Assembly (NCBI GenBank): GCA_003135055.1 | Contig: PLDF01000373.1 | Span: 28,644-92,643 of the forward strand | Direction of reading: 5' to 3' | Source of the DNA: Bryobacterales bacterium | Lineage (GTDB): Bacteria; Acidobacteriota; Terriglobia; Bryobacterales; Bryobacteraceae | Length of the DNA stretch: 64,000 nucleotides | Shown: one piece after another, positions 1 through 64,000 of the stretch | How the letters are laid out: the number at the start of each line of letters is the position of its first letter | Numbering within the stretch: position 1 is the first letter of the stretch | Notes under the pieces: generated by a model | Seen by the model: the letters and a program-made list of their open reading frames with translations, nothing else | Told to the model about the DNA's origin: nothing | Databases searched by the model: none | Made by a program: the position numbers and the translations under genes

Positions 1-1
1 C

Positions 2-2956
2 AGCTCGATTAACGTAGCGCCACAGCCGGGCGCGCTGGCTATTTCAAAGGACGCGCAGTATCTGCTGATCGCCCACTACGCCAACGGCTTGACTACGCCG
101 CAAGGGTCGAACCTGATCACGCTGATCCATCTGGCCGATAACTCGATACAAACCTTCAACACCGGCGATGCGCCGCTGGGCGTGGCGTTCCTGGGCAATA
201 ATCTGGCGCTGATCATTACTACCACCAGCATTCTGTCGTTCAGTCCGGTATCCGGCCAGACGGCGGTGCTGGATACATTCGCCAATCTCGCGAACGCTCT
301 TCCCGTGAATCAAGCCACGTTTCCCAGCCAGATTCTGCAAACCGCGCTGACGACCTCCGGCGACGGCAACACGGTGTGGGGCATCGCCGGAGCGGGCACT
401 GGCAGTCAGGTCATTTATCGCTATAACGCGGCCGCGGGCAGCATCTACGCCTCGGTCTATGTATCTTCCCCGGCGCTGCTGCCGCGCGTCAGCGTTTCAT
501 ACGACGGCTCGTACGCGATGATCGGCTATAGCCTGATAGCGACCAACACGCTCAATCCCGCGGGCTTTCTGCAGGGGCGCTATCCTAACGTAATCGCTTC
601 GACCACCATTACCGGAAGCGCCATCGATTCGACCAACGGCATCATATACGGTCAGTTCCCCGATGCAAACCAACCTACCGGTCTTTCCTCGGCGGCGGCG
701 GCATCCTCCGCCAAGCTGCCGGCGCTTCTCATCATGGATTCGGATAACTTAACGGAGCACTACCGGATCAACATGCCGGAGGACATGGTGGGGCGGACGA
801 TTCTGAATTCGGCGGGAACGGTCTTATATGCCATTTCCGAGAGCGGCGTGATGACGCTGCCGGTTGGAAATTTGAATCAGTACCACCGTGTGGCCGCGGC
901 GCAGGAAGACCTCCTGATTGCGACCAACTTCTGCAACCAAAGCAACGTGACGCAACCGCTCACCATTACCGACCCCGGCGGCGGAAGCACCGCTTTCACG
1001 ATTACCGCGAGCCAGGCCGGCGTCAGCATCTCGCCGTCTTCCGGAACCACGCCCGCCACGGTGCAAGTAAGCGTAAACCCCACCGCATTTCCAGGCTCCG
1101 TCGGTACCACCGCGGTGACTCTGCAGATCTCTTCGGGCAGCGCGGTGAATCAGCCGAAGTCGATACGCCTGCTGTTAAACAACCCGGACCCGAGCCAGCG
1201 TGGCACGGTGATCGACCAGCCCGGCGTGCTCAGCGATATTCTGCCCGACGCCGCCCGCAACCGTTTCTACGTGCTGCGGCAGGACATGAACCAGCTTCTG
1301 GTGTTCGACGGCAGCTCGAACAGTCTGCTCGCGACCCTGCGAACGGCCACCTCTCCGACGATGATGTCTTTTAGCAGCGATCAGAATTACCTGCTGGTGG
1401 GGCACAACGATTCCGGAGTGGTGAAGGTGTTCGACTTGAATGCGCTGGCGGAGGCCTCGAATTCGCCGATAGTGCTGCCGGGCGGACATTACGCGCGCTC
1501 GATTGCGCAATCGAACGCGGCGACGCTGGTATTGGCGCGCAACGAAGGCACCGGCACGGGCGTCGTGGATGCTCTCAACCTCACGGCCCAGACCGCCTCG
1601 GCGCTGGGCACGCTCGGCATTTACAAGAATTCCGTATCGTCCACCGCGGTGCTGACGCCCTCGCCGAACGGGAGCACGATTCTGCTGGCATCGCCGGATG
1701 GCAACGTGATGCTGTATTCCGCCTCGGCGAATTCTTTTGTGGCTTCGCGGCAGGATCTTAGCGCGCTTGCCGGGGCTTTCGCGGCATCCAGTTATAACAC
1801 GTACGTGGTGGGGAACAACATATTCAACGCTTCCCTGGTGCCATCCGGAACAATGGGGCCCACGGGGGCCGTCTCTTCGGGCTTCGCCTTCACCGGCCCG
1901 GGCGGGTATATGGCATCGGCATCCTCGTCATCGGGCGCGGGCATCATCCAACAGATGAGCTCGCTGCAGAGCGGTTCGGCGAGTCCCGTAACCATGGTGG
2001 AAGCTCCGCTGTTGCCCACTGCGATAGCGGTTGCCACGAGCACTGGCACTGGAACCGGTACCGGCACTGGAACCGGTACCGGCACTGGCACTGGAACCGG
2101 CACTGGAACCGGCACGACTGGCTCCGGCAGCACGAGTGCCTACGCTCTGGCGAGTTTTACGCGCACCGTGGCTCCGCTGCCTTCGGCGGGAACGGTGGTG
2201 GTGCTGTCTACATCGGGCTTTACGGTGTTGGCGGCGAACTACGGGGCCGCGGTAGCGCCGCCGCAGATTGCGAGCGTTGTCAATGCGGCGAATGGAACCT
2301 CTCCGGTTGCGCCGGGAGGCTTGATCAGCGTCTACGGACAGCAAATGAGCCCGGTGAACATGGCCACCAGCCAGATTCCACTGCCGACCGCGCTGGCCGA
2401 TTCCTGCCTGAGCGTCAACGGCTCGCCGGTTCCGCTGCTGTTCGTTTCCAGTCAGCAGATCAACGCGCAGCTGCCTTTCAACGTAAGCGGCAGCTCTTCG
2501 CTGACCATACACTCGCCGGGCGGCATCAGCGATAACTATTACTTTACCGTGCAAGCGACGGCGCCCAGCGTTTTCATGAGCGCAGCGGCGGGACCGGAGA
2601 CGGGATTAGCAGCCATTGTGCGCATGAATAATAACCAGTTAGTGACCCCGACTAACCCGATCAATCCCAATGACACCATTGTGATCTTTCTCACCGGGAT
2701 GGGTCAGACCACGCCCCAGGTAGTGGCGGGCTTGCCGTCACCCCAGAGTCCGCTGGCAGTGGCGAACGCTGCGCCGATAGTTACACTGGGCGGCGTCGCG
2801 CTGACCGTAAGTTATGCGGGTCTTTCACCCGACGAAGTTGGCGTGTATCAGATCAACGCGAGCGTGCCCGCCGGAATCACACCGGGGTTGAGCATTCCCC
2901 TGACCATCAATCAGGGCGGCGGGGCTACGACATTAAACGTAAGAGTTGTGAATTAG
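2..2956 (+). CDS. Beta-propeller-like secreted protein with TIGR03437 (Solibacter-type) C-terminal domain; 5' end outside window
   Basis: Frame open to window edge (SSINVAPQPGALAISKDAQYLLIAHYANG upstream of the tracked start); C-term VVNAANGTSPVAPGGLISVYGQQMSP...LFVSSQQINAQLPFNV typical of TIGR03437; internal TG-rich linker. Confidence 0.85.
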   Translation, partial: SSINVAPQPGALAISKDAQYLLIAHYANGLTTPQGSNLITLIHLADNSIQTFNTGDAPLGVAFLGNNLALIITTTSILSFSPVSGQTAVLDTFANLANALPVNQATFPSQILQTALTTSGDGNTVWGIAGAGTGSQVIYRYNAAAGSIYASVYVSSPALLPRVSVSYDGSYAMIGYSLIATNTLNPAGFLQGRYPNVIASTTITGSAIDSTNGIIYGQFPDANQPTGLSSAAAASSAKLPALLIMDSDNLTEHYRINMPEDMVGRTILNSAGTVLYAISESGVMTLPVGNLNQYHRVAAAQEDLLIATNFCNQSNVTQPLTITDPGGGSTAFTITASQAGVSISPSSGTTPATVQVSVNPTAFPGSVGTTAVTLQISSGSAVNQPKSIRLLLNNPDPSQRGTVIDQPGVLSDILPDAARNRFYVLRQDMNQLLVFDGSSNSLLATLRTATSPTMMSFSSDQNYLLVGHNDSGVVKVFDLNALAEASNSPIVLPGGHYARSIAQSNAATLVLARNEGTGTGVVDALNLTAQTASALGTLGIYKNSVSSTAVLTPSPNGSTILLASPDGNVMLYSASANSFVASRQDLSALAGAFAASSYNTYVVGNNIFNASLVPSGTMGPTGAVSSGFAFTGPGGYMASASSSSGAGIIQQMSSLQSGSASPVTMVEAPLLPTAIAVATSTGTGTGTGTGTGTGTGTGTGTGTGTTGSGSTSAYALASFTRTVAPLPSAGTVVVLSTSGFTVLAANYGAAVAPPQIASVVNAANGTSPVAPGGLISVYGQQMSPVNMATSQIPLPTALADSCLSVNGSPVPLLFVSSQQINAQLPFNVSGSSSLTIHSPGGISDNYYFTVQATAPSVFMSAAAGPETGLAAIVRMNNNQLVTPTNPINPNDTIVIFLTGMGQTTPQVVAGLPSPQSPLAVANAAPIVTLGGVALTVSYAGLSPDEVGVYQINASVPAGITPGLSIPLTINQGGGATTLNVRVVN
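2038..2120 (+). repeat. In-frame tandem microsatellite (ggcactggaaccggtacc-type) encoding a (TG)n linker
   Basis: Direct reading; translates to TGTGTGTGTGTGTGTG. Confidence 0.9.
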
Positions 2957-2968
2957 GAGCTATTGTCC

Positions 2969-3607
2969 ATGAGAAGCCTGGTATTTTCGATTGTGATCCT
3001 TGGCGCGGCGACCGCCGCCTTCGCCCAGCAATGGGAGTTCGGCGCGGTGGGCGGCGGCAGCCTGCTAAGCGATGTTTCGGTCAGCGGGGCGGCTGGTAAA
3101 GCCACTGCGGGCTTCGCGCCCGGCGCGGCCTTCGGCGCGTTTGTCGGAGAGAATCTTTACAGCCACCTGACCGGTGAACTGCACTATGAATTTATGCAGA
3201 GCGACCTTCGCCTTTCGAGCGGCGGCCAAACCACGGCGCCGTTCACCGGCGTGGCGCATGCCCTGCACTTCGATATGGTTTATCACACCAACAGGAAAGA
3301 ATCGCGCACGCAGTTTTTTGCGGCCCTGGGCGGCGGCGTGAAGGTGTTTCGGGGAACCGGCGCTCCGGAGGCGTATCAGGCGCTGAGCCAATTCGGTTAC
3401 CTCACCCAGACGCAGGCCGTCAAGCCGATGGTGAGCGTGGGCGGCGGCCTGACATATCAACTGGCGCCGAGGATTTTTCTGCGGGCTGAAATCCGCGATT
3501 TCATCACGGCCTTTCCGTCGGCGCTCATTACGCCGGCGCCCGGGATGAAGTTCGGCAGCCTGCTGAACGATATAGTGCCGCTGGTGGGAATTACTTACGT
3601 TCATTAA
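2969..3607 (+). CDS. Outer-membrane beta-barrel-like protein with signal peptide
   Basis: MRSLVFSIVILGAATAAFAQQWEFGAVGGGS; alternating pattern, C-term LLNDIVPLVGITYVH; immediately after previous CDS. Confidence 0.65.
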   Translation: MRSLVFSIVILGAATAAFAQQWEFGAVGGGSLLSDVSVSGAAGKATAGFAPGAAFGAFVGENLYSHLTGELHYEFMQSDLRLSSGGQTTAPFTGVAHALHFDMVYHTNRKESRTQFFAALGGGVKVFRGTGAPEAYQALSQFGYLTQTQAVKPMVSVGGGLTYQLAPRIFLRAEIRDFITAFPSALITPAPGMKFGSLLNDIVPLVGITYVH

Positions 3608-3901
3608 GACGGGGCTGGCGTGCCCGGGCACTACTCGCCAAAGCTGTATGTTTTGCGGGGCAGATTGTCAATCCGCGGCGGGCCCAGAGGGCGCCCTGAA
3701 TCCGCCTGCCGGCTTTGACGCGCCATGCGGGTAAGCAAACGCGCGGGCTCCGAGCCTCTGCATCTTGACGGCCTGGCTAATTAACCGCCAGGAAGGTTCC
3801 CCGAGCGATGTCGAGATGCCCGTGGGAAGAGCTTTTCGCGGTGCAACATGGGGTTGGCAGGCCCTCTTAGAGCGCCTCGGCGAGTGGAATAAACTCCGTC
3901 A

Positions 3902-3938
3902 GGCGGATTCACAATCCGCCGCAGGTTGACAACCTGCC
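3902..3938. repeat. Two adjacent short inverted repeats (GGCGGATTcacAATCCGCC / GCAGGTTgacAACCTGC)
   Basis: Direct reading of palindromes. Confidence 0.7.
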
Positions 3939-3993
3939 CAAGGGGCCGCTTGCAACGGTATCCTACACTCTGATATAAAACGCTAATCGCCGC

Positions 3994-4623
3994 TTGCGCT
4001 TGAGTTGCGCCGGTCAAATGCCCGAGAAGAAGAAAAGCACCGCCAGGAAGTCCACCGATAGGCATATGACGAATCCACAGGCCACTGCATCCGTGAAATC
4101 CTCGGAACCGGTTCGCGTTGCCGCGGCGCCACCCTTGAACGGACAAAAGCAGCTGAGCAGTTTCGAAGCCGCCATGAAGCTGTTTCACACGCGGAACATG
4201 AAACCGGCGCGCGAGCTGTTCGAACAAGCGGCGCAGGGCCCGGAGCGGGATGTGGCGCAACGGTCGCGGCTGCATATTGCCATGTGCGACCGGCGCCTGG
4301 AACAGGCCAGCGTCAGTTTGCGATCGGCCGAAGACTACTACACCTACGGCATTGCGCTGCTCAACTCGCGCAAGATCGCAGAGGCGCGGACGCATCTGGA
4401 GCAGGCTCTCAGTCTGGCGCCGGAGGCCGACCATATTCATTACGCGGTGGCGGCGGTGCAGGCTCTCAATGGCGACCTGACCGGCGCGCACGAGCATCTC
4501 AAGCGCGCCATTGAAATAGAGCCGCGGAACCGGCTCCACGCTCGCCAGGACACGGATTTCGCGCACCTGGCGCATCAGCCGCCGTTCGAGGCGCTGCTCT
4601 ATCCCGAGAAGAAGAGCTGGTAG
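3994..4623 (+). CDS. Tetratricopeptide repeat protein
   Basis: FEAAMKLFHTRNMKPARELFEQAAQ..., KIAEARTHLEQALSLAPEADHIHYAVAAVQALNGD TPR-like helices; exact start uncertain (4021 or 4069 possible). Confidence 0.75.
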   Translation: MRLSCAGQMPEKKKSTARKSTDRHMTNPQATASVKSSEPVRVAAAPPLNGQKQLSSFEAAMKLFHTRNMKPARELFEQAAQGPERDVAQRSRLHIAMCDRRLEQASVSLRSAEDYYTYGIALLNSRKIAEARTHLEQALSLAPEADHIHYAVAAVQALNGDLTGAHEHLKRAIEIEPRNRLHARQDTDFAHLAHQPPFEALLYPEKKSW

Positions 4624-5615
4624 TGGCCGCGCCGCCGCTTCGCGTGGTCGCCATCGGGGGCGGCACCGGCCTTTCCTCGCTGCTGCAGGGACTCAAGCGG
4701 TATGCGTGGACCGGCGAAGTGGATATCACCGCCATTGTTACGGTGACCGACGACGGAGGAAGCTCCGGACGCCTGCGCCGCCAGTTCGACGTGCTGCCGC
4801 CGGGCGATATCCGCAACTGCATGGTGGCGCTGAGCGAAGATTCGGCGCTGCTTGCGCGGTTGTTCCAATATCGTTTCGATGCCGGCCGCGGGCTCAAGGG
4901 ACACAGCTTCGGCAACCTGTTCCTGATGGCGTTGACGCACATCATGGGCGATTTTCCGGATGCCGTGAAAGCGTCCGCGGAAGTGCTCAAGATCGCCGGA
5001 CGCATCTTTCCCGCCACGGCCGCCAATGTGGCGCTGGAGGCTACGCTGGCGAACGGAACGACCGTGATTGGGGAAACGCGCATCAGCCGGAGTAAACAGC
5101 CGATTCGATCGATCCGGCTGCGGCCGCGGAAGGCCGAGCCCATGGCCGAGACTCTGGCGGCCATCGCGGAAGCGGACGTGATCACGCTGGGGCCGGGCTC
5201 GTTGTTCACCAGCGTGATCCCAAACTTGCTGGTCGCGGGGATTTCAGCGGCGCTGCGCCGGTCGCCCGCGGTCAAGGCGTATTTCGTGAATCTGATGTCG
5301 CAGCCCGGCGAAACCACGGAATTCACCGCGTCCGACCACATTCGCGCCCTGCGCAAGCACGCCGGCGGGCAGTTGCTGGACTATGCGGTGATCAATATCC
5401 GCCCCATTACATCGGCGATGAAGGCGCGCTATGCGAATCAGCAGGCGTTGCCGGTGGTGAACGACATCGACGCGCTCTTCAAACTGGGAGTGAAGGTGAT
5501 GGGGGGGAAACTGGCGCGGCACGGCGAGACCCTGAAGCACGATCCCGAGGCGACGGCGGCGGTGGTTGTGAAACTGGCGCAAGAGGGACGGCGGCGGCGC
5601 GGCTCGCGGAAATAG
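4623..5615 (+). CDS. yvcK: YvcK/CofD-family gluconeogenesis factor (UDP-GlcNAc-binding)
   Basis: AIGGGTGLSSLLQGLKRY...IVTVTDDGGSSGRLRRQFDVLPPGDIRNCMVAL; GTG start overlapping upstream stop. Confidence 0.9.
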   Translation: MAAPPLRVVAIGGGTGLSSLLQGLKRYAWTGEVDITAIVTVTDDGGSSGRLRRQFDVLPPGDIRNCMVALSEDSALLARLFQYRFDAGRGLKGHSFGNLFLMALTHIMGDFPDAVKASAEVLKIAGRIFPATAANVALEATLANGTTVIGETRISRSKQPIRSIRLRPRKAEPMAETLAAIAEADVITLGPGSLFTSVIPNLLVAGISAALRRSPAVKAYFVNLMSQPGETTEFTASDHIRALRKHAGGQLLDYAVINIRPITSAMKARYANQQALPVVNDIDALFKLGVKVMGGKLARHGETLKHDPEATAAVVVKLAQEGRRRRGSRK

Positions 5616-5640
5616 CGGCTGGGCGGACATAATAGGAGAG

Positions 5641-7044
5641 ATGCCATCTCCCGTGACAATTGTGATTCTGGCCGCCGGCCTGGGCACCCGCATGAAATCC
5701 CGCAAGGCCAAGGTGTTGCATCGCGCGGGCGGAAAAACGCTGATCGAACACGTGGTGGAGACGGCGTTGAAGCTGACTTCCGCGGACCGCATTGCGGTGG
5801 TGGTGGGACATCAGGCGGAAGACGTGCGGATGGCGGTGAAGCATCCGGGCATCCGGTTCGTGGAGCAGAAGGAGCAAAAGGGCACGGGCCACGCGGTGAT
5901 GGTTTGCCGCGAGGCGCTGGGGACTCAAGACGGCTACCTGACGATTCTCTACGGCGATTCGCCGTTACTGCTGCCGGAAACGCTGCAGCGGCTGATCGAC
6001 CGGCAGCGTAGCGCAGCATCAAGCGCTGAGGCCGCGGGCACGCTGATGAGCGCCATTATGGGCGACCCCACGGGCTACGGGCGCGTGATCCGCGACAGCT
6101 CGGACCATGTGGCGGAGATTGTGGAACAGAAGGCCGCGAACCCCCAGCAACTCGCCATTCGCGAGGCCAACATGGGCATCTATTGCTTTCGCGCGGACCT
6201 GTTCTGGAAGTATGTGGACCAGATCGGCCCGGACAATCCGGCGCACGAATATTACCTGACCGACATGGTGGCGATTCTGGACCGCGCCGGATTCTACGTG
6301 GAGGCGATGCAGATTGCCAACCCGGACGAGGCGCTGGGCATCAACGACCGCGTGGATCTGGCGCATGTGGACCGCATTCTGCGCCACCGGAAGACGCGCG
6401 AGCTGATGCTCGGGGGCGTGACCATCGAGCGGCCGGAAACGGTGTCGATCGATGGGGATGTGCGCATCGGGATGGATACCGTAGTGGAACCGTTCGCGCG
6501 CATTTTGGGCCGGACGTCGATCGGCGAGAATTGCCGGGTAGGCGCGGGAGCGATCGTGCAGGATTCCGAAATCGCGGACGAAGCGGAGATTTTTCCGTAC
6601 ACCATTGTGAACCGCTCGAAGATCGAGCGCGGCGCGCAGTTGGGGCCGTTCGCGCGGCTGCGATTCGATAACCACGTGGCCGAAGGCGCGCATATCGGCA
6701 ACTTTGTGGAATTAAAGAAGACGCAGATGGGCGCGGGCGCGAAGGCCAATCACCTGGCGTATCTGGGCGATGCCAAGATCGGCGCGAAGACGAATATCGG
6801 CGCGGGAACGATTACGTGCAATTACGATGGATTCAACAAACACCCGACGGTGATCGGCGCGGGCGCGTTCGTGGGCAGCAATTCTTCGCTGATCGCGCCG
6901 GTGGAGATCGGCGATGGAGCGATTGTGGGCGCGGGCTCGGTGATCACCGAACCGGTTCCCGCGGATTCGCTGGCGATCAGCAGGCCGCCGCAAGTGGTGA
7001 AGCCGGAGTGGGCCAGGAAGCGGCGGGCGCTGGCGAGAAAGTAG
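5641..7044 (+). CDS. glmU: Bifunctional UDP-N-acetylglucosamine pyrophosphorylase / glucosamine-1-phosphate N-acetyltransferase
   Basis: VILAAGLGTRMKSRKAKVLHRAGGKTLIEHV plus left-handed beta-helix hexapeptides, GAGTITCNYDGFNKHPTVIG. Confidence 0.95.
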   Translation: MPSPVTIVILAAGLGTRMKSRKAKVLHRAGGKTLIEHVVETALKLTSADRIAVVVGHQAEDVRMAVKHPGIRFVEQKEQKGTGHAVMVCREALGTQDGYLTILYGDSPLLLPETLQRLIDRQRSAASSAEAAGTLMSAIMGDPTGYGRVIRDSSDHVAEIVEQKAANPQQLAIREANMGIYCFRADLFWKYVDQIGPDNPAHEYYLTDMVAILDRAGFYVEAMQIANPDEALGINDRVDLAHVDRILRHRKTRELMLGGVTIERPETVSIDGDVRIGMDTVVEPFARILGRTSIGENCRVGAGAIVQDSEIADEAEIFPYTIVNRSKIERGAQLGPFARLRFDNHVAEGAHIGNFVELKKTQMGAGAKANHLAYLGDAKIGAKTNIGAGTITCNYDGFNKHPTVIGAGAFVGSNSSLIAPVEIGDGAIVGAGSVITEPVPADSLAISRPPQVVKPEWARKRRALARK

Positions 7045-7110
7045 CGTGGCGGGCCGCACGGATTGAACAGCTGCTTCTCTGGCCGCTAGATTCGGTTCTA
7101 TCGCGAAATC

Positions 7111-7163
7111 GCTTACTTAACGTGCGCGGCTCCGATCAGAGCCACGACCGTGAGGGAGTGGTT
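7111..7163 (-). repeat. Dispersed palindromic element, family A (ctccctcacggtcgtggctccgatcggagccgcgcgcgtcagcaagcggt)
   Basis: Reverse-orientation match to copies at 18111, 33620, 33755, 42161 and 63545. Confidence 0.8.
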
Positions 7164-7181
7164 TCCAGGAAGAGCACCGAA

Positions 7182-7907
7182 TCACGGCATCTGCGGGCTG
7201 GCGCTATCGAGCATTTTCGCAACCCAATCGGCGTGGGGTAGACCGCAAACGGCGAGAGCCTTAATCTCCCTGTCCACGTCATACTCCACGCGCCGGATTG
7301 ACGGCTGGGAATCGTCCAGCAAGAGGTATGCCGCGCGGCGATCACCGTCGTAAGAAAGACTGACGCTGCCGGTGTTGGCCACTATCATTCCCGTTCCTGA
7401 CACGCTCCGGACGTACGCTCGATGGATATGCGCATAGATGGCGATCGGCTGGCCGAGCGGCGAGTAAACCGACTCCAGCTCGGCATCGCTCGCAGTATGC
7501 GTGGGTGCGCGCCAGCGACTCTCGGGACTGGCATGCACCAGGGCCATCGGACCATGAATCTGAGTGCGCGGCAGGCTGCTCAGCCACGCCAGGCGCTCTT
7601 CTCCCAGCGCTTCACAGGTTGCCGCCGCCATCTCCTGGATAACGGCTAAAAGGGGCTGCATCTGGGGCGATCGCTTCGCAAACTCAGTCAGCGACTCGGG
7701 CTTGAAAAGCATTTCATCCGTATTGCCAACCACGCCTTGCCAGCCGAGATCGCGAATGCGATCCACAATCTCCGCGGGGCTCGCTCCGCCGTCCGCCAGA
7801 TCGCCGCCGTGGAGAATCAAGTCGGGAGAGGTTTGCCGCAGATCCGCTAGGACTGCCTCAAAGGCCGTCCGGTTGCCGTGGATGTCGGATACGATCGCTA
7901 TGCGCAT
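7182..7907 (-). CDS. Metallophosphoesterase (calcineurin-like, YfcE/DUF2437-type)
   Basis: MRIAIVSDIHGNRTAFEAVLADL...LHGGDLADGG...VVGNTDE...YAHIHRAYV. Confidence 0.85.
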   Translation of the reverse strand: MRIAIVSDIHGNRTAFEAVLADLRQTSPDLILHGGDLADGGASPAEIVDRIRDLGWQGVVGNTDEMLFKPESLTEFAKRSPQMQPLLAVIQEMAAATCEALGEERLAWLSSLPRTQIHGPMALVHASPESRWRAPTHTASDAELESVYSPLGQPIAIYAHIHRAYVRSVSGTGMIVANTGSVSLSYDGDRRAAYLLLDDSQPSIRRVEYDVDREIKALAVCGLPHADWVAKMLDSASPQMP

Positions 7908-8093
7908 CGCCGTTCTCCTGTATCGCGTAGCGCCACGATAGCACCAATCTCCCATGGTTCTGTACTGTGACGCCCCGTTTGACGCCGGGCAGTATTGTTC
8001 TCGATCGAACAGAACGCTGGGACTACTCCTCTTGACTGAGGACCGCCCTTTGCATTATCCAGGGAATTGAGAGTTCTGTCGCTGGAGGAAAAC

Positions 8094-8834
8094 ATGGCGG
8101 TATCCGATCAGGAATTGGCTTTGCGTTTGCGAGTGGTTAACGTAGCGTTGGGACTTTTACAGAGTGGCGCGCACTATTACTGGGGCGCGCCGGATTCCGG
8201 CCTGGTTGCGCTGGCCGCCAACAACTTCAGCACCGACGTGACGAAGCGGCACGTCCTGGCGGCATCCACCGATGGGACGCACTTTTGCGCCGGGCGTTGC
8301 GACAGGACCGCGGTGCGGACGCAATGGAACGGGTCGAGCGAGGCGGCCCTGGCGTTAGTGGACGCGGCGGCCGTCCTGTTTCCGCGCTACTACCTGGACG
8401 GCGATACGGTCAACCCCAGCGCGTCGGCAGCTGTGTACGGCGAAGCGTGCAAAGACAAGATGCACTTCGATTGCGCCAGCTTCGTGCGGTATTGCTTTCG
8501 AACCGTATTGGGCCCGGCGATTCTGCCACCGGGCACGATCATGAAGAACGTTGCGGCGCAGATATGGCCGACGCCCGGCGGCCATACGCCACTTACCCAG
8601 GTAGACGTGCTGCCCGCGGACATCTTATACACGGCCAACGGCCATCATGTCGGGATTGCCACGGGAAGCGCAGAGCATACCAAGACGTCGCCGACGGTTC
8701 CCAGCGACCAGTCGATCCACGCTTACTATGCGAAGGTGGGGGTGATCCGGACGCCGGTCGCAGGCCCCGATCCGAGCTGGGGCGTGGTTCGGCGGTGGAC
8801 GAAGTGGGCCGGTGGAAGTTCCTCTCCCGTATGA
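8094..8834 (+). CDS. NlpC/P60-like or CHAP-like cysteine hydrolase fold protein
   Basis: KMHFDCASFVRYCFR (Cys motif), DVLPADILYTANGHHVGIATG (His motif); ggagg RBS before ATG 8094. Confidence 0.6.
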   Translation: MAVSDQELALRLRVVNVALGLLQSGAHYYWGAPDSGLVALAANNFSTDVTKRHVLAASTDGTHFCAGRCDRTAVRTQWNGSSEAALALVDAAAVLFPRYYLDGDTVNPSASAAVYGEACKDKMHFDCASFVRYCFRTVLGPAILPPGTIMKNVAAQIWPTPGGHTPLTQVDVLPADILYTANGHHVGIATGSAEHTKTSPTVPSDQSIHAYYAKVGVIRTPVAGPDPSWGVVRRWTKWAGGSSSPV

Positions 8835-9093
8835 CCCCGCCTATCGGGCACCTCGCTTCTAATCTAAGCAGCCCCGGCGCGGCGCCTGGCGCAACCGTCT
8901 CCGAAGATCGCCGCCGTTACCGTGCGCTTCGGGTTGCGCTCTAACCGGCATCGCTGCGATACGCGGCAAGACCGGCCGGTGTGCTTGGCCTCACGTGCCG
9001 GCGCCCGGCTTCACGGCGCGGCGCGGAAGCTGGCTGGTATACTCAATCGCAGAGACAAGACCAACGGAAATTCCGGTCGATGTCGAGGGTCCC

Positions 9094-9858
9094 ATGAACA
9101 GCGGCCGTCATTTTCCCATTCGGTCCTTTGCCGGGTCCGTGGTGCTGGTCGCAGTCGCCGCCGCCAGCGTCTATCTGTCGTATGAACTGGTCGTTGAGCC
9201 GCGGCGGGCGCTGCAGAACCAGATCCTCGAGCAGAAAGGGACCATTCTCAAGCTCGAGCAAGACAAGCAGCGGCTCGAAGCCTACCTGACGATTCTGAAG
9301 CACATCGACCGCCGCGCGCGCGTGGAGGTTCTTCGGCAAGTGAAGGACCCGCAGGGCGTCCTGCAAACCACGATCAGGTTCACCGAGGTTGACGACGCCG
9401 GCAAGCCGATCGATGTCTCTCGCGAGCTGACTCTGCCGGGGCAGGAAGTCTATTTTGACACCCTGGTGATCAAGTTCGACGACCACTTCATCGAGCAGAG
9501 CGACCCTGTCAAGGGCGGGGCGCTTATGGTGTTTCGCCGGGTCTTCTCCAGCACCATGCGGCCCGAAGATGGCTTCGTCATCGATAAGGAGGGCCAGGCC
9601 CCCGACGTCTACGCGGAGCGGCACGCGGCCAGCGACTTCGAGAAGGAGATCTGGAAACGCTTCTGGGACCTTGCCAACGACGAGAAGCTGGCGAAGGAGC
9701 GCGGCGTGCGGGCTATCCACGGCGACGCGCCCTCCATGCGTCTGGAGCCCGACCGGGTATACGAAATCTGCCTGAGGTCAACCGGAGAAGTCATCATCAC
9801 GCCCGGAACGCGGATGGCGCCGCCGCCAACGAATCCGCCGTCGCAAACGAATCAGTAG
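9094..9858 (+). CDS. Membrane-anchored hypothetical protein with coiled-coil segment
   Basis: MNSGRHFPIRSFAGSVVLVAVAAASVYLSYELV TM segment then NQILEQKGTILKLEQDKQRLEAYLTILK. Confidence 0.6.
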   Translation: MNSGRHFPIRSFAGSVVLVAVAAASVYLSYELVVEPRRALQNQILEQKGTILKLEQDKQRLEAYLTILKHIDRRARVEVLRQVKDPQGVLQTTIRFTEVDDAGKPIDVSRELTLPGQEVYFDTLVIKFDDHFIEQSDPVKGGALMVFRRVFSSTMRPEDGFVIDKEGQAPDVYAERHAASDFEKEIWKRFWDLANDEKLAKERGVRAIHGDAPSMRLEPDRVYEICLRSTGEVIITPGTRMAPPPTNPPSQTNQ

Positions 9859-10017
9859 AGCACGCCCCCATTGGCCGGATCGACCGCTAAGAGTTATAAT
9901 CCCTTGTGGGCAGGAAACCGAACGTGGAATCCGGTCTTTTTGGAGGTTCGCATAACTGAGTGGCAACCGGCGTGGGACGGGTGCTTAATCGTTGCCGGGA
10001 AAGGCCGGCTTAAAATG

Positions 10018-10092
10018 ACCGCTTACTGACGTGCGCGGCTCCGTGACTAACTGCAAACCATACAGAGCGCGGCCGTGAGCGAGCGGTATTTC
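10018..10092. repeat. Divergent copy of palindromic family A
   Basis: accgcttactgacgtgcgcggctccg...cggccgtgagcgagcggta. Confidence 0.6.
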
Positions 10093-10205
10093 GTGGCCGG
10101 CGAGAAACCGAAAACGTGTAGGAGCCCATGCGGGGCGGCTGCCAACCGCCGCTGTCAGAGTATCGGCGGGCCTCGATAATCGATTAAACTAACTGCTTAC
10201 GCACA

Positions 10206-11249
10206 GTGGACTTCATGACTGGTCTCGTCAACTACTCTAAGGATGCCCGCTCAGTCGAGCTGCGGGAATTACCCGTTCCCGAAATCGGCGAGGAGGATGT
10301 TCTCTTTTCCGTGCAGGCGGTGGGCGTCTGCGGCAGCGATCTGCATCAATATATGGGCACCCAGAGCTGGCCGGTGAATTTTCCGGTGGTGCTGGGCCAC
10401 GAATTCGCCGGCATCGTCGCGAAAAGCGGCAGCCGCGTGCGGGGCTTCAAGGAAGGCGACCGCGTGGTCAGCGAAACCGCGGCGGTGCTTCCCTCCGACT
10501 CGGCTTTCATCCGGCAGGGACTCTACAATCTCGACCCCAAGCGGGCCGGGTTCGGTTACGGAGTCAACGGCGCCATGGCTCCGTTTGTCCGCGTTCCTGC
10601 ACGATGCCTGCATCACGTTCCCAACTCGCTGGCCCTTGAGAAGGCGGCGCTGACGGAGCCGTGCTGCGTGGCCTTTAATGCGGTTTGCGTCAACTCGCGC
10701 ATCCGTCCCGGCGACACGGTGGCGGTGATTGGCCCGGGCCCGATCGGCCTGCTCTGCGCGCTCATGGCCAAACTGGCGGGAGCCGGGCATCTGGTGGTCG
10801 TCGGCATCCCCGTCGACGCCGGGCGGCTCGAGGTAGCCCGCAAGATCGGAGCTGAGACCATCCTCGGCGCGCAGTCTGAAAATATCCAGGAATGGGTGAA
10901 AGATTTTGGCGATGGCTATGGCCTCGACCTGGTGATCGACGCGGCAGGCGTGTCTGCGTCGCTCAAGCTGGCGCTCGACATCGTCCGCCCCGCGGGACAA
11001 ATCACCAAGGTTGGATGGGGACCGCAGCCGCTCAATTTTTCCCTGGACCCGCTGGTGCAAAAGGCAGTCACGCTGCAGGGCAGCTTCTCGCATAACTGGC
11101 CGATTTGGGAGAAAGTCATTTCGTTGCTGGCTAGCCGGAGGATCGATCTCGATCTGGTTCTTAACCGGGTCTCGCCGCTTGACGAATGGCACGAAGCGTT
11201 TGAGGAAATGCACGCCGGCCGGATCGTCAAGGCAGTCCTCAAACCCTGA
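10206..11249 (+). CDS. Zinc-dependent medium-chain alcohol/polyol dehydrogenase
   Basis: VGVCGSDLHQYMG...PVVLGHEFAGIVAKSGSRVRGFKEGDRVVSE...GPGPIGLLCALMAKLAGA. Confidence 0.9.
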   Translation: MDFMTGLVNYSKDARSVELRELPVPEIGEEDVLFSVQAVGVCGSDLHQYMGTQSWPVNFPVVLGHEFAGIVAKSGSRVRGFKEGDRVVSETAAVLPSDSAFIRQGLYNLDPKRAGFGYGVNGAMAPFVRVPARCLHHVPNSLALEKAALTEPCCVAFNAVCVNSRIRPGDTVAVIGPGPIGLLCALMAKLAGAGHLVVVGIPVDAGRLEVARKIGAETILGAQSENIQEWVKDFGDGYGLDLVIDAAGVSASLKLALDIVRPAGQITKVGWGPQPLNFSLDPLVQKAVTLQGSFSHNWPIWEKVISLLASRRIDLDLVLNRVSPLDEWHEAFEEMHAGRIVKAVLKP

Positions 11250-11283
11250 CTCATGGTGCGCTTGCGAGAGCCCCCGATCTGAT

Positions 11284-11448
11284 ATGCGGCTGAAGAACAG
11301 AATAACTCCAGTGACGGGTTCCACCACCGGCATCGGCGTGGACATGGCGCGAGTCTTGGTCCGCGAGGGCGCGCAAGCCGTCGGCATGGTGGGAGTGACT
11401 GTGGCGGCGCGCCTTATCGCCAAAACCGGCCCGCCAAGGCAGACATGA
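11284..11448 (+). pseudogene. Remnant of a short-chain dehydrogenase (SDR) gene
   Basis: MRLKNRITPVTGSTTGIGVDMARVLVREGAQAVGMVG resembles the SDR N-terminal TGxxxGIG motif but only 54 codons remain. Confidence 0.65.
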
Positions 11449-12329
11449 AACCAAAACTAGCCGCCTTCCCGAAGTGTTACATGGACGATCTTTGCGTGCA
11501 TCGCACCATGACGCTTTTTGAGTGGATCGATCTGGCCGCCACGCTCGGCGTCCAGGGGCTCGAATTCTACGCGGGTTTTCTCGAAGACGACGACGCGTTC
11601 CTGAAAAAAGCCAAGGCGGCGCTGGAGAATCACGGTCTGGAAATGCCGATGCTCTGCTGCTCGCCCGATTTCACGCAGCCCGACCCTGCAAAACTGCAAG
11701 CGGAGATCGAGCGTGAAAAACGGATGATCGAAATCGCCGCGTTTTTCGGCGGGCGGTTTTGCCGCGTGCTCTCCGGCCAGCGGCGGCCCGAGCTGACGCG
11801 CGCGGCAGGCGTGACGCAGGTCGTGCGGGTCATCAAAAGTCTTCTGCCCTTCGCGGAAAAGCATGGCGTCGTCCTGACCATGGAGAACCATTACAAGGAT
11901 AACTACTGGCAGTATCCCGAGTTCGCGCAAAAGATGGATGTGTTCGTAGAGATCGTCGACCAGATCGACTCGCCCTGGTTCGGAGTCAACTACGACCCCT
12001 CGAACACGATTCTGGCCGGCGAGGACCCGCTGGTTCTCCTCGACCGGGTGAAGCGCCGCGTGGTTTCGATGCACGCCAGCGACCGCTATCTCAAGAGCGG
12101 CACTATCGAGGACTTGCGGAAAGAAGAAGACTCCATCGGTTACGCCAGCCGACTCTCTCATGGCGTTGTCGGGAAAGGGATGAACGACTACGACGCGATT
12201 TTCTCCACTCTCAACGCGGTCGGATTCCAATCGTGGATTTCTATCGAAGACGGCATGAACGGCATGGGCGACTTGCGGGAATCGGTCCGTTTTCTGAAGA
12301 CGAAAATCGACCTCCACTTTGCCGAGTGA
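11445..12329 (+). CDS. Sugar phosphate isomerase/epimerase (xylose-isomerase-like TIM barrel)
   Basis: GLEFYAGFLEDDDAFLKKAKAALENHGLEMPMLCC...GVVLTMENHYKDN...PWFGVNYDPSNTILAGEDP...WISIEDG. Confidence 0.85.
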   Translation: MKPKLAAFPKCYMDDLCVHRTMTLFEWIDLAATLGVQGLEFYAGFLEDDDAFLKKAKAALENHGLEMPMLCCSPDFTQPDPAKLQAEIEREKRMIEIAAFFGGRFCRVLSGQRRPELTRAAGVTQVVRVIKSLLPFAEKHGVVLTMENHYKDNYWQYPEFAQKMDVFVEIVDQIDSPWFGVNYDPSNTILAGEDPLVLLDRVKRRVVSMHASDRYLKSGTIEDLRKEEDSIGYASRLSHGVVGKGMNDYDAIFSTLNAVGFQSWISIEDGMNGMGDLRESVRFLKTKIDLHFAE

Positions 12330-12405
12330 CATCCCGTGGCACAATAGGCAACGTGCCGCTCACTCGGACCGCGCCTCGCAACTGGGGCGCGCTCTAAAAA
12401 TCGTC

Positions 12406-13125
12406 ATGAAAACCATCGTCCAAATCTCACTCGATCTCACTTCCATACCCGAGGCGCTCGAAACCGCGCGCCTTGCCATCCGTTGCGGAGTCGATTGGCT
12501 CGAAGCCGGAACTCCCCTCATCATTGCCGAAGGCATGAACGGCGTCCGCGCCCTGCGCGCCGAATTCCCAACCGTCCCCATCGTCGCCGACTTGAAGACC
12601 ATGGACGGCGGGTGGCTCGAGGCCGAAATGATGGCCAAGGCCGGCGCCACCCATGTCGTCGTCATGGAACGCGCTCACCCCGAAACCGTCAAGATGGTTG
12701 TCCGCGCGGGCAAAGATCTCGGAGTAAGCGTCATGGGCGACAACCTCGCCGCCGAAGACATGGTCGCGGCTGCGCGCAGACTGGAAGATCTCGGTTGCGA
12801 TTTCGTCGTCCATCACATCGGCTACGATGAGCGCCGCGGCCTGGCCGCTTCCGGTAAGCCTTACCCGAGCCCGCTCGATCGATTGCGTGAGGTAGTTGCC
12901 GCTGTCCAGGTTCCCGTTCAGGCCGTCGGCGGCCTCTCTATCGAGCAGGCGGTGCGCACGCCGGAATATGGCGCTCCGCTGGTTGTCCTGGGCGCGCCTC
13001 TCACCATCGACGCCGATTCCTTCAAGACCGCATCCGGGAACCTCGAGGACAAGCTCCGCATGGTCTGCGACCGCATCCATGCCTATGGCGACATAGCCAA
13101 AGGTGAGAGACGGCTTTCCCACTAA
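12406..13125 (+). CDS. 3-hexulose-6-phosphate synthase-like / OMP-decarboxylase-superfamily protein
   Basis: MKTIVQISLDLTSIPEALETARLAIRCGVDWLEAGTPLI...VADLKTMDGGWLEAEMMAKAGATHVVV...VQAVGGLS. Confidence 0.8.
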   Translation: MKTIVQISLDLTSIPEALETARLAIRCGVDWLEAGTPLIIAEGMNGVRALRAEFPTVPIVADLKTMDGGWLEAEMMAKAGATHVVVMERAHPETVKMVVRAGKDLGVSVMGDNLAAEDMVAAARRLEDLGCDFVVHHIGYDERRGLAASGKPYPSPLDRLREVVAAVQVPVQAVGGLSIEQAVRTPEYGAPLVVLGAPLTIDADSFKTASGNLEDKLRMVCDRIHAYGDIAKGERRLSH

Positions 13126-13350
13126 GAATCCGGTAAGATCGCGCAGGCTTGCGCGGTAACTGCAAGTATGTTCGTGCGGCCCCTGGCTGAGGACCTAAGA
13201 CGCCCAGACCGGCGCGCAAACCCGCGCTGATTCATGACGCCATCGAATCGCTTGCAAAACCAGCGGCAAGCGGCGCGGCTTACTGGGGTTGAGCCGGCAG
13301 GGGCCGATCGATAAGCTTAAGCGCCATTCGCTGGGCGCTGAACTAGCCCC

Positions 13351-13375
13351 CGGCGACAGGCCGGGAGGCCCGTCG
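13351..13375. repeat. Palindromic element, family B (GACAGGCCGGGAGGCCYGTC)
   Basis: cggcgacaggccgggaggcccgtcg; related copies at 13444, 20401, 20461, 20497, 20533, 54489, 58591. Confidence 0.8.
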
Positions 13376-13436
13376 TATGCGGCCGGCGAGTCGGTCTTCG
13401 CGAAATACGAGATCGTGTCGGCGCCCCGCTCAAACG

Positions 13437-14588
13437 CTAAACCCCGGCGACAGGCCGGGAGGCCTGTCGCACAAGCGCGCCGGGGCCGGGCTCGGCATGG
13501 ATGATGTGGCTGGGGTCGCCGGCATAAAAACGGCCGGTCAGGCGCCGCGCCACGCTGGCTGCTTCGGCCTTTGAACAGAAGATCAGCGCGCATCCGCCGA
13601 AGCCCGCGCCGGTCAACCGCGCGCCCGTCGCGCCCGATTCCATGGCGGTATCGACCAAGCGGTCGAGCGCTTCGCAGCTCACCTTCAGGCAATCGCGGAG
13701 GCTGGCGTGCGATTCCCGCAGCAGGCGGCCGAAGGCTTCGGCATCGCCGCGCTCCATCGCCTCCACTGCCGCGTGGACGCGCGCCGATTCGCCGGCCACG
13801 TGCGCGGCTGCGCCGGGGCCGTTGCGCGCTGCGTTATATCGTTCGCGGGCCGCGCCCGATTTTTCCGCGCGCACCAGGCTGTCCGCGGCGAGGAACGTCC
13901 AATCCGGCGGAATGGGCACGTGGCGCACCGCGAGTGGACGAAAACCGACCAGCGACGCGCAGCCTTCCTTTGACGCCAACGCGGCCGCGTGATCCATACC
14001 GCCTCCGCGGGTTCCCACGAAGCGCTCGCCTTCGGGAAGGATCTCCATTAATTCCTCGAAAGTTGCGGTCCAACTGTTGGCTTGCAGCAGCGCCAGCGCG
14101 AACGCCACGATGAGGGCGGAAGAGGAGGATAAGCCGGCGGCGGCGGGTAAGTCCGAGGTGACTACTGCATCGATGCCCGCGCCCACGCCCCACTTGCGCG
14201 ATACAGCCAGCGCCGCCGCGCGGAGGTAGTTCTCCCAATCTCCCGCGGTCACGGGAGTCAAGCCGCTGCGCCACTCGAACTGCCGGGGGGCGTATGCGCC
14301 GCGGGCGGTCTCTGGCGGGAAACGGCGTGGGGCGTGGCTCGGCTCTGGGCCTGGGCTTGGCTTATGGCCTGGCTCATCGATTGAGCGTGCCTGGGCGGTT
14401 ACGGATCTCTCGTCGCAGGCCATGGGCCCGCGCCACTGGGATTCGACGCGGATCAGGCGGTCGCAACGGCGCTCGAACGACACGTCGATACGCTGGCGCA
14501 ATGCCATCGGCAAGACGGGCAGGCCGTGATAGTCGATGTGCTCTCCGATCAGATTGACGCGGCCCGGCGCCCACACGTGCTCTTGCAT
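13437..14588 (-). CDS. galK: Galactokinase (GHMP kinase)
   Basis: VWAPGRVNLIGEHIDYHGLPVLPMAL...DLPAAAGLSSSSALIVAFA...GARLTGAGFGGCALIF; last codons lie inside palindromic family B. Confidence 0.85.
   Translation of the reverse strand: MQEHVWAPGRVNLIGEHIDYHGLPVLPMALRQRIDVSFERRCDRLIRVESQWRGPMACDERSVTAQARSIDEPGHKPSPGPEPSHAPRRFPPETARGAYAPRQFEWRSGLTPVTAGDWENYLRAAALAVSRKWGVGAGIDAVVTSDLPAAAGLSSSSALIVAFALALLQANSWTATFEELMEILPEGERFVGTRGGGMDHAAALASKEGCASLVGFRPLAVRHVPIPPDWTFLAADSLVRAEKSGAARERYNAARNGPGAAAHVAGESARVHAAVEAMERGDAEAFGRLLRESHASLRDCLKVSCEALDRLVDTAMESGATGARLTGAGFGGCALIFCSKAEAASVARRLTGRFYAGDPSHIIHAEPGPGALVRQASRPVAGV
13444..13469. repeat. Palindromic family B copy overlapping galK 3' end
   Basis: ggcgacaggccgggaggcctgtcgc. 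Confidence 0.85.
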
Positions 14589-14617
14589 TTCCGCTCGCTC
14601 CCGATCACGATACCACT

Positions 14618-15589
14618 ATGAGCTATTCGCGCCTGCCGCTGCTTTCCGCCGTTTGCGTCGCTACTATCACCGCCGCGCAAATGCCATCGCCCGCGCTGCT
14701 GGTGCTGAACAAAGAAGGCACGCTGGCCATTGTCAACCCCGCCAACAAGCGGATTGTCGCGACGGTGCGCGTGGGCGATACGCCGCACGAGGCAGCCGCT
14801 TCCACCGATGGCAAGCTGGCTTTCGTCAGCAACTATGGAGGGTCGACGCCAGGCAACACTCTCTCCGTGATCGATCTGGCGGCGCAAAAGGAGATTCATC
14901 GCGTCGATCTGGGCCCGCTGCGGCGTCCACACGGGCTTGCCTACGCCGATGGGAAGCTCTACTTCACGTGCGAAGTGAACAAGCTGATTGCACGGTACGA
15001 CCCCGCCACGAACCAGATCGATATGCTGCTGGGGACCGGTCAGGATACGACTCACATGGTGGAGCTCAACAACGACGCGAGCCAGATCTACACGGCCAAC
15101 ATCGGCTCCAACACAGTCACGATCGTCAACCGCACGGGCGCGATGAACTGGCAGGAGACGGCGATTGCGGTGGGCAAAGGGCCCGAGGGGTTCGACGTCA
15201 CGCCCGATGGCAAGGAACTTTGGGCGGCGGGGTCGCGCGATGGCAGCGTGTCCATTATCGACATCTTCGCTAAGCGAGTCACGCATACGTTCAACGTGCA
15301 GACCAGGCGATCGAACCGCCTGCGCTTCACGCCCGACGGACGGCTGGCGCTGATTTCCGATTCGGATGCGGGGGAGTTGCTGGTGCTGGAACGCGCAACG
15401 CGCAGAGAGCTGAAGCGGGTCAGACTGGGGAAAGAGCCGGCGGGGATTCTGATCGTTCCGGATAGCTCCCGGGCTTACGTGGCGGTGACGGGCGACAACA
15501 ACGTCGCGGCGATCGACTTGAAGACGCTGGAGCTGGTGGACCGGGTATCGACGGGAATCGGTCCGGATGGGATGGCTTGGGTGAAGTAG
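14618..15589 (+). CDS. YVTN-type beta-propeller secreted protein
   Basis: Repeats such as KRIVATVRVGDTPHEAAASTDGKLAFVSNYGGST..NTLSVIDLA, QIYTANIGSNTVTIVN. Confidence 0.85.
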   Translation: MSYSRLPLLSAVCVATITAAQMPSPALLVLNKEGTLAIVNPANKRIVATVRVGDTPHEAAASTDGKLAFVSNYGGSTPGNTLSVIDLAAQKEIHRVDLGPLRRPHGLAYADGKLYFTCEVNKLIARYDPATNQIDMLLGTGQDTTHMVELNNDASQIYTANIGSNTVTIVNRTGAMNWQETAIAVGKGPEGFDVTPDGKELWAAGSRDGSVSIIDIFAKRVTHTFNVQTRRSNRLRFTPDGRLALISDSDAGELLVLERATRRELKRVRLGKEPAGILIVPDSSRAYVAVTGDNNVAAIDLKTLELVDRVSTGIGPDGMAWVK

Positions 15590-15724
15590 CGCGGAGGCGG
15601 ACACGCGGCCTGGAACACGGCAGGCCATGGGCCCACCCCACAAAGACAAAAGGCGACTGTTCCGCGTCTTCGCGCGGATTCAGCCGCCAAGATGCAAAGC
15701 CGGCGCAACGGCCGGTTGATTCTA

Positions 15725-16117
15725 CTAGGTGGTAGCGCGCTTCGCGGTTACCGTCTGAGGCGTGGGCTCCCCGCCGCCACGGCCTGGGCGCGTGAAATCG
15801 ATCTTCATGCTGTCGCCGGAATCGTTCACGATGCCCTTGTATGGGGTCACAACGTCGTTGCCACCCATACTGCGCTTCACGCTGAACGAAATCGAGTTGC
15901 CGTCCACATGGCCGTCGGAAATTTCCACGGGTCCGCCGCGCCCGCCGTCCAGGGTTCCGCTGAGCTTGCCTCCGTCAACCTTCAAAACCAGCGTCGAGGT
16001 GGTCGCACCGTTTCGACCCTGTTGTTCCCAAGTCCATTTGCCACTGACGTCGGCCGCCATAACGGCAAAAGTCAGGACGCACAAAATCGCAATTACAAAA
16101 AGCAGCTTTTTGGTCAT
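15725..16117 (-). CDS. Small secreted hypothetical protein
   Basis: MTKKLLFVIAILCVLTFAVMAADVSGKWTWEQQGRNG signal peptide. Confidence 0.7.
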   Translation of the reverse strand: MTKKLLFVIAILCVLTFAVMAADVSGKWTWEQQGRNGATTSTLVLKVDGGKLSGTLDGGRGGPVEISDGHVDGNSISFSVKRSMGGNDVVTPYKGIVNDSGDSMKIDFTRPGRGGGEPTPQTVTAKRATT

Positions 16118-16177
16118 AGTGTTGGTTTAGGCGTAACCTCCACAACGGATGTTACCACCATGGGGGTAGAATAGACT

Positions 16178-17188
16178 TTGCCGGAAATCCGTGTCTCCGT
16201 TATAATTCCTACACTTTCAGCGGATTTGAGGCTGTCGGAATGTCTGCAATCGCTCAGTTTGCAATCCCGGAGCGACTTCGAAGTGATCGTGATAGACAAT
16301 AGCGGCCAAGGTCTGGTTCGCCGGAACGGTCTGGCGGTGGACGCCCGGGTGATCGAAAACACACGCAACGCCGGTTTTGGCGAGGCCGTTAACCAGGGGC
16401 TGCGCGCCTCCGCCGCCCCCTACCTGGCAACGCTCAACGACGACGCGGTTCCGCGGCCGAACTGGCTGGATGCCCTGCTGGAGGCGATCGAGCGGCGGCC
16501 GGATGTGGGCATGTGCGCTTCGCAAGTCCGGCTTTTCGGCGAAGACATGCTCGATTCCGCGGGGATGCTGATTGCCCGGGACGCCAGCAGCAAACAGCGC
16601 GGCCATGGGCGGCCGCCGGCGGATTTCCCCGTGGCGGAAGAGACGCTTTTCCCCAGCGGATCGGCCGCACTCTACCGCCGCGCCCTGCTGGAAGAGACCG
16701 GCGGATTCGACCCCGGCTTTTTCCTCTATTGCGAGGACACCGATCTCGGCCTGCGCGCCCGATGGGCCGGGTGGAAGTGCCTGTACGTTCCGGAAGCCGT
16801 GGTGGAGCATCACTATTCCTATTCGGCCGGGCGCGCTTCGCCCGTGAAAGCTTACTACGTGGAACGTAATCGCTTGTTCGTGCTGGCGAAGAATTTTCCG
16901 GCGGGAATGCTGCTTGCGGCGCCGTTCGCGGCGCTGGCGCGCTATTTATGGCACGCCTGGTATCTGCTGCAGGGCCGTGGCAGCGCGGCCCGTTTCCGCG
17001 CCGAAGGCAATGCCGGTCCCAAGATGCTCTGGTACGTTGTGCGCGCTCATGCCGCGCTGCTGGGGGCGCTGCCGCGGCTGTGGCGGCAGCGGCGGCAGAT
17101 TCGCGCCCGCGCCAAAATCACCCCGGCGGTGTTCCGGCATCTTGTGCGCAGCCATTCCATTAGCGCCAGAAGGGTCGCCGCGCTGTGA
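16178..17188 (+). CDS. Glycosyltransferase family 2 (rhamnosyltransferase-like)
   Basis: RVSVIIPTLSADLRLSECLQSL...VIDNSGQG...ATLNDDAVPRPNWL...GGFDPGFFLYCEDTDLGLRARWAGWKCLYVPEAVVEHHYS. Confidence 0.9.
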   Translation: MPEIRVSVIIPTLSADLRLSECLQSLSLQSRSDFEVIVIDNSGQGLVRRNGLAVDARVIENTRNAGFGEAVNQGLRASAAPYLATLNDDAVPRPNWLDALLEAIERRPDVGMCASQVRLFGEDMLDSAGMLIARDASSKQRGHGRPPADFPVAEETLFPSGSAALYRRALLEETGGFDPGFFLYCEDTDLGLRARWAGWKCLYVPEAVVEHHYSYSAGRASPVKAYYVERNRLFVLAKNFPAGMLLAAPFAALARYLWHAWYLLQGRGSAARFRAEGNAGPKMLWYVVRAHAALLGALPRLWRQRRQIRARAKITPAVFRHLVRSHSISARRVAAL

Positions 17189-17937
17189 AGCGTCCTTTGG
17201 ACCCCGGCTCGCTGCTGGTTATTATTCCGGCATTCAACGAGGAAGGCGCCATAGCCCTCGTGGTTCGTTCCGTCTTGCGTCACGTACCCGATACGCCGGT
17301 GCTGGTGATCGACGACTCATCGACGGACGGCACCAGAGCGGCGGCGCGAGCGGCCGGCGCCGAGATGCTCTGCCTGCCGCATCATCTGGGGCTGGGCGGC
17401 GCCGTCCAGGCGGGCTATAAGCTGGCATTCGAGCTGGGTTTCGAGTATGTCATCCGCGTGGATGGCGACGGCCAGCACAACGCCGCCGATATCCCGCGAA
17501 TCTTTGAAGCGCTCAAGACCTCGGGCTGCGAAATGATCATTGGGTCGCGCTTTGTGGAAGGCGCCGGCTCGTCGTCAAGCTTCGCGCGCACGCTGGGCAT
17601 CCGTTTCTTTCGCGCGGTGCTTCGCCCCATCCTCGGGAAACGGGTTCACGACCCGACTTCGGGCTTCGTGGGCGTCAACCGGCGCGCGCTGGAGGTCTTC
17701 AGCCACAGCTTTCCGCTGGAATATCCGGAGATCGAGGCGCTGGTGGTGCTGCAGCGCCGGCGCTTCCGCTTTCAGGAGGTGCCTTGCAAGATGTATCGGC
17801 GCGTGGCGGGGCGTTCTTCCATCACCAGGCTGAAATCGTTCTACTATATAGCCCATGTGCTTCTGGGCGTGTTCATGAACGTGCTGAAATACGAACGCCG
17901 GTCGCGACGCGGCTCCGATGCTGGGGCTGGAGGATAA
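17185..17937 (+). CDS. Glycosyltransferase family 2, dolichyl/polyprenyl-phosphate mannosyltransferase-like
   Basis: LLVIIPAFNEEGAIALVVRSVLRHVPDTPVLVIDDSSTDGT...VIRVDGDGQHNAADIPRI...GSRFVEG...DPTSGFVGVNRRA. Confidence 0.9.
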   Translation: MKRPLDPGSLLVIIPAFNEEGAIALVVRSVLRHVPDTPVLVIDDSSTDGTRAAARAAGAEMLCLPHHLGLGGAVQAGYKLAFELGFEYVIRVDGDGQHNAADIPRIFEALKTSGCEMIIGSRFVEGAGSSSSFARTLGIRFFRAVLRPILGKRVHDPTSGFVGVNRRALEVFSHSFPLEYPEIEALVVLQRRRFRFQEVPCKMYRRVAGRSSITRLKSFYYIAHVLLGVFMNVLKYERRSRRGSDAGAGG

Positions 17938-18290
17938 ATGGATCAACGCATTGTGGGGCGGACCCCCTGGTCACTCCCCTGGTCCGCGCGGGTCCCCTGG
18001 ACCTCTTCGCGCAGCCAAATCTGCCCAGTGCAGTACCTGAATGACCGACCAGGGGGTCGGCGGCGGATTAGTAAGATGACCGCGCGGCCTTGCGCTCTTG
18101 TCGACAACCACTCCCTTACGGTCGTGGCTCCGTTCGGAGCCGCGCGCGTCAGCAAGCGGTCTTTTGGTAGCACCAAATCTCGCGCTCGGAGAACCAGCAC
18201 TACTACCCATGCCGAACACCGGAATTGTGGGCCAAGTAAGTGGCATGGGCCGAAGCGCCTGCCCCATTTTGGCGCGGGAGGATAAATGGA
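17929..18290. repeat. 348-bp repeat-rich insertion bounded by a 14-bp direct repeat GGAGGATAAATGGA
   Basis: GGAGGATAAATGGA at 17929-17942 and 18277-18290; interior has a 12-bp inverted repeat (17961-17972 / 18047-18058) and a family A copy (18111-18160). Confidence 0.8.
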
Positions 18291-18639
18291 CCGACTCTTA
18301 AACGTCACGACTGCCGTCAGCATTGTCCTGCTGCTGATGGTGCTGGTTTCCATCCGCCGCGCGCATATCCGCGTCGAGTATTCCATGAGCTGGCTGTTTG
18401 CGGCATGCGGTTTGCTGGCGCTTTCGCGGTGCAGGCCGGCGCTCAATTTCGTGGCGAGCCGTATCGGCCTGGGCGCCGATTCCCCGCTGGCGCTGTTTTT
18501 GATAGGCGGCTCGGTGTTTCTGATTATGTTTTTCCGCTACTCGATCATCGTGTCTCACCTGCGCGACGATAATATCGCCCTGGCGCAGCGCGTTGCGATT
18601 CTCGAGTTCCATATTCGCAATTCAGGCAACCATGGGTAA
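18286..18639 (+). CDS. DUF2304-family small membrane protein
   Basis: MDRLLNVTTAVSIVLLLMVLVSIRRAHIRVEYSMSWLFAACGLLALSR; typically next to DPM-like GT2. Confidence 0.8.
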   Translation: MDRLLNVTTAVSIVLLLMVLVSIRRAHIRVEYSMSWLFAACGLLALSRCRPALNFVASRIGLGADSPLALFLIGGSVFLIMFFRYSIIVSHLRDDNIALAQRVAILEFHIRNSGNHG

Positions 18640-18644
18640 TAGAC

Positions 18645-20387
18645 ATGGCTAAAAAGCACGCACCCGCGCGCGCTTCGCAACCGCCCGCATCCAAAGCGGC
18701 TGTTGCGCCCGCGCGATGGCCGGTCTTCGCCGCGTTTGCGGCCGCGCTCGCCGTGGTGTTATGGGCCTACGGCCCGGCGTTTCACGGTCCATTTCTATTC
18801 GACGACACGACCTTACCCTTTGCCTTGCCCGGCTTCGCCGATCCGCTGATCACCTGGATCCGCAGCGACCGCCCGGTGCTCATGTTCACCTACTGGTTGA
18901 ACGCGCGGATCTCGGGGAGCGACCCGTATTCCTACCACGTCTTTAACCTTGCCATTCACTGCGTTACCAGCGCGCTGGTTTTCGCGATCGTGCGCCGGTT
19001 TCTGGAATGGTCCGGTGTGGAAGCCCGGCGGCGCGAGCTGCTGGCGGCTTTTTCGGGGCTGCTCTTCCTGCTGCATCCCGCGCAATCGGAAGCGGTGGCC
19101 TATCTTGCGGGCCGGTCGGAAGCGCTGAGCGTGATGCTGGCATTCGCCGCATTTGCCGTCTTTATCTACCGCCGCCAGACACGGGTGGGCTGGTGGACGG
19201 CGCTTGCCGTGATGCTTCTTTTCGTGGCCTCGCTGCTCACCAAGCAGCAAACTATCGCGCTGCCGGCGCTGCTGCTGCTCACCGATTTCTGGTGGAACCC
19301 CGGCTTCTCATTGCAGGGAATCCGCGCGAACTGGAAGCTGTATGCGCCGCTCGCGCTCGGCTCCGCGGCGGGCATCGCGTTCTTCTGGCGCCTGATAACT
19401 ACCGCGACCACGGCTGGCTTCGGGCTCAAGGACCTCACCTGGTATCAATACTTTTTCACCGAGTGCCGCGCCCTTTTCGTCTATCTCCGCGAATTCGTTT
19501 TGCCTTTCGGCCTCACCGCCGATTGGGATTTTCCTATCTCCAGGACCATCCTCGATCGCGGCGCGGTTTTCGGGCTGGCCGCGTTGCTGGCGCTGGCTGC
19601 CGCCGCATGGCATTACCGGCGGCGCTACCCGCTGGCGGCGTTCGGTTTCTTTACGTTCCTGGTGGCGATGGCGCCCACCTCTTCGATTCTGCCCATTCGC
19701 GACCCCATCGCGGAATACCGCCTTTACTTCGGTATTCTGGGCCTGATTCTGGCCGCGGCCGGCCTGCTGAGCCGGGTCAAATTACCGCGCGCTACGCTGG
19801 CCGCCGCCTGTGGTGCGGTGCTGCTGATTTTCGCCGTGGCCACGCACGCACGGGCAGAAGTCTGGGGGAATGCCATCGCGCTTTGGCAGGACACCGTGGA
19901 AAAATCGCCGGACAAAGCCCGCGCCCACTTTCAACTCGCCAGCGCTTACGCCGACGCCGGCGAATGCGAACAGGCCTCCGCCGAGTACGAGAAGACTGCG
20001 CGCTTTCCGCCGGTGGACTATAGGCTCCCCGACCTATTGGTGGATTGGGGCCTCGCTCTCGAATGCGCCGGGCAGCAGCAGCCGGCGCTTGACAAACTTC
20101 GCGCAGCGGCAGCGATGGAGCCGACGGCGCATGTTTACACGCAAATCGCCAAGGTGTATGGGGAGCATTCGCAATGGAGCGAAGCCCTGGACGCGCTTGC
20201 CGAAGCGCAAAAGATCGACGCCAGTTTCGCCCCCATCTACGCCTACAAGGGCATCATCGACTACCAGACCAACCGCTTCGCCGAGGCGATCGCGGAATAT
20301 CGGCACGCGCTGGCGCTTGACCCAAGGCTCGAACCGGCCAAGACGGGGATGGCTGCGGCGCAGCAGCGCCTCGCGGCCGGACGCTGA
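18645..20387 (+). CDS. Polytopic membrane protein with C-terminal TPRs, TMTC/PMT-like glycosyltransferase
   Basis: Many TM helices, FDDTTLPFALP...RPVLMFTYWLNARISGSDPYSYHVFNLAIH...LHPAQSEAVAYLAGRSEALS, then TPRs. Confidence 0.8.
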   Translation: MAKKHAPARASQPPASKAAVAPARWPVFAAFAAALAVVLWAYGPAFHGPFLFDDTTLPFALPGFADPLITWIRSDRPVLMFTYWLNARISGSDPYSYHVFNLAIHCVTSALVFAIVRRFLEWSGVEARRRELLAAFSGLLFLLHPAQSEAVAYLAGRSEALSVMLAFAAFAVFIYRRQTRVGWWTALAVMLLFVASLLTKQQTIALPALLLLTDFWWNPGFSLQGIRANWKLYAPLALGSAAGIAFFWRLITTATTAGFGLKDLTWYQYFFTECRALFVYLREFVLPFGLTADWDFPISRTILDRGAVFGLAALLALAAAAWHYRRRYPLAAFGFFTFLVAMAPTSSILPIRDPIAEYRLYFGILGLILAAAGLLSRVKLPRATLAAACGAVLLIFAVATHARAEVWGNAIALWQDTVEKSPDKARAHFQLASAYADAGECEQASAEYEKTARFPPVDYRLPDLLVDWGLALECAGQQQPALDKLRAAAAMEPTAHVYTQIAKVYGEHSQWSEALDALAEAQKIDASFAPIYAYKGIIDYQTNRFAEAIAEYRHALALDPRLEPAKTGMAAAQQRLAAGR

Positions 20388-20388
20388 G

Positions 20389-21660
20389 ATGCCTAAGTGG
20401 GACAGGCCTCCCGGCCTGTCGTTGCCTGGTCCGCCGCCGGGCCCGCCGGCGAATCCGCCTGACAGGCCAGGAGGCCAACCGTCGGCGAATCCGCCTGACA
20501 GGCCAGGAGGCCAGCCTTCCCTGGGTCCGCTGGACAGGCCGGGAGGCCTGTCCTACAAGATCGGCGTCAATGCGCTCTATCTGATCCCCGGCGGGGTGGG
20601 TGGCACGGAGATTTACCTGCGCGCGCTGCTTCCGGCGCTGGCGGAAATCGACAAGGTGAACCAATATTTCGTTTTCACCAACCGGGAAACCGGCGCCGAT
20701 CTGGTTCCCGCGGCGCCCAATTTCATCCACGCGCTGCAACCGGTTCGCGCGACGTCGCGGCCGGCGCGAATTCTGTGGGAGCAGACGGCTTTGCCTTTGG
20801 CGGCCGCGCGGCTGCGCCTCGATGCGATGTTGAATCCGGGCTTCACGGCGCCGCTCTTTTGTCCGTGTCCGCAGGTGACGGTGTTTCACGACCTGCAGCA
20901 TAAGCGCCATCCCGAATACTTCCGCTGGTTCGACCGGCCGTTCTGGCGGTTCTTCCTCTACTGGGCGGCGCGGCGGTCGAAAGCTCTGATTGCGGTTTCC
21001 AGCGCCACTGCCGCCGACTTGCGCCGGTTCTATCCGCGCCTGCCCGCATCGAAAATCCACGTAGTGCCGCACGGCGTCGATCCCGTTTTCGCGGGAATTC
21101 GCACGCGGCGGAATCCGCAGCCGTTCCTGCTGGCCGTTTCGACGCTCCACCCGCACAAGAATCTCGACGGGCTGTTGCGCGCGTTTGCGCTTTTCCGGCG
21201 CCGGCGCCCGGATATGCGATTAGTGGTTTGCGGCATGCACGGATTCGCGACCGGTCCGCTGCACGAGTTACGGCGATCTCTCGGTCTCGAAGAAGCCGTC
21301 GAATTCCCGGGCTGGATTCCGCGCGATGGGCTCTACGATCTTTACGCCCGCGCCTGGGCTTTCATTTATCCCTCGCGCTTCGAGGGCTTTGGCCTGCCGA
21401 TTCCGGAAGCCATGGCGGCGGGGATACCGATGGCGTGTTCCGATGTAGAACCCATGTCCGGCCTGGCGGGCGATGCGGCAGTGAAGTTCGACCCGGAGGA
21501 CGTGGATGCCATCGCCGCGGCGATGCTCCGGCTGACGGAGGACGAAGCCCTGCGGGCGCGGCTGGCCGAGGCCGGTCCGCGGCAGGCGGCGAAGTTTTCC
21601 TGGAAGGCGGCGGCGGAAGGCACGCTGGAGACGCTGCGCGGGGCGATGGAGAAGCTCTAA
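20389..21660 (+). CDS. Glycosyltransferase family 4 (GT-B); N-terminus encoded by palindromic repeats
   Basis: KIGVNALYLIPGGVGGTEIYLRALLPAL...KIHVVPHGVDPVF...LAVSTLHPHKNLDGLL...FIYPSRFEGFGLPIPEAMAAGIPMACSDVEPM. Confidence 0.85.
   Translation: MPKWDRPPGLSLPGPPPGPPANPPDRPGGQPSANPPDRPGGQPSLGPLDRPGGLSYKIGVNALYLIPGGVGGTEIYLRALLPALAEIDKVNQYFVFTNRETGADLVPAAPNFIHALQPVRATSRPARILWEQTALPLAAARLRLDAMLNPGFTAPLFCPCPQVTVFHDLQHKRHPEYFRWFDRPFWRFFLYWAARRSKALIAVSSATAADLRRFYPRLPASKIHVVPHGVDPVFAGIRTRRNPQPFLLAVSTLHPHKNLDGLLRAFALFRRRRPDMRLVVCGMHGFATGPLHELRRSLGLEEAVEFPGWIPRDGLYDLYARAWAFIYPSRFEGFGLPIPEAMAAGIPMACSDVEPMSGLAGDAAVKFDPEDVDAIAAAMLRLTEDEALRARLAEAGPRQAAKFSWKAAAEGTLETLRGAMEKL
20401..20552. repeat. Cluster of four palindromic family B units including a 36-bp tandem repeat
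   Basis: gacaggcctcccggcctgtc (20401), ggcgaatccgcctgacaggccaggaggcc at 20448 and 20484, gacaggccgggaggcctgtc (20533). Confidence 0.9.
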
Positions 21661-21693
21661 TCGTAGGGTGGAAGTCGCGTTGAGCCGGGAAGC

Positions 21694-21921
21694 CTAGCCT
21701 GCCTTCTCTCCAGAGGTCTCGCGGCTGGAGGCCCGTCTTTTTTGAAATTCTCGCAAGGATGGCGGCCCCAAGTTCCTCGGAATCGTGGAACGAGAATGGA
21801 TAGTAAGCCCACCCATCCTTTTTCTGATTTTGTGGGATCCCACCGTGCGGTCATGCCGCCACCCGATTCGCTTCAGGGCGGCGAATACTCGACGCGCCTT
21901 CGCCGAAGGCCAGGAGCTCAT
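21694..21921 (-). pseudogene. hicA: HicA-like mRNA interferase toxin, frameshifted
   Basis: Frame 1: [34 protein letters not shown]; continues in another frame as KKDGWAYYPFSFHDSEELGAAILARISKKTGLQPRDL (typical HicA C-term); shift at A5 tract (+ strand T tract 21819-21823). Confidence 0.75.
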
Positions 21922-22124
21922 GCGGCAACGTCGAACACCGCGTTCTTCGAATCGGGAGGCAGCTCGCCATGAGCGATGCGGTCGAGAACAATCTCCTGCG
22001 CGGCCGACTGAGCTCGTTGAATCGCATCCTGCTTCGAGTCCCCGTATACAAGGATATTTAATTCTGGCACTTCGGCGATCCAACGACCGTCAACTTCGCG
22101 ATCGAGCTCGATGGTGAGCTTCAT
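21918..22124 (-). CDS. hicB: HicB-like antitoxin
   Basis: [58 protein letters not shown] overlap with hicA. Confidence 0.8.
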
Positions 22125-22317
22125 AGCCACAGCGTACCACCGATCCACCGGCGCGGAGTGGAGAAGAGGAGTTTATGGATCTGATTCATGGCGATGGCGC
22201 CATCTGGGCGGTTTCGCCGATGCAAACGGGAACGGGCTCGGACGGGCAGATTCTCTTCGCATGACCACGTGGCCGCTGCCTCGTCCCATCCAATCGCACT
22301 CTGTTAACCTAACCTTT

Positions 22318-22827
22318 GTGACAATCGATGAAATACGCGAGTTGATCGCGCTCGCCAATGAGACTGGCGTAGCCGAACTCGAGGTGCAGCGGGGTGAAGA
22401 CCGCGTCCGCATCCGGCGGGCCGGGTTTGCCAATCCGCAGGAAATCGTGGCCGGGCCGATGGCCGGCGTTCACGCCGCCGCTCCTCCGGCTATTGCGGCT
22501 CCTCACGCGGCCCCTCAAGCGGCGCCTCAGACGGCGCTTCAGGCAGCCCACGAGCCAACCGCCAAGCCGGCTGGTCCCGACCCGGACCTCACCCTGGTCA
22601 AATCGCCCATCGTCGGCACTTTCTATGAATCGCCTTCTCCGGGCTCGGCGCCGTTTGTGCGCATGGGCGAGCGCATCCAACCCGGAAAAGTGCTGTGCAT
22701 TATCGAGTCCATGAAGCTCATGAATGAGATTGAGGCTGAGACATCGGGCATCGTGGAGAGCAGACTCGTGATGAACGGACAGCCGGTGGAGTACGGGGAG
22801 GCTCTTTTTGCCATCCGTGCGGTTTAA
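22318..22827 (+). CDS. accB: Biotin carboxyl carrier protein of acetyl-CoA carboxylase
   Basis: [33 protein letters not shown]...[51 protein letters not shown] start assumed. Confidence 0.92.
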
Positions 22828-24181
22828 GAAAGTCCTCATTGCCAACCGCGGGGAAATCGCAGTCCGCGTCATCAGCGCTTGCAAGGAATTGGAAATCCAG
22901 ACCGTCGCCGTCTATTCAGAGGCGGACCGCTACAGCTCCCATGTGCGTTTCGCGGACCAGGCCATCTGCATCGGCCCGGCAAAAAGTGCGCGCAGCTATC
23001 TGGACATTCCGTCGATCATCAGCGCCGCGGAAATCACCAATGTCGATGCCATCCACCCCGGGTATGGCTTCCTCAGCGAAAATGCCAATTTCGCCGAGGT
23101 GTGCGAAGCGTCCCACATCAAGTTTATCGGGCCCAATCCGGAAGTCATCCGGCTGATGGGAGTTAAGGAGCGCGCCCGCGCGTACATGCGGGAGATGGGC
23201 GTGCCGGTGCTTCCCGGATCGCCGGGAGTGATCGCCTCGCCCGAAGAGGCGCTGGCTATGGCGGCGCAGATCGGCTACCCGGTGATTTTGAAGGCGTCGG
23301 CGGGCGGCGGCGGGCGCGGCATGCGGGTGGTGACGGGCCCGGACGAAATACCGGCGCTCTACGCCCAGGCGCAGTCGGAAGCGGGTGCGGCGTTCAGCTC
23401 GGCGGACGTCTACCTGGAGAAGTTCATCGGCGCGCCCCGGCACATCGAATTTCAAGTGCTGGCCGACGAGCACGGCAAGGTCGAGATTCTAGGCGAGCGC
23501 GAATGCAGCATCCAGCGGCGGCATCAGAAGCTGGTGGAGGAAGCGCCCTCGCCCGCGGTAACGGACCAGCAACGGGCGCAGATTGGCGCCCTGCTGCGCA
23601 AAGCCATCTCCGCGGCGGGCTATACCAACGCGGGAACGGTGGAATTCCTGATGGACGAGAGCGGCAAGCTCTACTTCATCGAGGTGAACGCGCGCATTCA
23701 GGTGGAACACCCGGTGACGGAGTTCGTGACCGGCATCGATATGGTCAAGAGCCAGATCCGCATTGCGCAAGGCGAGCCGCTGAGCGAAGTGCTGCCCGGC
23801 CCCATTGAGATGCGCGGCCACTCGATCGAGTGCCGCATCAATGCCGAGAACCCGGACACATTCGTACCCTCGCCGGGGCGCATCACCGGGTTTCACGTGC
23901 CCGGCGGCAACGGAGTGCGCGTGGATACGTGGGCATACACGGATTGTGTGATTCCGCCGTTTTACGATTCGCTGGTGGCCAAGCTGATTACTTATGGCAG
24001 CGACCGCGGCGAAGCCATCCGGCGCATGCAGCGGGCGCTCAGCATGTTTATCGTGGAGGGAATCCACACCTCCATTCCGCTGCAGCAGCGGATTCTCGCC
24101 GACCCCGATTTTCAGGCGGGACGCTTCGATACGAACTTCATTAAGCGGTATATGCCCGTGAAGAGCGAGCCGGCAGGTTAG
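22808..24181 (+). CDS. accC: Acetyl-CoA carboxylase biotin carboxylase subunit
   Basis: [52 protein letters not shown]...[22 protein letters not shown]...[12 protein letters not shown]. Confidence 0.95.
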
Positions 24182-24286
24182 CGCCAATCCGATTCTGTAA
24201 GCAGGACGGTTTCATTATATCGGCAGGCCGTATGAAGGGCGGCGGCTCACGGAATCGGCTTGGGAGAGGCGCAAGGTTTTTCGTAT

Positions 24287-25030
24287 TCACTTTGTGACGA
24301 AATACCGATAACCGTCCCACTCCGGCGTCGCACTCTGATCGGGGCAAGCCCGGAGGAGCGTCGCGCCGGCATTCGCCAAGTCATCCTCGACGGTCTCGCG
24401 CGGTACGCCGTACATCTCGAGCACAAACGGATCACGGCGAATTCGCCTCCTCAAAAAGAGGTTGAGCCGATATCCAAAACGGCTCGCACGCGATCGGGAA
24501 CGCAATTTCGAAGGCACCTGGAAAACCGCAATTCCCCCGGGCCGGAGCACGCGGATGAACTCGGCGATGTATGCCCGCGCGTATTTTTCCGGGATGTGCT
24601 GTAACACGATATTGCAGTAAATCAGGTCGAAACCGTCGGGGCGTAACAAGCTCAGGTCGCTGCTATCGTTCAACAGAAACTGGCATCGGCCGTTGGCGAG
24701 ACTAAGCCTTCGCGCGGCTTCAAGCATCGAGGGTGCGATATCGATGCCGGTCACGGCATCGAACCACTCTGTTAATGCGAAGGTCAGCCGTCCGACGCCA
24801 CAGCCAAAATCGAGCGCCGCAGACCGGGATTTAGGATGGCCCATCCCTTCGAGCTTTCGCATTAAGTCCCTGACTTCATCCCTCCCAGTGGCAAAGAACT
24901 CGTCCGCACTCCAACCGCCATGGCGCTTTCGCGGGTCGCTGAGGATTGCCCAAAACGGATCGACTTGGCCAAGATGATTCCACTGCCACTGTTGTGATCG
25001 CAATTTCACTATGACCAATTCTATCTCCAC
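24287..25030 (-). CDS. Class I SAM-dependent methyltransferase
   Basis: [38 protein letters not shown]...[39 protein letters not shown]. Confidence 0.9.
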
Positions 25031-25210
25031 GCCTCGTCCGCCTGCCCGCGCGATCTTCTTTCACCATATGCGCCTGGTTACCAGATCTGGCGGAATCGGG
25101 AGCGCATCCACGCTCGAAGTTGTCCGCGCTGGCTGTCATCACCGGCAACGCGGCGAACGTGCGCCTTCCGCTTTCAATTGAAGGATCTCGCGCCGGCAAC
25201 CGATCTGGCG

Positions 25211-25444
25211 CGGCTTAAGAAAGTCCTCATTGCCAACCGCCGGGAAATCGCAGTCCGCGTCATCAGCGCTTGCAGGGAATTGGAAATTCAGACTGTCGCC
25301 GTCTATTCCGAGGCGGACCGCTAAAATTCCGGCGTGCGTTTCGCGGACCAGGCCATCTGCATCGGCCCGGCAAAAAGTACGCGCAGCCATCCGGACATTC
25401 CTTCGATCATCAGCGCCGCGGAAATCACCAATGTCGATGCCATC
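25211..25444 (+). pseudogene. Partial duplicate of accC 5' region
   Basis: cttaagaaagtcctcattgccaaccgccgggaaatcgcagtccgcgtcatcagc... closely matches 22820-23053; in-frame TAA in the copy (GGACCGCTAAAAT); homology ends abruptly after gatgccatc. Confidence 0.92.
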
Positions 25445-25545
25445 AATAGAAATAGTCAAGCACACGGCCCAGCAACGATCGTTTGAACCTAAAAACGGCG
25501 GTAGCCCTCATGCCTTGAACAGAGAAGTAGTTATGATTGTTCAAC

Positions 25546-27075
25546 ATGAACAAAGAAACGGATGTCGTTAGGGTTCACCCGGAGGGTGAGGTCCAAATTG
25601 CAGCGAATCAGCCAGCAGAGACCGTCGCCAGCCTGGATACCTTCGCTGGCAAGATTCACGTGAAGTGGTCGCCGGAAGCCACAGTGAGCAGCCTGGGCCT
25701 AATGCCGTTCTTCATCGAGTTCCTGAAGACCAGTGGCCTTTTCGACAAATGGGTAGAGGATTGCCGTCTGCGCTACACCAGTGGGAACGCACCCAAGGTG
25801 CGGGATGTGCTGGGAACTCTGGTTCTGTCGGTGCTGGCCGGCCATTGGCGGTACGCCCACATCAGCGCGATCCGGGCCGATGGCGTCAATCCGGGCTTGC
25901 TGGGAATGACCGGGGTGGCGAGCGAGGATTCCGTGCGTAGGGGGATGAAGGCGATGGAGGCGGCGGCCAGCGGAGAGTGGATGAAAAAGCATCTGAAGGC
26001 CAGCTACGCGCCGCTGCTGCAAGAGCCCTGGATATTGGATGTGGACACCACCGTGAAGCCGTTGTATGGCCACCAGCAAGATGCCAAGGTGGGCTACAAC
26101 CCGACCAAGTTAGGGCGTCCGTCGCACGCCTATCACAGTTACTTCGTGGCCAATATTCGGATGGTGCTGGACATGGAAGTTCAGGCGGGGAATCGACGGC
26201 TCCCATATATGCTCAGCCGGAACTGTGGGCCTTTGTGGACGGACTGGCGGAGCGGGACCGGCCCCTCTTCGTGCGCGGGGACTGTCATTGGGGAACGGAG
26301 AAAGCCATGCTGGGGGCAGAGGAGCGCAACCTCGGACACCTGTTCAAGCTCAAGCAGAGCCCGAAAGTGAAGAAGTTGATTGGACAAATCTTCCAGAAGG
26401 AGGATTGGGTAGAGGCGGGGCAACAATGGCAGGGGAGGGAGGAGGTGCTGCGGTTGAGCGGGTGGAGCAAGGCGCGGCGGGTGGTGGTGCTGCGGCGGCC
26501 GTTGAAGAGCAAGCCGGCAACGGAAGTCGAATCGGTGGGCCAGAAGAAGTCTAAACGAAAAGCGGCCAAACAGTTGACCTTGGATCTACCGGAACTAACT
26601 TACCAGGGAGTGCAGTATGAGTATGCGGTGCTGGTAACCTCGTTGACGGACGAGGTGAGGAGTGTGGCGCAGCACTACCGGGATCGGGGCGATGCGGAGA
26701 ATAACTTCGACGAATTGAAGAACCAATGGGGTTGGTCGGGCTTCCCACAAACGATCGGAAGCGTTGCCAGATCACGGGGCGGATCATCGCTTTGGTTTAC
26801 AACTGGTGGACGATCTTCATGCGCCTGGGAATCCCGGACAAACATGCCGAAGCCATCACCTCGCGGCCGTTGGCGCTGCACGGCATCGCCCGCCAGACCC
26901 GTCACGGGAACCAGACCACGGTAAGGTACGCGAAAACCGGCATTGAGGCAACACGGGAAACGAAGGCGCCGGAAAAATCCGCGTTAGGCGGATCCCCCGG
27001 CGTGGGCAGCGAAGGGGAGCGCAGCGGTAAAATTGGCGGGATGTGCTGCCCAAAATCGTCGCGCTGTTGCTGTTG
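25546..27075 (+). pseudogene. IS1380-like (DDE) transposase, split across three frames
   Basis: Frame 1 MNKETDVV...MVLDMEVQAGN; frame 2 STAPIYAQPELWAFVDGLAERDRPLFVRGDCHWGTEKAML...HYRDRGDAENNFDELKNQWGWSGF; frame 3 KRCQITGRIIALVYNWWTIFMRLGIPDKHAEAITSRPLALHGIARQTRH. Confidence 0.85.
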
Positions 27076-27142
27076 ATCGCCGCCGCTGACGGCCAGGACG
27101 GGCCGATTAACCCTCGGCCGCAGCTTTAAACAATCTGCCCCA

Positions 27143-27844
27143 CTAACTCAAAAACCAAGCCGTCTCACCCCCTCCTCGGAGTCCGATCTGCGACGGGTAT
27201 TTCTTTGGATCGTACTCTTCGCCAAACACATGGCCCAGCGCCTCGGCCTTATCCGGCCCAGGCGCATATACCACCGTATGTTTCGCGGCCAACAGCACCC
27301 CAGGCAACAGCGTCACCCGCCACTGCTTGAACTTCGCCGCGAAGGTGGCCGCTGCAATCCCCGCGCGGTCGTCGATTAGCGGATCGCCCGGAAACAGGCT
27401 CGCCGTGTGTGCGTCGGGTCCCATGCCGCGATGGATTACGTCGAAGCTTGGCAGTTCCCGTTCCGTCAAGCCGAAGAATGCGCGAATCTCGTCCGCGTAA
27501 CGCGCGGCGGCTTCTTCAGGCGCTATCTCGCCCACAACGCGGTGCACCTGTGCTGCCGGAATTCCCGCGGGCTCAATCAGGTATTCCTTCACGAACTTGT
27601 AATTGCTGGCGCCATCCGTAGGCGGGACGCACCGCTCGTCCACCCAAAAAATATGCACGCCCCGCCAATCGAACTGCGCGGCGGCCATCCGCGCGAACAT
27701 CAGCTTGGGCGACGACCCTCCCGAAACCGCCAGCGTGGCGCGCCCATTCGCGCGAACCGCATCGCCCAATACCGCCAGCACATGCCGCGCGCAAGCTTCG
27801 GCCGCGGCGCCTTCGTCGGCGGATACGATACGCCGCACGCTCAT
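27143..27844 (-). CDS. pgl: 6-phosphogluconolactonase
   Basis: ATLAVSGGSSPKLMFARMAAAQFDWRGVHIFWVDERCVPPTDGASNYKFVKEYLI...GMGPDAHTASLFPG. Confidence 0.9.
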   Translation of the reverse strand: MSVRRIVSADEGAAAEACARHVLAVLGDAVRANGRATLAVSGGSSPKLMFARMAAAQFDWRGVHIFWVDERCVPPTDGASNYKFVKEYLIEPAGIPAAQVHRVVGEIAPEEAAARYADEIRAFFGLTERELPSFDVIHRGMGPDAHTASLFPGDPLIDDRAGIAAATFAAKFKQWRVTLLPGVLLAAKHTVVYAPGPDKAEALGHVFGEEYDPKKYPSQIGLRGGGETAWFLS

Positions 27845-28857
27845 TGCCCGCCGCCGGCCAGGCGCTGCGCCGAGGCCAGCGTCTTCTCGAAGACCGGGTC
27901 GCGGTCCACGATGCGCAATTCCTCGGCGATCAGCGAGTATTCAGAGCGCTCCGGCAGGTTGTTGCAATAGGCCAGTCCGCCAACGGTCACGATCAGCCGC
28001 GCCCCGCGCCGCGCCAGCTCGGCGGAAAACTCGGGCCCGGAAAGCTCGATTCTCCGCAGCTCGCCCGTTACGCTTTCGCTCGTCCGCGCCATGTGGAATT
28101 CCGGGTGCACGCCGGCCGACGCCAGCGCATCCATCACCCACGCGCCCAGATACCATGCCGCTGCCGGGGGCTCGCCCGCCGCCTCAATTGCCACCTGCGT
28201 AATGCGCAGCGACTCCGCCAGGTTGTGCCGGTTCTCAAAGACCTGCGACAGAGTCTCGCGCCAGCGGGTGAGCCGCGTCCAGGAAAAATCGCCCACCAGA
28301 GCGCCGTTTGCGGACCGGTCGGCGATTCGCTGCAACGCAGCTTGCGGATTGGGCAAACCGGCGCTATCGAGAATCACTCTCTGCGCCATCGCCGCGATGG
28401 GCTGGAACGCCGGCATGTCGAGAATCCGCGCGCTCCGGCACCACAAAACCAGCGGCAGATCCGCAACCGCGAGCGGCAGCACCACCGAAGGCAAATCCGC
28501 CAATGCCGCATCGGTGGCCGTGATTTCCACCTGCTCGCAACAGACCTTGCGATGCTGCCCGAAGGGCATCCAGCATTGCGCGGAGACACGCTCCGTGAGC
28601 ATTCGGCCGCCGGCGCCGCGCAGCCGCACCACGATCGCGCGCGCCGGGTATTCCGGCATCAGCGCGGCGATGGTCTCGCCCAACTCCGCTACATCGTCGC
28701 TCTCTTCGGTGAGCGCCACCAACGTCATGGAGCACGCGCGCAACGCTCCGTCCGCGGCCTCTCCGTGAGTCTCCTTACCCAGGGTGACCCACAAGTCCGA
28801 GAGCTCGCGCAGGATCTTTTCGGGAGCGATGCTGCCGCCCATTACGGCTTCCTCCAT
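27841..28857 (-). CDS. opcA: Glucose-6-phosphate dehydrogenase assembly protein OpcA
   Basis: RACSMTLVALTEESDDVAELGETIAALMPEYPARAIVVRL...VSAQCWMPFGQHRKVCCEQVEITATDAALADLPSVVLPLAVADLPLVLWCRS; between zwf and pgl. Confidence 0.88.
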   Translation of the reverse strand: MEEAVMGGSIAPEKILRELSDLWVTLGKETHGEAADGALRACSMTLVALTEESDDVAELGETIAALMPEYPARAIVVRLRGAGGRMLTERVSAQCWMPFGQHRKVCCEQVEITATDAALADLPSVVLPLAVADLPLVLWCRSARILDMPAFQPIAAMAQRVILDSAGLPNPQAALQRIADRSANGALVGDFSWTRLTRWRETLSQVFENRHNLAESLRITQVAIEAAGEPPAAAWYLGAWVMDALASAGVHPEFHMARTSESVTGELRRIELSGPEFSAELARRGARLIVTVGGLAYCNNLPERSEYSLIAEELRIVDRDPVFEKTLASAQRLAGGGQ

Positions 28858-30362
28858 GCGTGCCCGTTGCGTGCGAGCATTTCATCCGCCGCGGCCGGTC
28901 CCCAGGTTCCGGCGTCGTAGTTGGGAAAATCGTATTTGGTTTCGCGCCAGACGGTTTGGATAGGCTCCACCACGCGCCAGCTCGCCTCCACCATATCCTG
29001 GCGAGTATAGAGCGTCGGGTCGCCAACGATCGCGTCCAGCAGCAGCGTCTCGTAGGCCGAGGGCGAACGCTCGCCGAAGCTCGATCCATAGTTGAAATCC
29101 ATCGAGACCGGCCGCAGCTTCATTCCGGAGCCGGGCCGCTTGGAAAGAAACTTGAGCGAGATGCCTTCTTCGGGCTGAATGCGCACCAGCAGCAGATCGG
29201 GCGAGCTATCCGGGCATTCGCCGTCGAAAATCGCGAGCGGCGCGGGATTGAATTGGATTGTAATCTCCGTCACGCGCTTCGGCAGATGCTTGCCGGTGCG
29301 CACGTAGAAGGGCACGCGCGCCCAGCGCCAGTTTTCCACGTAGAACGTCACCGCCGCGTAGGTATCGGTCTGCGATTGCGGGTCGACGCCTTCCTCCTGG
29401 CGGAACCCCGGCAAGTCTTTGCCGCCGATCCTGGCGGGTCCATACTGCCCAGGGATGGCGTTCTGGCGAATCTCGTCCGGCTTCATGAGGCGGATGGAGC
29501 GCAGCAGCTTCGACCGTTCGTCGCGCACCGCATTGGCGTTGAAACTCGAGCTGGGCTCCATCGCGATGGTTGCCATCACCTGCAGCAGATGGTTCTGGAT
29601 CATGTCCGCCAGCGCGCCCGCTTCCTGATAGTACGCGCCGCGCCCTTCGACGCCGATGGATTCCGCCGCGGTGATCTGCACATGGTTGATGTACCGGCGG
29701 TTCCACAGCGGCTCGAAAATGCCGTTGCCGAAACGGAAAGCCAAAATGTTCTGGACCGTCTCTTTGCCCAGGTAATGGTCGATGCGATAGACCTCCGCTT
29801 CGGCGAAGACTTCGTGCAGCTTGTCGCTCAGCTCGCGCGCGCTTTCAAGGTCGTGCCCGAACGGCTTTTCCACCACCAGCCGCCGCCAGCCGGCGCCCTT
29901 TCCTAATCCCGCCGATCCCAAACCGAGCGCCGCGGGCGCGTACTGGCTAGGCTGCGTGGAAAGATAAAACAGCACGTTGCCGCCGGTCTGCCGCTCAGAT
30001 TCCACTTGCTTCAACTTCGTGGCGAGATTCTGGTAAAGCGCCGGATCGGCAATGTCGCCCGCCACGTAGTAGAGGCCGCCGGCGAAGGCGCGCCACACAT
30101 CGTCCTGGATCTCGGTGTCTTCGGAAAACTTCTTCACCGATTCGAGCATCTTCTCGCGGAACTGCTCGTCGGTCATCGGCGAGCGCGAGATGCCGACCAC
30201 GGCAAAGCCGGCCGAGAGGCGCCGGTCGTACGCCAGGCGGTAGAGCGCGGGCATCAGCTTGCGCTTGGTAAGGTCGCCATTGGCTCCGAAAATCACCACG
30301 GCGCACTCGGGAACGCGCCGCTCGAAGCGAAGCGGGTCCTGGAATGGATTCTCCTGCGGCAT
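28842..30362 (-). CDS. zwf: Glucose-6-phosphate 1-dehydrogenase
   Basis: VIFGANGDLTKRKLMPALYRLAYDRRLS...VVEKPFGHDLESARELSDKLHEVFAEAEVYRIDHYLGKETVQNILAFRFGN. Confidence 0.95.
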   Translation of the reverse strand: MPQENPFQDPLRFERRVPECAVVIFGANGDLTKRKLMPALYRLAYDRRLSAGFAVVGISRSPMTDEQFREKMLESVKKFSEDTEIQDDVWRAFAGGLYYVAGDIADPALYQNLATKLKQVESERQTGGNVLFYLSTQPSQYAPAALGLGSAGLGKGAGWRRLVVEKPFGHDLESARELSDKLHEVFAEAEVYRIDHYLGKETVQNILAFRFGNGIFEPLWNRRYINHVQITAAESIGVEGRGAYYQEAGALADMIQNHLLQVMATIAMEPSSSFNANAVRDERSKLLRSIRLMKPDEIRQNAIPGQYGPARIGGKDLPGFRQEEGVDPQSQTDTYAAVTFYVENWRWARVPFYVRTGKHLPKRVTEITIQFNPAPLAIFDGECPDSSPDLLLVRIQPEEGISLKFLSKRPGSGMKLRPVSMDFNYGSSFGERSPSAYETLLLDAIVGDPTLYTRQDMVEASWRVVEPIQTVWRETKYDFPNYDAGTWGPAAADEMLARNGHAWRKP

Positions 30363-30760
30363 TGAACTCAAAATAGCATGAGGAGCAATTCGGACGTGTC
30401 GCCGGGTTGCCGGGGCGGGTAAATCGATTCGCCGCCGCACAGCTCGAATCCGGGATGAGATAGTCTCGAAACATGAGTACCCGGAGCCCGATAGTTCGGG
30501 AGCTGCGCGTCCGGGCAGTGCGTGTGCCGATGCGGGAGCCGCATCGGACGGCCAGTGGCATAGTCGCTGAGTCGCCCCTCGTCTTGACCCACGTCGTCAC
30601 CAATGCTCCCTTACGAAGTCACGGATGCCCGCTGGTAGCCGTTTTCTTCTCATAGCCCCATAATGACAATATGGGTGCTTAACGTTTCGGGGATTTCGCG
30701 GCTATGTCGCGGAATCCGCTCCTCTACGGTCGCGGCTTCTGTTTCGGATTTCGCTTTGAC

Positions 30761-31441
30761 ATGCGGACAACCGCCGTACTGATTCCCGTTTTGGTCGCGG
30801 CGCTCTCCGCGCAGCCGCTGCAGAACGCCATTCGCGAGCGTATCGCCGGCTTTCCCGGCACGGTATCGCTCTACGCCAAGAACCTCGGCACTGGCGCCGC
30901 AATCGGCATTCGCGAGGCCGGCCCGGTCCCTACCGCGAGCACTATCAAGCTGCCCATCATGCTCGCGGTTTTCGACGCCGTGGCGCGCGGCCAGGCGAAA
31001 TGGGACGAGCCGCTCACTCTCACCGCGCAGCAAAAGGTGGCCGGTTCCGGCGTGCTGGGCGTGGAATTCTCCACCGGGTGCCAACTGCCCATCCGCGACG
31101 TGCTGCACCTCATGATCGTGCTCAGCCACAACACCGCAACCAATATGATCCTGGAGCGCTTCACCGCCGGCGCCGTCAACGCCTATCCGGATAAGCTCGG
31201 CATCAAGACCACGCGCTCCATGCGCAGAGTGATGGGCTCAGGTCCCGCCGCCGGATTCTCCGCCGCCGGAACGCTTCCCGAAAACCGGAAATTCGGGCTG
31301 GGCGTCTCCACGCCGCGCGACATGGTGACCATTCTCGAACCCCTCGACCGCGGCGAGATCGTCAGCCCCGAAGCCTCGCGCGAGATGCTGGCGATTCTCA
31401 AGGGGACGGCGGTAATACGTGGGCCCATGTCAGCGGCGTAA
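30761..31441 (+). pseudogene. Class A beta-lactamase-like serine hydrolase, apparently 3'-truncated
   Basis: ASTIKLPIMLAVFD (SxxK), IVLSHNTATNMIL (SxN), but no KTG box before the frame runs into unrelated sequence near 31405. Confidence 0.75.
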
Positions 31442-31815
31442 TTCACCCCGATCAACACGCGCTTGCGTTCGCCGCGGACGGCAACGTTGTGTACTTGGGA
31501 AACGATGGCGGCGTATATCGGACGGCGAACTTTACCAGCGGTAATGCGGTATGGGGCCAGTTGAACAACTCATTGTCCCTGACCCAGTTTTCGCGAGGCC
31601 CGGCTCTGAATCCCGGCGACATCGATATTGCCCTCGCCGGTACCCAAGACAATGGAACGCTACGCTACGGAAACCCGCTCTGGAACTGGTCGACTTGCGG
31701 CGACGGCGGCGCCGTAGTCATCGATCCGCTGGTCCCCGGCAATATCCACCCTCACACCGGGCCTCTCAAAACCGGACATTTCTACTTGGGCTTGACAGCG
31801 GACAAAGTTTCGTGA
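31405..31815 (+). pseudogene. Fragment of a BNR/VPS10-sortilin-like repeat protein
   Basis: TWAHVSGVIHPDQHALAFAADGNVVYLGNDGGVYRTANF...LNNSLSLTQFSRGPALNPGDIDIALAGTQDNGTLRYGNPLWN without start or domain completion. Confidence 0.7.
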
Positions 31816-32317
31816 GTTTCGTGTCAAGTTTTCGCAGGCTTCGCGGTTTCGGCGGTATCGCGGGGAGTGAAGCGGCGTGGATCGCGGATTGGTTTGGCGC
31901 CGCTTGAGAATCGGGTCTTCATTGCTGTTTGCGGCGGCATTGGGCCGCGATCCGAGGCAGATGGCTGGGTTTCCGCGGGGGCTTGCGGGGGCGTTCGGGC
32001 CGGGAAATGGGGCGGGCTCCGGTTGGGGGTGCTGCGGGAGGTGGGGTTTTCGAATTTTGCGGACCGAACCCAAATTCGCGGAACCGCGTGTGGATTGTTA
32101 GGTTTCGGGCTACGATGGCCTCTGGCGACTTCTCCTGCCCGGTCCCGCCCGGTTGCGCGTGCGGTAGTCCGATGCTCCGGACAGAGCCGGAGATTCTCGA
32201 GGTAAGACATGCTTCTCCCGGGCCCGTCGGATCTACCGGCATGGCGTTCCGAATGGCGATCGGGCGTTCCCGCCCCGGCGCGTGAATCCAGGTTGCGATT
32301 TCTGCCAAGATTGGTCC

Positions 32318-32361
32318 ATGTCCGATCACCGCAGATCCGATCACCAGATGTCCGATCACCA
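32318..32361 (+). repeat. Tandem short repeats encoding MSDHRRSDHQMSDHQ at the N-terminus of the M20 peptidase
   Basis: atgtccgatcaccgcagatccgatcaccagatgtccgatcaccag. Confidence 0.8.
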
Positions 32362-33562
32362 GGAGAACCTGCTCAAAATTGTCGACGCCTTACAGTCCGA
32401 GATGATCGATTTCACGCGCGAGTTGGTCGCAATTCCAAGCGAGAACCCGCCCGGTAACGAATACGCGCGATGCGCCGAAGCGATCGCCCAAAAGCTCAAA
32501 CAGATCGGACTGGAGCCCCGCGTGATCGAAGTACCCGCCCCAATACCGGGCGAGCGGCCGGGATATTGTGTGACCGCGTGTCACGGAGAAGGCGAACGAG
32601 CGCTCTACTTTCATGGGCATTACGACGTAGTTCCGCACTCAGTGGAAGGCCAGTTCGACCCCGTAGTCAGGCAGTCGAATTTGTTTGGCCGCGGATCGTC
32701 CGACATGAAAGGCGGCCTCGCCTCGATGGTTTTCGCCGTTCATGCCCTTCGGCGCGCGCGGACGCGCCTGAATGGCCGCGTGGAACTAGTCGTCGTTCCC
32801 GATGAGGAAACGGGGGGCGGGCGGGGCTCGGCCTGGCTCAGCCGCTCAGCCGATTTCGGCAAAGGCGGCATTGGAATGATGACCGCGGAGCCCACGTCGG
32901 GAGTGATCTGGAACGCGAACCGCGGCGCGATTTCGCTCCGAATCACCGTTAATGGCAAGCCGGCGCACGTTGGATTGAGCTGCCAGGGAGTCAATGCATT
33001 CGAGCGCATGCTGATCATTGCCCGTGAGCTGGAAAAGCTAAAGTGCGAGATCGAGAAACGCGAAACAGGATTTCCGATCCGTCCACGGGCGGCGCGGCGC
33101 TCGATCCTGATGATGGGGGGCGAATGCCGGGGCGGCTCAAATTTCAATCTTGTGCCCGGAACCTGCTCTTTCACGGTGGACCGGCGCATCAATCCCGAAG
33201 AAGACGCCGAGACCGAAAAGCGCCGCCTGCTGGATATTCTCGACCGGCTCCGTCGAGATGGAATCGACCATGAAGTGGAGATCCTTCAAGAGGGATCTTC
33301 CTCCGGCGTGCCGGAAGAGCATCCGTTCGCCCGGAGGCTGGCCGGAACGGTCGAGTCGGTCACGGGTAAGCGGGCCCCGTTCGAGATGTGTCCCGGATTG
33401 CTCGAAACGCGCTTCTATGCAGAGCGCGGTATTCCCGCCTTCGCGTACGGCCCCGGCATCCTTGCCGTCTCGCACGGACCAAAAGAGTTTGTCCCCATCC
33501 AAAACATTCGAGATTGTGCGGCTGTGTATGCCATGGTTGCTCAAGCGGCGCTGGCGGAGTAG
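32318..33562 (+). CDS. M20-family metallopeptidase (ArgE/DapE-like deacylase)
   Basis: ALYFHGHYDVVPHS...NLFGRGSSDMKGGLASMVFAVHAL...VPDEETGGGRGSAWL...AERGIPAFAYGPGILAVSHGPKEFVPI. Confidence 0.88.
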   Translation: MSDHRRSDHQMSDHQENLLKIVDALQSEMIDFTRELVAIPSENPPGNEYARCAEAIAQKLKQIGLEPRVIEVPAPIPGERPGYCVTACHGEGERALYFHGHYDVVPHSVEGQFDPVVRQSNLFGRGSSDMKGGLASMVFAVHALRRARTRLNGRVELVVVPDEETGGGRGSAWLSRSADFGKGGIGMMTAEPTSGVIWNANRGAISLRITVNGKPAHVGLSCQGVNAFERMLIIARELEKLKCEIEKRETGFPIRPRAARRSILMMGGECRGGSNFNLVPGTCSFTVDRRINPEEDAETEKRRLLDILDRLRRDGIDHEVEILQEGSSSGVPEEHPFARRLAGTVESVTGKRAPFEMCPGLLETRFYAERGIPAFAYGPGILAVSHGPKEFVPIQNIRDCAAVYAMVAQAALAE

Positions 33563-33593
33563 GGCACAGAATTTGGGCCGGCGACTAGCTTAG

Positions 33594-33846
33594 AATACGG
33601 TCTCGTATTTCGACAAGACCACTCCCTCACGGTCGTGCCTCCGAACGGAGCCGCGCGCGTCAGCATGCGGTGTGGGAATACGTGTCCGAACTTTCGAAAC
33701 GGTGTACTTAGTTAGTACCCCGTTTTATAAATACGGTCTCGTATTTCGACAAGACCACTCCCTCACGGTCGTGCTCCGAACGGAGCCGCGCGCGTCAGCA
33801 AGCGGTGTGGGAATAGGTGGCCGAACTTTCGAAATGGTGTACTTAG
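33594..33846. repeat. Tandem direct duplication (136-bp period) each carrying a family A palindromic element
   Basis: tacggtctcgtatttcgacaagaccactccctcacggtcgtg...cggtgtgggaata.gtg.ccgaactttcgaaa.ggtgtacttag at 33596 and 33732. Confidence 0.88.
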
Positions 33847-34068
33847 CGAGAGTCAAACAATAAACCGGACAAATGTTTGGAAGGGAGCGCATTCGAAACA
33901 ATCCATCCGTAGCGTTTTGGCCGGAACCGCCAGATAGATAGCCGGGCGGCACGATCACAATCGGCAAGAGAGGCAATTTACGTTTCATAGCCCGCGCCGC
34001 GGAAAGCCCCGGATCGCAGTTGCCGACACCTGCTTTGGGCCGATGTCCGCATCCGATCGGGTCATTAA

Positions 34069-35265
34069 TCAGTCGCGGCCGGGCACGACATCGATCTGCA
34101 ACTTGGGATCGGCGGCAGGGACCGGCGTTTCCGGCAGGCCGAGTTCGCGGCGGACGATGTTGCAGCCCTGGGCGATGGCGCTGGCCTTGTAAAAAGCAAT
34201 CTCGCGATTGCAGCCCTGGCGGCCGAACCCGCAGTCGCTGGATACGATCAGGCGGTCGGGCGGAATGTACCGGAGAGCTTTGCGGATTTCACCGGCGACG
34301 TCTTCAGGCCGGTCCGCCTGCAGAGCGCGGTGGCTAACGGCGCCAATGGCGATCTTCTTCTTGAGATCGTGCTTGAAGGGCTCGAACAACTCCAGATCCT
34401 GCTGCTGGCGGTCCTTCATCTCGAGCGTCCAGACATCGCCGCGGCAGCGTTCCAGATAGATCTCGATGGAGTTGGCGTAGCTGGTGTCGTCCATCACGCG
34501 CTGCATGTTGGGGTTGCCCCAACAGGTATGAATCCAGAGCTCGACATCGTCGAGGCCCTCCACTTCGCGGTTGAAAGCGTCGACCATGAACTTCACTTCG
34601 TCGTGGTCTTTACCGAAAGTGTTGGCCATAAAGTGGAAAGTGGGCTCCTCGATCTGGATGCAGCGGCAACCGGCCGCCCGGAGCGCCAGGAGCTCTTTGT
34701 TCATGGCCTCCGCCATATCCCAGACGACCTGGCGCTTGTCCTTGTAGCGGGGCGTATGGATATCGAGGAAAAGCGCCATTACCTGCGAGCAGCAGGTACC
34801 GAACTTGACCGGCTTACGCGTCTTTCCCTGGGCGATGCGCCAGATCTTCGGGTAATCGAGCGGCCGGTGCTCGATCTTGTCGACCACGTGGGGCCAGCGC
34901 CAGCCGGTATAGATCTCGTTGAGGAGGGTGCCCGGCGGGTAATGGAGCCATGGGGCAGTGGTTTCTTCGGGCTGCAGGTAATCGCCGTCGAAGCCGGCCC
35001 AGCGCTGGAGGGGATAGTGGTGCCATGCACGGCCCGCCATGTCCTCATCGACATGCAGATCGCCGTGAGTGAGGATGTCCAGCCCGGCGCGTTCCTGATC
35101 GCTGATGAGCACCGCCATGGCGTCCTGGAACTTTTCGCGGAAGCGGACGTCGAGCATGCAAGTATCTAGCGGCCGGCCCCACATGCTGACGTCGAACCAG
35201 CGGGGCCGGGGGAACGATCCGGTGGTGGTACTGGGGAGCATGAGGCCAGCGGTGGCAGTGAACAT
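34069..35265 (-). CDS. Cobalamin-independent methionine synthase-like (MetE C-terminal/UROD superfamily) protein
   Basis: TTTGSFPRPRWFDVSMWGRPLD...GCRCIQIEEPTFHFM...DVELWIHTCWGNPN...RLIVSSDCGFGRQGCNREIAFYKASAIAQGCNIVR. Confidence 0.85.
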   Translation of the reverse strand: MFTATAGLMLPSTTTGSFPRPRWFDVSMWGRPLDTCMLDVRFREKFQDAMAVLISDQERAGLDILTHGDLHVDEDMAGRAWHHYPLQRWAGFDGDYLQPEETTAPWLHYPPGTLLNEIYTGWRWPHVVDKIEHRPLDYPKIWRIAQGKTRKPVKFGTCCSQVMALFLDIHTPRYKDKRQVVWDMAEAMNKELLALRAAGCRCIQIEEPTFHFMANTFGKDHDEVKFMVDAFNREVEGLDDVELWIHTCWGNPNMQRVMDDTSYANSIEIYLERCRGDVWTLEMKDRQQQDLELFEPFKHDLKKKIAIGAVSHRALQADRPEDVAGEIRKALRYIPPDRLIVSSDCGFGRQGCNREIAFYKASAIAQGCNIVRRELGLPETPVPAADPKLQIDVVPGRD

Positions 35266-35573
35266 CGGATACCTTCAGGGGCATGGTAACAAGGATTTCC
35301 AAACGCTGGCGCTTCGCTGATATCGAAGGGTTGACAGACGAAACTAGCATGGCCCCGGGGCGGGCCACCCGTGATGATGAAAATGGGGGGGCTTGACAGG
35401 TTCGCTAGGCTGGAAGTAGAAGAGACCCTGGTCGTAATGCTTTGTGGCGGTGACATACCCCGAAGACGAAACTGACCCGGCCGCGCGTTCTTGAACCCGA
35501 GATTGGCCTAGCGCTGCGCGTTTGTGCGGCTATTTTCGAGACAAAGCGTCTGTCCCACGTTGGCGCGCATAGG

Positions 35574-35622
35574 TCGCGCTTTTGCGGGGCAGGCGCTTTC
35601 GCCGGCGCTTTCGCCTGCCAAC
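35574..35622. repeat. Palindromic family C (GGCAGGCGCTTTCGCCTGCC), expanded copy
   Basis: ggggcaggcgctttcgccggcgctttcgcctgccaacc; second copy 48160-48184. Confidence 0.75.
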
Positions 35623-35645
35623 CGATTGTTTCACCGGTCGGGCAA

Positions 35646-36350
35646 CTAGTTCTTTGTAACGGCTAAATCGGTGACCATGACTTCCGTGTTGTGAGCAAAG
35701 CGGAGGCCATAGATGCCATCGGTGGAACTGAGCTTTCCAGCGGTCACGACCGCGCTTTTATCGTATCCCGCGACGACGGTCCCGTTGATCGCGCACTCGA
35801 CACGGTCGCCTTTAACAGAAACCGCGATCTGCTGGGTGACAGGTTCCCCGGGACCAGCAGCCTTATTCACTGCAGCGTTCGGCCCGCCGCGGCCGTTCAT
35901 CTGAAACGGGCCGGGGCCGAATCCCCGTACGATGAAGTTCCCATTGCCGTACGCAGCGCAATAGAGGTAGCTCTGCTTATCGGTTCCCAAATCGTTGCCC
36001 GCGATCATAATGCCGTACGGGTGAGGGTGACTGTTCAGGTTCATGTACTTGGGCTCTTTGAACGTCGCCTTCACAGTGTAGTTGCCCGTCGCCTTGTTTG
36101 CCGGGTTCCAATATGTCACCGCCGGACCGGTGGTGACGTGGAAGGAACCGCCCTCCTGCGCAAACTTTGCGTTCTTAAGCGCCTGGCCGGCTTTCTCCTC
36201 ATTGGCGTCGATCTTTCCAGTCCATCCTGGGACGGAGATGCCGCCGCCTTCCACGATGCGGGAGGATTCCGTTGGAGTTTGGGCGTTGCTCACCGCAGCG
36301 GTAAGCATGACCATAATGATTGTCGGGGCCGAAGAGTAAATTAAGCGCAT
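35646..36350 (-). CDS. Secreted hypothetical protein (LamG/DUF1080-like fold)
   Basis: MRLIYSSAPTIIMVMLTAAVSNAQ signal; NYTVKATFKEPKYMNLNSHPHPYGIMIAGND..YLYCAAYGNGNFIVRGFG. Confidence 0.7.
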   Translation of the reverse strand: MRLIYSSAPTIIMVMLTAAVSNAQTPTESSRIVEGGGISVPGWTGKIDANEEKAGQALKNAKFAQEGGSFHVTTGPAVTYWNPANKATGNYTVKATFKEPKYMNLNSHPHPYGIMIAGNDLGTDKQSYLYCAAYGNGNFIVRGFGPGPFQMNGRGGPNAAVNKAAGPGEPVTQQIAVSVKGDRVECAINGTVVAGYDKSAVVTAGKLSSTDGIYGLRFAHNTEVMVTDLAVTKN

Positions 36351-36666
36351 GGTTTCCTTTCGTTTCAATACTAAGCTAGAGTGTACAACGTGTCGAGTAA
36401 TTTTTTCGCTACGGCGAGCCGGCGAGCGCGTCCACCAAATCAAGAAGTAGGGATCCGGATCGATGGCCGGATTCAGGCCGCCCCGAGGGTGGCGGCGTCT
36501 TGAGGGATCACGCTATCCGTAATCGGTGGTGATATCCGCAGGCGCTGCCACCGGCGGTGTCGGCGGGCGCTGGGATCTGATGAGGTGGCCGCGCGGCAAC
36601 CTCGCAATGAAGCAGGAGATTTTGGCGAACACCACGCAGCCCGGTGGAAAGTCCGGCCGCTATTGG

Positions 36667-36696
36667 CCGGGCTAGCTATAGCTAAAGCTAGCCCGG
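36667..36696. repeat. Inverted repeat overlapping the 3' end of the metallophosphoesterase gene
   Basis: CCGGGCTAGCtatagctaaaGCTAGCCCGG. Confidence 0.75.
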
Positions 36697-37650
36697 TTGG
36701 CTCTTCGACAGCTCGAGAACCGTGATTTCAGGCGGGCAGCCGAACCGGATCGGGAGCAAAGAACACCCTACTCCCGCAGTGGTATAGCCCTGCATGAGGC
36801 CATGGCGCCAATGTCCGTGAGTATAAGCTCGCGGGCACTTGGCGTTCATGGTCAAGCTTCCAATCAATGGCAGACGAATCTGTCCGGCGTGCGTGTGGCC
36901 GGCAAGGTAGAGATCGACGCCCGCTCCGGCTGCCTGCCGGAAGATCTCGGGGCTATGCGCAGCCAACAGCTTGAATCCCCCCGGCGGCGCCGCTTCCATG
37001 GCGCCTGCCAAATCGTCGCAGCCGTAGTCGTGCGGGTCGTCGACTCCGATCACCCACAGGCGGGAATCCGGTGCGCCTGCCTGCACGGCCTCATTCATCA
37101 GCATCCGGACACCCAGCTTTTCAAGCTCTATCGCAATGTCCGCGCAATCGTGATTTCCTAAAATGCCCACTACCCCATAACGGGCCCGAATAGCGCCCAG
37201 AATGCGGCGCATGCGCGGATAAATCTCATCGCACGGGCCAAATGTCTTAAACCGATAGTCGCCAGTTAGAACGCAGAGGTCTACGGGCAGGAACGCCAAT
37301 TGATTCGCCACAATCTCCGCGAGTCCATCCACGCCATCGATATGGAAGTCACTGAGGTGCAAAATGCGAAAGCCATCAAGGCCAGTCGGAAGGTTACCGA
37401 ACTCCAGGCGCAGGCGCCGGACCACAGGGCAAAGCGCATTGGCAATGCCTCGACCGTACAAACCAGCGATCCGTAACCCGGTCCTCAGAAGCGACGACGC
37501 CACGCGGTCGCGCAAACTGTCGAAATCGCCGTTGCCCCAGGCAGCTAAACGCCTATCGTTCTGCGCCTCAATGAACCGCCGCCGGGATAGGCGCGATTCC
37601 ATTTCACGCGTGAGGGTTAAATCGGCCAGGCGGTTCCGCATAAGTTTCAT
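36688..37650 (-). CDS. Metallophosphoesterase (YkuE/YaeI-like)
   Basis: FRILHLSDFHIDGVDGLAEIVANQLAFLPVDLCVLTGDYRF...GVVGILGNHDCADIAIEL...LLAAHSPEIF...DLYLAGHTHAGQIRLPL. Confidence 0.9.
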   Translation of the reverse strand: MKLMRNRLADLTLTREMESRLSRRRFIEAQNDRRLAAWGNGDFDSLRDRVASSLLRTGLRIAGLYGRGIANALCPVVRRLRLEFGNLPTGLDGFRILHLSDFHIDGVDGLAEIVANQLAFLPVDLCVLTGDYRFKTFGPCDEIYPRMRRILGAIRARYGVVGILGNHDCADIAIELEKLGVRMLMNEAVQAGAPDSRLWVIGVDDPHDYGCDDLAGAMEAAPPGGFKLLAAHSPEIFRQAAGAGVDLYLAGHTHAGQIRLPLIGSLTMNAKCPRAYTHGHWRHGLMQGYTTAGVGCSLLPIRFGCPPEITVLELSKSQPG

Positions 37651-38431
37651 TCTCTATATAGCTGATGATCGATTCGAGGCGTTAGGAATGCACTTAGCGT
37701 GTTGTCACTACGTTAATTATAACTGAGGCGTCAGATATGCCCAAAGCCGCGTGTCTGATTTTGGTACTACTGAAGTACTGTAAATATCATAGCAAGGTTT
37801 CGAGGAGGGCTTCCTGGTACCTTTTGGACGCTTGAAGAGTACCGCCAACGGCATATTGAGTTACACGCGACGCCGGACGAGTTAGTGGCGGATCGGATCG
37901 AATCGCACCCGGGCGACGCCGGGCACAGAACACGTTGGCGGCATTGATGAGATGGGCCTGCATGCAATCCATTGCGCCGGCCGAAAGGGCCGGAAGCGCG
38001 GGCGATGAAGGCGAGGCAACGCGCAGATCACGGTAACAGCCAGGGAGCCCTTCCCCGTTTTCCGCCCGGAACCATGACGCGGATTCCGATTCTGCCGCCT
38101 AAAGCCAGCCGGGCCGGGCCAGGCTATCGTGTGTAAGTCTTGGCGAATCAGTTTGCCTCGATTTGCTCGGAGCGCAGCGCGCCGGGCAAACAAGCGCGAG
38201 GAACGCCGGATACCGCCTCCGGGAAGAGAGTCGGCCTAAGGTGGAATTTCTGTCCGGAACCCACGCCCGATTTTGGAGAAATGGACATCCTATCGCGCAC
38301 TTTGGGTGTTGGAGAGGACCGCAATGTTCTCGAGTTCTTTCGCGCGTTCCTCGTGCCTCTCGAACCAGGGTATGCTTCGAAATCCAACAGAGGCGCTCAC
38401 CTTGAGCCTCCGCCCAGTGTAAGCTTTCTTC

Positions 38432-38728
38432 ATGGTGTTCGCCAAGCGACTTCGCGAGGGAGTTCGCCGTGGAGAGATCGCTTGCAGTGTCCGGATATGG
38501 ACGCGTCCCCACGTCAAAGTGGGGAACCGGTACCGTATGGAAGAAGGCGAGATCGTAATAGATTCGATCAAGCCGATCGGTTTTCCGGATATCACTCCGG
38601 CATTGGCGCGCGAGTCGGGATTCCTGGGCATCGTCGATCTGCTCAAGGTCGCCAAGCACGGTAAAGGCGAGAATATCTATCTGGTTCGGTTCCACTACGT
38701 GCGCCCGCGCACGAAGCGCCCAGATTAG
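38432..38728 (+). CDS. ASCH (PUA-like) domain protein
   Basis: FAKRLREGVRRGEIACSVRIWTRPHVKVGNRYRMEEGEIVIDSIKPIGFPDITPALARESGFLGIVDLLKVAKHGKGENIYLVRFHYV. Confidence 0.75.
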   Translation: MVFAKRLREGVRRGEIACSVRIWTRPHVKVGNRYRMEEGEIVIDSIKPIGFPDITPALARESGFLGIVDLLKVAKHGKGENIYLVRFHYVRPRTKRPD

Positions 38729-38845
38729 CGCAGGACCGCCTGAGTTTACTCTAATCGCGACTGCCACGTGTCAAGTACTGTGTCTGGCTTGGTGTCTGGC
38801 TGCGACGCTTCAGCGTTTTCGGGATTTCCTCGCTCGGCCGCGAAA

Positions 38846-38925
38846 CCGCACTCCCTAACGGTCGCGGCTCTGTCTCGGCTGCGTGTGTGTGCAAATAGTT
38901 AGGCGGCCGCGACCGTGAGGGAGCG
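38846..38925. repeat. Inverted pair of family A half-elements
   Basis: ccgcactccctaacggtcgcggc (38846-38868) facing gccgcgaccgtgagggagcgg (38905-38925). Confidence 0.75.
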
Positions 38926-39173
38926 GATTTTGACCGGCGTTTCCCGAATCCGTTTAAGCACCCGTCTGGCTGCGACGCTCCGTATTACACGCTCGGGCAG
39001 ATCTGCTATCCGTCGTGCGATGGATGCTTTCGCGCCAGTGTCGACGGTGTACGAGCCGTGTTCGGGAGGCGATCCGAGGGCCCGGCATTCGCTCTCATCG
39101 GACGCCCGCAACGACCGCGGATGAAATGCGGTGAACGGGCCGGATGCGCACGCAGCTCACAACACTCCGGGTC

Positions 39174-41990
39174 CTATTTCCACTGCGGGTTTTTCCCCAG
39201 ACTCACCAGATTCTCCAGCAGCCGGTACGCGCCCGGCACGCCCGACGGCAACTGCCGGTACAACGCAAACGAGTCGTAAATATAGAACCCTTTTCCATAG
39301 CGCGCGACCAGCAGGCCGCCTTTCTGCGGGTCCTGGTCCGGATCATGGGTCTCTACGAGCGGCGTGTAGTGCGAATCCCAACTGCGCATGAATCCGTGAC
39401 CGCGCTCCTCCACCCAGCCTTTGAAGTCGCTTTCGGTGATCTTGTTCGGCCAGCCGAACGCCGGATTCGCCGGCTCCAGCAGCGTTACGGGCGAGTTCTC
39501 GTCCACCACTTTCTGCGGATTGCTTCCCAGCGTGAACGGATACGGCCCGTAGTCGTGATCGAAATCCTGCAAATTGTATTGCACCATCATCACGCCTCCG
39601 TTTTTCACGTACTCCATCAGGCGGCTGTTAGCCGCTTTCAGATCCGTGCGCACCGCGTAGGCGCGTACGCCGAGGATGATCGCATCGTATTCGCTCAAGT
39701 CCCCGTCTGTCAGGTCGCTGGTGGCGAGAATCCGAACCTTCTGTCCCAGATTGTCGAGCGCCTTCGGAACATCGTCGCCGGTCCCGGGCAGAAAACCGAT
39801 TTTCAGACCGGGCGCGGTCGCCACTTCCACGCCGACCGCCTTATACGTCGACGGACGATAGTAGGGATACGGGCGCAATCCCGGATATCCGGTGAGACGA
39901 TACCCCTCCGAATATGCTCGTCCGTTGTATTCCGCGACGGCGGCGATGGTGTACTCGGCTGGCTTCACAATGTCCGGCGACACGGAAAATGTAACCGTCT
40001 GGTCTTCGCCCTCGCGCGCGAACGAGAACGGAAACTGCGGCGGCGTGGCGCGCCATCCGGAGGGCAGTTGCAAGCGTAGCGTTCCTTTTGCCCCACCGAT
40101 TACGTTGCTGTGAACCGTCGTGGTGAACGCGAACGATTTCGACGCGATGGGCACGGCGCCGGCCGATGGCGAAACCCAAACCGAGATCGCTGGCCCCACG
40201 AGCAGCGGGTTTTCGATAGTGCCGAAGCCGGGAACGCGCTCGTTGGTCTGCACCACCCCGGCGACGTCGAACGCGACTCCGCGGTAAACCACGCGGGCCC
40301 GCGCGGCGAGCGGATACGGAGCGGAGGGCAGATTGCGATAGCGCGCGTCGATCAGATCGTAATACGGCTGCTCGTCGTTCGGACGGGTGAAATAGGGCCG
40401 CGTCAGCGCGGCATCGCGCGGAGCGGTCACTGAAAATCGCCACTGCGCTTCTTTCCCGGCGGAAATCTCGCGGACCGGGCTGCCCTCCGCGCGGAATTCC
40501 CAGTTCTTTCCGTCCGACGCCTCGAGTTTGACGCCGTCGACGCCGAGCGGCTCCGGGCTCTCATTGAATATCTGGGCTTCGACGCTGAAGGATTGTCCCG
40601 GAATGGCGATGGTAAACGTCGGCGCGCCTCCGCGTCCGCCACGCGCGGCCGCGAACGCCGCTTCAGTCGCTGTTTGCGACGGTGCGCCACGCCCGCCCGC
40701 CGGATTTGCGGCCGCCACCGCGGTCTGAAACGAAATCTCCAGCGCCGCGGCCAGCGCCTTTTCGAACTGCTGCTCCTTCAGTCCCAATTCGAACAGCACG
40801 TCGCTTTTTCCCGGCTCGGCAATGGAGGCGGACTGCACTTGGGACATCAGCGCGCGGGTCTGCTTCAAGCCTTCCGCCAGCACCGGAGCGATTGCGGACG
40901 GGCGATCCACCCGGTACTCGCGCATCGCATCCGCGGCCGGCTTGGCGATCGCGGCGAGTCCGTCCTTCAGAAACGTCGGCTCGCCGGCGGCCAGCGTGGC
41001 GATTCCTTGAATGGAAACGTCAATCCCGTCGAAGAACGACGTCTCGTTCCCGGCCGCCGCCACGCGCGATCCGAGGCGATGATAGGCGCTGTTGAATGGC
41101 GCCGCCGGCGGGATGGCTCCGCCGCCGTTCTGCGTCTTCTGAAACCCGAGCCCCTCGCGCGCAATCTGCAAAAAAGTCATTCCGGCCGCGGGCGCGGCGA
41201 GCCCTTCCGGAATTTCCAGAGTCGTGTCCGGGCCGTGCGTGAGCGCCTTCTGGTTCACGTAATCGAAAAACCGCACCGGCACGAATTTATCGATGGCGTA
41301 ATCGTACATCCCTTCGGCAGTCGCCTGAAAAATTGGCACGCGCGCATAAACTTTGAGCGGCGACCAGGGCCGCAATCCCTCGCGGATCTGCTCCGGGAAT
41401 TTTGTGGGATCGCCGGCCGCATTGAAAACCTCTTGCGCCATTTGTCCGGCCACCTGATGATTGCCGTGACCGTCCGTGGCCGCGCCCATGAATACGGACA
41501 TCACCACCAGCGGACGCGTCATGCGCACCACGCGTACGGAATCGGAAAGAACGCGTTCGTAGCCCCACTTTTCGAGCGCCTCTTCACGCGTTTTCGAGAA
41601 CCCGTAGTCTATCCCAAGGGAAAAATACTGGTCGACGCCCATATACCGGTCGGCGATCAGCAGTTCCTGGGTCCGCGCGAGGCCGAGCGCATCGTAGAAA
41701 TCCTGCGACATGACATTCTGCCCTCCTTCGCCGCGCGTCAGCGTCATCAGCGCCGCCCGCGCGCCCTGGCCGCGGACTTCGTAGGTGAGCATGCCACCGT
41801 CTTCGTCATCCGGATGCGCGGTGAACATCAAAAGGCTGGCGCGCGTCTGCAGCGCCCGCAACCAGCGAACCATACCGGCCGCGCCGCGATCGGGCACGGC
41901 AGCCATCGCGTCGATCGACGGCGCCGGCGACTGGCTCAGTCCGCTAAAGATCGGGATCAAAAACAGGAGTCCACAAACAAGCCGGCGCAT
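39174..41990 (-). CDS. Secreted PIG-L (LmbE-like) deacetylase family protein with large C-terminal region
   Basis: MRRLVCGLLFLIPIFSGLSQ signal; SLLMFTAHPDDEDGGMLTYEVRGQGARAALMTLTRGEGGQN; HGNHQVAGQ. Confidence 0.88.
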   Translation of the reverse strand: MRRLVCGLLFLIPIFSGLSQSPAPSIDAMAAVPDRGAAGMVRWLRALQTRASLLMFTAHPDDEDGGMLTYEVRGQGARAALMTLTRGEGGQNVMSQDFYDALGLARTQELLIADRYMGVDQYFSLGIDYGFSKTREEALEKWGYERVLSDSVRVVRMTRPLVVMSVFMGAATDGHGNHQVAGQMAQEVFNAAGDPTKFPEQIREGLRPWSPLKVYARVPIFQATAEGMYDYAIDKFVPVRFFDYVNQKALTHGPDTTLEIPEGLAAPAAGMTFLQIAREGLGFQKTQNGGGAIPPAAPFNSAYHRLGSRVAAAGNETSFFDGIDVSIQGIATLAAGEPTFLKDGLAAIAKPAADAMREYRVDRPSAIAPVLAEGLKQTRALMSQVQSASIAEPGKSDVLFELGLKEQQFEKALAAALEISFQTAVAAANPAGGRGAPSQTATEAAFAAARGGRGGAPTFTIAIPGQSFSVEAQIFNESPEPLGVDGVKLEASDGKNWEFRAEGSPVREISAGKEAQWRFSVTAPRDAALTRPYFTRPNDEQPYYDLIDARYRNLPSAPYPLAARARVVYRGVAFDVAGVVQTNERVPGFGTIENPLLVGPAISVWVSPSAGAVPIASKSFAFTTTVHSNVIGGAKGTLRLQLPSGWRATPPQFPFSFAREGEDQTVTFSVSPDIVKPAEYTIAAVAEYNGRAYSEGYRLTGYPGLRPYPYYRPSTYKAVGVEVATAPGLKIGFLPGTGDDVPKALDNLGQKVRILATSDLTDGDLSEYDAIILGVRAYAVRTDLKAANSRLMEYVKNGGVMMVQYNLQDFDHDYGPYPFTLGSNPQKVVDENSPVTLLEPANPAFGWPNKITESDFKGWVEERGHGFMRSWDSHYTPLVETHDPDQDPQKGGLLVARYGKGFYIYDSFALYRQLPSGVPGAYRLLENLVSLGKNPQWK

Positions 41991-42160
41991 AGACGACCTC
42001 CAAGCGTCGAGATCCGCTTCGCGGCGGCGATTCGGCACTTTGCCAAGGAGGATATCACAAGCCGGCGCCGGGAGGTTTCGACCCCCGGCGGCTCCCGACC
42101 CGATCGGGTGCTTAATGCTTAACAGGTTGGGGGATTATCGCCATTCAGTGCCGTAATTCG

Positions 42161-42210
42161 CTTCCTCACGGTCGTGGCTCCGATCGGAGCCGCGCGCGTC
42201 GGCAAGCGGT
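42161..42210 (+). repeat. Palindromic family A copy
   Basis: cttcctcacggtcgtggctccgatcggagccgcgcgcgtcggcaagcggt. Confidence 0.85.
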
Positions 42211-42298
42211 TTTTGGGCTGCACCGAATCTCGCGGCCGGAGAACCGGATCCTTGATCGCGGTCGCTGTGCGTGCGCGGGGCATGGCCCCACGCCACTC

Positions 42299-43285
42299 TT
42301 AATTCCCGTCGGCGGGCGTTAGCGCCTTCAGGAATGCGTCGGCGTTGCTCTTGTCGATGAGGGTGACGCCAGTATCGACAAACACCGGCAGCGGGGAGCG
42401 CGTGTCCTGCGCCCAGTTCCCGTCCAAGGTAGGAAGCTTGTAGTGATGCAGACTGTCGAGCATGATGACGCCGTAATACGCCATGGTGAAGGGTTTCTGC
42501 GCTATAGTTGCGGCGATCTTCCCCTTTTGTATCCAGGTAAGCGTATTCTCGTCCGAATCCATGGCGACCAGAACTTTGTTGTCCACCTTGTGCCGGTCGA
42601 GTACGTCCGCGACCTCCGAACATGGGGTGCTCACCAGGCAAACGTACCCGTCCGGCACAGACTTGCCCTTGATGATTTCCTCGGTGGTATCGAATGCGAT
42701 GCTCGGATTGCCCTTCACATCGACCACCCGGATAATCTTCATCTGCGGGTGCTCGGCGAGGATATTCTTATAACCCTGCAATCGCTGGTCGAGGTTGATC
42801 TGGCCCGGCATGGTGTAGACCACGACCTCACCCTTGCCATGCAGGCGATCGGCGAGGATGCGCCCTCCCATCAGCCCGGCCTCATAGTTGTTCGTGCCGA
42901 TAGAGGTGAGGCGCTTGCTGGCGGGGACATCCGAGTCGATGGTGATTACCGGAATGCCTTGGGCGATGGCGGCGTCGATGGGGTCTTTCATCATGGTCGG
43001 ATCGGCGGCGGAGACAAGGATGCCGGTTGGCTTCTTGGCCATCGCGTCGCGGAACGCCTGCACTTCGGCTTGAGGATCATAGCCGTCGGGGCCAACCATT
43101 TCGGCTGCCACCGCTAAATGGCGGGCCGCCCGTGCGAGTCCCGCGCCGGCTGCCTGCCAATAGGCGAGTTTGGTGCTCACGGTCACCAGGTAATACTTTT
43201 CAGTTGCTTCGTGCCGGGAACTGCTGCAGGCTGCAAGGCCCAAGATCAGCGTTGCGGATGCGAATGCGGCGAACGTTTTTCCCAT
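42299..43285 (-). CDS. Sugar ABC transporter substrate-binding lipoprotein (periplasmic-binding protein type 1)
   Basis: MGKTFAAFASATLILGLAACSSS lipobox; KPTGILVSAADPTMMKDPIDAAIAQGIPVITIDSDVPASKRLTSIGTNNYEAGLMGG. Confidence 0.88.
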   Translation of the reverse strand: MGKTFAAFASATLILGLAACSSSRHEATEKYYLVTVSTKLAYWQAAGAGLARAARHLAVAAEMVGPDGYDPQAEVQAFRDAMAKKPTGILVSAADPTMMKDPIDAAIAQGIPVITIDSDVPASKRLTSIGTNNYEAGLMGGRILADRLHGKGEVVVYTMPGQINLDQRLQGYKNILAEHPQMKIIRVVDVKGNPSIAFDTTEEIIKGKSVPDGYVCLVSTPCSEVADVLDRHKVDNKVLVAMDSDENTLTWIQKGKIAATIAQKPFTMAYYGVIMLDSLHHYKLPTLDGNWAQDTRSPLPVFVDTGVTLIDKSNADAFLKALTPADGN

Positions 43286-43425
43286 GAATGTCCTCACTGG
43301 CAAGTACAGGTATACAACCATTCCGTCTCTCAGAGCAAGGCTGCCTCGATGTTTTGCGATGTTTTGGATGTTTTCCGAACCCTTCGCCGCACGTTGGCGT
43401 CGGCGCCGCCCAATAATAGCGTGAG

Positions 43426-45069
43426 TCAATGGCCTCTCAGATCCAGGCCGAACTTCGGCCTCCGGGAAGTCCCGCCGATGTGAAAGCGGAGAAACGTGCC
43501 GGCGCCTTCTTTTTCGAAGAATCGATCCACCGGCTTCAGCGCCCAGCGCTTCCATCCGGTGACCATCTCCGAGACGGTTGCCTGTAGTTTCACCGTGCCG
43601 CCGAAGGCCAGGCTATCCGCATCCAGGTCGTAATTTCCAGCCAGGTCCAGCTTGGCGCCGGGAACCCCGAACGACAACTGGTTGAAGTGGACTACCGCAT
43701 TGTCGAGTTGAAATACTCCGGACATTTGCGAGACCGCCTGATCGGCCTCCCCAGCTTGCGGGTTTCCCTGGGCGCGCCGGCTCAACCCGTTAAGCTGATT
43801 CTGAATGTTGGAATGGAGCAATTTGCCGTCCTGCACTTCAAAGTGTCCATCCAGTTTCAGCTTTTCGCGCACCTTGCCCGTCAACGGAGGAATATCGATC
43901 TTGGTTTTGAGCGCGAGCCGCCCCTCCATGAACGGCTCTCCGCGCATGGCCAGCCGGAGAACGTCGCGCAAATCTCCGTCAGGCATGGAAACGTCGAGGC
44001 TGATGGCGCGCGGCAGGCCGGCTTCATGGCGGATGATGCCGCCGCTGGTGGTGAAACTGGTCGATCCCAACCTGGCAACCACCGGTTTCAGAATGGTATT
44101 CCCGTTGCCGCCATCCACCAAAACCGTGAAGCGCGCCGAAAGCGGCACGGGGTTTCCAGCCATTCGCAGGCGGAAATTCGGGATAAACGCATCGCCGCTG
44201 GCATTGATGGCGGAGAGCTTGCCATCGAACCGGCCAGTGGAGCGGAGCGTGCCGGCGATCCCATTGAATCCGCCCAGATCGGCATGGTCGAGCCGGTATT
44301 CTCCGGCAAGCGGTGTTTCACCGGGCTCTTGCGCCGACCACGGTCCGAAAACGCCGGTGCTCTGAATATTCCCCGGAGGCTTGGCGTTGATCAGCGCAGC
44401 TTCGTATTTCATTCCCACGCCGGCGCCCACGGATTCGAGGCGCATGCGTTGAATGGAGAATTGCAGCGGAACTTTATGCGCTTCCCGTGCCAGCAGCGTG
44501 AGCGTGGCGTGTTGAATGGTTACTTCCTGGATGATGACGCCGGTGTTGGGCGCGGCGTTCGGAGCGGCGCTTTGAGCGGCGCGTTGAGCATCCCCCGGCC
44601 TGGGTTGTGCAGGGCGGGCGAATGCGGGCCGCTCATCGGGCGGAGGAATTTGGATGTCCATCCCATCGAGCGAGACGTGGGTCACCAGCTTTGGTGTTTT
44701 GAATAGGTCGTCCACCTTGATTTCGCACGCGAACTTTTGGATGGCGAACAGCGGAGCCGCGGAGCCGTTTATTGCAAGATCCCGGCGCTGTTTTGACCGC
44801 AACGCCAAGCCTTCCCCTTCGATGGTTACCATTGCGCCCCGGCCGCGGGTCAGTAGAAGGCGCAGCATCGACGTTCGCGGTATCCGGATATGCAGTTCCC
44901 GAAGCTCCACGTCGCTGTTGAATCGCCGGCTCAAATACTGGATGACCTGCTGGCGGGCGTAAGGGTCAATGCGGTCGCGTAGCGCGGACGCCGCCAATAC
45001 CAGCCCAATGGTTACAGCCAGCGCGGCCAAGCCGATGGCCAGCAGCCAGTTCCTCTTCCTGATGGTCAC
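43426..45069 (-). CDS. AsmA-like/DUF748-type membrane-anchored protein
   Basis: N-terminal TM; LRELHIRIPRTSMLRLLLTRGRGAMVTIEGEGLALR; GEYRLDHADLGGFNGIAGTLRSTGRFDGKLSAINASGDAFIPNF; GVPGAKLDLAGNYDLDADSLAFGGTVKL. Confidence 0.75.
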   Translation of the reverse strand: MTIRKRNWLLAIGLAALAVTIGLVLAASALRDRIDPYARQQVIQYLSRRFNSDVELRELHIRIPRTSMLRLLLTRGRGAMVTIEGEGLALRSKQRRDLAINGSAAPLFAIQKFACEIKVDDLFKTPKLVTHVSLDGMDIQIPPPDERPAFARPAQPRPGDAQRAAQSAAPNAAPNTGVIIQEVTIQHATLTLLAREAHKVPLQFSIQRMRLESVGAGVGMKYEAALINAKPPGNIQSTGVFGPWSAQEPGETPLAGEYRLDHADLGGFNGIAGTLRSTGRFDGKLSAINASGDAFIPNFRLRMAGNPVPLSARFTVLVDGGNGNTILKPVVARLGSTSFTTSGGIIRHEAGLPRAISLDVSMPDGDLRDVLRLAMRGEPFMEGRLALKTKIDIPPLTGKVREKLKLDGHFEVQDGKLLHSNIQNQLNGLSRRAQGNPQAGEADQAVSQMSGVFQLDNAVVHFNQLSFGVPGAKLDLAGNYDLDADSLAFGGTVKLQATVSEMVTGWKRWALKPVDRFFEKEGAGTFLRFHIGGTSRRPKFGLDLRGH

Positions 45070-45311
45070 GCTCGCGCGGATCTCCTGCCGTTATTTTAAA
45101 GCCAGCGCGGCGTGGAATTGGAAATCGCGTTCAGTTTGCCCGCGCCGACGAACGCTTCGACGCGTCGCCGATGGTGCAGCGCCGTTTTCGGAGATTATCG
45201 TAGCGCCGCTGCCCTGGTCCGGCTAGCCAAGGTCAAAACGCCGTCCACGGCGTGTTCCGCTTGGTAATCGATTCGGCACGAATGCGCCATTGGATAAACT
45301 GGAGGGGTCTT

Positions 45312-46412
45312 ATGGCGCTCGAAACGACTCTTACCGACATTGTCGCGCGACTGCGCCAAGCAAGATGTCCCAATGAGCAGGCGATCTCTCAAGGCATCGT
45401 TCTACGTCTCCTTCAGGAGTTGGGCTGGGACACTTGGGACACTACGATTGTCTGGCCTGAGTATCAGACGGGTGAGGGGCGCGTCGATTTCGCCCTTTGC
45501 CATCCGCCTGCCAAACCAGCTATCTTCATCGAGGTGAAACAACCTGGAAGAGCCGAAGACGTCGTCCGCCAAGCTTTGGAATATGCTTTCCACACGGGCG
45601 TTCCATTCGTCGTCTTGACCGACGGCAAGACTTGGAGCTTTTATCTGCCGGCGGAACAAGGCAGCTACGAAGACCGCCGCGTTTACAAACTCGACCTTCT
45701 CGAACGCCCAGCGGGCGAGGCTACTGAGACACTGAGCCGCTATCTGGCCCGGGAGCGAGTAGTGGCTGGAGCAGCGCTGGAGACAGCTCGTCAAGAATAC
45801 CGGAACCGTCATCGCCGGTCGCAAGCCAGCGCGGCCATCCCGGAAGTGTGGCGCGAATTGGTCGGAAAGGGGAATGAAGAACTTGTCGAGCTTCTCGCCA
45901 GTAACGTTGAACTCAAAACCGGCATTCGCCCGGACACTGACGAGGTAGCGAAATTCCTCGCCGCGATGGGCAAGCCCGTGATCGTAGGGGCTTTACCCAG
46001 CAACATCTCTGAACAGTGGAGCCGCCCGGCCGAACGTCGAACGCCGCAACGCACTCATCCTACCGAGACATCCCGCAGCGGAAGTCTCATCCTGCGAGGA
46101 AAGGCGTACCCCTACGCCAACGCTAAGGATGCAATGGTGATCGTTCTACGGGAACTCGCCAACAGCGACGCCTCCTTCCTGGAACGCTGCTCCCAGCACC
46201 CAGACGCGCAAGGCAGGAAGCGTCGTTATATCGCCCGCACGCCAGAAGAACTTTACCCGGACCGCGAGGACCTCCGCGATTGTCGGGAGTCGTTGCCGGG
46301 TGGATCGCTGGTCGCAACTAACCTCAACAACGTGCTGAAGAAAACTATCATCAAACTCGCGGCAGAGGTTGCCGGACTGAAGTTCGGTAACGATGTCGTT
46401 GTGGAGTTTTGA
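45312..46412 (+). CDS. Orphan type I restriction R-subunit N-terminal (HSDR_N) domain protein
   Basis: ETTLTDIVARLRQARCPNEQAISQGIVLRLLQELGWDTWDTTIVWPEYQTGEGRVDFALCHPPAKPAIFIEVKQPGRAEDVVRQALEYAFHTGVPFVVLTDGKTWSFYLP; ggagg RBS; no hsdM/hsdS neighbours. Confidence 0.82.
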   Translation: MALETTLTDIVARLRQARCPNEQAISQGIVLRLLQELGWDTWDTTIVWPEYQTGEGRVDFALCHPPAKPAIFIEVKQPGRAEDVVRQALEYAFHTGVPFVVLTDGKTWSFYLPAEQGSYEDRRVYKLDLLERPAGEATETLSRYLARERVVAGAALETARQEYRNRHRRSQASAAIPEVWRELVGKGNEELVELLASNVELKTGIRPDTDEVAKFLAAMGKPVIVGALPSNISEQWSRPAERRTPQRTHPTETSRSGSLILRGKAYPYANAKDAMVIVLRELANSDASFLERCSQHPDAQGRKRRYIARTPEELYPDREDLRDCRESLPGGSLVATNLNNVLKKTIIKLAAEVAGLKFGNDVVVEF

Positions 46413-46741
46413 ATGGCTGAACCTTGGCCTCATTCATGGGCCCACCCGTTCACGACGCGAGTCTTTCCAACGCCTAACTAACTGCTTTGAGACCCCCTTC
46501 CGGAGCTTAAACTAAACGCGGAGAGGAGGACGGAGTTTTTTACGAGCTACCCGCGAGTAGTCGCCCCGTGTTTAGCAATCTCGATCAATCGTGGCGCGGA
46601 TCGCCTGGACGTCAAACGGCCAAACCGCGCGGAGTAGCGTCGCAGGCCTATCCGGGAAACGGCTCAGACTTCCGAATTGACGAGACTCGGGCGGTAGCCA
46701 TGCGGAAACGGCTATGCTGAAAATGCTGGCCGGGAAGAAAC

Positions 46742-48151
46742 ATGCGACTGGTGATAGCAGTACTGACGCTGGCGTGCGCAGCGTCGGCGCAAGAATTTGA
46801 CATGGTGATCGCGAATGGCCGGGTGATGGACCCCGCCAGCGGCCTGGACGCCGTGCGCCACATCGGGATTCGCGGCGGCAAGATCGCGGCAATATCCGCG
46901 GCAATATCCGCGGCGGCTCTCCGCGCACGAACCGTGCTCGATGCCAAAGGCCTGGTGGTGGCGCCGGGATTCATTGACTTGCATTCGCACGGCCAGACGC
47001 CGGAGAACTACCGCTTCAAGGCCATGGACGGCGTCACCACCGCCCTCGAAATGGAGGTGGGCGTCTCGCCCGTGTCTCCATGGTATGCCGCGCGGGAAGG
47101 GAAGTCCCTCGTCAATTTCGGCGCCTCATCCGGCCATCTGCCGGCGCGCATGGCGGTGATGCACGACAGCGGCGCGCTGCTTCCGCGCGATAAAGCCGTG
47201 GAGCGCGCGGCGACGCCGGAGGAGCAGCGCGAAACGCTCGCATTGGTACGCAGCGGCCTGGAAGAGGGCGCGCTCGGCCTCGGCATGGGAATCGCTTATG
47301 TGCCGCTGGTATCGCGCGCCGAAATTCTGGATCTGTTCCGGCTGGCGGCGGATAAAAAAACGGCGGTCTACGTTCACATGCGGAACGGCGGCCCCGTGGA
47401 GCCGGGTGTGATCGACGCGCTGCAGGAAGTGATTGCCGATGCGGCAGCCACGGGCGCATCCCTGCACGTGGTGCACATCACCAGCATGGGCCTGCGCGAA
47501 ACGCCGTTGTGCCTGGAAATGATCGAAGGTGCGCGCCGGCGCGGGCTCGACGTCACTACCGAGGCGTATCCGTACACGGCTGGAATGACCGATATCGGAT
47601 CGGCCATTTTCAGCGAAGGCTGGCAGGCGCGGCAGGGTGGCATTACCTTCGGCGACCTGCAATGGGCGGCCACCGGCGAGCGCCTGACCGCCGCCAGCTT
47701 CGCACGCTACCGGCGGCAGGGCGGCATGGTGGCGATTCATTCCATCCCGGAAGATATCGTCAAGCTGGCGATCGGTAACCCGCTGGTGATGATCGCCTCC
47801 GACGGCATTCTCGAAAACGGCAAGGGCCACCCCCGCGCGGCTGGTTGCTTCACGCGCGTACTGGGCCGCTATGTGCGCGAGCAGCGCGTGCTCACTCTGA
47901 TGGAGGCGCTGCGCAAGATGACGTTGGCGCCGGCGGACCGCCTGGGCATCCACAGCAAGGGGCGCATTGCAGTGGGCGCCGACGCGGACCTTGCGGTGTT
48001 CGATGCCGCGCGCGTGATCGACCGCGCCACCTTCGAAGATCCAGCCCAATATGCCGCGGGGATGGTCTACGTTCTGGTGAACGGCGTGCCGGTGGTGCGG
48101 AACGGTTCGCTGGTGGAAGGCGTCGCGCCGGGCCGCGGCCTGCGGCGGTAG
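46742..48151 (+). CDS. Amidohydrolase (N-acyl-D-amino-acid deacylase-like), secreted
   Basis: MRLVIAVLTLACAASAQEFDMVIANGRVMDPASGLDAVRHIGIRGGKIAAIS...VVAPGFIDLHSHGQT...GIHSKGRIAVGADADLAVFDAARVID. Confidence 0.9.
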   Translation: MRLVIAVLTLACAASAQEFDMVIANGRVMDPASGLDAVRHIGIRGGKIAAISAAISAAALRARTVLDAKGLVVAPGFIDLHSHGQTPENYRFKAMDGVTTALEMEVGVSPVSPWYAAREGKSLVNFGASSGHLPARMAVMHDSGALLPRDKAVERAATPEEQRETLALVRSGLEEGALGLGMGIAYVPLVSRAEILDLFRLAADKKTAVYVHMRNGGPVEPGVIDALQEVIADAAATGASLHVVHITSMGLRETPLCLEMIEGARRRGLDVTTEAYPYTAGMTDIGSAIFSEGWQARQGGITFGDLQWAATGERLTAASFARYRRQGGMVAIHSIPEDIVKLAIGNPLVMIASDGILENGKGHPRAAGCFTRVLGRYVREQRVLTLMEALRKMTLAPADRLGIHSKGRIAVGADADLAVFDAARVIDRATFEDPAQYAAGMVYVLVNGVPVVRNGSLVEGVAPGRGLRR

Positions 48152-48159
48152 CCGTTTTG

Positions 48160-48184
48160 TGGGGCAGGCGCTTTCGCCTGCCAA
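48160..48184. repeat. Palindromic family C copy
   Basis: gggcaggcgctttcgcctgccaac. Confidence 0.8.
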
Positions 48185-48535
48185 CTATGCGCGGCCAGGC
48201 CGCCCGCTAACTAAGCCTGCAAAAGGCCAAGAACCGAGGGACGCAACTGAATTGGTTTGATGCGAATTCGAGAGCAATCGTGGTTCCGGATCGCGAGGTC
48301 CTAATCAGCTTGGCGCAAGCACTCGAAAAGCGCGTTAAAAGGGGCTGCGCCGAAAAGCTCGCGCGGGATAATGGGCAGCGCCATGGGCTTATTGTCGCTT
48401 GGGCGAATCAGCGCGGAAGGGACTTATCCAGGGGATCGGAGCAATAGTCTGTAATGCATTCGCGTCTATACGGAATCCGAATTAGTTTCACTACGCGAGG
48501 CTTCAGCAACCACGTACTCATTCGCGCTCTTTTCG

Positions 48536-49039
48536 CTATTCGCCCGCAGACGCGAGGACCTTGGCTTCCAACGCCGGAGCGATGAAAAAGCGGGCCTTGT
48601 TCCGCAGGGCTTGAATCTCTGGCTTGACGGCAGGGATTTTGCCCATGCGTTTCGCGCGAAGCAGCACGCCCAGCACGCCGATGACGGAAAGCCCGGCCTG
48701 CTTAGCCGTTTGCCGCGCCTCCTGCTCGTCAATGATCACGATGTCGGCATTCAGATCTATAGCCAGCGCGATGGCTTCCGCCTCGCCCTTATGGAGTGAT
48801 GACAGAAGGATGCCCAAAAGTGTGGAAGTTTGGGGAATCGCAGTTTTGATCCACTGCCCGCCGATTGCCGTCTGAATTGCTGCGCGCGCAACGGGATCGG
48901 GATGGGCCGCAAGCTCGTCCGCGACGGCGGCTGGTATCGAGAGCACGGAGAACTGGGACTCCAGCAGATCGAGGCGTCCGATGATGGCGAGATTAGAAAT
49001 CGGCGAAGTGTTACTGACCGCGAGCATATTCGAGGTCAA
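48536..49039 (-). CDS. DUF3368 PIN-like toxin
   Basis: AVSNTSPISNLAIIGRLDLLESQFSVLSIPAAVADELAAHP...LHKGEAEAIALAIDLNADIVIIDEQEARQTAKQAGLSVIGVLGVLLRAK. Confidence 0.88.
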   Translation of the reverse strand: MTSNMLAVSNTSPISNLAIIGRLDLLESQFSVLSIPAAVADELAAHPDPVARAAIQTAIGGQWIKTAIPQTSTLLGILLSSLHKGEAEAIALAIDLNADIVIIDEQEARQTAKQAGLSVIGVLGVLLRAKRMGKIPAVKPEIQALRNKARFFIAPALEAKVLASAGE

Positions 49040-49265
49040 GTGAGAGGTCGTCCTCCGTATAATGCCGCGGTATATTGCGGCTCGCGATCAGATCGGCGAA
49101 GGCATACCGGGAAGACCCGGCCAATTCGCACGCTTTCCCAAAAGGAAGAATGCCTTGGGCGTAAAGAGCAACGGCAAGTTCGGTCCGCAGACGGGGCTCC
49201 ACCTCCGGAACGGGGAGTCGTAGGCTGCTTGCCACCGATTCGGGGATATCGAGGTGAAATGTCAT
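49011..49265 (-). CDS. UPF0175-family antitoxin
   Basis: MTFHLDIPESVASSLRLPVPEVEPRLRTELAVALYAQGILPFGKACELAGSSRYAFADLIASRNIPRHYTEDDLSLDLEYA; overlaps the DUF3368 start. Confidence 0.88.
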   Translation of the reverse strand: MTFHLDIPESVASSLRLPVPEVEPRLRTELAVALYAQGILPFGKACELAGSSRYAFADLIASRNIPRHYTEDDLSLDLEYARGQ

Positions 49266-49539
49266 GGTCGGCCCGCTGTCTTAATTCTACGCCACCCTCC
49301 ACATGTACGCGAGGACACCTTCCGGCCCTATCAGAAATACTGTGTCCTAACCCTGGGTGCTATAGTTGATTGGCATCTCCCACCAAGAGCCGTGCGGCCT
49401 TCTCGGCCCGCTGCACCAGCCCGTCTCTGATGTCCCTTGCCAGTAAAGGACGGCAAAACGTGTTCCACTTCACACACTAGCGTGCTATGCACTATGCTGC
49501 GCTAAGTCGAAGACAGAAATCTCGACTGACAGCCGAATA

Positions 49540-50987
49540 TTGCGAATGAGTTACACTGCGATTGCCTACAGGAGCTTAGTTCTAGCCTTCTTACTCACGA
49601 CAGCGGTACAAGCGCAACCGCAGATCGGCGGTGGCGCCTGCACGAATTCTACATTGAGCGGCATTTACTACTACCTGCTCAGTGGTGACCTGCTCTCGGG
49701 GAACCAGGTTTATCCTTACGTCGAGCTGGGGAAGCTTGTCGCCGATGGGCGTGGCGGAGTTTCGGGGAACTCGCACGCGAGTGCAGGCGGCGCTATCTCC
49801 ACGTACACTCTGGCCGGGACGTACTCGGTCCAATCGAGCTGCACGGGCGCCATGACACTCTCCGTCAATTCACAGCCGCCTGAGTCTCTAACCTTTCAAA
49901 TAGTCAACGGCGGGCAAGGCGCAATAATCGCGTTTTCGGGGCCGACTGGCGTCATTGCAGGGCGGGCATACGCCCAAACGGCGGGCGCAGCGCCAATCCA
50001 GTGCCAGACAGCTTCGCTAAGCGGTAGTTATGGCTACCTCCTAACTGGTGTAGCCTTCCTGTCGGGGAATACTTACTATTATTCACAAGCTGGGAGCGCA
50101 ACTGGAGATGGCCTTGGTAACATGAGCGTAACTGGGATGGCCAATGTCAATGGAAGCACGCTCACCTCAACGGGTCAGGGCCATATTCAGTCGCAAGCGA
50201 CTGCTCCGGCACTGCGAGCGTCAAAAACCAGAACGGCACTGCGAATTATTTCATAGCTGTGGTCGAAGACGGACAAGCTGTTCTGTTCATGGAAAGCGAC
50301 GGTGGATACTCTGTTGGGGGCGTCGGTCAGCCTCTATTTGTTACGCCCCAAAGCGCGGTCGTCAATGCTGCGAGTTTTGACTCGCAGGCGCTTGCTCCAG
50401 GCGAGATCTTCTCGATTTTCGGAGGAAGTCTGCCACAATCACCAGCATCGGCTAAGGTGCTTGTTAACGGCGAAGCCGCACCCGTGTTCTTCGCTAATGG
50501 TAGCCAAATCAATGCACAAATACCTTACGATGTCCCAACGGATCAGCCTGTCTCGCTCAGTTTGAGCAACGCCGGGACATCCAGCAATGCCGTCCTGTTG
50601 AGCATTCGACAGGCCGGCCCCGGAATCTTTACGTATTCCGGCAACCGGGCAGTCGTGCAGAACCCGGATTATTCGCTTAACTCGTCCACCAATCCTGCTC
50701 ATGTGGGGGATACCGTGGTTGCATATCTAACAGGTCCCGGTCTCGTCAGTCCTGCGGTAGCCACAGGATCGGCGCCCCCGTCGGCCCCGCTTTCGAAAGT
50801 AACCGCCCCATATTCGGCTGCCATTGGGGGAGTTCAGGCCGACGTTTCCTATCTCGGCCTCACGCCCGGGTTTGCTGGACTGTACCAGGCGAATCTCAAG
50901 GTGCCGACCTTGGCGCCTGGGGACTATTCCGCCGTTACGACTGTTGCGGGTGCGGCTAGCAATGGGCCGCTCATTTCAATCCGGTGA
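49540..50987 (+). pseudogene. Secreted protein with TIGR03437 C-terminal domain, single frameshift
   Basis: Frame 1 MRMSYTAIAYRSLVLAFLLTTAVQAQPQIGGG...STGQGHIQSQA; frame 2 SDCSGTASVKNQNGTANYFIAVVEDGQAVLFMESDGG...VVNAASFDSQALAPGEIFSIFGGSLPQ; shift near 50191-50200. Confidence 0.8.
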
Positions 50988-51064
50988 CCGAAAACTTTTC
51001 GTCTGACGAAGACGATTACCGAACTGAACCATTGGTGGTTGAGCTCCACCGGATCTAGTATGCG

Positions 51065-51159
51065 TGGGGATGGTCTACGTGCTGGCGAACGGCGTGCCGG
51101 TGGTGCGGAACGGTTCGCTGGTGGAAGGCGTCGCGCCGGGGCGGGGAGTGAGGCGTTAG
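51065..51159 (+). pseudogene. Duplicate of the amidohydrolase 3' end
   Basis: GMVYVLANGVPVVRNGSLVEGVAPGRGVRR* vs GMVYVLVNGVPVVRNGSLVEGVAPGRGLRR* at 48058-48151; DNA near-identical. Confidence 0.93.
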
Positions 51160-51420
51160 CCCCGCTATAGGAGCCCCAACAAGAATTCGGTTCTCGTTGT
51201 GTTGGCAACTCCATTCGATTCCATCGCGCGCCGCGCCTTCTGGCTCCTGACTCGCTTCCCTCCACGAGTAGGGTTAACTCAGGATTTTTCCTGACACGCC
51301 AAAGTTACAGACCGGTTCAATCCGGCCCCACCGGTGGCAGGGCTGACTCCTGGCTCCTCGACTCCCATATCCCGCAGGGATATCAAGGGCGCAGCCCTTG
51401 GACCGCGTTATTATTGAGCC

Positions 51421-54381
51421 ATGTACCGTCGGGTCCTGCTTCTCGTCTTTGCCGGTCTCTTCTGTTTCGCTCAATCCGCCAGCTTTCAGTGGGTGCAAAC
51501 CGTGGGAGGATCCGCCAGCGCGGCCGTCGCCGGAGCCGCTACGGATGCGCAGGGCAACACCTATGTGGTGGGCAATACTACCTCGGTCGATATGGCGGTA
51601 CGCAGCCCGGCGCAGGCACATCCGGCCGGATCGGGCCTTTACCGCATCGACGGTCCCGGGAGTAACTGGACCAACCTCTATAACTCGGGGGCGACCTCGG
51701 TAACTGCGCTGGCGGTCTCGGCGCAGCATTCTCAGATCGCGTTTGCGGTGTCCCTACAGGGTCTGTTACGCACCGGCGATGGCGGCGCAACGTGGGCTGA
51801 CGTCGTCCCCACGGGGCCCCCACCCTTCAATCCGCCAGTATCCTCGATCGCCATCGATCCCACGAACGATGCGCTCGTGTATGGAGCCGGCAGCGGCGGA
51901 TTCTTCACCAGCAAGGATTCCGGCGTAACCTGGGGCTCCGTCCTCGGCGGCTCTCCAAACCCCGACGCTCGTATCTGGGTCGACCCCAATCAGCCGCAGG
52001 TTCTCTTCTTCGCGAGCGGTCCGAATCTTCAGCGCAACGCCAGTCGCGGCACAGTGGGGTGGCAGGGCATTCCCACGTCCACCGGGCCCCTCAGCCTGGC
52101 CTTCGATCCATTCACCCAAGGAACGGTCTACGCCGCCACTCAAACCATCCTCCAAGTAAGTACCGACGATGGCCTCACCTGGAAGTCCTTGGGCCAGCCG
52201 GATTCCGCATATGCGCCCCAGTACATTCTGGCGGACCCGCTGCACCAGGGGACCCTTTACGCGACATCCTTCGGCGGCATATTTCGGAGCGTCGATAGCG
52301 GCGCGACGTGGGTTCGCATCGGCCTCGATTCCAATGCCGGCCCGATGGCGGCCGACCCAGTGAGCGGCGCTATCTATTTCTGGATTAATGGTACGGTTTT
52401 CGAAAGCGCCGACGGGCTCGCGACCCGGACGGCGCTGGGTCCTCCGTCTCTCCAACAGGCCACCGCGCTGGCCGTCGCCGGAGCGAGCCTGTATCTCGGC
52501 GTAGCGGCGACCACGGACGTATTCGTTACTAAGTTAGACCCGCAGGGCAACACGATCTACTCCACTTACTTTGGCGGTACGGGTTCCGACGCGGCGCAGG
52601 GCATCGCGGTAGATTCCCTGGGCGCGGCGTATGTTACTGGAAGCACCAATTCGCCCGATTTTCCAGTAACTGCCGGCGCGCTTGCGAAGAGCGGCGGCAG
52701 CTTCCTGTTCAAGTTGAATCCCGATGGATCCACGGCTTATTCGACTTACTTCAGCGATGGACGATCGCAGCCAAACGCGGTAGCCGTCGATTCCGAAGGG
52801 CATGCCTACATTGCCGGGACCACTTACGGCGGCCTGCCGGTCACGCCGGGCGTGTATCAGGGGAAGCTGCTTGGAAGCGCATCGATGGGAATTGTCCTCG
52901 GACCTGGGCCGCCGCCGCCCACCAACGGATTTATCGCCGAATTCAGCCCGGATGGCGGCTCGCTGGTCTACTCGACCTACTTTGGCGATCAGAACGTCAC
53001 GGCGACGGCTCTCGCGCTCGAGTCGGACGGAACCGCGATCGTGGCGGGCGGCGGAACGCTGTACCACATGTATTGGCTGGGCCTGTCCCTGGTCGACACG
53101 GCGAACGTTGCGGGAACGGTTTACGCGGTGGTCGTGGATAGCGCCGACAATGTATACGCCGCCGGTGGCACCGGCTCGCAGTTGTTTTGGGGCACGCCAG
53201 GCGCGTTTGAGATCGCGCCCATGACAGTTCCGCCATATCCTGGAACGCTCGGGAATACCGGCGCGGGCGACGCGTTCCTCGCAAAGTTCGACTCGCAACT
53301 TCGCCCCGTGTCCGCGACCCTGCTGGGAGGCGAGGCTCCGGATCAGGCGCAAGCCGTTGCTCTCGGCGCGAACGGCAACGTGTTCCTGGGCGGATCGACT
53401 TACTCCAAAGCTTTCCCCATGCGTGGCGCCGCGCAGAGCTCGTTTTCCCCATCCACATCGTTTTTGGCCGGGTTGACGGCCGATCTTTCGACGCTCCAGT
53501 TTTCCACTTATGCGGGCGATACGCGAACCTTCAGCATCCTTTCAGTGGCGCCGATGCCGGATGGCGGCGCCGTTTTCGCGGGATCGACGCTGGGTCCGAT
53601 CCTCCGGAGTCCGTCTGCCAATTTCAATCCGGCAATTCCCAATGCGTCGCAAGCGCTCGTAGTGCGCGCCATTGTCGGAGCGCAGGCGGGGCCGCGCATC
53701 GATTCTGTTGTCAACGCCGCCAGCCGTCTCGGTGTGGCGCTCTCACCAGGAGAGACATTCATGGTGACAGGCGCTGGATTCGGCAATGACGCGGCGCTGC
53801 TGGTGAACGGAACCGCGCTGCCGCCGATCGGCAAATCGTCTACGACCCTGATTGCGGCCGTGCCGCTCGGCTTCACATCGCCCGCGGCGGCTACGGTGAC
53901 GGTGCAATCGGGCGGCGCCAGCTCGTCGCTTCTCGCGCCCTTCGCGAGCGCCGTACCAGGGGTGTTCTCGGTTGACGGCAGTGGTTTGGGGCAGGGCTAC
54001 ATTGTCAATGCGGATGGCACGCTGAACTCGCCCACGAACCCGGCCTTGGAGGGTTCCAAGATCACGATCTATGCAACCGGCGTGGGGCCGATGACTTTCG
54101 TTGGGCCGTATGCAGTGACTAACTCACCCGTGGAAGTGCTGATTGACGGCTTTCTGGCGCCGGGCATTGCGGCGGTTGTCGGACCGGTCGCGGGCCTTCC
54201 TGGAAGCGTGTATCAGATTTCGGTGTACGTGCCCCAGCCCTCGCTGTATGGAGCGGTCAACAATAGCTTCACGAATGTTTACCTGCCTCCTCAATCGGCG
54301 GTGACATTTGTGATGAATCCCCTTGCGGGCTCGGATGCTGCTAAGAGCCAGGCGGGCTTAGGAATTTCGGTCATCCACTAA
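51421..54381 (+). CDS. Large secreted protein with BNR/SBBP-like repeats and TIGR03437 C-terminal domain
   Basis: MYRRVLLLVFAGLFCFAQSASFQWVQTVGG; DPQGNTIYSTYFGGTGSDAAQGIAVDSLGAAYVTGSTNSPDFPVT (SBBP); VVNAASRLGVALSPGETFMVTGAGFG. Confidence 0.9.
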   Translation: MYRRVLLLVFAGLFCFAQSASFQWVQTVGGSASAAVAGAATDAQGNTYVVGNTTSVDMAVRSPAQAHPAGSGLYRIDGPGSNWTNLYNSGATSVTALAVSAQHSQIAFAVSLQGLLRTGDGGATWADVVPTGPPPFNPPVSSIAIDPTNDALVYGAGSGGFFTSKDSGVTWGSVLGGSPNPDARIWVDPNQPQVLFFASGPNLQRNASRGTVGWQGIPTSTGPLSLAFDPFTQGTVYAATQTILQVSTDDGLTWKSLGQPDSAYAPQYILADPLHQGTLYATSFGGIFRSVDSGATWVRIGLDSNAGPMAADPVSGAIYFWINGTVFESADGLATRTALGPPSLQQATALAVAGASLYLGVAATTDVFVTKLDPQGNTIYSTYFGGTGSDAAQGIAVDSLGAAYVTGSTNSPDFPVTAGALAKSGGSFLFKLNPDGSTAYSTYFSDGRSQPNAVAVDSEGHAYIAGTTYGGLPVTPGVYQGKLLGSASMGIVLGPGPPPPTNGFIAEFSPDGGSLVYSTYFGDQNVTATALALESDGTAIVAGGGTLYHMYWLGLSLVDTANVAGTVYAVVVDSADNVYAAGGTGSQLFWGTPGAFEIAPMTVPPYPGTLGNTGAGDAFLAKFDSQLRPVSATLLGGEAPDQAQAVALGANGNVFLGGSTYSKAFPMRGAAQSSFSPSTSFLAGLTADLSTLQFSTYAGDTRTFSILSVAPMPDGGAVFAGSTLGPILRSPSANFNPAIPNASQALVVRAIVGAQAGPRIDSVVNAASRLGVALSPGETFMVTGAGFGNDAALLVNGTALPPIGKSSTTLIAAVPLGFTSPAAATVTVQSGGASSSLLAPFASAVPGVFSVDGSGLGQGYIVNADGTLNSPTNPALEGSKITIYATGVGPMTFVGPYAVTNSPVEVLIDGFLAPGIAAVVGPVAGLPGSVYQISVYVPQPSLYGAVNNSFTNVYLPPQSAVTFVMNPLAGSDAAKSQAGLGISVIH

Positions 54382-54445
54382 CGCTTTGCTCCGGTCTCTC
54401 CCTTAGGCCCGCGTCGAGGCGTCGAGGCCCCCCTCGCCCGCCATT

Positions 54446-54540
54446 CCCCCGTCGGCAATGACTCAACGCGCCGCCGATCAGCTGTAGGACAGACCTCCCG
54501 GTCTGTCCCCCGTCGGCGATGACTCAACGCGCCACCGATC
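54446..54540. repeat. 34-bp direct duplication flanking a palindromic family B element
   Basis: CCCCCGTCGGCRATGACTCAACGCGCCRCCGATC at 54446-54479 and 54507-54540, with agctgtaggacagacctcccggtctgt between. Confidence 0.92.
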
Positions 54541-54753
54541 CTCATCGGAATCGTAGACAGCGCGATCAAGAACGGCGGCGAATCCTTTGGTTGCGCAAAG
54601 GGCATTCGCGGCTCGGGAACGATATCGATATCGGCGCCTGTCCGGCCATCCGGAACCCGCGGCCTCTTGCCATGTCCTTCACTGAAGAAGTACCTTCAGT
54701 AAGAGGGTTCCACACGGTGCGGGTTCGGGCCGCTGAGTCCTCGCCGGCTGCAT

Positions 54754-55603
54754 ATGAAATTCGGAGTCAATACCTTTATCTGGTCGGCGGCATACGACCA
54801 TTCGGTTCGGGCGCTCCTGCCCCTGATCAAGGAGCGGGGATTCGATGGCGTCGAAGTGCCGCTCTTCCGGCCGGCGGAGTTCCCTGCCTCCGCTATCCGG
54901 CGAGACACAGAGGCGAATGGCCTCGAGTGCACAGTCTGCTCCGTGCTTCTCCAGGGGTTGAGTCTGATCGGCGACGATGCGGATGTGCGCCATAAGACGG
55001 CCGCGCATCTTCGGGACGCCATCAAGGCCGTAGCGGACGCGGGCGCAACCATCATCGCCGGTCCGCTCTACTGCCCCGTCGGTTACCTGCCGGGGAGGCG
55101 CCGTACGGTTGACGAATGGAATTGGGCCGTGGAGGGCTATCAATCCATCACCCCAACGCTTGAGCAGAACCATGTGACTCTGGCGATTGAGCCGCTCAAT
55201 CGATTCGAAACCTTCTTCCTCAACACCGCCGCCGATGCCGCAGCCCTGTGCGACCAAGTTGGGCATCCGAGTGTCGGGGTTCTGTTCGACACCTTCCACG
55301 CGAATATTGAGGAGAAGCAGATCGCCGCGGGTTACCTGACAGTCGGCAAACATCTGCGTCACGTCCACACCTGCGAGAACGATCGCGGCACACCCGGCAG
55401 CGGTCACGTGGAGTGGGATGACGTCTTCCAGGCATTGCGGGAATTGCGGTACGACGGCTGGCTGACCATCGAGAGCTTCGGGTTTGGGCGAGCTCAGCGC
55501 GGCCGCCTCCATCTGGAGGGATATTGAGCCCACGCCCGAATCCATCGCGTTCGACGGCGTTCAATTTCTCAGGAAGAACGTGGCCCATCGTGGTCACAAT
55601 TAG
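54754..55603 (+). pseudogene. Sugar phosphate isomerase/epimerase (TIM barrel) with a C-terminal frameshift
   Basis: MKFGVNTFIWSAAYDHSVRALLPLIKERGFDGVEVPLF...VGVLFDTFHANIEEKQI...GHVEWDDVFQALRELRYDGWLTIESFGF then +1 frame GELSAAASIWRDIEPTPESIAFDGVQFLRKNV; shift at 55483-55490. May still be a functional 257-aa CDS ending at 55527. Confidence 0.7.
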
Positions 55604-55628
55604 GGACCAAATCGTGGCGCACGCACTC

Positions 55629-55660
55629 ATGCGTGCAGCGTTCACACTCGTGTGAACGCG
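55629..55660. repeat. 32-nt hairpin element, family D, copy 1
   Basis: ATGCGTGCAGCGTTCACACTCGTGTGAACGCG identical to 62241-62272. Confidence 0.95.
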
Positions 55661-55841
55661 CTTCGGATTTGAGCCGAAACCGGAGGCTTCAGTTGAACCG
55701 GTCCCATGCCGCCATTTCCGCCGAGGCCGCCAAATGCGCCAACATCTTTCGCAGTCGCGCGATTCGGATGCTCTGGCCGTACATAGTTGCCTGGCCGCGA
55801 GCAAACTCGGTACGCTGAATCGTTACATCCACATGGCGGTT

Positions 55842-56562
55842 ATGAACAAACAGCATATTCTTGCGGAGATCAGGCGCACCGCGACCGCGAACAGCGGCAG
55901 GGCGCTCGGCAAGGAACGCTTTTATAAAGAGACGGGCATAAACGAATCCGATTGGATCGGAAAACATTGGGCTCGGTGGAGTGATGCGATCCGCGAAAGT
56001 GGACTTGAGCCGAACCAAATGCAAGGTGCGCTCGACGAAAATGCCCTCCTAGAGAGTTTCGTGTCCCTGATGCGCGAGCTGGGGAAATTTCCGGCCATGA
56101 ACGAAGTGAAATTGAAGGCGCGCAACGCTCCTGGCTTTCCCCTGGCACAACACCTTCTCCCGATTCGGATCAAAACAGCAATTCGTCGCACGCATCGAGG
56201 CGTACTGCAAAGGCCGGGAAAGATACGATGATGTTGTCCCGCTTTGTGCCGTCACTGCCGGGCGTGCAGCTCCCGTGCCCGACGATGATGTCGAAGCCTC
56301 GGAAGATTTTGGGTTTGTCTATCTGATCAAGTCGGGGCGCTACTACAAAGTTGGCCGGAGCAACGCGGCTGGCCGTCGTGAATACGAACTTGCGATACAA
56401 CTGCCCGAGAAGGCCGTTACTGTGCATGTCATCCGTACCGATGATCCCATCGGTATCGAGGCGTATTGGCACAAGAGATTTGATGAGAAACGCCAGAACG
56501 GGGAATGGTTCGATCTGGGCAGCGCCGATGTAAAAGCGTTCAAGCGCCGGAAGTTCATGTAG
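55842..56562 (+). pseudogene. GIY-YIG/MUG113-like nuclease-domain protein interrupted by one frameshift
   Basis: MNKQHILAEIRRTATANSGRALGKERFYKETGINESDWIGKHWARWSDAIRESG...; other frame NTFSRFGSKQQFVARIEAYCKGRERYDDV...FGFVYLIKSGRYYKVGRSNAAGRREYELAIQLPEK...IGIEAYWHKRFDEKRQNGEWFDL; shift near 56138-56152. Confidence 0.8.
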
Positions 56563-56623
56563 GCCCATCCCAACAGCCCCAGCCCCCGCCGCGCTTCCTG
56601 CTATCTGTCAACTTGATCCGCTC

Positions 56624-57379
56624 TTATTCCGCCTTGACGGTGAGGACCACGAAGACATCGGCATCGTCGGACATGCGCACCTTGCCTAGTACCAGCTTCT
56701 GGCCCTCGCGAACGGTGATGTTGCTGCTAATCGAGGAGACGCTGTTGTTGGCGAGATGGTGCAATACGAATTGGAAGGGGCGAATGGTTACGGATTTGTG
56801 GTCCGGAGCGACCGTGACATTGGCAAATTCGATTGTGTAGGAGTAAGCGAAATTTCCCGGCGAAAATGGCGCCCTGTCGCTGGCGGAGGCCGCCCCTTGA
56901 GAGACGCTGGTCACGGTGGTGAGCAGGTCGTAGCGCGCGTAGATGAGCGAGCTCTTCATTTCAGCGATGGCATCGTCCAATTGTTTCGGAATCGGGCTCA
57001 GGTGCTCGCCGTCCGCTTCCGATTTGGCGTTCGAAGCGCGGATCAGGTAGGCCACGTAGTGGACTTGCGGTTCGGGCGGCGGCGGAACGTCGTAGCGCTT
57101 AAGGAAGTCGAGGGTTTTTGGCTGCCACTCGGGGACAGCGTTGCGCTGGGGGCGGATAACGGCCAAGTGGATGGGCGGCGTATAATCCACCATCACGTTA
57201 AACAGATACTCTGCCAAACGCGACACGGCTTCGGCCGATTCGTTGTCGAGGTGTTTAAATTCATACGGCACAGCCTCGGGTCGCGCCGCAGCGGGCTGCG
57301 CGGGCTTGGCGGGCTGTGTCAGGCCGGGAACGGATGGGAAAAGAGCCGCCGTGAGAAGTAAAACTGCGCGTCTATTCAT
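56624..57379 (-). CDS. Secreted hypothetical protein downstream of the anti-sigma factor
   Basis: MNRRAVLLLTAALFPSVPGLTQPAKPAQPAAARPEAVPYEFKHLD signal peptide; overlaps 3' end of upstream CDS. Confidence 0.75.
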   Translation of the reverse strand: MNRRAVLLLTAALFPSVPGLTQPAKPAQPAAARPEAVPYEFKHLDNESAEAVSRLAEYLFNVMVDYTPPIHLAVIRPQRNAVPEWQPKTLDFLKRYDVPPPPEPQVHYVAYLIRASNAKSEADGEHLSPIPKQLDDAIAEMKSSLIYARYDLLTTVTSVSQGAASASDRAPFSPGNFAYSYTIEFANVTVAPDHKSVTIRPFQFVLHHLANNSVSSISSNITVREGQKLVLGKVRMSDDADVFVVLTVKAE

Positions 57380-57944
57380 AAGAGCCTTCCTTTGCCTGCA
57401 AGAGAATAATGGTGACGTCCGGGTTGGCGGTGGCGATCTGCATTTCAACCGGGGATTCAGAGCCGGTATCGGGCGCCGGCTGCTGGCCGGTCACTCTCCG
57501 AACGAGCGCCATATCAATTGGCCGCGTGACAGCTCGCCGGATGTGGAGGCGGCGCGTAACATGCACTGGCCGAGCGGGAACGGCAGGCGTATTGGTTTGC
57601 ATTCGGGCGCTCTGAATTATTTGCGAAGAGAGCTTCACACCCGGACGCGGCCCCGGGTGGATCAGAGCGATCGCAACAATCGCCGCCGCAGCTGCGGCCA
57701 GCGCCGGAAGATATCGGCGCATGCGCCGTTCGCGTAGGATGGCCGAACGAATCCGGCGCCTCATGGCGGCGAAGTCGGCATCCGCCGCATCCGGTGGCGC
57801 AGCCGCCAAGTTGAGCCGGTCGTTCTCTAATTCTTCCGCCAACCGTGCGCAATTCGGGCATGCGCGAAGGTGCGCTTCCACCTCCTTCGAAAATTCGCCG
57901 TCGATCTGCTCCGCAATCCGCTCCTCCCACTTCTCGCAACTCAT
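57372..57944 (-). CDS. Zinc-finger anti-sigma factor with TM segment
   Basis: MSCEKWEERIAEQIDGEFSKEVEAHLRACPNCARLAEEL (HxxxCxxC) then RRYLPALAAAAAAIVAIALIH. Confidence 0.88.
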   Translation of the reverse strand: MSCEKWEERIAEQIDGEFSKEVEAHLRACPNCARLAEELENDRLNLAAAPPDAADADFAAMRRRIRSAILRERRMRRYLPALAAAAAAIVAIALIHPGPRPGVKLSSQIIQSARMQTNTPAVPARPVHVTRRLHIRRAVTRPIDMALVRRVTGQQPAPDTGSESPVEMQIATANPDVTIILLQAKEGSYE

Positions 57945-58507
57945 CGCACGCCTCCAAACCGTTCCGCGAACAAGGTTCGCAGTCTTAGCCGCGCCCGCGA
58001 AATCTGGGAGCGCACGGTAGTTTCCGACGACCCCAAGACGCCCGCCACGTCTCTGGTGCTCAAGCCTTCCATTTCGCGCAGCAGCAAAGCGGCGCGCTCG
58101 GTTTCGGGCAGACGGCGCAATGCCTCTTGCAGGTGACGTTCGCGCTCATGCGCCGCCGCCATCTGTTCGGGGCCGGCCGCGGGATCTGGCCGCGAATCCG
58201 CTCCGCCCTCGATGGCTACTAACCGCGCACGCCGCCGTGTGCGGCCGATATCGCGGCACGCGTTGACAACCACCGCGCAGAGCCACGGGCCGATGGCGGC
58301 ATCCGAATCGATCTGGCCGAGACGGCGATGCAGGCGCAGAAACGCCTCCTGCATGGCGTCCTTGGCATCCTCGCGGTTGCCCGCAATTCGAAGGGCGAGG
58401 CCGTAAATGCGGCGTTCATGCAGAGTTACCAGGCGCTCGAAGGCGTCGAGATTGCCCTGGCGCGCGGCAACCAGCAGTTCCGGTTCGGACCGGCCGTTCT
58501 GCGCCAT
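57941..58507 (-). CDS. ECF-family RNA polymerase sigma factor
   Basis: ELLVAARQGNLDAFERLVTLHERRIYGLALRIAGNREDAKDAMQEAFLRLHRRL...RLPETERAALLLREMEGLSTRDVAGVLGSSETTVRSQISRARLRLR. Confidence 0.93.
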   Translation of the reverse strand: MAQNGRSEPELLVAARQGNLDAFERLVTLHERRIYGLALRIAGNREDAKDAMQEAFLRLHRRLGQIDSDAAIGPWLCAVVVNACRDIGRTRRRARLVAIEGGADSRPDPAAGPEQMAAAHERERHLQEALRRLPETERAALLLREMEGLSTRDVAGVLGSSETTVRSQISRARLRLRTLFAERFGGVR

Positions 58508-58590
58508 CAGGATTGTGTCCGCCCACAGATCCGCCACGCCCCGTTATACGCTGCCCGGGGGCCAAACGTTGAGATCGACTTACATCATGT

Positions 58591-58613
58591 GGGACGGGCC
58601 TCCTGGCCGGTCC
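58591..58613. repeat. Divergent palindromic family B copy
   Basis: gggacgggcctcctggccggtcc. Confidence 0.65.
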
Positions 58614-58673
58614 ACGCGCCGGAGGCGCGAGTTCCCATGGTGGTGCCCGCCTGTGGCGCGCGCCACGAAACCA

Positions 58674-59957
58674 TCAGGAAAATCGCGTTCGCTTCCACAA
58701 GAGCAGACCGCAAACCACCAGACACACCAGCGTGGCAGCCAGCAACACGGCCATCCACGGCAGATTCACCGCCACCGCCTGATGCTCGGCGCCCATGGCC
58801 AACCACACAAAGATCGCAACCGCCGACGCCACAATCAGGATTTCCCACCAGTGCCGAACCGGCTTATCGCGGGACAGCGGATCTTCGCCCAACAGGCTCG
58901 ACTTGGCGCGCTCCGAATCGAGACCGTAACGGACGCATTCCCGCTCCACGGCTACTTTCCAGGACGCTTGCTCGGATTCGGATGCCTGGGCCGAACAGAT
59001 AGCGCCGGCGCCCAAAATCATGATGAGCGACCCCGTGAATACCAGCACGTGAGCGGTGACGCCTTGCCCGGCAAGCTCACCGAAAACCAGGACTCCCCAA
59101 GCCAGTCCCCAGAGTTGGTTAGTGTTTGAGAGCGGTATCCCGCGGGCAATTCCAATGTACTTCGCCGCGTAATTCTGAAACAGATCGCCAACCACCCAGC
59201 AGAACCCTCCGAGAAAAAGCCAGAAAAGCGCCGGCCTTGCTCGCACCAGTCCCGCGACCACGTTGTGCACACCGCCGTCCAAGAGCACGGCCAGGGTGGA
59301 AACCATCCCCAGTTCGCCGAACGTGAAGACCGTGACGAAAGAGAGCGGGTTCATCCCACTGATATACGCCTTGCGGTATGGGATGTACATTGTGCCGAAC
59401 ATCAATCCGGCGCTGAGGGCGGCCACGATTCCGAGCGCCGCGCCTCCCGGCAGCGTGTTCGAATGTTGCGCCGTGGCATAGGCCAGCAGACAAGCCCCGC
59501 CCACAATGGCTACGGCCCCACCCACTACCCGTCCCCAGCCGGATCCGCGCAACTCCCGGAACAGCAGCCAGCCCCAGAACAGACCCACCAGGCTGTTGAT
59601 GTTCCAAAGAGGGAAGGCGATGGAAAGGCCCACATTTCGAACCGCGAACACCGTAAGCGTATTGCCCACCGCCCACAGCATTCCCGCAACCAGCGCCCAG
59701 ACGATGAGATGCGGCTTTTCGCGAAGGTCCATCAGAACATAGCTGGTCCCTTTCAAGGCAACGGGCACGGTCCATCGAGCTACGAACACGCCGGCCACCA
59801 TGCCGAGCGAGATCAGGAAGGGCGAAAAGCCGGCGGTCACCAGTTTGGTAGGGGCCTCCGCGGCTGCCAGCCACGTTGCGGCCGCCAGCCCGCAGAATAC
59901 GCCCAGCGCGTGAAGTGAGTAAGTCGCGGCCTTCGCTCCCGATGCCGTGGTATTCAT
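58674..59957 (-). CDS. GRP/RhaT-like DMT-superfamily sugar transporter
   Basis: About ten hydrophobic helices; VWALVAGMLWAVGNTLTVFAVRNVGLSIAFPLWNINSLVGLFWGWLLFREL; GIARGIPLSNTNQLWGLAWGVLVFGEL. Confidence 0.8.
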   Translation of the reverse strand: MNTTASGAKAATYSLHALGVFCGLAAATWLAAAEAPTKLVTAGFSPFLISLGMVAGVFVARWTVPVALKGTSYVLMDLREKPHLIVWALVAGMLWAVGNTLTVFAVRNVGLSIAFPLWNINSLVGLFWGWLLFRELRGSGWGRVVGGAVAIVGGACLLAYATAQHSNTLPGGAALGIVAALSAGLMFGTMYIPYRKAYISGMNPLSFVTVFTFGELGMVSTLAVLLDGGVHNVVAGLVRARPALFWLFLGGFCWVVGDLFQNYAAKYIGIARGIPLSNTNQLWGLAWGVLVFGELAGQGVTAHVLVFTGSLIMILGAGAICSAQASESEQASWKVAVERECVRYGLDSERAKSSLLGEDPLSRDKPVRHWWEILIVASAVAIFVWLAMGAEHQAVAVNLPWMAVLLAATLVCLVVCGLLLWKRTRFS

Positions 59958-60101
59958 TTCACCAGCACCAGTACGCAGATGCCGATGATCAGCACAGCGA
60001 TGGGTAACCACAGATGCGGGTCGGTTACCACCGCCCGGGTGCGCGACTGCTTCAAGTTTTCCATGTTCGTCGTGGAACTCCCTCCAGCCTAACCAGCCCG
60101 C

Positions 60102-61139
60102 CTAACTAGCGATGCCATGCGCCATAGCATCTGCTTCGCTCACCCGCACGGTCCGGCCCTCGCGGCACGACATCGTCGCGGCAAGGCTGATCCGCATAGC
60201 GGCGATGGCATCCGCCGCGGTCAGCGATGGTGGTTCCGCCTTCCTCACTCTATCTACAAAATCCTGGATCTGAGTGAGGTACGCGCCCTCGAAACGCTGC
60301 ATGAAATGCGGTACTACGTCGTGCGTAATGCCCTCCCGCGTCATCACCAGAATCGGCGTGTGCTGGAAATAGCCGATTTGCAGGGAGCCTTTCGTGCCCC
60401 AGATTTCGGTGCGGATATCATACCCGAACACCGCGTTGCGGCTCAACTGCACCGAGCCCAGGGTTCCGTTCTCGAACACCATGTTGACCAGCGCGTTGTC
60501 GATATCGCCTACGGATTTCATTTCGGGGTATGCCAGGGCTCCCCCCACGGCGTTGACGGTCGCGACCTCGCCCATGAACATGCGTCCCAGGTCGAAATCG
60601 TGTACCCCCATGTCGGCAATCAGGCCGCCGCTGACCTTCGGATCGCAAAACTCCAGCGGCGGACGGAACGGGTCGCGCGAGACGCAGGTCATCACCACGG
60701 GAACCCCGATGACGCCGTCGTCCACCTTCTTTTTCGCCGCCAGATATCCGGCATCGAAGCGGCGCTGGAAAGCCATATGGAAGAAGACTCCCGCCTTCTC
60801 GACGGCGCGAAGCATTTCGTAGGCGTCCGCCAGCGACAACGACATGGGCTTCTCGCAAAAGATGGCCTTCCCGCAAGCCGCGGCGTCCATGACCACCTGT
60901 TTGTGAGTGCTGGTGGAAGTGACGATGGCCACCGCTTCCACGTCCTTATCTTGCAGCAGGTCCAGATGACTCGCGTAAACCTTGACGCCGCCCAATTCAT
61001 TGGCGAACTGTTCCCGCAGATCGGCTTTCTGGTCGGCCACCGCGACCAGGCGGGCATGGGGAACGCGCTGTGCGAGGTTGCGCGCATAGAGGCTGCCCAT
61101 TCTTCCTAAACCGATCACGCCTACATTCAGGCTCGACAT
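60102..61139 (-). CDS. Gfo/Idh/MocA-family oxidoreductase (inositol 2-dehydrogenase-like)
   Basis: LNVGVIGLGRMGSLYARNLAQRVPHARLVAVADQ...AIFCEKPMSLSLADAYEMLRAVEKAGVFFHMAFQRRFDAGY. Confidence 0.9.
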   Translation of the reverse strand: MSSLNVGVIGLGRMGSLYARNLAQRVPHARLVAVADQKADLREQFANELGGVKVYASHLDLLQDKDVEAVAIVTSTSTHKQVVMDAAACGKAIFCEKPMSLSLADAYEMLRAVEKAGVFFHMAFQRRFDAGYLAAKKKVDDGVIGVPVVMTCVSRDPFRPPLEFCDPKVSGGLIADMGVHDFDLGRMFMGEVATVNAVGGALAYPEMKSVGDIDNALVNMVFENGTLGSVQLSRNAVFGYDIRTEIWGTKGSLQIGYFQHTPILVMTREGITHDVVPHFMQRFEGAYLTQIQDFVDRVRKAEPPSLTAADAIAAMRISLAATMSCREGRTVRVSEADAMAHGIAS

Positions 61140-62173
61140 GCGGTAGCCGCTCCTTGATGGATTTCCGATAGCTTCACCGGGCGGTTTTCGCGGGCGGATA
61201 TGCCGGCGGCCAGCGCGATCACCACGGATTTGAATCCGTCTTCTCCACCACACGGGACAGGCTTCTGGTTTACTACGGCGTCGATGAACGCGCGCATTTC
61301 AAGCCGATAGGATTCCGCGTACCGCTCCAGGAAGAAGTGCAGCGGCAGGGCCGTGTGGATGCCCGCGCGGTCGCAAAGTATGTGCGAATCGGGAGTGTTG
61401 TTGGCGACCGTCACCATGCCTTCCGAGCCGAACATCTCCACGCGCTGGTCGTAGCCGTAGACGGCCTTGCGGCTGTTATCGATCACGGCGAACGCGCCGT
61501 TTTCAAAGGTGAGGGTGGTACACGCGGTATCCCAATCGCCGGCTTTGGCGAACACCTGATCCACCAGCACTGCGGCCCTGGTATACACTTCGGTGACTTC
61601 GCTCCCCATGAGGTAGCGCGCCATGTCGAAATCGTGGATTGCCATGTCCATGAAGATGCCGCCGGAGGCGCGGATGTATGGCTCGGGCGGCGGCGCGGGG
61701 TCGCGGCTGGTGATGCGCAGAATTTGCGGTTGGCCCACCAGGCCGGCGGCGATGGTCTCGCGGACTTTCAAAAAGTTGGGGTCGAAGCGGCGGTTGAACC
61801 CCACCATCATGCGGACTCCGCGGCGGGCCACTTCTTCGTTCGCGGCCTGTACCTTTTCGAGGGAGAGATCGATCGGCTTCTCGCAGAAAATCTGCTTTCC
61901 GCGCGCGGCGGCATCGACAATCATCTGGTAATGCCGGTCGGTGGAACTGCAGATCGCCACGGCGTCGATTTCGGCCAGGTCCAGCAATTCTCTATAGTCC
62001 GCGAAGGTTCTCGCGATACCGAACCTGGCCGCAACCGCCGCCAGCTCCGCGGCGGCCACATCGCAGACGGCCACCACTTCGGCGCCGGGAATTCGATTTA
62101 CCAGATTTTCGATATGGATTTTGCCGATGCGGCCGACTCCCACAACACCGAATCGAAGATTGCTTGGTTGCAT
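61127..62173 (-). CDS. Gfo/Idh/MocA-family oxidoreductase (inositol 2-dehydrogenase-like), tandem paralog
   Basis: LRFGVVGVGRIGKIHIENLVNRIPGAEVVAVCDV...QIFCEKPIDLSLEKVQAANEEVARRGVRMMVGFNRRFDPNF. Confidence 0.9.
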   Translation of the reverse strand: MQPSNLRFGVVGVGRIGKIHIENLVNRIPGAEVVAVCDVAAAELAAVAARFGIARTFADYRELLDLAEIDAVAICSSTDRHYQMIVDAAARGKQIFCEKPIDLSLEKVQAANEEVARRGVRMMVGFNRRFDPNFLKVRETIAAGLVGQPQILRITSRDPAPPPEPYIRASGGIFMDMAIHDFDMARYLMGSEVTEVYTRAAVLVDQVFAKAGDWDTACTTLTFENGAFAVIDNSRKAVYGYDQRVEMFGSEGMVTVANNTPDSHILCDRAGIHTALPLHFFLERYAESYRLEMRAFIDAVVNQKPVPCGGEDGFKSVVIALAAGISARENRPVKLSEIHQGAATACRA

Positions 62174-62240
62174 GTTATCGCTCCTGGAGTTCGGAGTAAT
62201 TATACTCTGGCACGTGGCGCACTGGGCGCCCTCTGGGCAC

Positions 62241-62272
62241 ATGCGTGCAGCGTTCACACTCGTGTGAACGCG
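62241..62272. repeat. 32-nt hairpin element, family D, copy 2
   Basis: ATGCGTGCAGCGTTCACACTCGTGTGAACGCG. Confidence 0.95.
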
Positions 62273-62353
62273 ACATCTTTCACAGCCTCTCAGTCTTTGT
62301 TGGGTGTATACTGACCAGGAATCGAAAGTCCAAATCTGAAATCCGGGCATATA

Positions 62354-63517
62354 ATGATTCAGTCATCCTCACCATCCGCGGTAGCGCATGTTGCGCCGAA
62401 GCCGCCCGCCGAAACAATCCCGGCGCGCCTCGTCTCCCTCGATGCCTTTCGCGGCGCCACCATTGCGCTGATGGTGCTGGTGAATACGCCCGGCGGGCGA
62501 AGCTCCTACGCCCCGCTGAATCACAGCGACTGGAACGGCTGGACCATCACCGATCTGGTGTTTCCCTCGTTTCTCTGGATCGTGGGGGTAGCCATCACCC
62601 TATCGCTCGGACAGCGGATCGCGGCCGGCGTTCCCAAGTCGCGCCTCTTTCTTCAGGTGTTGCGGCGAGCCGCCGTCATCTTCGGCCTCGGACTGATTGT
62701 CTATGCCGCGCCGAATTTCGATTTGTCCACGCAACGCCTGCTGGGCGTACTCCAGCGAATCGCGATCTGCTACTTGATCGCATCCGCGATTTACCTGACC
62801 ACACGCTGGCGTGCGCAAATTGTCTGGATCGTCGCGCTGCTGGTTTCCTATTGGCTCATTATGATGCTGGCCCCGGTGCCGGGTTATGGCGCGGGCGATC
62901 TGGCCGTGGGCCACAACATTGCCAACTACGTGGATGGCGTCGTGCTGGGCGCGCATAACTATGCCAATACCAAGAATTGGGATCCGGAAGGTCTCATCAG
63001 CACCTTGCCCTCGATCGCCACCGCGCTGTTCGGCATCATGGCTGGGCACATTCTGAAACTGAAGCGCGACCTCTCCGAGCGCACTACCTGGCTGTACCTG
63101 ACCGGCAGCATCCTCATCGCCCTCGGACTCATCTGCGACATCTGGCTGCCCATTAACAAGAAACTTTGGACCAGCTCCTTCACCCTGTTCATGGCCGGCA
63201 TGGATTTCGTCATCTTCGCCGGTTTCGTGTGGCTGATCGATGGCCGGGGTTATCGGCGTTATGCGCGGCCGCTGGCCATTATGGGCATGAACGCCATTGC
63301 CGTGTATCTGGCTTCCGAATTATTGGAAGAGGCGCTGAGCCTGATCCACGTCGGCGGCCCGGCGAGTCCGAGCGTTCATCAATGGATTTACCAGTCGCTC
63401 TTCGCGCCGCTTGCCTCCCCTCGGAACGCATCGCTCGCCTACGCCATCTGCTATGTGATGCTGATGTACGCGATCGCTTACGGCATGTACAGAAAGCGCT
63501 GGTTCCTGAAAGCGTAG
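62354..63517 (+). CDS. DUF5009/HGSNAT-like membrane acyltransferase
   Basis: RLVSLDAFRGATIALMVLVNTPGGRSSYAPLNHSDWNGWTITDLVFPSFLWIVGVAITLSL; multiple TM helices. Confidence 0.88.
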   Translation: MIQSSSPSAVAHVAPKPPAETIPARLVSLDAFRGATIALMVLVNTPGGRSSYAPLNHSDWNGWTITDLVFPSFLWIVGVAITLSLGQRIAAGVPKSRLFLQVLRRAAVIFGLGLIVYAAPNFDLSTQRLLGVLQRIAICYLIASAIYLTTRWRAQIVWIVALLVSYWLIMMLAPVPGYGAGDLAVGHNIANYVDGVVLGAHNYANTKNWDPEGLISTLPSIATALFGIMAGHILKLKRDLSERTTWLYLTGSILIALGLICDIWLPINKKLWTSSFTLFMAGMDFVIFAGFVWLIDGRGYRRYARPLAIMGMNAIAVYLASELLEEALSLIHVGGPASPSVHQWIYQSLFAPLASPRNASLAYAICYVMLMYAIAYGMYRKRWFLKA

Positions 63518-63544
63518 TGGCTTTATGCTTTTGCGAACAATCAC

Positions 63545-63583
63545 GTGGCTCTGATCGGAGCCGCGCGCGTCAGCAAGCGGTTT
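63545..63583 (+). repeat. Palindromic family A copy (partial)
   Basis: gtggctctgatcggagccgcgcgcgtcagcaagcggtt. Confidence 0.85.
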
Positions 63584-63606
63584 TACGATGTACGCCCCGC
63601 GTGCCA

Positions 63607-64000
63607 CTACTTCTCCAGCAGCGCACGCACCGCGAACGCCGTAGCGATCAGCGGATCGTCTTCCTTCACCAACTTCTCCGGGTTCGCCCACGACCCGTCC
63701 GCGCGCTGCGTCCGCTTCAGCGCATCCGTCACGCCCGGTCCTGGGTTGCCCCCTGGCTCGATGCCCAGCGCCCGGAACGCCTCATCGCTCGAAGCCGCGT
63801 AGTAGAATGCCAACCCCTGCGGCCAGCGTTGGTAGGCCTCGCCCACAAAACCCGGCACGGCCATGCCGCGGTGATGGCTCATCAACCATCGCCCCGCCGC
63901 GGCCACACGCGGGTCGGCCAGCGGACTCCCCACCGCCAGCAGCGCCAGAATCCCATCCGCCGTGGTTGTGCCATAGCTGCGAAAGTGCTGCCCGTCGGCG
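63607..64000 (-). CDS. Prenyltransferase/squalene-cyclase-repeat-like protein, 5' end outside window
   Basis: ADGILALLAVGSPLADPRVAAAGRWLMSHHRGMAVPGF...YYAASSDEAFRALG...DALKRTQRADGSWANPEKLVKEDDPLIATAFAVRALLEK. Confidence 0.75.
   Translation of the reverse strand, partial: ADGQHFRSYGTTTADGILALLAVGSPLADPRVAAAGRWLMSHHRGMAVPGFVGEAYQRWPQGLAFYYAASSDEAFRALGIEPGGNPGPGVTDALKRTQRADGSWANPEKLVKEDDPLIATAFAVRALLEK

Follow-up and report, generated by a model that had tools for sequence, protein, structure and literature searches.

REP, BIME and REPIN sequences are GTAG-tagged palindromes present in many copies and associated with RAYT transposases (TnpA-REP, HUH/Y1), whose genes are flanked by inverted cognate repeats. 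They are usually described as extragenic, and target duplications are not described for them (PMC3733652, PMC2817692, PMC3116915). The route by which REPs disseminate has been stated to be unresolved (PMC8266576), and our search of open-licence papers turned up none that reports REPs inserting with a duplication of the target. Two other kinds of element are relevant: bacterial MITEs, short non-coding repeats that are moved by DDE transposases and make direct target duplications, and the Rickettsia palindromic elements (RPE), which are tolerated in or beside coding sequence while the genes are kept (PMC10969869, PMC3733652). In the stretch of 64,000 nucleotides analysed here (the window), we describe an insertion of dispersed repeats that duplicated at least 14 bp of its target.

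The insertion lies on the forward strand between an intact GT2 glycosyltransferase gene (17185–17937; Pfam PF00535, Glycos_transf_2, E = 2.1e-21) and an intact DUF2304 gene (18286–18639; PF10066, E = 1.9e-14), whose protein is up to 71% identical to those of relatives. A pattern search of the window placed the plus-strand sequence GGAGGATAAATGGA at 17929–17942 and again at 18277–18290, 348 bp apart, as the preliminary description had reported, so that the insert proper spans 334 bp (17943–18276). The GT2 stop codon TAA ends at 17937, inside the left copy, while the DUF2304 ATG is inside the right copy, which supplies the ribosome-binding site and start of that gene. Since the duplicate carries ribosome-binding site, stop and start together, neither gene was broken: the left copy preserved the end and stop of GT2, and the right copy the ribosome-binding site and start of DUF2304. 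The match extends further into the flanks with two mismatches over 21 bp (TGGGGCTGGAGGATAAATGGA versus TGGCGCGGGAGGATAAATGGA), and the duplication may once have been longer than 14 bp. Between the left copy and the first repeat, seven nucleotides of filler (TCAACGC, 17943–17949) resemble by eye the DUF2304 codons that follow the right copy (CCGACTC) and may represent a decayed continuation of the duplication.

Comparison with relatives in the Bryobacterales indicates the direction of change. The source genome comprises 10.7 Mb in 515 contigs, with an estimated contamination of 9%. A GT2 gene lies upstream of DUF2304 in 77 of 80 named relatives, with a gap of −16 to 45 bp that is exactly 0 in 19 of the 77, and in a first whole-genome set the GT2 stop abuts the DUF2304 ATG in all five of the closest relatives, as ranked by DUF2304. 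Four relatives (L201, L212, L216 and L266) carry the exact 14-mer once, at the GT2/DUF2304 junction, and thus preserve an empty site. Because relatives show a tight junction and a single 14-mer, the 334-bp insert represents the derived state, and the second 14-mer arose as a duplication of the target. The ancestral arrangement suggested earlier, a GT2 stop directly abutting the DUF2304 start, is supported by these junctions, and none of the relatives compared had the same spacer without the duplication. Likewise, no tandem duplication of the junction lacking an insert was seen among the 80 relatives.

The insert is pieced together from three families of dispersed hairpin repeats, namely a REP, a MITE-like element and a REP-like arm. 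The first part (17950–18067, plus strand) is a family B REP-like hairpin repeat (GTGGGGCGGACCCCC...), 71–86% identical to other copies in the same genome and lacking the last ~25 bp found in them. It contains the 12-bp inverted repeat already noticed in the preliminary description, with the left arm GACCCCCTGGTC at 17961–17972 and the right arm GACCAGGGGGTC at 18047–18058. Family B is dispersed and of high copy number, with at least 49 matches in the genome (40 of 128 candidates scored), and its copies start with GTAGGGCGGACC or GTGGGGCGGACC (24 and 23 occurrences in 1.2 Mb), that is, with the GTAG/GTGG tag of REPs. The second part (18068–18198, plus strand, ends estimated by eye) is a MITE-like repeat of family A, subtype A2, up to 92% identical to other copies. 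This family A element had also been pointed out before and is real, since the stretch 18077–18198 has dozens of partial copies in the genome. Copies of A2 have ends like CTAGTACCGTGACCG and CGGTCGCGGTACTAG, and only some are flanked by duplications (22–23 bp and imperfect at L141, 11 bp at L160). The third part (18199–18276) is an arm that resembles by eye the stretch following B in other copies, has weak matches elsewhere and terminates in the inverted REP-like sequence CCTGCCCCATTTTGGCGCG.

The ends of the whole insert, TCAACGCATTGTGGGGC and, in reverse complement, CGCGCCAAAATGGGGC, have no more than a GGGGC core in common and do not form terminal inverted repeats. No second composite of B, A and arm was found in our copy search of the genome, and Rfam gave no match in 17500–18700. 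Because the composite occurs at no other locus, we regard the insert as a mosaic rather than a cassette seen moving as a unit. The earlier suggestion of a composite mobile cassette that duplicated the junction therefore holds for a repeat insertion having duplicated the junction; the single cassette is not supported. Elsewhere in the window, a family A element occurs as two tandem copies with a 135-bp period (33594–33846), and a 235-bp direct repeat, 93% identical, is found at 22819–23053 and 25210–25444, 2.4 kb apart, its first copy inside a biotin-carboxylase-like ORF.

A plus-strand ORF of 115 codons (17938–18285) runs through the insert, using the start and stop of the duplicated junction, and its TAA abuts the DUF2304 ATG; the ORF list confirms this earlier observation. 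It might be argued that the insert is functional and under selection, the open bridge coupling DUF2304 translation to GT2 or the hairpins tuning the operon. The open frame and the abutting stop speak for this; nevertheless, about 3% of such inserts would carry an open bridge in matching frame by chance alone, and the codon-position G+C of the ORF (0.59/0.64/0.66) differs from that of the neighbouring genes and carries no coding signature. The ORF has no Pfam match and is absent from all relatives compared. We consider a selected function very improbable and the bridging ORF most likely accidental, although it is possibly translated.

The junction described above is not the only one of its kind. 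Three further insertions of the same type, missed in the preliminary description, are present in the same genome between genes that lie close together or overlap in relatives (gene names other than GT2 and DUF2304 were read by eye from the sequence). At L135, F/K REPs lie between a DUF1553-type and a DUF1501 gene, which are spaced by 2–4 bp in relatives L280 and L281; the duplication measures 34 bp and its copies are 85% identical. At L140, a 34-bp insert with one M-type REP separates GMC-oxidoreductase-like and epimerase genes and 37 bp are duplicated; these genes overlap by ATGA or GTGA in L310 and L311, which are distant (proteins about 40% identical). At L150, gltB and gltD, which in most relatives overlap by 8 bp (ATGGGTAA), are split by H, K and F repeats, and 58 bp of the gltB end are duplicated at 83% identity. 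At all three loci, the upstream gene retains its end in one copy, and the second copy is found at the start of the downstream gene or immediately ahead of it. The decay of one duplicate copy suggests that these events are old. Also at L140 (8107–8177), the last nucleotides of the insert are CCCGATG; the duplicated copy next to it contains the inverted complement, CATCGGG, possibly a trace of fold-back DNA synthesis.

We also looked at flanking duplications more broadly, scanning ~2.17 Mb (a fifth) of the genome, in which 501 palindromic-repeat islands were mapped. Strong duplications flank 13 of 489 islands versus 3.0 expected from random non-island sites (within 80 bp, score ≥12) and 17 islands versus 4.1 expected within 120 bp (score ≥13), an excess that is exploratory because window sizes and score thresholds were settled with the data in view rather than fixed beforehand, and in which a few scored cases are gene-internal repeats (L148, left out as examples). 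No exact flanking repeat of at least 12 bp was found within 80 bp of the A, B or D cores; the excess emerged once further families were included, the flanks widened, imperfect matches allowed and random sites taken as controls. When all spaced duplications were scanned, repeat islands were enriched no more than twofold (17 versus 8.5), a signal diluted by other repeats. A detectable duplication is thus present at only a few percent of islands, and at almost none of the B or D islands without A.

Duplications differed between kinds of island. Duplications of 9–17 bp flank the MITE-like elements that end in sequences such as GGGTGCTTAAACGG (window 38794/38964, L104, L132, L196, L077, L111 and L070), while islands of other REP-like families have longer, partly decayed ones (34 bp at L135, 37 bp at L140, 58 bp at L150, 21 bp at L069 and 22–23 bp at L141); the PadR-like gene at L069 was excluded as an empty-site case, its start not being clearly alignable in relatives. 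Two elements are worth recording: a family A1 MITE-like element in the window (38794–38979), flanked by a perfect duplication of 16 bp, GTCTGGCTGCGACGCT, and bearing the end GGGTGCTTAAACGGATTCGGG; and a small one at L073 (17035–17142) with 21-bp inverted ends (CAATGCCGTTCACTTAGGCGC), an 11-bp duplication (GCGGCTAGATT) and a family I palindrome inside, which resembles an IS4-type MITE.

A candidate source of REP mobility is encoded in the same genome. At L091, an ORF of 193 amino acids with a Y1_Tnp domain lies between inverted copies of family B and is the cognate RAYT transposase gene of that family. Three further RAYT genes of the genome are flanked by families I, E and F/K, which suggests several REP–RAYT pairs within one genome (L090, L091, L093 and L094, on contigs C163, C218, C394 and C452, with families I, B, E and F/K, respectively).

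How did the insertion arise? A REP-derived composite was inserted where the GT2 stop abutted the DUF2304 start, duplicating at least 14 bp, and we infer that it probably arose in strand synthesis. Staggered nicks or a broken end would have been filled in at the target, and REP DNA copied or ligated into the gap during that synthesis; RAYT nicking is no more than a candidate for the initiating step. The A2 element may have joined the B-plus-arm unit earlier or later than the insertion at the junction. Strand synthesis would account for duplication lengths of 14–58 bp, for filler beside the repeats and for mixed families, and these features fit it better than a transposase with a fixed stagger. 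The IS200/IS605 relatives of RAYT are described as making no larger target duplications (PMC2817692), which counts against a RAYT-initiated event. Because of its 14-bp duplication, the composite insertion was not filed as a standard REP event. We extend this reading to the REPs of these acidobacteria only tentatively and with considerable doubt: they would spread by a reaction, possibly started by a RAYT nick, that differs from known single-strand transposases in leaving variable duplications of 14–58 bp, and would thereby enter abutting or overlapping junctions with both genes intact. Insertions with a duplication stand out at tight junctions through survivorship, since one that made no duplication would leave a gene damaged there.

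Ordinary MITE transposition, with a DDE transposase acting in trans, decayed terminal inverted repeats, a 14-bp target site duplication and REPs as passengers, is a serious rival, because 14 bp falls inside the 9–17 bp range of the MITEs with GGGTGCTTAAACGG... ends in this genome. One of these (L132, 11283) contains a B repeat, and the insert begins with TCAACGCATTGTGGGG, loosely similar to the TTAAC..TTTTGGGG with which two of them begin. No such terminal repeat is found at the right end of the insert, however, and duplications of 34–58 bp at the other junctions are too long and variable for one transposase; we consider this explanation unlikely, if worth keeping in view. A two-step origin, in which a tandem duplication of the junction came first and repeats settled between the copies later, seems improbable to us: tandem duplications of short stretches occur commonly, and sequence between the copies would be free of selection, but the repeats would need to have landed exactly between copies four times, and an empty tandem duplication was seen in 0 of 80 relatives.

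The two 14-mers might, finally, be independent ribosome-binding-site/start motifs. Combinations of this sort are constrained, and the same 14-mer is present at the junction in four relatives; each of those relatives has exactly one copy, though, at the GT2/DUF2304 junction. The window holds no third copy even with two mismatches allowed (mean of 0.32 matches in shuffles), and no exact copy was found in 1.2 Mb of the genome beyond the two junction sites. A common motif at unrelated gene starts, raised in the preliminary description as a possible objection, finds no support in the window or in these 1.2 Mb, and a coincidence is scarcely credible.

These insertions bear on two matters. Their empty sites and their readable duplications, variable in length, record the reaction and open it to testing. 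In addition, a dense operon can accept a mobile repeat without gene loss when the stop/start signal is rebuilt by duplication.

Set against the systems described so far, the locus shares features with each. Family B is like the REPs of REP/RAYT systems in its GTAG/GTGG start, its copy number and the inverted cognate repeats that flank its RAYT gene; unlike known REPs, it was inserted here with a 14-bp duplication (34–58 bp in the sister cases), where the description of IS200/IS605 would predict no larger one, and with families mixed. Bacterial MITEs are similar in being short non-coding repeats with a direct target duplication, here of 14 bp and with an empty site in relatives; unlike them, the insert as a whole has no matching inverted ends, and duplications in the sister cases are longer and variable. 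Like the RPEs, finally, the insert is a palindromic repeat tolerated beside coding sequence with the genes kept; whereas RPEs are translated in frame inside a gene, this insert lies between two genes and is tolerated through the duplicated junction.

Follow-up and report, generated by a model that had tools for sequence, protein, structure and literature searches.

A REP cluster probably inserted behind the native start codon of a GT4 glycosyltransferase gene in a Bryobacteraceae genome

The 64,000-nucleotide stretch of DNA analysed here (the window) lies on contig 22 of a genome of 10.7 Mb, with Bryobacteraceae (Acidobacteriota) as its closest kin, and it contains a GT4 glycosyltransferase (GT) gene whose frame includes a cluster of palindromic repeats ahead of the conserved domain. 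The best explanation, to which a probability of about 0.78 is given, is that a REPIN-like cluster of REPs with a GT(A/G)N tag was inserted behind the native ATG of this gene and is read in frame as a leader. Briefly, a cluster of ~160 bp, including a 36-bp tandem, would have entered an operon junction just behind the native ATG, presumably placed by a RAYT-type transposase, and would happen to be open and in frame. The ribosome would still initiate at ATG 20389 in coupling with the upstream stop, and the repeats would be read as a Pro/Gly-rich leader of ~55 residues ahead of an otherwise normal enzyme.

Repeat cluster and probable native start of the glycosyltransferase gene

The upstream TPR gene terminates with TGA at 20385-20387, and ATG 20389 was selected as the start of the GT gene by gene-calling coding score (Table 1). 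From this ATG, the frame (MPKWDRPPGLSLPGPPPGPPANPPDRPGGQPSANPPDRPGGQPSLGPLDRPGGLSY-KIGVNALYLIPGG) is stop-free, runs through the palindromes, and joins the GT4 domain in frame at K, 20557, as the original prediction had described; the peptide WDRPPGLSLPGPPPGPPANPPDRPGGQPSANPPDRPGGQPS is part of the predicted leader. The GT4 assignment is based on matches to Glyco_transf_4 (PF13439, 73 bits) and Glycos_transf_1 (PF00534, 116 bits). Only 1 of the 71 near-invariant positions of the domain deviates in the window, and 0 or 1 deviations are found in 79 of 90 sequences; judged from its sequence, the domain is free of decay and its deviation is typical for the family.

Table 1. Features of the glycosyltransferase locus (positions within the window).
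Feature	Position	Strand	Remarks
Upstream gene, membrane/TPR protein	18645..20387	+	ORF; TPR matches at its C-terminus
Upstream gene as syntenic partner of the GT			directly 5′ of the GT, within 100 nt, in 88/93 orthologous loci
Whole predicted CDS	20389..21660	+	423 aa; first 56 aa comprise native start and putative repeat-derived leader
ATG, most likely native (ancestral) GT start	20389..20391	+	1 nt past upstream stop; equals orthologous start position
REP copy 1	20397..20420	+	tag GTGG + GACAGGCCTCCCGGCCTGTC; 20-bp palindrome exact at 20401-20420
First 36-nt tandem unit	20443..20478	+	holds degenerate REP 20461-20480
Second 36-nt tandem unit	20479..20514	+	holds degenerate REP 20497-20516
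REP copy 4	20533..20556	-	tag GTAG (CTAC on +); palindrome exact at 20533-20552
GT4 glycosyltransferase domain (KIGVNALYLIPGG...), apparently intact	20557..21660	+	PF13439, PF00534

The REP cluster spans 20397-20556 between the ATG and the domain. Four 20-bp palindromes, two of them in a 36-bp tandem, had been predicted; all are present, but only the outer two are exact, whereas the middle two are degenerate with 3-4 mismatches each. The tandem period of 36 nt is a multiple of three (12 codons per unit), and three units lie in register (100%, 94%, and 67%). The outer pair, copies 1 and 4, forms a 24-nt inverted repeat with 96% complementarity, GTGG and CTAC tags at its outer ends, and 112 nt between its arms. 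This 112-nt interior is unique in the genome except for short REP matches, and a search of the genome for further copies of the whole cluster likewise returned just such short matches.

The sequences 5′ of the GT were compared in 93 distinct orthologous loci from GTDB genomes. In 88 of the 93 orthologues, the conserved R/K-IGVNALYLIPGG is preceded by a canonical start (ATG/GTG/TTG) at a distance of no more than 8 codons; the TPR stop is between -14 and +29 nt away from the conserved R/K residue in 88 of the 90 measurable loci. In the window, the REP cluster intervenes between the TPR stop and the domain and brings this distance to 169 nt; the distance outliers L066 (104 nt) and L060 (159 nt) contain different inserted sequence. 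In L060, an unrelated long inverted repeat is located ~60-200 nt 5′ of position 3001 at the same TPR/GT junction, before a GTG start. Across the junction, the nearest orthologue (L016, 73% identity) reads TAG-G-ATG-GAG-CGG-CTG-CGC-ATC-GGC, and the window reads TGA-G-ATG-CCT-AAG-TGG-[REPs]-TCC-TAC-AAG-ATC-GGC; at the protein level, TAGGATGGAGCGGCTGCGCATCGG in the nearest relative stands against TGAGATGCCTAAGTGG[REPs]TACAAGATCGG in the window. The palindrome has no match in the 1 kb upstream of the 93 orthologues, and none of these relatives has residues corresponding to those encoded by the repeats. Because its position, 1 nt past the TPR stop, matches the orthologous starts, ATG 20389 is most likely the ancestral start and the REP cluster came in behind it; the empty site we infer from relatives at no more than 73% identity. 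The alignment of orthologues, which the original prediction had proposed, thus indicates a shared start site and a repeat leader that is not shared. Of the suggestion that the palindrome supplies the start or the leader, the latter part holds, and the former was rejected because the ATG lies 5′ of the repeats and matches the orthologous start positions. Separately, in three orthologous loci (L064, L038, and L116), no ATG, GTG, or TTG occurs in the interval from the in-frame stop upstream to the GT domain; a CTG or ACG start is possible in them, and AGGAGG precedes the CTG in L064.

The repeat family and its other in-frame sites

A chance origin of the palindrome copies is excluded because 7 matches to the 20-bp palindrome with up to 3 mismatches are found in the window versus 0 in 100 shuffles, and GACAGGCCNCCNGGCCTGTC yields 77 + 83 matches in the genome (~160 near-exact copies in 10.7 Mb) versus 0 for the reversed control. 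The consensus was examined in 137 copies from 80 genome stretches and the window, drawn from the first 100 of the matches listed. In these copies, the 20-nt stem is GACAGGCC-TCC[CT]-GGCCTGTC with arms conserved at 93-99%, and it is preceded by a tag with G (96%) and T (94%) at bases 1 and 2, A (53%) or G (43%) at base 3, and G (55%), C (27%), or A (16%) at base 4. A GTRG tag is present in 70/137 and the exact GTAG in 27/137 of the copies among the matches listed, so the tag is looser than the classical one. Among the same matches, 101 clusters comprise 73 single copies and 28 groups of 2 to 4; 83 clusters are intergenic and 14 are inside called ORFs, as approximated by a home-made codon-score gene caller. 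With its short palindromic stem, GTAG-like tag, high copy number, and mainly extragenic location, the repeat fits the GTAG-tagged REP superfamily. Its occurrence among relatives is patchy, with 69 copies in one genome (G020), 14 in another (G019), and 0-1 in the other 58.

The genome has six Y1 transposase genes, five of them RAYT-like and one above the NCBIfam cut-off. The RAYT-like gene on contig 363 (73 bits, below the cut-off of 80) is a candidate mobiliser of the REP family, since it alone of the five has a neighbouring family REP, a GTAA-tagged copy on the 5′ side that overlaps the 5′ end of the longest ORF. The longest ORF of a RAYT-like transposase at L203:3141-3782 (+) begins 5′ of a GTAA-tagged REP, which is thereby placed in the apparent N-terminus. 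Furthermore, of 7 short NN gaps seen across the sampled loci, 4 have a REP no more than 60 nt away (L128:2021, L149:1956, L164:2025, and L172:3530), which suggests assembly or sequencing trouble at hairpins.

REPs are also found in frame in other genes of this genome, the products of which were named from reading of the sequences and not by family search. In Mfd (L180:2638-6279, -), the REP cluster 5068-5213 corresponds to ~50 extra in-frame residues (358-407), which are absent from the Mfd of G001 (79% identical overall), where the two matching pieces are directly contiguous (0 nt apart). In TrpF (L153:263-898, -), the REP at 461-480 encodes RQASWPV, and the net gain of four residues falls at a position gapped in 7/7 aligned relatives. 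In-frame REP peptides are additionally present in an APC-type permease (L198:1232-2551, -), an S9-type peptidase (L179), a Ser/Thr kinase with TPRs (L181), and a YncE/phosphoesterase-like protein (L192). Because Mfd, TrpF, and these further ORFs carry REPs in frame, reading through REPs is apparently tolerated in the genome. Within the window, the C-terminal tail (...GALVRQASRPVAGV*) of a galactokinase-like gene (13437-14588, -) is encoded by the family REP 13449-13468, and a second REP lies nearby at 13355-13374. A frame bias of the palindrome inside ORFs, which the original prediction had proposed to look for, was dropped as a claim: phases 0/1/2 are represented by 7/5/2 of the clusters among the matches listed, and 14 clusters are too few, several of them being near ORF ends.

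Probable translation of the leader and alternative readings

The leader of ~55 residues is probably translated in front of the GT4 enzyme, and the argument proceeds by elimination. No ATG, and also no GTG or TTG, is found between the last repeat and the GT domain, in agreement with the original prediction, which had considered ATG. Ahead of the domain, the frame offers just two canonical starts, ATG 20389 and TTG 20422, the latter between REP1 and the rest of the cluster; the next, GTG 20596, falls in the Gly-rich loop of the domain, and its use would remove the first strand. The open frame itself was discarded as proof of translation, since the simulated chance of an open 165-nt frame at the given G+C is 27-39% (~10% if the in-frame condition is also demanded) and two of the five remaining frames across the cluster, one forward and one reverse, are likewise free of stops. 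The codon usage of the leader is non-coding (LLR -0.18 per codon versus +0.25 in the domain), as expected of inserted DNA. More weight than the open frame is carried by the in-frame REPs of Mfd, TrpF, and the further ORFs described above, by which reading through REPs is apparently tolerated.

The unaided RNA fold of the region is predicted at -153 kcal/mol (z = -4.1), with REP1 paired to REP4 and the AUG in a stem beside the REP1/REP4 hairpin in both MFE and centroid folds. Lower initiation or expression is a plausible side effect of such a paired start codon, and the same fold is what speaks for a reading in which hairpins over the start codon silence, or are silencing, the gene, making it a young pseudogene. 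This is decidedly improbable: neither a stop nor a frameshift is found, the single changed near-invariant position is in line with most relatives, and the start is covered in the unaided fold only. Since the GT starts 1 nt after the stop of its neighbour, ribosomes ending the upstream gene may open the structure over the AUG. The view that misassembly at a repeated palindrome created the junction draws on the quality of the assembly (515 contigs, 9.3% contamination) and on the N gaps near REPs described above; given that the window is free of Ns, the interior of the cluster is unique, and the flanking synteny is conserved, this is very doubtful.

The repeats could also constitute a 5′ UTR hairpin array, with translation from a near-cognate start downstream, either CTG 20548 in REP4 or ATC 20560, and perhaps with GGGAGG in the inverse REP serving as the ribosome-binding site. 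Indeed, inverse copy 4 reads GGGAGGCCTGTCCTAC, with GGGAGG at 20541-20546 and the in-frame CTG 20548 behind it, the three orthologues without a canonical start indicate that near-cognate starts may occur in the family, and, in the view of Di Nocera et al. (PMC3733652), many N-terminal REPs are extragenic. However, GGAGG precedes CTG 20548 by 1 nt and ATC 20560 by 13 nt, both of which are poor spacings, it is buried in a predicted 24-bp stem, and an in-frame ATG is on hand at the ancestral position. This reading is therefore considered unlikely, and nothing in the sequence requires the non-canonical start with 5′ UTR repeats that had been suggested earlier. Its strongest form, in which the inverse REP is a portable ribosome-binding site with a near-cognate CTG start, is highly improbable; if true, translation of the downstream enzyme would be initiated by the mobile palindrome itself.

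Meaning and comparison with known systems

An insertion behind the native ATG with in-frame reading of the repeats would be a clear, comparison-resolved case of a mobile palindrome that lengthens a protein frame at the N-terminus while the ancestral start codon is kept. The kind of event is already described, and the GT locus is a new example of it. Together with the mid-gene comparators (Mfd, TrpF, permease, and kinase), it renders this lineage usable for estimating how frequently REPs are translated versus silencing, and annotators are warned that such leaders are repeat-derived.

Intragenic REPs, including those at N-termini, have been known since 2013 (Di Nocera et al., PMC3733652). GTAG REPs are reported there inside genes, repair genes included, with clusters encoding 43 to 82 residues, and Rickettsia proteins with N-terminal palindromic elements are cited as expressed; the article also cautions that many N-terminal REP cases may be misannotated starts. 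This caveat is addressed for the GT locus because the orthologous start positions match ATG 20389. Like the GTAG REPs of that article, the present repeat is short, palindromic, and high in copy number, bears a GT(A/G)-type tag, is mostly extragenic, and occurs in inverted pairs and clusters with occasional in-frame intragenic sites, N-terminal cases, and a DNA-repair gene hit (Mfd here). Unlike them, it has a looser tag (GTGG, GTAG, GTAC, GTAA, GTGC), and its host belongs to Bryobacteraceae, whereas the phylum appears in the available part of the article only with transposases flanked by other inverted repeats (TIRs); it was matched to none of the 24 families of the article as far as that part extends.

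As in REPINs (Bertels and Rainey, 2011, PMC3116915), two inverted REPs, 112 nt apart in this case, could form a long hairpin, although the putative mobile unit differs from REPINs in its internal 36-bp tandem of degenerate REPs; no second copy of the whole unit turned up in the genome. Rickettsia palindromic elements (RPE) are similarly palindromic mobile repeats found in frame in many unrelated RPE-bearing proteins, whereas their sequence is unrelated, their phylum is different, and RPE-4/-6 have a CGTC-type tag. Finally, the repeats associated with class 3 Y1 transposases in Solibacter usitatus (~600 copies; PMC6006769) are also high-copy hairpins in a related acidobacterium, but they have a CnGA foot in place of the GT(A/G)N tag. 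The GT(A/G)N repeat of Bryobacteraceae hence looks like a family for which no description was found in the literature, of a kind that is already known.
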